NCBI GenBank assembly: GCA_021159005.1
Contig: JAGGSN010000054.1
Span: 1 to 34,273 of the forward strand
Origin: Candidatus Zixiibacteriota bacterium
Lineage (GTDB): Bacteria > Zixibacteria > MSB-5A5 > UBA10806 > 4484-95
Length of the DNA: 34,273 nucleotides
Reading direction: 5' to 3'
This document shows, in pieces, positions 1 to 34,273 of the stretch. Positions within the stretch are counted from its first letter, which is position 1. The number at the start of each line of letters is the position of its first letter. Position numbers and translations under genes: made by a program. The notes below the pieces were generated by a model. The model saw only the letters and a list, made by a program, of their open reading frames with translations, was not told the origin of the DNA and did not search any database.

Positions 1-1224
1 ACTGAAGTTTATCAATTTTCTTATTACAATCCAGAGACCTTTACGCTTTACTGGTTTAATAACGATAATCAAATATATAAAATTACTTCTGATAATATTA
101 AACTTATTGATAATGGTACTGATGGAGTATTATTTCTTTATCAGAGAGATTATACCCCCAATATTCTATCAATCGATGATAACGCGAGAAAACTATATGA
201 TGACTGCTCAGAACAACCGTTACTGGATAAGTACTTAATATCAAGGGTCAATTTTGAAGATAATGGTTTAACCTTAGCTGAAAAACAGCAATTGTTGGAA
301 TTATGGTTCTATAGTTTATTTTTTGAATCTATCATGCCAACAAAACCCATTTTGGCTATTTTAGGAGAAGCAGGTTCTGGAAAATCAATGACAATAAGAC
401 AGATTGGGAAGCTTCTGTTTGGCGATTCCTTCAATGTAATGTGTCTGACAAACGATGCCAAAGATTTTGATTCAGCTGTATCTAACAATTACTTGGTAGC
501 AATCGATAATGTTGATACGAGCACTAAATGGTTAAATGATAAACTTGCAGCCATTGCTACTGGGACAGTTTTGCAGAAGCGAAAATACTACACTACCAAT
601 GATCAGGAAACCATTTCAATAAGATGTTTCTTAGCACTTACATCTAACAATCCACACTTCCGCAGAGAAGATATTACTGATAGATTGTTGCTTTTACGAG
701 TTGCGCGTATTGAAAAATTCGTAAGTGAGGGAGTATTATTAAAAGAGATTTCAAACAACCGCCAAGAAATTTTAACAGAGATAGCATTCATTCTTCAAGA
801 GATCATTCAATGTTTGAAAGAAGAAAGCGACAAACGTTATGGTTCGAATTTTCGAATGGCTGATTTCGCTGATTTTGCTATTAAGATTGGCAAAGGATTA
901 TTTTCAGAAGAGACTATTCGCGATATATTCATTAAACTCAAAAAAGAGCAATCAATGTTTACTTTAGAAAATGACGAAATTGTTGAATTATTATATTTAT
1001 GGATAGATAGAAATCCTGCAGGTCGCGAGATAACAAGTTCCCAATTATGCAGTGAGTTATCATCGATAGCTGAAAATATTAATATTCCATTTTTCTATAA
1101 AGATAAACCCCGATCTTTTGCACAGAGATTATCAAGGCTAAAACGTAATCTGCAGGAGTTATTTGTTATAAATGAAAGGAAAGCTGGTGGTAATAAGAAA
1201 TTCTATTCATTTAAGAAAAGGTGA
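1..1224 (+). CDS. Primase/helicase-type P-loop ATPase of an integrative element (5' partial)
   Basis: The frame is open from base 1 with no stop, so the gene begins before the window and only its last 407 residues are seen. In fragment numbering a Walker A motif, GEAGSGKS, lies near residues 122-129. A Walker B-like strand, YLVAIDNVD, lies near 164-172, and a sensor-1-like strand, CFLALTSNNPHFRREDITDR, follows about 40 residues later. This order resembles the ATPase half of phage or plasmid primase-helicases (D5/P4-like, SF3/AAA+), which unwind DNA at the element's own origin. The C-terminal part (about residue 310 on) looks like a small helical DNA-binding region. The gene shares a strand with the small element genes that follow and ends just before an array of GTTAAAAG motifs, consistent with a replication role. 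The ATPase call is firm; the primase/helicase role is inferred. Confidence 0.7.
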   Translation, partial: TEVYQFSYYNPETFTLYWFNNDNQIYKITSDNIKLIDNGTDGVLFLYQRDYTPNILSIDDNARKLYDDCSEQPLLDKYLISRVNFEDNGLTLAEKQQLLELWFYSLFFESIMPTKPILAILGEAGSGKSMTIRQIGKLLFGDSFNVMCLTNDAKDFDSAVSNNYLVAIDNVDTSTKWLNDKLAAIATGTVLQKRKYYTTNDQETISIRCFLALTSNNPHFRREDITDRLLLLRVARIEKFVSEGVLLKEISNNRQEILTEIAFILQEIIQCLKEESDKRYGSNFRMADFADFAIKIGKGLFSEETIRDIFIKLKKEQSMFTLENDEIVELLYLWIDRNPAGREITSSQLCSELSSIAENINIPFFYKDKPRSFAQRLSRLKRNLQELFVINERKAGGNKKFYSFKKR

Positions 1225-1270
1225 TTGTATGCTGATAGATTATAGAAACAACATTTCACCCTTTTCACTA

Positions 1271-1504
1271 CTTTTAACACCCCTTTTAACTCTCGTAAGT
1301 GGTTGTGAGGTAAACAATAATGCTCATAAAGTTAAAAGAGTTAAAAGTTTTTTTTAATTTGATGGAAAAAATATGAAGGTTGGGATTAATTATATTAAAA
1401 AGTGAGAAAAAACTTTAACCATTTTAACTATCGTTGTATAATTTATTGTGATACAATATGATAGCAGAATTATAAGGCGGTTAAAAGGGTGAAAACAGTT
1501 AAAG
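1271..1504. repeat. Paired GTTAAAAG motif array, possible element origin or operator
   Basis: Eight copies of GTTAAA(A)G or its complement fall in four pairs. Two reverse copies are at 1271 and 1283, two forward at 1331 and 1340, two reverse at 1413 and 1422, and two forward at 1480 and 1498. The outer pairs are also flanked by a shared TTTCACCCTTTT-like word in opposite orientation (1255-1266 and 1483-1495). The block fills the non-coding gap after the primase/helicase-like gene and ends at the ribosome binding site of the next gene. Iterons beside a replication gene, or a multi-site operator, are both possible; no function is proven. Confidence 0.55.
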
Positions 1505-1519
1505 GTTATCGAGGTAATT

Positions 1520-1774
1520 ATGAAATTAGCTGAGATGATGAAACAAAGGCAAAAAAGAATAGCGATTGAAAATCAAGAGAAACTTGAGTGTTTATCGGCA
1601 TATCTAAAAAGGTCATTAGACAATGAAATAAATCGACAAATCTCTTTAATTTCTTTGCAAACACTCATGCCAAGACAGAAGGTCGAGAACTATTACAAGT
1701 CGATAATCATCGAGCATATTAGCCAGGGCAATCACTCTAAAAAAATGGCAGAAAGCTCATATCAATTCAGCTAA
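1520..1774 (+). CDS. Small basic hypothetical protein of the integrative element
   Basis: This 84-residue protein starts at an ATG preceded by GAGGT with a 5-base gap. It is rich in Lys, Arg, Gln and Glu, has no membrane segment and is predicted by eye to be mostly helical. I do not recognise a family. It follows the paired-motif array and precedes the KSTGP-family gene by 34 bases on the same strand, so the two are probably co-transcribed. A small DNA-binding or regulatory protein would fit the setting, but no motif shows it. Confidence 0.5.
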   Translation: MKLAEMMKQRQKRIAIENQEKLECLSAYLKRSLDNEINRQISLISLQTLMPRQKVENYYKSIIIEHISQGNHSKKMAESSYQFS

Positions 1775-1808
1775 GATATTAAGCACTTTAAAAATAAGGA
1801 GGGGATAA

Positions 1809-2339
1809 TTGACAACATCAACCCAAAAGATAGAAGCTAATCGTAAAAACGCTAAGAAATCCACCGGCCCCAAAAATACATCATTAGTTCGATTAAACGC
1901 CATAAAACATGGTCTATTGAGCAAAGATACTGTGATTCAAAGTGAAAGTAAAAAAGAACTTCAAGAACTTGGCAAAAGATTGAGAATGGAATTAGCTCCG
2001 CAAGGTGAGTTGGAGATTATACTTGTTGACCGAATAGTATCATCTATATGGCGTATGAAAAGAGCTATCAGGGTCGAGCGGGATTATATACAAGCAGAAT
2101 TTAATGATTGCAAATATAATTACAATGATAACGAAAGAGAAGATATTGAAGCTTGGAATAATGTGGCAACCAAAGAACTTGGTAATACCAACACCTGGCT
2201 TAATTTAACCCGCTATGAGACTGCGATTGAACGACAGATATATAAAGCTCTACATGAGTTGATGAGAATACAGAGCGCGCACAAAGGTGATAAGCCACTG
2301 CTTCCGCTTGCTGTAGATGTTGATGTGTCTAAGGATTGA
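1809..2339 (+). CDS. KSTGP-motif hypothetical protein (mobile-element associated)
   Basis: The start is TTG at 1809, preceded by AAGGAGGGG at 4-5 bases, one of the strongest ribosome binding sites in the element. The 176-residue product opens with ANRKNAKKSTGPKNTSLVRL and then NAIKHGLLSKD. This short conserved N-terminal module recurs in uncharacterised proteins of Planctomycetes and other phyla, often in accessory DNA. The middle (about residues 60-105) has a helical stretch with DRIVSSIWRMKRA, and the end carries LTRYETAIERQIYKALHELMRIQ, also typical of the family. No catalytic motif is visible. The basic N-terminus suggests nucleic-acid contact, which is inference only. Confidence 0.7.
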   Translation: MTTSTQKIEANRKNAKKSTGPKNTSLVRLNAIKHGLLSKDTVIQSESKKELQELGKRLRMELAPQGELEIILVDRIVSSIWRMKRAIRVERDYIQAEFNDCKYNYNDNEREDIEAWNNVATKELGNTNTWLNLTRYETAIERQIYKALHELMRIQSAHKGDKPLLPLAVDVDVSKD

Positions 2340-2521
2340 TAATCTGGCTTTGTTTTGAAAAATTAGTAATAAAAATGTAGCTTTTTTAAATTAGGTTAAT
2401 ATTTGTTTAGTGTCTTGAGAATCAATGGTTTATCTGAATTTGTTGCAAAAATCGAGGTTAACTTTTGTTAATGATTTAGGTAATTATTTGAAGAATATTA
2501 TTTTCAGGTAGGCAGATAAAG

Positions 2522-3076
2522 ATGGGCAGATACTCTTGGTCAAATAGAAATACAGTAGAAGAATGTGAAGCTATTTCAATATCTTGGTTACGACAACATG
2601 ATTATCTTTGCGGATTCAGATCAGGTGTAATTGAATGGCGATCAGCCGGCGGACACAAAACAAGTGTCGGGATTGAAGTATCAGTTGATAAAATTAATAC
2701 TTATGGAAGCTTTTTGAAAATCAATTATGATATAACTAAAAAAACAACCGGAGAGATACAGAATTATAATTACAAGGTTGAAATCGTTTCCACTCCATGC
2801 AATTATGGCGGCGCAAGATACTGGTTTATCTGTCCGCTTACTACCGATGGCCGGTATTGCGGAAGAAGAATAGCTAAACTTCACTTGGCACCTGGCAGTA
2901 ATTATTTCGGTTGTAGGCATTGCCATAATCTCACTTATACAAGCTGTAAAGAACATGATAAAAGAGTTGACGCGCTGATGAAATATCCCGATTTATTGAA
3001 CCGATTTTCATCAGAAGGCAATGTCAAGGATACTCTGTTAGTATTGAAAGCTCAAGCTAAATTGCTGGGCATGTAA
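2522..3076 (+). CDS. Zinc-ribbon hypothetical protein of the integrative element
   Basis: This is a 184-residue protein with an ATG start and an AGGTAGG-type upstream site. The second half has the pattern GARYWFICP, then GRRIAKLHLAPG, then YFGCRHCHNLTYTS. I recognise this as the layout of a widespread uncharacterised zinc-ribbon family found in mobile and accessory regions. The CRHC pair and an upstream Cys could hold a metal, although the first half-site is degenerate (one Cys in FICP and one in RYCG rather than a tidy CxxC). The N-terminal half is a basic, beta-rich region. It is the last plus-strand gene before the recombinase, which faces it convergently. Function is unknown; nucleic-acid binding is the likeliest role. 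Confidence 0.65.
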   Translation: MGRYSWSNRNTVEECEAISISWLRQHDYLCGFRSGVIEWRSAGGHKTSVGIEVSVDKINTYGSFLKINYDITKKTTGEIQNYNYKVEIVSTPCNYGGARYWFICPLTTDGRYCGRRIAKLHLAPGSNYFGCRHCHNLTYTSCKEHDKRVDALMKYPDLLNRFSSEGNVKDTLLVLKAQAKLLGM

Positions 3077-3226
3077 TAAAATTACAATCTTTATGTGAAA
3101 TAGTAAATTAGATCCTTGAGCACAAACAAATTTACAATCCCAAAACTATATTACTTTTCTAATGGAAAGCTATACAATAGTGATCTGTAAGTATGTCAGA
3201 TTAATTCTCATTATTTCAAATAAATA

Positions 3227-3248
3227 AGGGCTGCCGATTGACAGCCCT
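3227..3248 (-). terminator. Hairpin terminator after the recombinase gene
   Basis: The stem AGGGCTG pairs with CAGCCCT across an 8-base loop, 26 bases past the recombinase stop. On the minus strand it is followed by TTATTTATTTG. It may also stop plus-strand transcripts from the convergent zinc-ribbon gene, though the plus-side T-run is weak. Confidence 0.6.
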
Positions 3249-3274
3249 ATGATAATTGTAAACATCTTTTACTC

Positions 3275-4150
3275 TTACAACCTATCAGCCGGACTTAGCC
3301 TTCTATGGCTTATCTGCAAGCCCTCCTGATTGACTATCTGATTGATATATCGCTGAGTTGTACTCAGGCTTGAATGTCCAAGCAGTATCTGTATATGCTG
3401 AGCGGGCATTTCGTGTTTAGCTAAGAAAGTAGCGGCAGAATGCCTCAGTAAGTGAGGGGAGACCTTTACACCGATTTTCTGGCCAAGTCTTCTGACAGTT
3501 CGCTGGAAATTGCGGGTCGAAATAAGCATACCACCTTTTGTACAAAATAAAAACTGCGATTCTATTTCATTACGATATTTTAGATATTTAAGAATTTCCC
3601 GTTTAGTTTTATTTCCAAACGGTACTATTCTTTCTTTGTTTCCTTTACCCAAAATTTTAATAGTTTTAAATTGCATATTGAGATTAGCCAGTTCTATTGT
3701 AAGAAGTTCGCTAAGTCTGATAGCGGTATCCCATAATAAAGTTATCATTGCTTTATCTCTAACATTGAATAATCCTTTTACCGGAATAGTTGAAATAAGC
3801 TTAGAAACCTTGTTTTCATCGAGTACGGGTTTAATCCTTTTGGGTTCTCGTATTTTAATTAGTTTAGCCATTGGATTGTCATCAACAACATCCTCCCTTA
3901 TTAAAAATGAATAAAATACTTTCATGGCTTTGATATAATGATTAACAGTATAGGGTGATAGCCCTTCATTTAATCTCTCTAAAACATATTCCTTCACCTT
4001 CTGTCTGTCAACCGACATTAAATCACCATGTCGCTCTTCAATGTCTGATAAAAGTCGTTTATATTCTGAAATTACTTTGTCGGCTAAATTTCGATAGCGA
4101 CAATCACTGATAAATGCTTCTACCAAGTCTGATGTTCTCTGAAACCTCAT
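3275..4150 (-). CDS. Tyrosine recombinase/integrase (XerC/D type)
   Basis: It catalyses site-specific strand exchange and is probably the integrase of the element to its left. The start at 4150 is chosen because GGGAGG lies 6-7 bases upstream; a start 5 codons earlier lacks such a site. The 291-residue product has an N-terminal SAM-like core-binding domain (about 1-95) and a catalytic domain (about 105-285). The full catalytic set is visible: R145 (TAIRLSELL), K169 (LGKGNKER), H233 and R236 (SPHLLRHSAAT), H259 (LLGHSSLSTTQ) and nucleophile Y268 (RYI). Length and motifs match XerC/D-like integrases. Its start is only about 35 bases from a tRNA-Gly 3' fragment, the usual place for an integrase beside its att site. 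It appears intact, so the element may still be mobile. Confidence 0.92.
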   Translation of the reverse strand: MRFQRTSDLVEAFISDCRYRNLADKVISEYKRLLSDIEERHGDLMSVDRQKVKEYVLERLNEGLSPYTVNHYIKAMKVFYSFLIREDVVDDNPMAKLIKIREPKRIKPVLDENKVSKLISTIPVKGLFNVRDKAMITLLWDTAIRLSELLTIELANLNMQFKTIKILGKGNKERIVPFGNKTKREILKYLKYRNEIESQFLFCTKGGMLISTRNFQRTVRRLGQKIGVKVSPHLLRHSAATFLAKHEMPAQHIQILLGHSSLSTTQRYINQIVNQEGLQISHRRLSPADRL

Positions 4151-4183
4151 TATGTTACCTCCCAACGAGTTAGGTTGTTGTTT

Positions 4184-4237
4184 GAGAGCATCAGCTTCCC
4201 AAGCTGGACGTCGTGGGTTCGACCCCCATCACCCGCT
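4184..4237 (+). other. att site: displaced 3' fragment of tRNA-Gly(CCC)
   Basis: The anticodon stem TCAGC/GCTGG encloses the loop TTCCCAA (anticodon CCC). A T-arm GTGGG TTCGACC CCCAT follows, then the 3' acceptor strand CACCCGC and discriminator T. The expected 5' acceptor GCGGGTG is missing: the aligned bases 4165-4171 (ACGAGTT) pair at only four of seven positions and the D-arm is poor. It is best read as the 3' part of a tRNA gene left at the right end of an integrated element, with the rebuilt tRNA beyond the left edge of the window. No CCA is encoded. A decayed full tRNA is the alternative. Confidence 0.75.
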
Positions 4238-4292
4238 GTGTAGTTTTTACCTGATGAAAACGAATACAGAAGTTAGTTGTAACCTAAAATTA

Positions 4293-4323
4293 AAACCGCC
4301 CGGCGACACTTACCGGACGGTTT
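4293..4323 (-). terminator. Rho-independent terminator of the small membrane protein gene
   Basis: On the minus strand the arm AAACCGTCCGG pairs with CCGGGCGGTTT with one mismatch, and the RNA then runs into TTAATTTTAGG. It lies 56 bases after the stop of the 84-aa membrane protein gene. Confidence 0.7.
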
Positions 4324-4378
4324 CAGCAGGAGGAATGGAAATATACCACCCAAGGATAATAAACTATTATATTATTAT

Positions 4379-4633
4379 TTATATTCTGCCTACTCGTTTT
4401 GCGTTATATCGATAGGAATTGCTAAAAGCAAGAGCTGCCAATAGGGCTATTACAACCTCTCCAAAGATAAAATAAGCAGTTGAGAAAATACCGAATTCAA
4501 TAACAGAGATAATTATTAATCCCGCAATACTTACCGCCATGAGAGATATACAAGCATATAGCGATGATTTCAATGGCAACAGGCTGATAATCCCCGCTAA
4601 AATGATGACTGCCGAAATTACAAGTATAAACAT
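4379..4633 (-). CDS. Small integral membrane protein, unknown function
   Basis: The start at 4633 is chosen because GGAGGGG lies just upstream of this ATG; an upstream ATG at 4654 has no such site. The 84-residue product begins MFILVISAVIILAGIISLLP. It has three hydrophobic segments, at roughly residues 2-20, 24-45 and 50-70, and a basic tail (NSYRYNAKRVGRI) that probably faces the cytoplasm. I do not recognise a family. It is a single-gene unit with its own terminator, just outside the integrated element. Confidence 0.6.
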   Translation of the reverse strand: MFILVISAVIILAGIISLLPLKSSLYACISLMAVSIAGLIIISVIEFGIFSTAYFIFGEVVIALLAALAFSNSYRYNAKRVGRI

Positions 4634-4997
4634 TGCCCCTCCGTGATATTTCACAATAAATTACTTAAAAATAAATTATCGCAAAATAAATACCGAAAAC
4701 CCCGGGAAGTTGATTCTGTTTTGTAATATATTGTGTATTATATAGATAGACGAGAGACTTCGGTTTATTTCCGGTTTAATTTGACGATAGTGAATAAATA
4801 AACCTGAATTATTATAGGATTGAATCGAATATTATGGGATTAAGGCTATTTATTTGTTCATGCAAATAACGCTGCTAATATCCCCATGAGGCTTGACTCC
4901 TTATGCATATTCTATATTTTGCGTATTTATAATTTGAAACATGGACTTAAACATTCTCGTATGAGGAAATAAAGAATATCTTACAGGAGGAAATAAA
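4634..4997. other. Intergenic gap, no gene seen
   Basis: This 364-base AT-rich stretch separates divergently oriented genes (membrane protein on minus, methyltransferase on plus), so both promoters must lie here. I could not pick a convincing -35/-10 pair. The only strong signal is AGGAGG at 4985-4990, seven bases before the TTG start at 4998. No member of the palindromic repeat families is present. Confidence 0.5.
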
Positions 4998-5558
4998 TTG
5001 GCAGAAGAAAGAGTTTGTCCTGTATGGATTGGCTACCTATTAGCCAGCCCGATAAGGCGACTTTTCCAGAATCCGAAAAATATCCTTGGCAATCACATTA
5101 AGCCCGGCATGACAGCGCTGGATATCGGCTGTGCTATGGGCTTTTTCAGCCTCTGGATGGCTAAAGCGGTTGGGCCTGATGGGCGGGTTATCGGCGTGGA
5201 TCTTCAGGAAAAAATGGTCAATTCTCTGAAACGCCGCGCTGAGAAAGCCGGTTTATCCAAACGTATAGAACCGCGTGTCTGCAGTGATAAAAGCCTTGAA
5301 ATCGCCGACCTTTCCGAACAGGTTGATTTGGCTTTGGCATTTTATGTGGTGCATGAGGTGCCGAGTGTTTCCGGGTTTATTGACGAGGTGTATAAATCGT
5401 TAAAGCCGGGCGGCAGGTTTTTTGTGGTAGAGCCTAACGGTCATATATCCGCCGATGATTACCGCGCCAATGAAGCCATGATGCAAAAAGCAGGCTTCAC
5501 GATTGTCGACCATCCCAAGATTAAACGCAGTTATGCGACATTATTTGCCAAGAATTGA
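4998..5558 (+). CDS. Class I SAM-dependent methyltransferase
   Basis: The start is TTG at 4998 with AGGAGG seven bases upstream. The 186-residue protein has the Rossmann SAM-binding motif I ALDIGCAMGFF (residues 40-50), an acidic end of strand 2 in VIGVDLQEKM, a motif IV region LALAFYVVHEV, and the post-motif LKPGGRFFVVEP. It matches the Methyltransf_11/25 group, which transfers a methyl group to small molecules or unidentified substrates. The C-terminus is short and no substrate-binding domain is evident, so the substrate cannot be named. It stands alone between the divergent gap and a repeat-bearing spacer. Confidence 0.85.
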   Translation: MAEERVCPVWIGYLLASPIRRLFQNPKNILGNHIKPGMTALDIGCAMGFFSLWMAKAVGPDGRVIGVDLQEKMVNSLKRRAEKAGLSKRIEPRVCSDKSLEIADLSEQVDLALAFYVVHEVPSVSGFIDEVYKSLKPGGRFFVVEPNGHISADDYRANEAMMQKAGFTIVDHPKIKRSYATLFAKN

Positions 5559-5562
5559 TAAC

Positions 5563-5590
5563 GTCATTCCAAACTTGATTGGGAATCCAG
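5563..5590. repeat. GTCATTCC...GGGAATCCA interspersed repeat
   Basis: The sequence opens GTCATTCC and ends AACTTGATTGGGAATCCAG. The same AACTTGATTGGGAATCCA block recurs at 34026-34044, about 28 kb away, in the same orientation. Confidence 0.65.
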
Positions 5591-5598
5591 TCTCAGTG

Positions 5599-5624
5599 GT
5601 TGGTGTACGTCCTCGTGCGCCAAC
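5599..5624 (+). repeat. Hairpin repeat family A, copy 1
   Basis: The arm GTTGGTGTACG and the arm CGTGCGCCAAC flank a TCCT loop. All 11 pairs form, two of them G-T wobbles. It is preceded by CAGTG, as are copies 2 and 3. Confidence 0.8.
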
Positions 5625-5633
5625 TTTGCCGAT

Positions 5634-5667
5634 GTCGTCAGGCAATCCACCGAGGCGGACTGACGAC
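5634..5667. repeat. Nested palindrome (outer GTCGTCAG/CTGACGAC)
   Basis: The outer arms GTCGTCAG and CTGACGAC enclose a degenerate copy of the TCCGCC/GGCGGA palindrome (TCCACCGAGGCGGA). Confidence 0.6.
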
Positions 5668-5686
5668 GCATGAATTCAATTTCTTG

Positions 5687-5962
5687 TTACCATTCCCCCT
5701 GTGATATCCGCGGATCATGAATAATCGCCCAAACAAATGACGGGCCTTGAACAAGATTGTTGATTTTACCAGGACCTTTAATAGGAACCAATTTACAAGC
5801 TTTTCCAAAATCAGATTTTGGTATCTGCCGATTAATGTGGTTGGGTTTTAATGTATTACCTGAAATTGTATAAGTAAATTCTTTACCCCTTATGGTATGG
5901 AAATGTTTCCCTTCATAACACATGATTCTTCCCCATACTTCTTCAAGTAGACTTTTAGGCAT
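5687..5962 (-). CDS. Conserved small hypothetical protein (IPKSDF motif)
   Basis: The 91-residue product has an ATG start with AAGGAG six or seven bases upstream. It contains GKEFTYTISGN, IPKSDFGKACKLVPIKGPG and PSFVWAIIHDPRI. This pattern resembles a widespread family of roughly 80-90-residue uncharacterised proteins that share an F/YTxSGN, IPKSDFxKA and WAIxxDPRI layout. No catalytic residues can be assigned. It is a single-gene unit lying between two same-orientation copies of hairpin repeat A (5599 and 6032), which suggests an accessory cassette. Confidence 0.65.
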   Translation of the reverse strand: MPKSLLEEVWGRIMCYEGKHFHTIRGKEFTYTISGNTLKPNHINRQIPKSDFGKACKLVPIKGPGKINNLVQGPSFVWAIIHDPRISQGEW

Positions 5963-6031
5963 TTTATTTCTCCTTAATTTAAATTTGTTAAAACCTTTCT
6001 ATTTGACATACTTTTCAACCGCCGTTCAGTG

Positions 6032-6057
6032 GTTGGTGTACGTCTTCGTGCACCAAC
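6032..6057 (+). repeat. Hairpin repeat family A, copy 2
   Basis: The arms are GTTGGTGTACG and CGTGCACCAAC and the loop is TCTT. The stem is complete at 11 bp with a single T-G wobble. Confidence 0.8.
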
Positions 6058-6082
6058 TTTTAATAATAGTCAAGACTACAAG

Positions 6083-6097
6083 TCCGCCTTGGGCGGA
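6083..6097. repeat. TCCGCC/GGCGGA palindrome (family E)
   Basis: TCCGCCTTGGGCGGA is a 15-base palindromic word. Other clear copies lie at 20923, 27619, 33929 and 34149. Confidence 0.7.
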
Positions 6098-6132
6098 TTT
6101 ACTTACTGTGCTGTTATTCATGTTAAGTGCTT

Positions 6133-6756
6133 TCAAAATTTAAGGATAAAGTCGTTTACCCATTTTCCTCTATGATAATTGATAGCGATACGGTATTTTG
6201 AAAAATTGTGTTTTTCTACTTTAATGCCACAATTTGCAAAGCAACCTCGTAATGCATCTGAATAATCGTTTGATAGAATATTGTATATTTTTGAGATATT
6301 ATTCTCCTTTATATAATCTTTCAATATCCCGCATAGATTATTATCTCTCCACCAACGTTTCAGACTTTTTCCCTCGATTTTATTTTTCATTGCAACATTG
6401 TAATCACGTAGTGATTCATTCCACTTAACTAAACCGAACAATGCTGAAACTATAATCAAATCCAGTTTCGGGTTTCCTTCTAATTGTTGCCATGCATTAT
6501 CTGTAATCTTGGAATACAATTTTCCGCAATATCTTCTATATGCTGGCATATACAGGACATCATTATTGTTTTGCGGGCTATCCCCAACATCTAGATCATT
6601 TGGAAGGTTGAAGTTTTCAAGTAGTATTTTCCTTAAATTAATTAATTTACTTTTATCATCTAAATAATTTAGGATTGATTTATCATTATCATAATTATTA
6701 TCTCCGCCTTCTTGTTTAGAACCACAACAAGGTATTAAAATTAATGATTTACACAT
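6133..6756 (-). CDS. YaaA/DUF6884-like protein
   Basis: The start at 6756 is set by GGAGG five or six bases upstream; a longer reading frame would run into the preceding gene. The 207-residue protein opens MCKSLILIPCCGSKQEGG, then has YMPAYRRYCGKLYSKI (about 69-84), LDLIIVSALFGLVKWNESLRDY (98-119), and IYNILSNDY (157-165). This order of an N-terminal C-G-x-S/K loop, a central SALFGL segment and a following DYN matches the YaaA and DUF6884 fold group as I know it. YaaA is a DNA-binding, peroxide-stress protein; DUF6884 is uncharacterised. It lies 28 bases after the GIY-YIG gene on the same strand, so the two are probably one operon. Its AT content is visibly higher than that of the housekeeping genes to its right. 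The family call is moderate; function is unknown. Confidence 0.6.
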   Translation of the reverse strand: MCKSLILIPCCGSKQEGGDNNYDNDKSILNYLDDKSKLINLRKILLENFNLPNDLDVGDSPQNNNDVLYMPAYRRYCGKLYSKITDNAWQQLEGNPKLDLIIVSALFGLVKWNESLRDYNVAMKNKIEGKSLKRWWRDNNLCGILKDYIKENNISKIYNILSNDYSDALRGCFANCGIKVEKHNFSKYRIAINYHRGKWVNDFILKF

Positions 6757-6784
6757 TTTAGCCTCCAATTTTATTATCAAGAAT

Positions 6785-7516
6785 TTACGCCTCCATTGCA
6801 TTAATGTAATGTTCGAACACCTTGAAAAAACTCACATCATAAGGTCCTTCAATTCCATTAATTTGCCATAGGCCTGATTCTCTAATCTGACATCTGCGCG
6901 ATGATCTCCCAAGCCAGTTTTTCGATGGTTTATCAGGATTTTTCCGATCACTCAATAGTACAATAATATTATTTTCTAAATATTTTCTATCGTTGCCGTT
7001 GTTAGATATATGTTTATTATTATCGCTTTCAGGGTCAACCCTAAGAACTAAGAATGGTAGATTTCTTATATATCTGCTATCTTTTTCTTCAATGTCTCTT
7101 TCTCCAAATCGTATTTCCGCATTCGCAGATGTACCAACACCCCATGTTGGGTAATCCAAACCATCTCTTTTGATCATGGTTTCACCGACTAATTTCCTGA
7201 AGACTGAGCCTCGATGATTTCCCCCCATATTATTATTGCCTTTATGCTGCTTTAATCGACCCCACAAAGTAGATTTGCCAATGCTTTTTTTTATGGCATG
7301 AGTTCCAACTCGGACAACTCTTAAGTTATCAGAATCAAAACGTTTTTCGTTTTCATCGAAGAAGAAGTAAATTCCACGTTTACATTTTTTCCAATAAGGC
7401 AACCGGCCATCGCAATTTGCTAATTTTATATCACTCCAATTTTCAAATCTAAGCTTTTTTGAACATATCTTTTTTATCTTTTCTAAATACTTATAAAATA
7501 GATTTAAGTCATCCAT
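6785..7516 (-). CDS. GIY-YIG-type nuclease domain protein
   Basis: The start at 7516 has AAGGAG about 10 bases upstream; an in-frame ATG 16 codons earlier has none. In the 243-residue product the GIY motif is RGIYFFF (48-50), the second motif is RVVRVGTHA (68-71 VRVG replacing YIG), Arg87 and His91 sit in LWGRLKQHKG, Glu181 in YLENNIIVLLS, and Asn200 in SKNWLG. This reproduces the order GIY, YIG, R, H, E, N of GIY-YIG endonucleases. The blocks RVVRVGTHA, GGNHRGSVFRKLVG and SGLWQING recall a specific uncharacterised GIY-YIG subfamily. The protein probably cuts or binds DNA; the target is unknown. It lies between a tiny zinc-finger gene and a YaaA-like gene, in an AT-rich cassette flanked by hairpin repeat A. 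Confidence 0.7.
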   Translation of the reverse strand: MDDLNLFYKYLEKIKKICSKKLRFENWSDIKLANCDGRLPYWKKCKRGIYFFFDENEKRFDSDNLRVVRVGTHAIKKSIGKSTLWGRLKQHKGNNNMGGNHRGSVFRKLVGETMIKRDGLDYPTWGVGTSANAEIRFGERDIEEKDSRYIRNLPFLVLRVDPESDNNKHISNNGNDRKYLENNIIVLLSDRKNPDKPSKNWLGRSSRRCQIRESGLWQINGIEGPYDVSFFKVFEHYINAMEA

Positions 7517-7580
7517 GGCATATCTTCTCCTTACATTACATTTAATGTGCGCTTTCATTTTCAAATAAATTCATTCAAAG

Positions 7581-7754
7581 TTAAAATCTCAACATCTCCC
7601 AATTGCCGATATGACCGTTTTGATGCATATGATTGCTTTGGCCACCCTTGCAGCTACCGCAGATTATTTTCCCACAGGACTCACATCTATAAAAAGGACT
7701 GGTTTCAAATGGGCTGCGACCGCATTCTGAGCATAATACGTTTTGTTTATCCAT
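7581..7754 (-). CDS. Small multi-cysteine zinc-finger protein
   Basis: The start at 7754 is preceded by AAAGGAGG with a 5-base gap; an upstream ATG gives 16 extra residues without such a site. The 57-residue product has Cys pairs at 8/11, 24/27 and 32/35 and His at 42, 44 and 48. These could bind two zinc ions in a RING- or B-box-like cross-brace, with only about 10 residues outside the finger. It is the first gene of the minus-strand run leading into the GIY-YIG nuclease, 64 bases downstream. A DNA-, RNA- or protein-binding accessory is likely; the partner is unknown. Confidence 0.6.
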   Translation of the reverse strand: MDKQNVLCSECGRSPFETSPFYRCESCGKIICGSCKGGQSNHMHQNGHIGNWEMLRF

Positions 7755-8059
7755 AACACCTCCTTTTTTTAATACAATCATCGGAATTATCGGCTTTTCC
7801 ATTTTGTAATTTAATAAATAGCTTGTTATACATTATAGGCCTTACATAATTTGTTGTTATTTGGCTAACATATCACAAATTTTTGTGTTTCACTGTTTCA
7901 TATTTTGTTGACAGGAAGAAGTAGTCAGTAGGGCAGGAGTCACCGACTCCTGCCTCTTTGAGCCACTCCTGAATATGACTGGTGTATGTCCTTGAGTACC
8001 TGTATTGTTATCAGATGAAAGGCGTATGCAATACGCCCCTACGCGAAAATATTTCAGTG

Positions 8060-8085
8060 GTTGGTGTACGTCCCCGTGCACTAAC
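8060..8085 (+). repeat. Hairpin repeat family A, copy 3
   Basis: The arms are GTTGGTGTACG and CGTGCACTAAC and the loop is TCCC. One G-T wobble replaces a G-C pair in the outer stem. CAGTG precedes it. Confidence 0.75.
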
Positions 8086-8093
8086 TTCCGGTG

Positions 8094-8119
8094 GTTGGTG
8101 TACGTCCTCGTGCGCCAAC
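8094..8119 (+). repeat. Hairpin repeat family A, copy 4
   Basis: The core is identical to copy 1 (arms GTTGGTGTACG and CGTGCGCCAAC, loop TCCT) and begins 8 bases after copy 3, making a tandem pair. Confidence 0.8.
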
Positions 8120-8238
8120 ATTAGTTAACCGTAGGTCGGGTTCCGACCGGAGTGAGAAACCCGACAACTCTACCGCAATAAATAATATTAATCAATATCT
8201 TAATTGCATTCACCATCCATTAATAGTACATTGCTATC

Positions 8239-9483
8239 ATGCTAAAAATAGCCAAAATAATACCCGGCTCGCCTGCCGATACTGGATCAATAAAACCCGG
8301 CGATATACTTCTTAAAATCAATGACCATGATGTAGCAGATATAATCGACTACCGCTATCATGAGGCCGATAATATCCTGTTGCTTCAGCTTATACGAAAT
8401 AGCCGGAAATATAATGTCGAAATCATCAAAGAAATCGACCAGCATGCCGGAATGGAATTTCATCCCGATAAAATAATCCGATGTAAAAATAACTGCATAT
8501 TTTGTTTCTGTCACAACAATCCCAAACAGCTCCGCCGTACACTGTATATAAAAGATGATGATTACCGCTATTCGTTCCTTCACGGAAGCTTTATTACTTT
8601 GACTAATCTCTCGGAACAAGATATCCAGCGGATAATCGACCTGAGGCTGTCGCCGCTGTATGTATCGGTCCAGGCAACCGATGATGCTGTTCGTCGTCTG
8701 CTTTTCGGGAAAAAGACTGTGCCGCCGGTCATGCCGATACTCAGGCGTTTTGCCGAAAATAATATTTCGTTTCACTGCCAGGTAGTAATTGTGCCCGGTT
8801 ATAATGACGGCAAAATCCTTAATAAAACTGCCGCCGACTTAGCCGAATTAAAACCGTATGCCGCCTCGCTGGCGGTTGTGCCGGTAGGACTGACAAAGTT
8901 CTCAAACCCAATTCTTAAAACGGTAGGGCCAAAAATATCTGCCGGGCTAATAGGCGATGTTAATAGACTGCGCAAAAAATACGGCCATAAAAACAATCAT
9001 TTCGCCTATGCCGCAGATGAGCTTTTTATCAACGCCGGTATTGACATTCCCTCCGAAAGCTACTATGATGAATTCCCCCAAATTGAGAATGGAGTCGGGA
9101 TGGTAAGAGATTTTTTAAATACATTTAAACGAAAATTACCCTCGAAAGTAAAGGGCTGCTGGATAACCGGCAAATCAATGATAAAAATCTGGCGGGGATA
9201 TATATTGCCCCGATACGGCTTTAAAATCAAACTTATACCGGTATCAAATACGCTTTTCGGCAAAAAGGTTTCCGTCTCAGGCTTATTGCCGGGCAAAGAT
9301 ATTGCTGATAAACTGCGTAAACTGAGATTGAAAAACGAACCTGTAATTATCCCGCCAAATTGCTTGAATGACGACGGGCTTTTAATCGATGACTTCACTA
9401 TGGACGATATCGAATCGATAACCGGAGCGAAAGTTATTCAGGGCAGCTACAATTTTGGCGAAACCGTGAGAATGGTATCATGA
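8239..9483 (+). CDS. DUF512 family radical SAM protein with PDZ domain
   Basis: The 414-residue protein begins with a PDZ-like module (about 1-65: PGSPADTGSIKPGDILLKIN). A radical SAM cluster motif follows, C82-x3-C86-x2-C89 in CKNNCIFCFC, which would hold a 4Fe-4S cluster to cleave S-adenosylmethionine. The C-terminal half is the DUF512 region (KLPSKVKGCWITGKSM and later). Substrate and role are not known for the family. Its stop overlaps the der start (ATGA). The order DUF512, der, plsY, gpsA is one I know from clostridial genomes, supporting an old functional link with ribosome assembly and lipid genes. The ATG at 8239 has only a weak upstream site. Confidence 0.88.
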   Translation: MLKIAKIIPGSPADTGSIKPGDILLKINDHDVADIIDYRYHEADNILLLQLIRNSRKYNVEIIKEIDQHAGMEFHPDKIIRCKNNCIFCFCHNNPKQLRRTLYIKDDDYRYSFLHGSFITLTNLSEQDIQRIIDLRLSPLYVSVQATDDAVRRLLFGKKTVPPVMPILRRFAENNISFHCQVVIVPGYNDGKILNKTAADLAELKPYAASLAVVPVGLTKFSNPILKTVGPKISAGLIGDVNRLRKKYGHKNNHFAYAADELFINAGIDIPSESYYDEFPQIENGVGMVRDFLNTFKRKLPSKVKGCWITGKSMIKIWRGYILPRYGFKIKLIPVSNTLFGKKVSVSGLLPGKDIADKLRKLRLKNEPVIIPPNCLNDDGLLIDDFTMDDIESITGAKVIQGSYNFGETVRMVS

Positions 9484-10829
9484 GTATGGACAATATCGAA
9501 AGCGATAATATAATTTCAAACCGGCCGATTGTCGCCATAGTAGGCCGTCCCAATGTGGGCAAATCAACGCTGTTTAATCGTATGATAAAACAGCGCAAGG
9601 CTATAACTGATGACCGCCCCGGCATAACCCGCGACCGCGTTTACGGCGATTGTTTCTGGAATAAACGCGAATTTATATTAATCGACACGGGCGGTTTTAT
9701 CCCCCGCAGTTCGGAGATGATTGCCTCGTTAGTAACTCAACAGATAACTTTAGCTATCGACCAATCCGATTTAGTGCTGTTTCTGCTTGATAATAAAGTC
9801 GGCGTTCAGACTGTCGATGAGGAAATCGCGGCTATCCTCAAACGCGGCGGGAAACGAGTAGTAGTAGCGGCTAATAAAACCGATTCATTAGAGCAAACTG
9901 CCGATACTGCCGAGTTCTATAAATTAGGCTTGGGCGATGTTTATCCTGTTTCGGCCTCAACCGGAATGCGAACCGGCGATCTTCTTGATGCCGTAGCCGC
10001 TAAGCTTCCCCCGCCAGTCGAGGAAAGCAAGGCTGAAGACGCTCTAAAAGTCGCCATTGTCGGCCGTCCGAATGTCGGCAAGTCGTCGCTTTACAACGCC
10101 ATTCTCGGCGAGAAACAGCAGATTGTTACTGAGATACCCGGCACAACCCGCGATTCTGTCGATAGCCTTATTGAAATAAACGGCAAACGCTTCATGTTTA
10201 TCGATACAGCCGGCCTTCGTCACAAAAGAAGATACCCTGATATCGTCGAGTATTTCTCATCCTTGAGAAGTTTAAGAGCAATTGAACGGTCGGATATTGT
10301 GCTGGTAATTGTCGATACCAAAAGGGGAATCACCAATGGCGATATTAAAGTTGCTGCTAATGCCGAATCAATGGGGCGCGGGATAATATTTATCGCCAAT
10401 AAATGGGACCTGGTTAAGGGAACCGAACAGTTCACATTCAAACAGTCAATCTATGAAAAAACTCCCAGCCTGAAATATATCGATATAGTATTCACCAATG
10501 CGCTTAAAGGCATCGGTTTGGAAAAAGTCATCAAAAACATTATAGAGGTCGAGAAACAGTTCAATAAGCGGATTAGCACCTCCGAACTGAATACATTTTT
10601 GGAGAAAATAGTCAAGGAGAAGCATCCGCCGGCAAAGGCAGGTAAATTTATCAAATTTTATTATATAACTCAGGCTGAACGTAAACCGCCTACGTTTATA
10701 ATATTTTGTAATTTCCCCAAATTCATTGAAGAACCATACCAGCGTTATATAACTAATAAACTTAGGCAGGAGTATGGTTTTAGAGGCGCACCGCTTTTAA
10801 TATTTTTTAAGCCGCGGAAAAAAGAATGA
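9480..10829 (+). CDS. der: Ribosome-assembly GTPase Der (EngA)
   Basis: Der is an essential GTPase that helps mature the 50S ribosomal subunit. The 449-residue product has two tandem G domains. The first has GRPNVGKST (22-30), GITRD, DTGG and NKTD; the second has GRPNVGKSS (near 195), GTTRD, DTAG and NKWD. A C-terminal KH-like domain follows (about 360-449) ending in PLLIFFKPRKKE. Length and motif order match the family with no missing residue. The start overlaps the DUF512 stop by ATGA and its own stop overlaps the plsY start in the same way, so three genes are translationally coupled. Confidence 0.97.
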   Translation: MSMDNIESDNIISNRPIVAIVGRPNVGKSTLFNRMIKQRKAITDDRPGITRDRVYGDCFWNKREFILIDTGGFIPRSSEMIASLVTQQITLAIDQSDLVLFLLDNKVGVQTVDEEIAAILKRGGKRVVVAANKTDSLEQTADTAEFYKLGLGDVYPVSASTGMRTGDLLDAVAAKLPPPVEESKAEDALKVAIVGRPNVGKSSLYNAILGEKQQIVTEIPGTTRDSVDSLIEINGKRFMFIDTAGLRHKRRYPDIVEYFSSLRSLRAIERSDIVLVIVDTKRGITNGDIKVAANAESMGRGIIFIANKWDLVKGTEQFTFKQSIYEKTPSLKYIDIVFTNALKGIGLEKVIKNIIEVEKQFNKRISTSELNTFLEKIVKEKHPPAKAGKFIKFYYITQAERKPPTFIIFCNFPKFIEEPYQRYITNKLRQEYGFRGAPLLIFFKPRKKE

Positions 10830-11482
10830 TAAGTTTGATAGCGATAGTCATATTATCATACATAGTTGGTTCATTTCCCACCGGTATAGTTTTTGGCAAG
10901 CTATTTAAGGGTATCAATGTTCGCCAGTATGGCTCGAAAAATATGGGCGCAACCAATGTCTTTCGCGTGCTCGGCGCCAAACTTGGAATATCTGTACTTC
11001 TGTTAGATATGCTGAAAGGGCTTATCGCCACTTTGATTATCAGCAGTATCAATTTGGGTGATTTATCCATAGCTGTTCACTGGCTTAAAATCATTGCCGG
11101 CTTCTCCGCAATATTCGGTCATATTTTTCCGGTCTGGATTAAATTCAAAGGCGGTAAAGGCATTGCAGCTGCCGCCGGAGTGTTCTTTGGGCTGATACCT
11201 ATTGAGGCTGGTTTGGCGATTATGTTTTTTATAATTGTTGTATTTTTTACAAGATATGTATCTTTGGGCTCGATACTGGCATCGATTTTTATACCCTGCG
11301 CTTTAGTTGTTGAAAAAATATACCTTGGCGCTCCTATTCATGATTCATATATGATTCTGGCAATAATATTGGCGGTTACCGTATTGATTACACATCGGCA
11401 GAATATCAAACGGCTTTTAAGGGGAGAGGAGAATAAATTCGGTAAAAAGCTAAAGGCGTTTAATGTAGTTAATAATGAATAA
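10826..11482 (+). CDS. plsY: Acyl-phosphate:glycerol-3-phosphate acyltransferase PlsY
   Basis: PlsY moves the acyl group from acyl-phosphate to glycerol-3-phosphate, making lysophosphatidic acid at the inner membrane. The 218-residue, mostly hydrophobic protein has the family motifs GSFPTG (15-20), GSKNMGATNVFRVLG (36-50), DMLKG (61-65) and FKGGKG (107-112), with about five membrane segments. The start overlaps the der stop. Its substrate is supplied by gpsA, 228 bases downstream beyond a repeat-filled spacer. Confidence 0.95.
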   Translation: MISLIAIVILSYIVGSFPTGIVFGKLFKGINVRQYGSKNMGATNVFRVLGAKLGISVLLLDMLKGLIATLIISSINLGDLSIAVHWLKIIAGFSAIFGHIFPVWIKFKGGKGIAAAAGVFFGLIPIEAGLAIMFFIIVVFFTRYVSLGSILASIFIPCALVVEKIYLGAPIHDSYMILAIILAVTVLITHRQNIKRLLRGEENKFGKKLKAFNVVNNE

Positions 11483-11510
11483 TTGAATGTTATTGATGGT
11501 GAAAAAAATA

Positions 11511-11666
11511 AGCAGGGCAGTCCGCCGCGGCGGACGACTCCTGCCTATTAGAGGCTGTTAATAGTGAGCATAAACGATGATTATATTGGAAACAGAATAG
11601 GCAGGTCTCGGAAAGACCTGCCCTACATAGCTACATAGCTGGTGCACGAGGACGTACGCCAGCCAC
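11511..11666. repeat. Composite palindrome cluster between plsY and gpsA
   Basis: Three elements lie in series. 11511-11550 is a family C unit in which the left arm is replaced by the palindrome GTCCGCCGCGGCGGAC. 11600-11622 is a family B hairpin (GGCAGGTCT/AGACCTGCC). 11638-11663 is family A copy 5. A short tandem ACATAGCT ACATAGCT joins the last two. Confidence 0.75.
11638..11663 (-). repeat. Hairpin repeat family A, copy 5
   Basis: Read on the minus strand the arms are GCTGGCGTACG and CGTGCACCAGC and the loop is TCCT. The second pair is C-G instead of T-A, a compensatory change relative to copies 1-4; pair 6 is a C/A mismatch. Confidence 0.8.
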
Positions 11667-11710
11667 AAATAATTGATAATGGAATTTTATAGATGGCGAT
11701 AAGATGAGGG

Positions 11711-12730
11711 ATGAATAAATTGAAAAAAATAACGGTATTCGGAGCAGGAAGCTGGGGGATTGCCATCGCAATCTTGATACATCAAAACGGCTATAAAGTT
11801 AGCCTCTGGGAGTTTTTCAAGGAAGACTGCGAAAAAATCCGAAAAAACAGAGAACAGCCGGATAAGCTCCCCGGTATAAAAATACCCGCTGAGATAGATA
11901 TTACCAACGATCTGCAATCTGCTTTTGCCGATACAAACGGCGTCGTTTTAGCCGTACCGTCGCATGTGATGCGGGCAACTGTTCGTTCGGCAAAAGACTA
12001 TATAAACGATCATATCGAGTTTATTGTCAGCCTTGCTAAGGGCATAGAAAACACCACATTAAACAGAATGTCTGAAGTATTACTTCAAGAACTGCCTGAA
12101 GCCTGCCATAACTGCATCGCCTCGCTTTCAGGTCCCTCGCATGCCGAGGAGGTGTCGCGTTTTATTCCCACGACAGTAGTCTCCGCCGCCAATGATATTA
12201 ACATTGCCGAAAAAGTGCAGGCTGTTTTATCATGCCCTAAATTCAGAGTTTATACCTCGACCGACCTTATCGGTGTAGAGCTTGGCGGCTCTCTAAAAAA
12301 CGTGGTGGCGATTGCCGCCGGTATGATCCATGGTCTTAAGCTTGGCGACAACACTATGGGCGCGCTTATCACGCGCGGGATGGCTGAGATGGTTCGCTTA
12401 GGCAGGAAAATGGGAGCTGACCCGATGACTTTCGCCGGCTTATCCGGTATCGGCGATTTGATTACTACCTGCATCAGCCGTCACTCGCGCAACCGTTATG
12501 TTGGCGAACAGCTTGGCAGAGGCTTCAAAATAGATGAGATTCTTAGCTCGATGAAAATGGTAGCGGAGGGCGTGAAGACGACGGAATCTGCTTACCAATT
12601 AGCTAAACAATATAATGTCGATATGCCGATTACGACAGAAGTGTACAATATAATATTCGATAATAAAGACCCGCGGATTGCTCTTGATGATCTAATGACA
12701 CGCGCCCTCAAGCCGGAGATATGGTTGTAA
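11711..12730 (+). CDS. gpsA: NAD(P)-dependent glycerol-3-phosphate dehydrogenase
   Basis: The enzyme reduces dihydroxyacetone phosphate to sn-glycerol-3-phosphate, the backbone for phospholipids. The 339-residue product has the Rossmann motif VFGAGSWGIAIA (9-20), SLAKGIE, SGPSHAEEV, and the catalytic-lysine segment GVELGGSLKNVVAIAAG, followed by the family's GLSGIGDLITTC. The ATG at 11711 sits directly after GAGGG, too close to use it. TTG at 11720, nine bases after GAGGG, is a plausible true start in a genome that often uses TTG; the two differ by three residues. It works with plsY just upstream. Confidence 0.95.
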   Translation: MNKLKKITVFGAGSWGIAIAILIHQNGYKVSLWEFFKEDCEKIRKNREQPDKLPGIKIPAEIDITNDLQSAFADTNGVVLAVPSHVMRATVRSAKDYINDHIEFIVSLAKGIENTTLNRMSEVLLQELPEACHNCIASLSGPSHAEEVSRFIPTTVVSAANDINIAEKVQAVLSCPKFRVYTSTDLIGVELGGSLKNVVAIAAGMIHGLKLGDNTMGALITRGMAEMVRLGRKMGADPMTFAGLSGIGDLITTCISRHSRNRYVGEQLGRGFKIDEILSSMKMVAEGVKTTESAYQLAKQYNVDMPITTEVYNIIFDNKDPRIALDDLMTRALKPEIWL

Positions 12731-12901
12731 ATGCTCGTGGGCGGCATTCGCCACAGGCGGACTCGTCTGCCCCTTTTCGATTGATTCCTGTGTGTATGTC
12801 CAAACAAATATCATAAGACATCAGAAATAATACTTGAAATATATTCTATAAAGAATCATATTATATATGTAATCATATAATTATTAGAAAGGATAATAAT
12901 C

Positions 12902-13132
12902 TTGGCAAAATTCGACTTTGAAAAAGCGATGAAGAAACTCGAAAATATCATCTATGACTTGGAATCCGGCAATCTGAGCTTGGATGAATCAATCAAAATG
13001 TTCGAGGAAGGGGTCGAATTATCAAAACAATGTCATAAAAAACTAACCGAGACAGAGGCAAAAGTCAAACAGCTGATAAAAACCGAAAGCGGCGAATTCG
13101 AACTCAATCTGTTTGCGGAAGAGGATGAATAG
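12902..13132 (+). CDS. xseB: Exodeoxyribonuclease VII small subunit
   Basis: XseB joins the large subunit XseA to form exonuclease VII, which degrades single-stranded DNA. The 76-residue product matches the family in length and sequence: FEKAMKKLENIIYDLESGNL, then SLDESIKMFEEGVELSKQC and a C-terminal acidic coiled region. The TTG start at 12902 is preceded by AAAGGA. No xseA is in the window. The gene ends three bases before nadK, so they share a transcript. Confidence 0.93.
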   Translation: MAKFDFEKAMKKLENIIYDLESGNLSLDESIKMFEEGVELSKQCHKKLTETEAKVKQLIKTESGEFELNLFAEEDE

Positions 13133-13135
13133 GTT

Positions 13136-14023
13136 TTGAAAAGATTCGGCATAATAGCTCATACCAAAAAACCCAATGTTGCGCGAACAGCTAAGGTCAT
13201 TATCGAATGGCTGAAAAGCCATGACCTTGAATACTGTCTTTGTGATGAACTTGCTGAGGTTATTGATGAAAAGTATCATGTGAAGCCATTGTCTGAAATC
13301 TGGCAAAACATCGATTGCGCCTTATCGCTGGGCGGCGATGGCACCATGCTGTCATCGATAAGAGCAGTCGGCCATCAAGGTGTACCGGTTTTCGGTATAA
13401 ATGTTGGCCGTCTCGGTTTTCTTACCGAAATACTTGCCCAGGATATTCCAATGGCGCTTGAGAGGTTGAAAAACGATGATTATGATATTGAAGAGCGGAC
13501 GGTTCTGCAGCTATATATCGCAGATTGTGATGTCAATAAGCATTATGCTTTAAACGATGTTGTTTTAGACCATGGCGAAAGCACGCATCTGATTAAGCTT
13601 GATTTATATTGCAAAGATCACAGCGGCAATAACCAGTTTGTATGTTCCTATAACTCTGATGGTTTGATAATCTCGACGCCTACCGGCTCCACAGCCTACA
13701 ACCTTTCCGCTGGCGGGCCGGTTATACATCCTCATTTAGGGGCGATTATAGCTAACCCGATTTGCCCTCATTCGCTTGCTTTAAGGCCAATAATATTTAG
13801 CGATGACAGCGAATTAATTATCAAAATAGCTTACAACAATATAGATGCGCGTTTGACTATCGATGGTCAGATTAAATGCCAATTTAGCGTCGAATCTGAG
13901 ATTGTGATAAAAAAGGCACCTCACAAAGTTAAGCTTATCAGAATAAAAGGCTTTTCATTTTTTGAGGTTCTGCGAACAAAACTTCACTGGGGAGCAAGGC
14001 CCCTGACATCTGATAATGCTTAA
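13136..14023 (+). CDS. nadK: NAD kinase
   Basis: NadK phosphorylates NAD to NADP. The 295-residue product has the diagnostic SLGGDGTML (near 65-73), NVGRLGFLTEI, and STPTGSTAYNLSAGGPVIHP, which bind ATP and NAD, then RPIIFSDDSEL. Length is normal. The start is TTG at 13136, three bases after xseB. The 3' end overlaps recN by 8 bases, so xseB, nadK and recN are a tight operon, an arrangement known in other bacteria. Confidence 0.95.
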   Translation: MKRFGIIAHTKKPNVARTAKVIIEWLKSHDLEYCLCDELAEVIDEKYHVKPLSEIWQNIDCALSLGGDGTMLSSIRAVGHQGVPVFGINVGRLGFLTEILAQDIPMALERLKNDDYDIEERTVLQLYIADCDVNKHYALNDVVLDHGESTHLIKLDLYCKDHSGNNQFVCSYNSDGLIISTPTGSTAYNLSAGGPVIHPHLGAIIANPICPHSLALRPIIFSDDSELIIKIAYNNIDARLTIDGQIKCQFSVESEIVIKKAPHKVKLIRIKGFSFFEVLRTKLHWGARPLTSDNA

Positions 14024-15707
14024 AACATTACGAATCAGCGACTATGCTTTAATAGATAATCTCATGATAGAGTTTAAGCCCGGCTTAAATATCTTTACCG
14101 GCTCAACCGGCGTGGGCAAGTCAATTATTTTTGGCGCTCTAAGTTTAGCGATGGGAGAAAGAACCTCAGATGAGGTCATTCGAACCGGCGCAAAATCTGC
14201 AACAGTTGAAGCGGAATTCTCGTATGATAAAATAAACAAACTGCCTTTTGAAATGGCAGGTGATTCTGAATCTCTGATAATTAGAAGGGAGATTAACAAT
14301 CAGGGGCGAAGCCGCGCTTATATTAATAATCGACTGGCAACGCTTGTTAATCTTAAAGCTATTGGCTCAAACCTGATTGATATAATCGGCCAGCATCGGC
14401 AGAAAGGTCTGACAGATTCAGCCAGCCATCAGGATATTTTAGACCTGTACGCCGGCTTAAAAAATGAACTTGAGCAGTTGAGGAAATTATTTAATAAGCA
14501 CAATAAGCTTAAATCAGAATATGAGAAACTGAAAATAAAACAGAAAGAATCAGAAGACGAAAAAGAACTATTGGAATTTCAGATAAAAGAAATTGAACAA
14601 GCCTCGCTTATAAAAAATGAGGAAGAACAGCTAAAAAAGGAAAAACAGCAATTGCTAAACGCCGAGGCGATAAAACTATCATGCCAGATAAGCGGCCGCA
14701 GCCTTTTTGATGAGGACGGCTCTGCTTTTGAACGTTTCAAGAATTCCGCTAAGGAGCTTGAACGAATCGCTAAATTCAGCAATCGGGCGGAAGTCATCAG
14801 AAACAAGCTTGATGAACTGTCGATTAATCTCGATGAAATTGGCATACAGCTGCGAGGCCTTGGCGACAGTTATGAATTTGACGAAGCAAAGCTTGATATT
14901 ATCGAAGACCGGTTAGCTCTGATAAATAAACTCAAACGCAAGTATGGCAACACCATTGAAGAAATACTGCGTTTTGCCGATGATGCTGTCAATAAAGCGG
15001 CGGTATTTAGCAATGATAATCAGGAAATTAAAAAACTTGCTGATGAGTTAAAAACCTCTCAGCAACAGCTCTTTTATAAGGCGGCTGAAATTTCTCAAAA
15101 AAGAAAACAGGCCGCGCAAAAGCTGGAAAAGGAAGTAGTCAAGCATCTGACCGATATGGCTATGAAGGATGCAGCTTTCAAGGTAGATTTCTCTGTAAAA
15201 AATGATGTCGATGGTCCCTATATTGACGGTTCAACTAAGCTTGCCGGCAGTGAATCCGGTTATGATAATATCGAATTGTTAATATGCGCCAATCCCGGCG
15301 AACAGCTTAAACCGCTTTCAACTACAGCCTCAGGCGGCGAGTTATCGCGGATTTTATTGGCCATTTGTTCGGCTTTAGTCGATGCTTTCCCGAAAGAAAC
15401 TCTTGTTTTCGATGAAATAGATACCGGTATATCCGGGGAGGTTGCGGTAAAAGTTGGCCGGAAACTTCAAAAACTGGCGGAAAACAGACAGGTAATCTGC
15501 ATAACACACCTTCAACAGCTTGCCAGCAGGGGAGAGGAACACTTTAAAGTTTATAAGGGTAGAAGCAAGGGGCGGTATGTTACCCGCATAAAGAAACTAG
15601 AGGGCGACCAGCGTATAGCTGAGATAGCCCGCCTTCTGGCAGGCGAGAAAATCAGTGATATTGCCCTCGATGGAGCCGCAAAACTATTAGAAGAAGGACG
15701 CGGCTGA
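14016..15707 (+). CDS. recN: DNA repair protein RecN
   Basis: RecN is an SMC-like ATPase that acts early in repair of double-strand breaks. The 563-residue product has an N-terminal ATPase half with Walker A GSTGVGKS (29-36), a long Lys/Glu/Gln-rich coiled coil (about 150-370), and a C-terminal half with the ABC signature TASGGELSRILLAI (near 437-450), Walker B TLVFDEIDTG (near 460) and a downstream His switch region ICITHLQQL. The usual Walker A of RecN reads GETGAGKS, so Glu to Ser and Ala to Val are departures. It overlaps nadK by 8 bases. Confidence 0.95.
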   Translation: MLKTLRISDYALIDNLMIEFKPGLNIFTGSTGVGKSIIFGALSLAMGERTSDEVIRTGAKSATVEAEFSYDKINKLPFEMAGDSESLIIRREINNQGRSRAYINNRLATLVNLKAIGSNLIDIIGQHRQKGLTDSASHQDILDLYAGLKNELEQLRKLFNKHNKLKSEYEKLKIKQKESEDEKELLEFQIKEIEQASLIKNEEEQLKKEKQQLLNAEAIKLSCQISGRSLFDEDGSAFERFKNSAKELERIAKFSNRAEVIRNKLDELSINLDEIGIQLRGLGDSYEFDEAKLDIIEDRLALINKLKRKYGNTIEEILRFADDAVNKAAVFSNDNQEIKKLADELKTSQQQLFYKAAEISQKRKQAAQKLEKEVVKHLTDMAMKDAAFKVDFSVKNDVDGPYIDGSTKLAGSESGYDNIELLICANPGEQLKPLSTTASGGELSRILLAICSALVDAFPKETLVFDEIDTGISGEVAVKVGRKLQKLAENRQVICITHLQQLASRGEEHFKVYKGRSKGRYVTRIKKLEGDQRIAEIARLLAGEKISDIALDGAAKLLEEGRG

Positions 15708-15736
15708 ATGAGACTTATATTAATGGATAAAAACAG

Positions 15737-16282
15737 ATGAAAAAAATATCGCCATTACCAAATATCATGTCAATTATCCGAGTATTTTTGGCTCCGTTTT
15801 TATTTTTCTCAATTAAGAATAGTAATATTATGCTAATCGTCATTATTGCGGCAATAGCGATTCTAACCGATATTTTGGATGGGTTCTTAGCCCGCAAGCT
15901 TGATTCAATCACCGAAAAAGGAAAGATACTCGATCCTCTGGCAGATAAGATATGCATTGCCGCCGCCGCCATAGCCGCCGCTTTGTATGGCGACTTGCCG
16001 CTAATGCTCTTGGTTGTTATTATAGCTCGCGACTTGGTCATAACTGTTGGCGGGCTTTCTATAATAAAAACAAAACATGAGATACCCGTATCGAATTTCT
16101 GGGGCAAAATAACTGTTATAGTACTTTCAGCGGCATTAATTATATATGTTTTCAAGTTTAATCAATTTTACATGGTTGCGTTTTGGGCTGTTATTATATT
16201 TGTAATTGCATCATTGATAAGTTATTTTTTTACCGGTTTAAAGTTCATTTCAAATAACAAATTGAATAATATTTCCTGCTGA
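15737..16282 (+). CDS. pgsA: CDP-alcohol phosphatidyltransferase, probably PgsA
   Basis: It probably joins CDP-diacylglycerol with glycerol-3-phosphate to make phosphatidylglycerolphosphate. The 181-residue protein has four to five membrane segments and a perfect family motif: D45-x2-D48-G49-x2-A52-R53-x8-G62-x3-D66-x3-D70 (LTDILDGFLARKLDSITEKG onward). The segment PNIMSIIRVFLAPF at the start and the size fit PgsA better than phosphatidylserine or cardiolipin synthases. It lies 29 bases after recN on the same strand. Substrate choice within the family is inferred from sequence style and from the nearby glycerol-3-phosphate genes. Confidence 0.85.
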   Translation: MKKISPLPNIMSIIRVFLAPFLFFSIKNSNIMLIVIIAAIAILTDILDGFLARKLDSITEKGKILDPLADKICIAAAAIAAALYGDLPLMLLVVIIARDLVITVGGLSIIKTKHEIPVSNFWGKITVIVLSAALIIYVFKFNQFYMVAFWAVIIFVIASLISYFFTGLKFISNNKLNNISC

Positions 16283-16356
16283 GTGTATGTATATAAAGAG
16301 AGAAAAATAGGTATGGTTATTTTAAAATCATTTAACTGTTCTAATAAGGAGGACAA

Positions 16357-17064
16357 ATGATAAGATGTAAGTATTTAATTGCCGTAATACTGATTATGCT
16401 ATTAGCGGTGCCATCAATTGCTAAAAAGGTTAAAACTGCCAGCAATAAAGACAATATCCTTACTGACCTTAGATACCATTATACGATGGATATTCTTAAA
16501 AACTGGAAGATTAAAACATTTAAGGAAAAAGAAGAAAAACCTGAAGTTTTAAGGGCTTTATTGATACAAAAGAATTATCGAGTTAACAAGGAAGCTAAAA
16601 ATTTAGATGCCGATTTTACCAGGCCGGAAATCCAAATTTTTGCCCGTAAGGATAATATCACCATAGAAGAATTTGCAGAGCTTTTAAAAACCGATGTCAA
16701 GGCGCATAATTCGAAAGATGAGATAATTAACCAGCTTAATCTTTTGCTGTCAGGAGAATACATTGATATGCAAACCATAGAGTTTGGCGGCGAGAAAGCA
16801 GCTCAGATGTTTTTCAAGCGGCGCTGGGAACGAATACTACAAGGTGATCCCGAAGACCCAAGATACAGACACTCTGGCGGCAGAATTGTCAGGGATGTTA
16901 TCGATGTTCAGGAAATTTATATTCTTAATCATAATGGGAATTTAATTGTAATACAGGCATGTTCCGAATTTGAATTCTATGATACTCTTAAAAACGAAAT
17001 TTTCAATATCGTCTCATCAATAGAGTTTAAAGAAGCAGTATCGTTAGAAACGGATAATAAATAA
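16357..17064 (+). CDS. Secreted protein of unknown function
   Basis: The 235-residue product has a signal peptide, MIRCKYLIAVILIMLLAVPS, with likely cleavage near residue 22 (SIA/KK). The ATG has an excellent site, AAGGAGGA. The mature part has YHYTMDILKNWKIK, a long charged middle and a C-terminal VSSIEFKE. A region of this style is seen in PsbP/Mog1-like secreted proteins, but the match is too loose to name. It is probably periplasmic or exported. It stands alone after the recN/pgsA group and before a multi-hairpin element. Confidence 0.65.
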   Translation: MIRCKYLIAVILIMLLAVPSIAKKVKTASNKDNILTDLRYHYTMDILKNWKIKTFKEKEEKPEVLRALLIQKNYRVNKEAKNLDADFTRPEIQIFARKDNITIEEFAELLKTDVKAHNSKDEIINQLNLLLSGEYIDMQTIEFGGEKAAQMFFKRRWERILQGDPEDPRYRHSGGRIVRDVIDVQEIYILNHNGNLIVIQACSEFEFYDTLKNEIFNIVSSIEFKEAVSLETDNK

Positions 17065-17086
17065 CGATTCCTTATAGTTTATTTAA

Positions 17087-17164
17087 GTCGGGGCTGGAAA
17101 ACCCCGACCATCAAGTGGTTATATTGATAACCACAGCTTGATAGCCCCGACTTTCCAGTCGGGG
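17087..17164. repeat. Three-hairpin palindromic element
   Basis: A hairpin GTCGGGG/CCCCGAC (17087-17108) is followed by ATCAAGTGGTTAT pairing with ATAACCAC-AG-CTTGAT (17110-17142, two extra bases), then a hairpin CCCCGACT/AGTCGGGG (17145-17164). The two outer hairpins are near-copies of each other in opposite orientation, so the whole can also fold as one long cruciform. It lies between convergent genes and may end both transcripts. Confidence 0.7.
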
Positions 17165-17209
17165 TTGATACTATGCCGGATTTTTCAAAAAACATATTAG
17201 GCAAGCAAA

Positions 17210-17632
17210 TCAGTTTCGATAACACATTGAGGCCTCAAGTCCCTGTTTGACTTTGGCAATAATCGTTTTGATTTTAAATGGTTTGTTTAGAACATCAAAA
17301 ATATTTGTTTGCTGAATCCATGTATTGTCCATTTCAAGTCTTAAGCCGGACATGAGAATTATCGGTATATTGGGGTATATAATATCAAATTTTTTAGCTA
17401 AAGCTAAGCCATCCTCAGTTGGAAGGCCGTAATCGATAATTGCTAAATCGATAGTTATATTTTTAAGTATATCTAAAGCTTCCTCGCTGCATGATGCGGT
17501 ATAAGAGATATAATTCTGGGTATTCATTATTCCTATGATAACATCCCTGACAGTTTCCTCGTCCTCAACAATAATTATTGTATTTTTCTCGTTTATGTTC
17601 ATACTATTATTAACATCGGGCAATTTACACAC
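17210..17632 (-). CDS. Stand-alone response regulator receiver protein
   Basis: The 140-residue product is a single REC domain. The acidic pocket is E23-D24 in IVEDEE, the phosphoacceptor is D67 in AIIDYGLP, the switch residue is S95 (LMSG) and the lysine is K117 (NKPF). There is no output domain, so it likely acts through a partner, like CheY or Spo0F. No histidine kinase is in the window. The start is uncertain: GTG at 17632 has a weak AAGG 10 bases upstream, and ATG at 17602 has no clear site. Confidence 0.85.
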   Translation of the reverse strand: MCKLPDVNNSMNINEKNTIIIVEDEETVRDVIIGIMNTQNYISYTASCSEEALDILKNITIDLAIIDYGLPTEDGLALAKKFDIIYPNIPIILMSGLRLEMDNTWIQQTNIFDVLNKPFKIKTIIAKVKQGLEASMCYRN

Positions 17633-18117
17633 ATCAATATACCTTGATTTTAATTCCCCTTCCCGTTATTTAGTTGAATCTGGTATTAATCTATTAACTT
17701 AATGAGATACAGCTGCTTTTCAGATAGGGCCAACTAATATTGAAATCAATAACAACAATTATTCATTACTATTTCAGTTGTCAAACATTATCAGTAGTTT
17801 TACCGCTAATTTAACAAGAAAGTGATTGTTTTTATTTTGTCAAGTAATTTATAACAAGTTATCAACATATTTTAAAGTCCTTTAATTTATAATGAGTTTG
17901 ATGAAATTATTTCGTTCTTTTTAGCTTCAATAAAAAACATGTCGCTAAAAATATGCTGTTGGGTAGGGGTAGCCAACAGCCTATAAAACTTTTTGGGGCA
18001 ACTCCGTTCATTAAATATCTTGACATTAGCTGTAATAAGTATCAGTTTTAATAAACTGTGAAACAGGATTGAGGCAGTATTTTTTATGGTTAATATAAAG
18101 ACAAGCGAATAGCAAAT
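17633..18117. other. Intergenic gap with one hairpin
   Basis: This 485-base AT-rich stretch lies between divergent genes and should hold both promoters. The only structured item is a hairpin at 17955-17980 with arms GCTGTTGG and CCAACAGC. A TTGACA at 18020-18025 could be a -35 box for the transporter gene, but no well-spaced -10 follows. Confidence 0.5.
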
Positions 18118-18963
18118 ATGAATGTCTCCCTCGGCGCTAAATATATTATAGCCACTACATTATTCTTCGCTCTTATGAACACAGGTGTTAAATTCATTCC
18201 CTATATACCAGCTTCCGAGATTGTTATGTTTCGAGCGCTGGTTACACTAATTGTCGTTTATATTTTAATCCGTCGAGAGGGCTTAAACCCCTGGGGCAAC
18301 AATAAGCGTCTGCTCATAATGAGGGGATTGACAGGCACTGTTGCTCTGCTGACATATTTCTATATTCTTCAAAATATGCCATTAGCCAGCGCCGTAACAA
18401 TATTGAATTTATCGCCAATATTTACAATAATTATCGCCGGAATAATGCTTCGCGAACCGGCTCGACCGATTCAATGGCTATTTTTCTTTGTTTCTTTTAT
18501 CGGCGTTCTTATGATTAAAGGCTTTGATCATCGAGTATCGGGATTTGACCTTATAATAGGCATCACAGCCGCTGCTTTCTCGGGACTGGCTTATAATTTC
18601 ATACGCAAGCTCAAAGACTATGACCATCCCCTGATAGTGGTTTTTTATTTCCCGATGGTAACAATTCCAATTGTCTCGATATATGCAATCCCACGCTGGG
18701 TTATGCCGAATTTTGTTGAGTTTCTGATATTAATCGGCATAGGAATATCCACTACGGCGGCGCAGTATTGTATGACCAAAGCGTACCATCTCGAAAGGGC
18801 ATCCAACATCAGTAATTTCAATTACTTAGGCATTATCTACGCCTTGTTTATTGGCTTTTTTATTTTTAACGAATCAATCGGTATTTTAGGAATTTTAGGG
18901 ATAGCACTGATTGTTTTCGGCGTAATCATGGGCTCGAGATATGGTCAGGTATCTGATAGATAG
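18118..18963 (+). CDS. EamA/DMT-family transporter
   Basis: The 281-residue protein is almost wholly hydrophobic, with about ten membrane segments in two EamA repeats (about 8-135 and 145-275). Typical features are the PASEIVMFRALVTL segment early on, LSPIFTIIIAG at the end of repeat 1, and ERASNISNFNYLGIIYALFIGFF in repeat 2. Family members export or import small metabolites such as amino acids or nucleotides; the substrate cannot be read from sequence. It stands alone, with a weak ribosome binding site. Confidence 0.9.
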   Translation: MNVSLGAKYIIATTLFFALMNTGVKFIPYIPASEIVMFRALVTLIVVYILIRREGLNPWGNNKRLLIMRGLTGTVALLTYFYILQNMPLASAVTILNLSPIFTIIIAGIMLREPARPIQWLFFFVSFIGVLMIKGFDHRVSGFDLIIGITAAAFSGLAYNFIRKLKDYDHPLIVVFYFPMVTIPIVSIYAIPRWVMPNFVEFLILIGIGISTTAAQYCMTKAYHLERASNISNFNYLGIIYALFIGFFIFNESIGILGILGIALIVFGVIMGSRYGQVSDR

Positions 18964-19351
18964 GTTTTGCGGGAATAAATATCAGTAATAATTGTATTAA
19001 TATCAAGATGCTTTTTAAATATAATAATTTGAAACTCAATTGTCAGCAAGGAGCTGAATATATTTTTTATGATTGTAGTTGGCATATGTCTTCTACTGCT
19101 AGCTGGCGCACGAGGACGTACACCAGCCACATATATCAGGATGCTGTATTTGTATAATATTTTTATATTTTATTTTATCAGCAAGGAAGATGAATCTTTT
19201 CTGTTAAAAGTTCTTGCATAGGCTGACAAGTTTAATTAAATTAGTCAGGTTTTATAACATGGGGGAAGAGGTGATAATAGTTAAATGGTTTTGGGGTGGG
19301 TTTGAAAACACCCTGCAAGTAAGGCGATTGGATAATTAGGAGGATAAATTG
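18964..19351. other. Intergenic gap with family A repeat
   Basis: No gene is seen. It holds family A copy 6 (19102-19127) and ends with AGGAGG at 19338-19343, the ribosome binding site of the barrel gene. Confidence 0.5.
19102..19127 (-). repeat. Hairpin repeat family A, copy 6
   Basis: Read on the minus strand the arms are GCTGGTGTACG and CGTGCGCCAGC and the loop is TCCT. It has the compensated C-G pair at position 2, as in copy 5. Confidence 0.8.
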
Positions 19352-20854
19352 ATGAGAAAATTATTTTGCATAGCTATTGCGCTGCTAATTTCAACAGGCA
19401 TTGCTTTCGCTCAGAATGATGAGCAGACAACTTATGATTTTGGTTTCAGGGGATTAAGCAATATCTCTGATTTGGATGCATTCTATGATTTCAACTCATC
19501 CGGTTTTGGCGCCAAATCAAAAGCGATGGGCGGTGTTCATCTCGCTTTCGGTAATGATGGCTTCAGTTCTTTTCTAAATCCTGCAACAATGATATATACA
19601 AATAAATCATTGATGTCTCTGGACGTTGTCAATTCTCGCGATAAAATCGCCGGCAATTCTTTTATGGGCAATTGCGATATCGACGGTGAACATACAAGAT
19701 TAATTCAGGCGGGCGCAGTTGCGCCATTTACCTATCTCGATAGAGATTGGTGGTTTGGCGGCAGCTATCGAACCGTCTATGACCTCCATTATAATTTGAT
19801 CACACCAGATTATAATTTTATTACACTTAAAAATAATGACGACACTTTAGATATTGAGAGCAACGTTAATGCAGAACAAAACAGAGGAATTGACGCTATT
19901 AATGTGGCCATTGCTGCCAATCCTCACCCAAATGTAGCAATGGGACTAAATATGAATGTTTTCATAAGAGGCTACAGAGAAAATAGATGGCTTAATTTCG
20001 CAGCAGATGATTATAGTCAGGCTGATTCTACCGATTCAAGCATAAGTCACCAATGGGATAAATCGACTTTTTCGGGTATTAATTTCGATTTAGGCATATT
20101 ATTAGATTTTGATATGGTCAAAGCCGGTATAACTGTATCTACTCCATTTACATTAAACCAGAGCGTGCTGTTTTTAGAGCAGCCAACTGACGACAATGGT
20201 ATTGTTGGTTTTGGATTATACAATCGCTTAGAAGCAAAACATAAATTCCCGATGACATTCGCCGGCGGATTGGCTTACATGCCTATGGAAAATTTAACGG
20301 TAGCCGCTGATTTTGAACATAAGCCATTTTCAAAAATCACCATTGATGTTGATCTTGAATCCGATTTATGGACAGATATTGATAATTATAGTCCCATGTG
20401 GGAAGATTTGACTCAGATGAGATTTGGCGTCGAGTATTTAATGGATGCCGGTTTCGCTCAAGTACCCTTAAGAGCAGGTGTTCAAAACCTTCCCGGATTG
20501 ACCAAATCCTACTCCAGAATCGTTGATTATACGGAAAATTATATAGATTCTCTATATGTAAATCATGACATTACCGTACAAGACTCCATAACATTTGGCG
20601 ACCAGCTAAATACTTACCTGATATCATTTGGTACCGGCCTAAAATTCGAGAAAATCTGGTTTGATATTGCCTATCAGTTTGGTTCATCCGAGTATGACCC
20701 GGTAGAAATTGAAACTTATTACAATTCAGATTCTTACAATAGCCCTTTCGGACCATTAAGTGATCCTAATGGTACTCTTAACAATACAGTTTATTTAAAT
20801 CCAACTAAGTTGGAGTATTCACGTCTCTATTTTTCGGTAGGAATGCTTTTCTAA
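19352..20854 (+). CDS. Outer-membrane beta-barrel protein (PorV/FadL-like)
   Basis: The start chosen is ATG at 19352, eight bases after AGGAGG; a TTG one codon earlier is only five bases away. The 500-residue product has a signal peptide ending AFA/Q (about residue 20). It then has SKAMGGVHLAFGNDGFSSFLNPATM, the N-terminal block seen in the OMPP1/FadL/PorV group, which forms 14-stranded barrels in the outer membrane. Repeated amphipathic strands and a C-terminal aromatic ending LYFSVGMLF support barrel insertion by the BAM machinery. PorV is part of the type IX secretion system, but plain FadL-like transporters look similar. The nearby sorting-domain pseudogene is compatible with a T9SS link. 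A terminator follows 28 bases after the stop. Confidence 0.8.
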   Translation: MRKLFCIAIALLISTGIAFAQNDEQTTYDFGFRGLSNISDLDAFYDFNSSGFGAKSKAMGGVHLAFGNDGFSSFLNPATMIYTNKSLMSLDVVNSRDKIAGNSFMGNCDIDGEHTRLIQAGAVAPFTYLDRDWWFGGSYRTVYDLHYNLITPDYNFITLKNNDDTLDIESNVNAEQNRGIDAINVAIAANPHPNVAMGLNMNVFIRGYRENRWLNFAADDYSQADSTDSSISHQWDKSTFSGINFDLGILLDFDMVKAGITVSTPFTLNQSVLFLEQPTDDNGIVGFGLYNRLEAKHKFPMTFAGGLAYMPMENLTVAADFEHKPFSKITIDVDLESDLWTDIDNYSPMWEDLTQMRFGVEYLMDAGFAQVPLRAGVQNLPGLTKSYSRIVDYTENYIDSLYVNHDITVQDSITFGDQLNTYLISFGTGLKFEKIWFDIAYQFGSSEYDPVEIETYYNSDSYNSPFGPLSDPNGTLNNTVYLNPTKLEYSRLYFSVGMLF

Positions 20855-20882
20855 GCTAATTTGATAAATATTAGATATTTTG

Positions 20883-20910
20883 AAAGGGCTGTTTCGGCAG
20901 CCCTTTTTTT
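20883..20910 (+). terminator. Rho-independent terminator of the barrel gene
   Basis: The stem AAAGGGCTG pairs with CAGCCCTTT across a 6-base loop and runs into a T-tract ending at 20910. Confidence 0.85.
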
Positions 20911-21300
20911 ATGTGGGTTGCATCCGCCTAAGGCGGACCCCTCAGATACTTTGCAGCACGTAGGGGCGTAACCGCCAATGGCGGACGCTCCTACGCGAAG
21001 CCTTTACAAATTAATGACTTATACATGTGCTGTCTGAAGTTGCTTCCGACAGAAATAGTAGGGCAGAAGTCCCCGACTTCTGCCTATTAAATGGCAGGTC
21101 TTGGGAAGACCTGCCCTGCTTGCTAACTGCATATCATCGCCTATTGGTGCACGAGGACGTACACCAACCACGTTAATGCCAGCACATGGTTTCCGGTACA
21201 CTTTTCTGCTATTATATTATGTGCTGTCGGTTTATATGTGCTGTCGGAAGTTACTTCCGACAGCTGGCATAAAAAGCACAGGTTATCTTGGTAGGCTGTT
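20911..21300. repeat. Dense composite palindrome cluster
   Basis: No gene is seen here. Palindromes in order: family E (20923-20937), family D with an E-type palindrome nested inside (20959-20995), a CTGTC...GACAG hairpin (21030-21052), family C (21062-21084), family B (21093-21115), family A copy 7 (21143-21168), a second CTGTCGGAAGT/ACTTCCGACAG hairpin (21241-21263). A half-copy GTGCTGTCGG precedes the last. This is the richest repeat block in the window. Confidence 0.8.
21143..21168 (-). repeat. Hairpin repeat family A, copy 7
   Basis: Read on the minus strand the arms are GTTGGTGTACG and CGTGCACCAAT and the loop is TCCT. The outermost pair is G-T; the other ten form normally apart from the usual central T-G wobble. 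Confidence 0.8.
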
Positions 21301-21304
21301 TCTG

Positions 21305-22148
21305 CTATTTCAACAACACCATCCGCTTAGACTCAGCCATATCGCCAGCCTGCAAATGATAAAAGTACATCCCGCTGGATAAGTTCGAGGCGTCAAATGG
21401 AACGGTATGCTGTCCTGCTTGTCTATCCCCATCAATAAGCGTCCGAATTTCCCTGCCAAGCAAGTCGTAGACTTTGAGCGTTACGAATTGCGGATGCTCG
21501 ATAGCGAATGAGATTGTGGTTGTCGGGTTGAATGGGTTGGGGTAGTTTTGGGATAAAGTAAAGCTGTAAGGTAAAACAATATTTCTATCAGAAATATCTA
21601 AATGTTCTTCACAGCCAATTCCAAAAGCTCCAATATTAACAGTGCTATCGGGATTGCCCAGCGAATCACATCTGGCTTCAACACATGGCGAGTTTTCAGT
21701 CAGCCAGTAGGATTGGAATAGTAGCAAAATATTTCACCACCATATCTAGGTTGAAGAAAAGCATTAGTACCGATTCCATTCTGTATAGTAAATCCCTGAA
21801 GTACTGAAGTCGAATCCTCCTCATTTAAGAAACAAACAACACTCCTAGTATCTGCAACACCCAACACCAAAGTATCAGCATCAATAATAGTATTCTGAAT
21901 ATGCATCGTATCGCCATCTAACATAAACTCGCTTGTGAGAAAAATACCTTTGCCATAGAAGTGTTAATTCGCTCAAAGTAATGTCCCTCTGCTACCAGCA
22001 CCGTATTGCCATCTGAACTGGCGTTAATGGCCGCTTGAATAGTGTCGTAATCTGCCGGCACATTGATAATTGTCGCTGAAACCGGCAGATAAGCCAGCAC
22101 AACGAATACAACCGCTAAAACCATCAATTGTTTTGATTGAGCAAACAT
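21305..22148 (-). pseudogene. Decayed T9SS-tail surface protein
   Basis: Three reading frames together spell one broken secreted protein. From 22148 (GGGAG upstream) comes a signal peptide and IINVPADYDTIQAAINASSDGNT, the opening of a right-handed parallel beta-helix protein. Near 21955 the frame breaks; the bases read AACACTTC where AACTTC would keep frame, consistent with a 2-base AC duplication. The second frame continues with GDTMHIQNTIIDAD and VLQGFTIQNGIGT, then stops at SNPTG near 21700. The third frame gives ENSPCVEARCDSLGNPDSTV and a Por/T9SS-type sorting domain with NYPNPFNPTTTISF and a final MYFYHLQAGDMAESKRMVLL. At about 280 codons the helix region is far too short, so internal sequence has also been lost. 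Confidence 0.8.
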
Positions 22149-22630
22149 TATATCTCCCAAAGGCTATGGAAAAAGTTACATTAAGGCTTTCCTAATCTAT
22201 TTATATCATTATAACATATTGGAATCAGTTGTCAATATATTAGCAGGGCAGGTCTCCCCGAGACCTGCCTATTTTGGGATATCCTATAAAAACATATAAG
22301 CTTATTTCAAACTATTAGCTAATGTCCTTAAATAGTCAGGAGTCTGAGACTCCTGACCTACAACTAAGGCGGATGCCAGCACAGGAAGGGTGATATATAC
22401 CGCCGTGAGTAGGGACGTCCGCCATTGGCGGATGTCCCTACGAGTTTAGATAACAATATTTCCCCCGCAAATAGCAGTTGACATCAACTTAACCGACCTA
22501 TATAATAAAACCTTAAATCAGAATAACGGTTATAATTTCCGTCATTCTGACGATTAGATTTTTTATACAACAATGTTGATTACCGTACCGTATGTAAATC
22601 TTAAAACGATATGGCAGCAAGAGGTACAAA
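22149..22630. repeat. Repeat cluster upstream of leuS
   Basis: No gene is seen. The gap holds family B (22247-22269, GGCAGGTCT/AGACCTGCC), family C (22335-22357, GTCAGGAGTC and its complement) and family D with nested E (22409-22442, outer arms GTAGGGAC and GTCCCTAC). The leuS promoter must lie in the last 190 bases; AGAGGT is just before its ATG. Confidence 0.75.
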
Positions 22631-25132
22631 ATGAAAAGCAAGCCCCCAAAACACTATCCCTTTGATGAGATTGAACCTAAATGGCAGAAAATCTGGAGCG
22701 AAAAAGGTCTATATACGACCAATCTCGATGATACTGAGAAGAAATTATATACTCTTGTGATGTTTCCCTATCCATCAGGCGAAAAGATGCATATCGGACA
22801 CTGGTACAATTATGGGCCAACCGATACCTGGGCGCGTCTGAAAAAGATGCAGGGCTATAATGTGTTTTTTCCTATCGGCTATGATGCTTTTGGGTTGCCG
22901 GCGGAAAATTTTGCTATCAAACATAAAGTGCATCCGGCAATATCGACCAAGCAAAATATCGGTTATTTCCGTTCGCAATTTAAGCAAATCGGCTCGATGA
23001 TAGATTGGAACTCCGAGTTCGCCACCTCCGACCCTGAATACTACAAATGGACGCAATGGCTGTTTATCAAGCTGTTTGAAAATGGGCTTGCCTATCGCAA
23101 AAAAGCGCCGGTTAACTGGTGCCCCAAATGCCATACGGTGCTGGCCAATGAGCAGGTTCTTGATGGTTTGTGCGAACGCTGCGAATCTGAGGTTACCAAG
23201 AAGGACCTGACCCAGTGGTTTTTCAAAATCACCGACTATGCCGACCGTCTGTTGGCTGACCATAAGAAGCTTGACTGGCAGTCGAAAACAATCACCATGC
23301 AGAAAAACTGGATTGGCAAATCTGTCGGCAGTGAAATAATTTTCACACACAAGGAAACGGGGGAGAGGATACCGATTTTCACTACTCGTGCCGACACTCT
23401 TTTCGGCGTAACTTACATGGTGCTGGCTCCGGAGCATCCGCTTGTAGAAAAGGTAACAACCGCTGATAACAAACAGCAGGTTGAGGAATATCAGAAACAG
23501 ACACGTAAAGCCTCGGATATTGACCGCATGTCGGCTACCCGTGAAAAAACCGGCGTGTTCACCGGCGCCTACTGTATAAATCCGATAAACGGCGATAGCG
23601 TCCCAATCTGGGTTGCCGACTATGTGCTGTATTCCTACGGCACCGGCGCAGTTATGGCAGTTCCCGGTCATGACCAGCGAGACTGGGAGTTCGCCACGAA
23701 TTTTAATCTGCCAATCAAACCGGTGATAGCTCCGAAAGGCAAGTCTGAGGTAGATCTGTCTGAATGTGCATACGAGGAATACGGCGTGATGATAAACTCC
23801 GGCGATTTTAGCGGGCAATCTTCAGAGGATGGCATGATAAATGTAACCGCCAAACTCGAAAGAAATAAAATGGGTAAAAGCACGGTGAATTACCGTCTGC
23901 GCGACTGGCTGATTTCCCGTCAGCGATACTGGGGAGCGCCGATACCGATAATATTCTGCAATGCCTGCGGTGAGGTGCCAGTACCGGAAAGCGACCTGCC
24001 GGTTCTTCTGCCTGATATCGATAATTACAGCCCGACAGAAGAGGGCGAATCACCGCTGGCTCGTTCTGATGAGTTTGTCAATGTGCCATGCCCGAAATGC
24101 GGCAAGCCAGCGAAAAGATCGGTTGAGACAATGGATACTTTCGTGGATTCAGCCTGGTATTTCCTGCGTTATCCCGATGCTAATTACAGCGAAGGTATGT
24201 TTAATCCCAAACGAGTAAAGCAGTGGCTGCCGATTGATTTTTATGTCGGCGGCGCCGAGCATTCCTGCACTCATCTTATTTATGCCCGGTTTATAACTAA
24301 AGTCCTGCATGATTTGGGTTATATCGATTTTGATGAACCGTTTCTGAAATTGCGGCATCAGGGAATTATTTCCACTAAAGGAGCTAAGATATCGAAATCT
24401 AAGGATAATGTTATCAACCCGGATAGCTTTATCGACAGGTACGGCTCGGATACATTTAGAATCTACCTGATGTTTATGAGCTCCTACACCGAAGGCGGCG
24501 ATTGGGATGATTCTGGTATAAGCGGGGTTGCCAGATTTTTGGGCAGAGTCTATCGCTTGATGGAAAAATATTTGGATGACATTAAATCAATAAACGGCAT
24601 ATCATACAATAACATAACAAGTAATGACGATGAGCTAAAGTATTACTTGAACTACACCATCAAGAAAGTCGGCGAGGATATCAATTCGCTCGATTACAAC
24701 ACAGCTATTGCCGCTATGATGGAGTTTTTAAATTTGCTGTATAATCGCTCGGAGAATGGCGATAAATCCGAATTGTTCAGATACTCGCTTCTGAAATATA
24801 TCCAGATTCTGGCGCCATTCGCTCCGCATTTTTCGGAAGAATTCTGGTCGCGTTTAAAAAATCCTATTGAGAACATGTTTAATTATAAATCGATATTCGA
24901 AAGCAGTTGGCCTGAGTATGATCATAAAGCTCTGATTAAGCAAACTATAACAATGGTGGCTCAGATTAATGGCAAGCTTCGGGCTTCGTTTGATGTTGCC
25001 AAAGATATTTCTAAAAATGATTTTCTGGAACTGATTAAAAAGGATGAGAAGGTATCCCGTCATCTTGAAGATAAATCGGTTATCAAAGAGATATTTGTGC
25101 CGGGGAAATTAGCGAATATTGTTGTGAAGTGA
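22631..25132 (+). CDS. leuS: Leucyl-tRNA synthetase
   Basis: This class Ia enzyme charges tRNA-Leu with leucine in the cytoplasm. The 833-residue product has PYPSGEKMHIGHWYNYG with HIGH at 54-57, zinc-type Cys pairs in NWCPKCH and LCERCE, the CP1 editing domain (about 220-420, with TTRADTLFGVTYMVLAPEH), the catalytic continuation VNYRLRDWLISRQRYWGAPI, the KMSKS-equivalent KISKS near 585, and an anticodon-binding helical domain at the end. Length is normal for bacterial LeuS. ATG has AAGAGGT six bases upstream. It is a single-gene unit. Confidence 0.98.
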   Translation: MKSKPPKHYPFDEIEPKWQKIWSEKGLYTTNLDDTEKKLYTLVMFPYPSGEKMHIGHWYNYGPTDTWARLKKMQGYNVFFPIGYDAFGLPAENFAIKHKVHPAISTKQNIGYFRSQFKQIGSMIDWNSEFATSDPEYYKWTQWLFIKLFENGLAYRKKAPVNWCPKCHTVLANEQVLDGLCERCESEVTKKDLTQWFFKITDYADRLLADHKKLDWQSKTITMQKNWIGKSVGSEIIFTHKETGERIPIFTTRADTLFGVTYMVLAPEHPLVEKVTTADNKQQVEEYQKQTRKASDIDRMSATREKTGVFTGAYCINPINGDSVPIWVADYVLYSYGTGAVMAVPGHDQRDWEFATNFNLPIKPVIAPKGKSEVDLSECAYEEYGVMINSGDFSGQSSEDGMINVTAKLERNKMGKSTVNYRLRDWLISRQRYWGAPIPIIFCNACGEVPVPESDLPVLLPDIDNYSPTEEGESPLARSDEFVNVPCPKCGKPAKRSVETMDTFVDSAWYFLRYPDANYSEGMFNPKRVKQWLPIDFYVGGAEHSCTHLIYARFITKVLHDLGYIDFDEPFLKLRHQGIISTKGAKISKSKDNVINPDSFIDRYGSDTFRIYLMFMSSYTEGGDWDDSGISGVARFLGRVYRLMEKYLDDIKSINGISYNNITSNDDELKYYLNYTIKKVGEDINSLDYNTAIAAMMEFLNLLYNRSENGDKSELFRYSLLKYIQILAPFAPHFSEEFWSRLKNPIENMFNYKSIFESSWPEYDHKALIKQTITMVAQINGKLRASFDVAKDISKNDFLELIKKDEKVSRHLEDKSVIKEIFVPGKLANIVVK

Positions 25133-25314
25133 ATGCAGGCAGAAGCAGCATTAAAAATGCAACACAACATCGTCAGCTGCTTAAGATATATCAAGATAAT
25201 TTAAACCGGAGAAGAAGAGGGTATTAAATAGCATTTAAGGAATAATATATATTATTCCTTAAATACGATACATAATATATCTTATAGGACGCTATATATG
25301 CAATTAAAAATAAG

Positions 25315-27426
25315 CTAAACCATCCAAAATTGGCTATCCGATAAATCTGGCCTTATCGGAATTGTGTCTACTACAGGCCACCTTTCTATCTCGTTCTCAC
25401 CATCAAATACCTTGACTTTTAACGATGACATCTCGCCGCCTATATCCTTTATATGAAACCCAAGCTCTAAGATGCTGCCTATACGACAATTTATAAAGTT
25501 GGTTTTTTGATTAGAGCTGACACAACCGTTTTTACAGATAATCTCAAAACCCTCCGGCTTAGTGAACTGGAATTTTACAATCATATGTTTAATATCCGTT
25601 CCGAAAGTCGGGTCAACACGTAAAAATACCTCGCCGCGCTTACCATAGCCGTAATAAATTGCGCTAAGCTTCCGGTCGGCTTTATGCATAGTTGAGCCAG
25701 CTTTCTGACAATCGAAAAAGCCAGCATTCGCCCATTCATAAAAATGCGTAATCTTGCCGTCAAGCTTAGGCTTGATAAAGTCAATCGGCTCTGTGAGGTG
25801 CGCTCTGATATAATCAGTTCTGATAGGTTTAAACAGCTCCGGCGGAATATCCAATTCTAAAATCGTATAGACATTCATCAGATGCGCTCGGTAAAGCCGG
25901 TCGAAACGGTCATTATCCGGGCTGGAATGCTCATCACCAAACCACCAGCACCAGTCTGAACCCTCAGCGATAAATATCTCTTTCTTGGCTAAGTCAAGAG
26001 ATTCCTTAGAGATTGCTTTATCGGGCGATTTTATCTTATTTTCAAGGGCTTGACGGGCATCATACAGGAGATCCCAGGCTTTATTATCCTCGGGATGTCC
26101 TATCCAGATACCGAAATCATGATTTATCCAGCTTCCCGGGTGAAGTTTACCCAACGAACACATTTGTTCAGTAGTTTTAATCGCTTCTGAAAAAGTCATC
26201 GTTTTAATTGATGGATGCTCTGATAATCGCGTATATAACGTTTCAAGGAACGCATGACCATCATCGGGAAAATATTCCCAGACGTTTTCACCATCCAAAG
26301 CGATACAGACTACAGGTTCATGATCGTGATTAGCGCGAAAGTTCTTGTCGATATTTTCCAGCTTGCCGATAAAATCATCAACTGCCGCTTCAGGCTCCAT
26401 ATGTGAATAGACAAAACCTATCAGGTCTGAGAGGACATGATCGCGAAAGAAAATACTAAGACTTTTATCCTTGATAGTCATTTTATATGGCTGATACAAT
26501 TCGCCGGTTTTAATTATCCGGTTGTCCCCGCTTCTTCTTATCCCTCTGCTAAGGCTTAATGCTAATATCTCTTCATCAGTGGCAATCCATTCAATGCCGG
26601 CATCGACGAGAATAGGGATAATCTGTTCCGAAACAGATCCCTCAGATGGCCACATGCCTTTCGGTTTATAACCAAACTTTATTTTAAAATATTCTATTGC
26701 CGTTGCTATTTGCTCTGCGGCATCCTCAGGATGAGTAAAACGGTTATCCGGAAGCGAAATCAAAGGCACAGATTGGCGAGCAATCTCAGTATCGCAAAGA
26801 AGCGGCAATATCGGGTGAAAATACGGGCTTACCGATAGTTCTATCTGTCCTTTAACAGCCATCTTTTTATACAAAGGGATTATTTTACCCATAAGCTTTT
26901 GCTGAAATTTAAACAGTAATTCTTTATCATCCTCAGTGTATTTTTCTTGTTTTTTAAGAAGGTGTTTTATCGGCTTATCATCTTTGAAAATCGGGTCAAT
27001 CCAAGCAAGATTTGAAAGAACTTGAAGGTCGAGCCAGTCCTGTTTTGTGAAATCACTAATATCATTGTTTCTTGATTTGTATAGCTCATTATACCTTCTT
27101 ACAGGTTCTATCATAGTTTCATAATTTGCCTTGAAGAACTCGGCAAGAATCGTATGTTTGTCTGTATCGCTTAAGGTGTCGGCAGTTTTACGGGAAAGCT
27201 CTAAGTGATCCTCTACAGCCTCTCCCCTGCCGTATTCCTCGATTTGCTCTAGAAGCGATGGCACGAGATTGAAGGTTTGTTTTATATCGGGAAACTTATC
27301 GAGTATAGCGGCCATATCATAGTAGTCTTTAGTGCCGTGAAGACGCACCCAGGGCATAAGATAACGACCTGTAAGCAGGTCTTTATAGAACGGTTGATGC
27401 ATATGCCACAGGATACAGAGTTTCAA
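25315..27426 (-). CDS. Glycoside hydrolase family 57 protein
   Basis: The 703-residue product starts at TTG, preceded by AAAGGG, and reads MKLCILWHMHQPFYKD. This HMHQP block opens the GH57 catalytic barrel. The likely nucleophile is E262 in MWPSEGSVSE and the acid is D378 in CIALDGENVWEYF; WIATDEEIL lies between. About residues 440-510 hold the family's helical region with WCWWFGDEHSS, and the last 150 residues form a beta-sandwich-like tail. GH57 enzymes cut or rearrange alpha-glucans such as glycogen. No signal peptide is seen, so it acts in the cytoplasm, probably on stored glucan. The exact activity is not resolved. Confidence 0.9.
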   Translation of the reverse strand: MKLCILWHMHQPFYKDLLTGRYLMPWVRLHGTKDYYDMAAILDKFPDIKQTFNLVPSLLEQIEEYGRGEAVEDHLELSRKTADTLSDTDKHTILAEFFKANYETMIEPVRRYNELYKSRNNDISDFTKQDWLDLQVLSNLAWIDPIFKDDKPIKHLLKKQEKYTEDDKELLFKFQQKLMGKIIPLYKKMAVKGQIELSVSPYFHPILPLLCDTEIARQSVPLISLPDNRFTHPEDAAEQIATAIEYFKIKFGYKPKGMWPSEGSVSEQIIPILVDAGIEWIATDEEILALSLSRGIRRSGDNRIIKTGELYQPYKMTIKDKSLSIFFRDHVLSDLIGFVYSHMEPEAAVDDFIGKLENIDKNFRANHDHEPVVCIALDGENVWEYFPDDGHAFLETLYTRLSEHPSIKTMTFSEAIKTTEQMCSLGKLHPGSWINHDFGIWIGHPEDNKAWDLLYDARQALENKIKSPDKAISKESLDLAKKEIFIAEGSDWCWWFGDEHSSPDNDRFDRLYRAHLMNVYTILELDIPPELFKPIRTDYIRAHLTEPIDFIKPKLDGKITHFYEWANAGFFDCQKAGSTMHKADRKLSAIYYGYGKRGEVFLRVDPTFGTDIKHMIVKFQFTKPEGFEIICKNGCVSSNQKTNFINCRIGSILELGFHIKDIGGEMSSLKVKVFDGENEIERWPVVDTIPIRPDLSDSQFWMV

Positions 27427-27811
27427 TTTGCTGACCCTTTATTTGATTTTGTAATTATATAACGAAAGATAATCATCGCTTTCTCCACAATGATAAAAAT
27501 ATCTAAATACGGCATGGTTTTGCAAGCTAATTTTTCAGGAGTTTTTCCGAAAAGATAGATATTAACCATATTAAAAATGACCTGCCGATTTTCTTAGCAA
27601 GTAAAATATTTCAGTTCATCCGCCTTAGGCGGACTACGAACTGACACAACATAAAAATAGGTATGAGTCGTCCGTTAACTGCTGCCGTACTACCCTATTG
27701 GGGTTTTTAATAGGCGGGCTTTTTAAACTCGCTCCGACTCTGAAAGGGTCGGCTATTAATTCCGATTGATAAATGTATAAATAAACAGTCTGTAGTCAAC
27801 AACCAGACAGG
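27427..27811. other. Intergenic gap with one family E palindrome
   Basis: No gene is seen in 385 bases. TCCGCCTTAGGCGGA lies at 27619-27633. A weak hairpin CCTATT/AATAGG lies near 27694-27714. The promoter of the GH57 gene is expected in the first half. Confidence 0.5.
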
Positions 27812-28498
27812 TTAATCAACCTGAACTCTATACTTTGCCTCAACCAGTTTTTCTTTTGCTTGGGATGCAAACCTTGAAGTATTGTAGTTGTCTACAATCT
27901 GCTGGTAGGAGTTTTGGGCCTTGTCAAATTGCTTGGCATTGTTAAAAGCTCTGCCAGCCGCCATATAATAGCCGGGCGAATAATCATCATCCATTGATAA
28001 TTCGGCGGCGCTGAAATAATAATCGCCAGCTTTTTCAAAATTGTTCTGCTGTTCAAAACAATTCGCGGCGCCGACATGCGCTGCCACAAGAAGCCTTGCG
28101 GTTTTGCCGTATTCGTTTATATATTTATCGAAATAAAATATCGCGCTATCGCAATTATTCTGGTCAAAATATACCTTGCCCAGATTATAACAAGCGCGGT
28201 CTGCCGATATGGTTGATTCATATTCATCAATTATTGTATTATATTGATTAATAGCCAAGGCGGGCTGCCGCATCGCCATAGATAGCTGAGCTTTGCCGAA
28301 TAATATCTCTGCATCATAGCTTTTTTTCTGGATGCTGTAATTAATATAATAAATTATCGCTATTATAGCGGCAATTGCTACCGCTCCACCAATGAAAATG
28401 TTTCTATTTTGTTGAATATATTCAGAAGCTTTAAAAGCTGTATTGACCAGCTTATCTTCCTTCATCTGCTGTTTCGTAATTCTTTTCTCGGGGCTCAA
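27812..28498 (-). CDS. Membrane-anchored TPR protein (YfgM-like)
   Basis: The start is TTG at 28498 with AAGGAGG five bases upstream. The 228-residue protein has a charged cytoplasmic head (about 1-32), a single membrane segment IFIGGAVAIAAIIAIIYYIN (34-53) and four or five TPR helices pairs in the periplasm, for example YNLGKVYFDQNNCDSAIFYF and KAGDYYFSAAEL. This layout is that of YfgM, a SecYEG-associated periplasmic chaperone helper, but generic TPR scaffolds look alike. It is transcribed alone. Confidence 0.8.
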   Translation of the reverse strand: MSPEKRITKQQMKEDKLVNTAFKASEYIQQNRNIFIGGAVAIAAIIAIIYYINYSIQKKSYDAEILFGKAQLSMAMRQPALAINQYNTIIDEYESTISADRACYNLGKVYFDQNNCDSAIFYFDKYINEYGKTARLLVAAHVGAANCFEQQNNFEKAGDYYFSAAELSMDDDYSPGYYMAAGRAFNNAKQFDKAQNSYQQIVDNYNTSRFASQAKEKLVEAKYRVQVD

Positions 28499-28618
28499 TC
28501 CGACCTCCTTCTTAATTATTGCAATCTTAAAATCTATACATATATCGTCTGCTTGGCAAGGTAATTTTAACTATAAAATCATCATTCGCCTTGAGTTGTA
28601 TTTCGCTAATCATAATAG

Positions 28619-28661
28619 AAAAGGCGTCTAATAACTCCTGTTGGATCAAAAGACGCCTTTT
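28619..28661 (-). terminator. Rho-independent terminator of the LVIVD lipoprotein gene
   Basis: The arms AAAAGGCGTCT and AGACGCCTTTT pair perfectly over 11 bp with a 21-base loop, about 60 bases past the stop at 28720. The stem also carries a T-run on the plus strand and could act both ways. Confidence 0.8.
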
Positions 28662-28719
28662 ATCTCTTAAGCTAACTTTCTTAATTATCTTACGCTATTA
28701 ACTAATACAGCATTTATTA

Positions 28720-30240
28720 TTATTTAAATTCAAACAACAATAAACCCGGCCATCTATCCGCCAAATAAACATAATCATCATTAGCAAATACTCCGGATGC
28801 TCCACCTTTTGTATTATAACTGGCAACAACAGATGCTTCAGCAATATCTACAACCTGTAAACCGCCGTTGAAATAAGCGGCTATAAAAGCATAACCACCA
28901 TGAACATGGACATCCTTTGCAAAACCGGTTTCATTCTCGCCCGGTAAAGTTATAGGGCTTCCGATAATTGCTGGCTGAGTCGGGTCTGTAATGTCAACCA
29001 TCACAAGACCAACCTTGCCGTATGCTAAATAGGCGGTATTGCCATCAACAAAAACACCCATAACTGAATCTGCAGCGGTATACGAGTAATTTCCTGCCAG
29101 AGTCGGATTTTCAGGAGTTGAAATATCAACTATTTGCAGACCGGAATCCGCATCGGCAATATAAACATAATCGCCGCTTAAATATATATCATATGCGGTT
29201 CCGGGAGTAGGCCAGGTTCCTACGACCGTCGGGTCAGATTCATCAGTGCCAATATCAATCGCAAACAAACTGTCGCCATTAACTGTAAAAACATAGCTAT
29301 TACCATCATTAACAGCGGAGGCATAGAAAATATCATCTTCGCCGGATGGTGTTGGATCATAATATGATTGGGCATCATGATAAGTATCAATCATACTTGC
29401 GGGATTAGTTACATCGATTATTATCACTCCGGGACCTGAAAGATAGGCTCGATCGCCGGAAACTGTTATATCTCGGACAGTATAATTAGCAATATTCCCA
29501 TCAAACGCGCCAATCTGATGAATCGTTTTAACGGTTATAGAGTCTGTGCCGCCTAATAAAATTATGGTATCGACAACATTGACTACTCGCAAGCCGAAGT
29601 TGTCATCAGCAATATAGATAAGGCTGTTATTGTCGCTTTCGACAAACACTTTATTAACATTACCCGGTGTGCTTCCATTTCCGGTGTCATAAATCATATG
29701 CAAGGTGTCTAAATAAAGCCTGCTGGTCGAGAAGTTCCAGATTTCGCTTTCAGCCGATTCACCCCAAGTAGTGTCGGTAACATAAACCCAGATAGAATCA
29801 TCATCTTCAACATCGTACACTCGATTAGAATCAATTTTGGATATTACCCTCTCTTTAGCTATAACTTTCCAATAGTAAGTTGTGTCGAGTTCGAGCGCAT
29901 ATGAGGTATCATAACTATAAAAACGATAGCTATAGGTCTTTTGCTGTGCCGAGAAAAGCGGCGGGTCGGATTCATTGCCAAAATAAAGATCATACACTAA
30001 GGTGTCCAGATCAATATCGCTGCAAAGCCATGTAATTTTTAAATCCAAACTTAAATCCGTAGCTCCATTAGCGGGATAAGGCTCGCTTGGCGTTGTCGGG
30101 GGATGCTTTACAACATCTGTAATGTCGTCATTATCACCGCAGCCGGTTATAGCGAACAGCATAATAAGAACTGCGGAAAATATTTTAATCCCGAAACCTA
30201 TTGAATCCTTTAGGGATGCTTTAACATTGAAACACTTCAC
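28720..30240 (-). CDS. LVIVD-repeat beta-propeller lipoprotein
   Basis: The start is GTG at 30240 with AGGAGG five bases upstream. The 506-residue product has a lipoprotein signal ending in LFAITGC (Cys34). A fibronectin-like domain follows (about 47-170: PSEPYPANGATDLSLDLKIT and TTYYWKVIAKE), then a propeller of LVIVD-type repeats. Examples are GLRVVNVVDT, GPGVIIIDVTNPASM, DSGLQIVDISTPENPTLAG, GLVMVDITDPTQPAIIG and GGLQVVDIAEA. Such proteins are anchored to a membrane and face the outside or periplasm; ligands are unknown. Confidence 0.85.
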   Translation of the reverse strand: MKCFNVKASLKDSIGFGIKIFSAVLIMLFAITGCGDNDDITDVVKHPPTTPSEPYPANGATDLSLDLKITWLCSDIDLDTLVYDLYFGNESDPPLFSAQQKTYSYRFYSYDTSYALELDTTYYWKVIAKERVISKIDSNRVYDVEDDDSIWVYVTDTTWGESAESEIWNFSTSRLYLDTLHMIYDTGNGSTPGNVNKVFVESDNNSLIYIADDNFGLRVVNVVDTIILLGGTDSITVKTIHQIGAFDGNIANYTVRDITVSGDRAYLSGPGVIIIDVTNPASMIDTYHDAQSYYDPTPSGEDDIFYASAVNDGNSYVFTVNGDSLFAIDIGTDESDPTVVGTWPTPGTAYDIYLSGDYVYIADADSGLQIVDISTPENPTLAGNYSYTAADSVMGVFVDGNTAYLAYGKVGLVMVDITDPTQPAIIGSPITLPGENETGFAKDVHVHGGYAFIAAYFNGGLQVVDIAEASVVASYNTKGGASGVFANDDYVYLADRWPGLLLFEFK

Positions 30241-30506
30241 AAAATCCTCCTAATTTTTATCAAAATCACTTTTTCTCTTTACCCTTTCGCCTGATTTACT
30301 ATTTTACAGCATAGCAATGAGTAAATTCAGAAGTTTATAATAATTATGTAAGATGATGCAGTCAAGCTAATTTTAAAGGAATTTAAGAATTTCAAGGTTC
30401 ATCAATTGCGAATCGACTATGGTCCATAAGATTGGGAAGCTTATTATTGTTTGCTTTGACAGCTAAAAATTAAGCCAATATAACAACGGCTTTTAAGGCG
30501 ATTAAT

Positions 30507-31553
30507 CTACTGGCAAAGCGATTTGGGAACAACTGCATCATCCGTAACCTGCTCAACCGGATAAAAACTGCTTTGGGAAGCTGTAAATATATTATAGTGA
30601 CTGCCCTGATAATCGATAAATGATATTTCTCTGCTGTCGGGCGACCAGTCGACAATTCGCCTATCGCCAAATACAAGCGGTTGGGGAAGCGTGATTTGCT
30701 TAACTGTCTGATAGTCTCTAAAACCAATATCGATTACAATCAGCTCAGACTGGGCAACACATGCTAAATACCGTCTGTTGGGCGATATTGCCGGAAAAGT
30801 CAGGTTCATCCCGCTTATTAATGTGTCTATTTTCAGGGTGTCGGAATAGAGGAGATTGCCGGCATGAATCGAGTATAAACCTTTGCCGGTTTCGTCCCAT
30901 TCATAATAGTCCCCCACTATATTTTGGATATAATAAAGAAGATGTCCTTCATTATCGTATACATGAACAACGCCGGCTTTGACGGCAACTTTCTGACCAT
31001 CGACAGACCAAGCCGCATGATAATTGCCGCTCCGCGATATATTGCTTAGTTGAGAGGAAACACCTGTATCTATATTCAAAACGCTGACATTGATTTCATC
31101 ATTATTGGGAATAGACTTGAAATATATTAACTTGGGTTCGGCGGGCGAGGTTATTATCTTATGAATTGAATCATTGCTTGAGTGAAACACATAATTCTCC
31201 AAACTAACCGGGTCTGCTTTATACAATGCTGACCCGATGCTTCCCGATGAGATATAGATAAAAGCGCTTTTATCATACAGCCAGTAGGGATAGCAGTCAT
31301 TGGCGATATTATTGCTGATATTAATCGATTCGGGAGTATAGTCATAGATATTGACTAAAAATATCTCCGTATCCGATGCCAATGAATCTGCATAGGCGGT
31401 ATAGGCAATCATACCGGTATTATAACCCGGACCGTTATTAAGGGGCGTATCTTTTACGCAGGAAATGATGAAGAATAAAAAGAGCAGGCTTAGCAATATG
31501 AAATGTTTTTGGGTTATGATATTTTCGCTATAGTATCCGAGTTTTATTGCCAT
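30507..31553 (-). CDS. PD40/TolB-like propeller lipoprotein
   Basis: The frame stays open upstream to 31814, but the start at 31553 is preferred because it gives a signal ending in the lipobox FFIISC (Cys32), while the upstream part translates repeat DNA. AAGG lies about 10 bases before the ATG, a weak site. The 348-residue product has repeats of the PD40 style, such as NDCYPYWLYDKSAFIYISS, HAAWSVDGQKVAV, TFPAISPNRRYLACVAQ and IVDWSPDSREISFIDYQG. It is probably a propeller on the outer or inner membrane surface. It is in the same orientation as the LVIVD gene, 266 bases away. Confidence 0.75.
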   Translation of the reverse strand: MAIKLGYYSENIITQKHFILLSLLFLFFIISCVKDTPLNNGPGYNTGMIAYTAYADSLASDTEIFLVNIYDYTPESINISNNIANDCYPYWLYDKSAFIYISSGSIGSALYKADPVSLENYVFHSSNDSIHKIITSPAEPKLIYFKSIPNNDEINVSVLNIDTGVSSQLSNISRSGNYHAAWSVDGQKVAVKAGVVHVYDNEGHLLYYIQNIVGDYYEWDETGKGLYSIHAGNLLYSDTLKIDTLISGMNLTFPAISPNRRYLACVAQSELIVIDIGFRDYQTVKQITLPQPLVFGDRRIVDWSPDSREISFIDYQGSHYNIFTASQSSFYPVEQVTDDAVVPKSLCQ

Positions 31554-31922
31554 CAGTTTATTGCCTTGATATTTTTCCAATCCATTTCCAAAACCATCTG
31601 CTGGCAGTATAATAAATGTTTTATATAATAGTAATTCTTTTGTTGCTGTTTTTGTTGAAATTACTTTAAAAATGTGCTGCCTGTGTATCCGGTCTGTTTT
31701 GCTGCCTGTGTGCCGGAACGTATATTTTTGACAAATCAATGAACCCCTCTTGTTGCCAAGCGCTGCTTGATAACAAGAGGGCGTATGCAATACGCTCCTA
31801 CGCAGGTACCTCACCTAACAGATGAGTTTATCTTTTAAACCCTAATATGTTGATTTATAAGCTAACTGAATTCAAGATATAATAATCTACACATCAAATG
31901 GTGTCTTTATCAAGCCTCTCCC
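31554..31922. repeat. Intergenic gap with adjacent hairpins
   Basis: No gene is supported. Arms CCTCTTGTT and AACAAGAGG form a hairpin at 31746-31780, immediately followed by GCGTATGCAATACGC (31781-31795, a family D relative also seen at 8022). A direct repeat GCTGCCTGTGT lies near 31676 and 31700. Confidence 0.6.
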
Positions 31923-33761
31923 TTACTCCACAATCTCCTTAACAATACTAATGCAAGCATCAAATTTGCCAAAGGATGGCATCAGGTATAAACCGGCTAC
32001 CGAGCCTTTTATCTTATCGATTATATCCATCGCAATTGCGGCGCCCTCAACAGCCGATTTATCGCCGGCTTTTTTCATCCGCTGCCGGATATCCGCAGGC
32101 ACTATAATACCCGGCACCTCGTTATGCATGAACTCGGCATGCTTGTAGCTTACCAGCGGCAGAATACCCAGTATAATCGGCAAGGGATTTTTGGACATGC
32201 TGTCTAAGAAACCGTTAATCGTATCAAGGTCGTACATAGGCTGTGTGAAAATATACTGACCGCCGGCATCAATTTTACACCGGAGACGATCCATCTCCAA
32301 TTGGTAGTCAGGCGCAGTCGGGTTGGCGGCTACTCCTATCGAGAAGCGTGTCGGCTTGCCGATTGAATTGCCTGAAAAATCATAGCCGGAATTCAGCTTG
32401 CTGATAATACTTACCAAACCGATTGAATCGACATCATACACGGCGGTGGCATTCGGGAAATCGCCAAGCGATGGCGGGTCGCCGGTCAGAGCTAAAATAT
32501 CTCGTATGCCGACCGCATGCGCGCCGAGCAGGTCTGATTGAAGCCCCATCAGGTTACGGTCGCGGGTTGTGTTGTGAAGGATAATATCGATATCGACATT
32601 AGCCTTGATAAGGTAAGCTAAAGCCAAGCAGGACATCCGCACCCGCGCCATAGGCGAATCGGCAATATTTACCGCATCAGCGCCAGCCTCTTTAAGCTCA
32701 CCGGCTACCCGGATAAGCTTTTTAGGATTGGTTCCCTTGGGCGGGTCAAGTTCGACCGAGATTACAAATTTGCGGGAAAGCTTTTCCAAAAAAGGCGAAA
32801 CCGCTTTGGTTTCCGCCGTTTTTTCTGCGGTTGGTTTTGCTTTTACAGTTATAGCCGTCTTTTGCTCTTTACGGATAGGATGAATATCTTTCAAAGCCCG
32901 GGCAACCGCGGCTATGTGTTCAGGTGTAGTACCGCAGCATCCGCCAATTATCGCAGCGCCGGCTTCGACAAACTTTTTGGCATACTCGGCAAAATAATCA
33001 GGAGATGAAAAATAAACGAAACGTCCGGCATAAAGACGAGGTAAACCGGCATTGGGCTGAGCTGAAATATAATTCGTGCCTAATTCGCTTAATACCTCAA
33101 TAACCTCAAGCATTTTCTGAGGCCCGACCGAACAGTTGGCGCCGATTACATCAACCCCCAGCGGGGCAAGATGAGCAATCACATCCTCAGGCGAATTGCC
33201 CAGCAGGGTTTTCCCCTCGGCAGTATATGTCATCTGGGCGATAATCGGCAAATCGGTGATTTTTTTCAGCGCCTTTACCGCCAGCTCCATTTCGATTAAA
33301 TTGGACATGGTTTCGATAATAAAAAGATCGACTCCGCCCTCAAGTAAAGACTCGATTTGCTCGGTAAAAACATCAAAAGCTATTTCATGGCTGATTTTAC
33401 CGTATGGCTGTAAATGTTTGCCAAGGGGACCGATTGAACCGGCAGCGAGTACATCCTGGCCGGTAATGTCTCTGGCTTCACGGGCAATTTTGACGCCTTT
33501 GATATTAATCTCCCTCACCTTAGTTTCCAGACCATAAGATGACAGCCTTACCATATTGGCGCCGAACGTATTGGTTTCGATTATTTCTGCGCCGGCATTG
33601 ATATATTCTTGATGAATCTGCCCGATAAGGTCGGGTTTGGAGAGGTTTAGCTCATCGAATGAGCGATCGTAGGAAACACCTTTTTGGTTAAGATAAGTCC
33701 CCATGCCGCCATCACAAATTATGATGCCCGCTTCCAGTCTTTCGTGAAATGTTTCAGTCAT
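31923..33761 (-). CDS. Bifunctional homocysteine S-methyltransferase/methylenetetrahydrofolate reductase
   Basis: The 612-residue protein is a two-domain fusion. Residues 1-290 form a homocysteine S-methyltransferase with zinc ligands C210 (GANCSVGPQ) and C275/C276 (GGCCGTTPEH). A low-complexity Lys/Ala/Thr linker runs from about 297 to 322. From about 330 comes the FAD-dependent reductase (FVISVELDPPKG, ILALTGDPPSLGDF, GGQYIFTQPMYD), which makes 5-methyltetrahydrofolate. The same fusion is known as YitJ in Bacillus. The first domain lacks the folate- and cobalamin-binding parts of MetH, so the methyl donor is uncertain. It likely serves methionine synthesis or one-carbon balance. The ATG at 33761 has only a weak ribosome binding site. 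Confidence 0.93.
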   Translation of the reverse strand: MTETFHERLEAGIIICDGGMGTYLNQKGVSYDRSFDELNLSKPDLIGQIHQEYINAGAEIIETNTFGANMVRLSSYGLETKVREINIKGVKIAREARDITGQDVLAAGSIGPLGKHLQPYGKISHEIAFDVFTEQIESLLEGGVDLFIIETMSNLIEMELAVKALKKITDLPIIAQMTYTAEGKTLLGNSPEDVIAHLAPLGVDVIGANCSVGPQKMLEVIEVLSELGTNYISAQPNAGLPRLYAGRFVYFSSPDYFAEYAKKFVEAGAAIIGGCCGTTPEHIAAVARALKDIHPIRKEQKTAITVKAKPTAEKTAETKAVSPFLEKLSRKFVISVELDPPKGTNPKKLIRVAGELKEAGADAVNIADSPMARVRMSCLALAYLIKANVDIDIILHNTTRDRNLMGLQSDLLGAHAVGIRDILALTGDPPSLGDFPNATAVYDVDSIGLVSIISKLNSGYDFSGNSIGKPTRFSIGVAANPTAPDYQLEMDRLRCKIDAGGQYIFTQPMYDLDTINGFLDSMSKNPLPIILGILPLVSYKHAEFMHNEVPGIIVPADIRQRMKKAGDKSAVEGAAIAMDIIDKIKGSVAGLYLMPSFGKFDACISIVKEIVE

Positions 33762-34273
33762 AGTTTGATTTTACCGTTTAATTATTATCCGTTCAATAGA
33801 TATATCGAATGTTATGGGAGATTCATTATTATATTTTGTTTTTATGTTGGGAAATTGTCAGGTGTGGTAATCCGACACCCTCATTTCAAAATTATAAAGA
33901 TTTGATTTCACTACTGTCCGGCCTTTTGTCCGCCTTAGGCGGATGCTATAGTGATGTCATTCCCAACACTGCCCGCATCATTTCTAACACTGCCCGCGTG
34001 ATTCCCACACTGCCCGCGTCATTCCCAACTTGATTGGGAATCCATAGATTGGTCATGCTGACAGCTCCTGCCTGCCGGCGCCCGCCTGTCTGCAGACACG
34101 GGGGCACGGTGTTTTTGTCATCCACCATTGAGTTAACTAACAGCCCCGTCCGCCACTGGCGGATTTCTGGATTCCCCCGCCGCGGCGGGGGAATGACGTA
34201 AATGGATAATCATCGAACCAAAATCGATTTCTGAAATTTTATTCCTCCTGTCGGCGGACAGGCATGAAATATT
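33762..34273. repeat. Repeat-rich right end of the window
   Basis: No gene is seen. It holds a family E palindrome (33929-33943), a short tandem array of about 20-21-base units with the shared word ACACTGCCCGC (33957-34019), a copy of the AACTTGATTGGGAATCCA repeat (34026-34044), another family E copy (34149-34163) and a perfect 24-base palindrome (34171-34194). Confidence 0.7.

Follow-up and report, generated by a model that had tools for sequence, protein, structure and literature searches.

Alternating iterons beside a D5-type primase-helicase gene in a Zixibacteria element: a probable replication origin

Directly behind a primase-helicase gene (rep) in the genome of a Candidatus Zixiibacteriota bacterium lies a gap in which a short word is repeated in alternating orientation. 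Is this gap the replication origin of a mobile element, or does it serve some other purpose such as control of the genes that follow? It was analysed within a window of 34,273 nucleotides, the whole stretch of DNA considered here, which starts at the first base of contig C54 in an assembly of 241 contigs, with the result that the N-terminal part of the Rep protein is lost at the contig end. A sequence-only reading of the window had described, at 1271-1504, eight motifs grouped into four pairs of alternating orientation, and had offered both an origin with iterons and a cooperative operator.

A degenerate core scan revealed 11 copies of GT[T/G]AAA (GTKAAA) at 1254-1503, in four blocks of four reverse, two forward, two reverse and three forward copies (R4-F2-R2-F3; Table 1). 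The start-to-start spacings within these blocks are 9, 10 and 12 bp, 9 bp, 9 bp, and 9 and 9 bp, respectively. The alternation and the location noted earlier are therefore real, but the copies are not simply paired, and the array begins at 1254, since the GTGAAA variants at the edges had been missed. The first of these short iterons lies 29 bp past the rep stop codon at 1224, and iteron sets flank both sides of an AT-rich middle spacer of 64 bp. The outer blocks do share a further inverted word, as had been claimed: TTTCACCCTTTTCAC (1254-1268) and GTTAAAAGGGTGAAA (1480-1494) are 93% complementary, the word being the GTGAAA variant of the motif. No long direct repeat was found in 1100-1700. A terminator was not found either, and a search for Rfam RNA elements returned the tRNA fragment only.

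Table 1. Features discussed in the text; coordinates are those of the window unless a locus is named.
Feature	Position	Strand	Remarks
Rep, C-terminal 407 aa of primase-helicase initiator	1..1224	+	D5/DUF5906/VapE-like AAA+ domain and C-terminal winged helix
Predicted winged-helix domain of Rep, predicted to bind iterons	976..1218	+	Probable recognition helix PRSFAQRLSRLKRNL
Iteron block R1	1254..1290	-	Four copies, - strand reading: 1254 GTGAAATG, 1263 GTGAAAAG, 1273 GTTAAAAG, 1285 GTTAAAAG
Iteron block F1	1331..1347	+	Two copies: 1331 GTTAAAAG, 1340 GTTAAAAG
AT-rich middle spacer, proposed melting site	1348..1411	no strand	81% AT, against 66% for the element
Iteron block R2	1412..1428	-	Two copies, - strand reading: 1414 and 1423 GTTAAA
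Sigma-70-like promoter match	1415..1442	+	TTAACC-16-TATAAT, 10/12; overlaps block R2 and faces the next ORF
Iteron block F2	1480..1505	+	Three copies: 1480 GTTAAAAG, 1489 GTGAAAAC, 1498 GTTAAAGG
ORF84, first gene past the array	1520..1774	+	No Pfam family
176 aa ORF (KSTGPKN...NAIKHGLL)	1809..2339	+	Counterpart in the G075 element
184 aa zinc-ribbon-like ORF	2522..3076	+	Counterpart in the G075 element; interrupted one in G005
Tyrosine recombinase (integrase) of the element	3275..4165	-	Pfam Phage_integrase, E=2e-37
tRNA-Gly(CCC) 3' fragment, probable attachment-site half	4173..4234	+	Without 5' acceptor strand; anticodon read by eye
CGGTTA arrays in Gastranaerophilales loci	L020 4600-4714; L022 4581-4699; L023 4573-4701; L024 4583-4702		

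The 11 sites occupy 260 bp in which 0.32 would be expected from the rate in the rest of the window (Poisson p ~7e-14, for a stretch picked after being seen), and the array is the top-scoring 6-mer cluster of the whole 34 kb. For the 380 bp that follow rep, the highest count of any 6-mer is 8, above the value in each of 500 dinucleotide shuffles (mean 4.1, maximum 7). The block order carries less weight in one element alone, four runs of at least two arising in 3% of permutations of ten sites; it is strong evidence because it recurs in relatives. With this recurrence added, the earlier judgement that such order is unlikely by chance holds.

The protein encoded next to the array is a primase-helicase-type initiator. 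It passes the curated Pfam cut-off for both DUF5906 (E=8e-7) and VapE-like (E=1e-6), and its full-length relatives of 839-861 aa (43-47% identical) show, in an alignment read by eye, an N-terminal CPFC..C zinc-finger-like motif as well as a TOPRIM-like segment. These relatives have few Pfam matches, and the family as a whole is poorly covered by that database. AlphaFold2, supplied with 19 related C-terminal sequences, gave a model with pLDDT 90 and pTM 0.88. Its C-terminal region (pLDDT 85-95) is predicted to form a winged helix with helices at residues 346-360 and 370-384, followed by strands at 388-394 and 400-406. The Foldseek neighbours in the PDB are SCCmec Cch (5dgk), the NrS-1 primase-polymerase (6k9c), the ASFV PrimPol (D5 class) and SaPI5 PriRep1 (7ola and 7pds, the latter with dsDNA), at query TM-scores of 0.36-0.52. 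Another structural neighbour, the helicase of Microbacterium phage Zeta1847, has no such array at the 3' end of its gene; a CGGCGA cluster there lies inside the gene and looks like codon bias. In PMC7581432, SaPI Rep and SCCmec Cch2 are each described as using the C-terminal domain to bind direct repeats located downstream of the gene that encodes them, and because this domain binds ori in both proteins, an iteron-binding role is predicted for the Rep winged helix.

Past three small ORFs the window contains a tyrosine integrase gene and a tRNA-Gly(CCC) fragment, which indicate that it holds one end of an integrated element. The fragment scores 21.5 bits with the Rfam tRNA model, under the gathering score of 29, and was not called by ARAGORN. 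Searches of the assembly with the tRNA stretch and with the Rep N-terminus of a relative found neither the N-terminal half of Rep nor the other element end, and neither an intact tRNA-Gly(CCC) copy nor the other att half. In the place of ORF84 the relatives have small ORFs of 59, 90 and 73 aa. At four loci the small ORF directly past the array carries an ERAxIxExDGxxSREEAE motif (L026 9222-9401, L027 2133-2405, L028 11835-12056 and L041 about 7360) and is possibly part of the replication module; ORF84 lacks this motif.

The nearest Reps, 43-47% identical, come from G005, G013 and G075, genomes belonging to the same class or order, and comparison of the same gap, which the sequence-only reading had put forward as a check, showed the R-F-R-F plan at the same place in all three. 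The arrays past rep are R3 F1 R1 F3 in G013 (GTKAAA), R2 F3 R2 F2 in G075 (GTKAAA/GTGAAT) and R4 F2 R2 F4 in G005, where the words are GGGTTA-like. The layout is thus conserved in related replicons while the motif is Rep-specific; absence of the paired layout from related elements, which would have counted against the proposal, was not what we observed. Between the window and G013 the intergenic regions share a match of 28 bp, and no match to G005 or G075 was found. Beyond this the regions can hardly be aligned, so recent common descent is not a sufficient explanation of the shared plan. In most relatives with four blocks an AT-rich spacer occupies the middle, as in the window. The genes that follow differ: G013 has a serine recombinase behind a small ORF, and G075 has a small ORF, a zinc-ribbon ORF and a KSTGPK ORF; because the array nevertheless stays at the end of rep, it is tied to this gene and not to those downstream. 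We also observed in G013 a second, distantly related Rep whose gene is followed on its 3' side by an array of its own, made up of ten TGCGAA sites in alternating groups (L015 619-944), so that one genome contains two such replicons with different words.

Several known replicons can be compared with this arrangement, and the closest known match is the crr region of phage P4. As a positive control the array scan was applied to the P4 genome, where it ranked crr first and ori second. Type 1 ori repeats are annotated in just these two regions [GenBank X51522], and the scan thus recovers the annotated replication sites of a D5-type primase-helicase. The crr lies between the alpha stop codon and attP and contains ten 8-bp iterons, the annotated repeats running F-RR-FFF-RR-FF in the alpha direction. 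As in the window, the array is immediately 3' of a D5-type primase-helicase gene (alpha), its iterons span some 270 bp and form groups whose orientation alternates, its GGTGAA word resembles GTGAAA, and Pfam DUF5906 is common to alpha and Rep. By contrast, crr is built from a pair of direct repeats of 120 bp each, and 4.5 kb from it P4 carries another array, ori. With no long direct repeat in 1100-1700 and a single cluster in the longer related loci, the window array is not a crr proper as far as the incomplete element shows. Alpha and Rep are hardly comparable by sequence, hhalign aligning the ATPase region only, with a probability of 3%. A 21-bp match between crr and the window array is an A/T-tract in opposite orientation and was not weighed.

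The pri-rep-ori modules of PICI/SaPI elements (SaPIbov1, SaPI5, EcCICFT073) are also similar. As described in PMC6092414 and PMC7581432, their iterons follow rep directly on its 3' side and form two sets with an AT-rich region between them, and the Rep has a C-terminal DNA-binding domain; SaPI5 PriRep1 moreover resembles the predicted structure of the window Rep. The differences are four alternating blocks in place of two sets, a different Rep family and an uncultured lineage. The PICI hallmarks of Stl/AlpA regulation, TerS and phage interference were not seen in the cut element. It has an integrase and a rep-ori arrangement and no visible regulator, its left part lying beyond the contig end. 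The putative origin of SCCmec Cch2 likewise has direct repeats between a D5-type helicase gene and the next gene (PMC7581432), with the difference that there are only three 5-nt iterons, within one 23-bp direct-repeat region. In the crenarchaeal plasmid pRN1 the origin is directly downstream of a gene for a primase, SF3 helicase and winged helix (PMC4234260), yet it is a 100-nt stem-loop and has no iterons.

Taken with these comparisons, the array very probably represents the Rep-binding iterons of the replication origin of an integrative element, of the P4 crr or PICI/SaPI rep-ori kind. The kind of system is already known; the lineage, the words and the breadth are new. We infer from the arrangement that Rep binds the array, that the duplex melts between the blocks and that replication starts there. 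In the active element the D5-type primase-helicase would use its C-terminal winged helix to bind the GTKAAA iterons, and the in-block spacing of 9-12 bp, about one helical turn, would set neighbouring Rep subunits on one helix face. With oppositely oriented blocks on either side of the AT-rich middle, Rep hexamers may then face one another head to head. Opening of the duplex would occur at about 1348-1411, after which the helicase-primase could start replication.

More distant Rep homologues extend the comparison, at least nine of them having three or more alternating blocks, each with its own word. Those from other genomes (23-31% identity) with alternating arrays include G178 (GGTGAC, R2 F2 R2 F2), G032 (GTGACG, F1 R2 F3 R2 F2 R2), G151 (ATGACG, alternating) and G270 (GGTGTA, R2 F1 R1 F2). 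The arrays of G151, G178 and G270 lie within rep itself, at the 3' end of its reading frame and past the winged helix, and in such cases the origin is predicted to lie inside its own initiator gene. In distant homologues the nested arrays (L007 1439-1632, L009 1249-1439 and L010 781-955) encode a low-complexity tail after the winged helix. Read along rep, the arrays start with a reverse block wherever polarity could be judged (GTKAAA, GGGTTA, GGTGAC, GTGACG, ATGACG and GGTGTA), the exception being one extra leading site in G032.

In IMG/VR a search with the window Rep sequence alone found no close relatives, and homologues were recovered with alignments as queries. The arrays there include L038 (TGTTAT), L048 (AGGGCA, R3 F4 R1 F3), L053 (ACCTCC, R4 F2 R2 F2), L068 (AACCTG, R2 F2 R1 F2) and L067 (AACCAT, R2 F2 R1), as well as simple R2 F2 arrays in L059 and L060. 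The interval 3' of rep was the best of 47-100 intervals per locus in seven of the 24 loci tested (L046-L048, L053, L067, L068 and L070, L046 being on the same contig as L038). About a dozen of the 24 gave nothing in this position. Such an array is thus not present with all Rep homologues, none being detected 3' of rep in L035-L037/L043-L044, L050-L052, L055, L058 or L069. The median Rep pair is 30% identical and some Reps are close to each other (L053/L059 83%; L038/L048 73% over the compared region), so that the cases are not all independent. In elements of Gastranaerophilales, whose Reps are 36-39% identical, rep is directly followed by an excisionase-like HTH gene and an integrase, and no array lies 3' of it. 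They carry a compact, smaller CGGTTA array of the form ++/-- a good way upstream of the part of rep that codes for the C-terminus, probably close to the start of the gene (Table 1). One of their loci also contains five CCTGTC copies at exactly 63-bp spacing (L019 7213-7465), probably a tandem repeat.

The word of an element follows its Rep. For the 17 arrays compared, the Mantel correlation of motif similarity is r 0.46 (p 0.0002) with similarity in the winged-helix recognition segment and r 0.44 (p 0.0002) with that in the helicase domain. When the helicase is controlled for, a partial Mantel value of r 0.21 (p 0.012) is left for the recognition segment, and in a run with one misframed row it was not significant (p 0.36); apart from general relatedness, motif and recognition helix are weakly linked. 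An FAQ[KR] helix is common to the three GTKAAA elements and LTRKLN to two TGACG elements, which suggests such a link from the protein sequences of a few cases. The two Reps of L038 and L048, so similar to one another, stand beside clearly different iteron words (TGTTAT and AGGGCA), a contrast which suggests fast turnover of origin specificity.

Could the array be a Rep-bound cis-acting site for replication control, resembling P4 crr or acting in incompatibility or handcuffing, with initiation at another origin in the element? P4 has both ori and crr, and it is crr that sits 3' of alpha with the plan seen in the window; furthermore, the left part of our element is missing, so that a second array could be there. 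Against this, the motif occurs in one cluster only in the 19.0, 11.6 and 14.1 kb around the G005, G075 and G013 Reps and in the 5.9-12 kb around those from IMG/VR, and a single array 3' of rep is the origin in PICI/SaPI elements (PMC6092414). We consider initiation elsewhere unlikely, if a serious contender; the array may conceivably be an accessory site of the crr kind, the actual origin then lying in the lost left part.

A cooperative operator, by which a regulator or Rep itself controls the genes starting at 1520, is improbable as the main function. The last iteron ends 15 bp upstream of the ORF84 start, the final GTTAAA of L027 touches the next start codon, and a sigma-70-like match overlaps block R2. 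Two such matches were found where 1.8 are expected by chance, however, and at this level the match is not evidence on its own. No repressor gene adjoins the array, which remains with rep while the downstream genes vary from a small ORF and zinc-ribbon ORF to a serine recombinase, and the arrays nested in rep do not precede a gene. Nor do motif pairs mark a genome regulon, five of 17 matches being at the array while a reversed control pattern gives 24. With the array following rep, the motif tracking Rep and P4 crr having the same place and plan, the origin is strongly favoured over the operator of the two functions first proposed. It would be nothing unusual for one site to serve as both origin and operator, and the array may have a secondary promoter or operator role for ORF84.

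Partition (parS or centromere-like) sites or the arm or excision sites of a recombinase are very improbable. Such sites are also short repeats of alternating orientation, but the integrase is 1.8 kb and the tRNA fragment 2.7 kb from the array, no parA/parB-like gene was seen in the stretch, and the plan is common to elements with unrelated recombinases (tyrosine in the window, serine in G013). Chance clustering, for which the AT content of the element and the consequent commonness of GTTAAA-like words might speak, can be dismissed on the counts given above and is refuted by the recurrence of the plan in relatives, which extends to GC-rich words in GC-rich loci (G178, G032).

A replication origin at the array would turn an unannotated gap into a testable site for a class of elements in uncultured bacteria. 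It suggests a rule for finding origins, namely to look for alternating iteron blocks just past the winged helix of the initiator. In P4 the rule picks out crr and ori; elsewhere it reveals arrays of new words next to at least a dozen Reps that have no origin described in the literature examined. Tentatively, and with rather less confidence than we would need to favour it, the doubled (R..F)(R..F) plan at the rep 3' end may be a general, sequence-predictable origin grammar for the D5-type helicase replicons of many uncultured elements and viruses. The word would change fast with the winged helix while the geometry (9-12 bp spacing, AT-rich gap) stays, and some origins would be nested in rep. 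If so, this geometry would reflect paired helicase hexamers loaded on each side of the melting site. The matched pairs of Rep and iteron would provide material for working out both a recognition code and the geometry of helicase loading.
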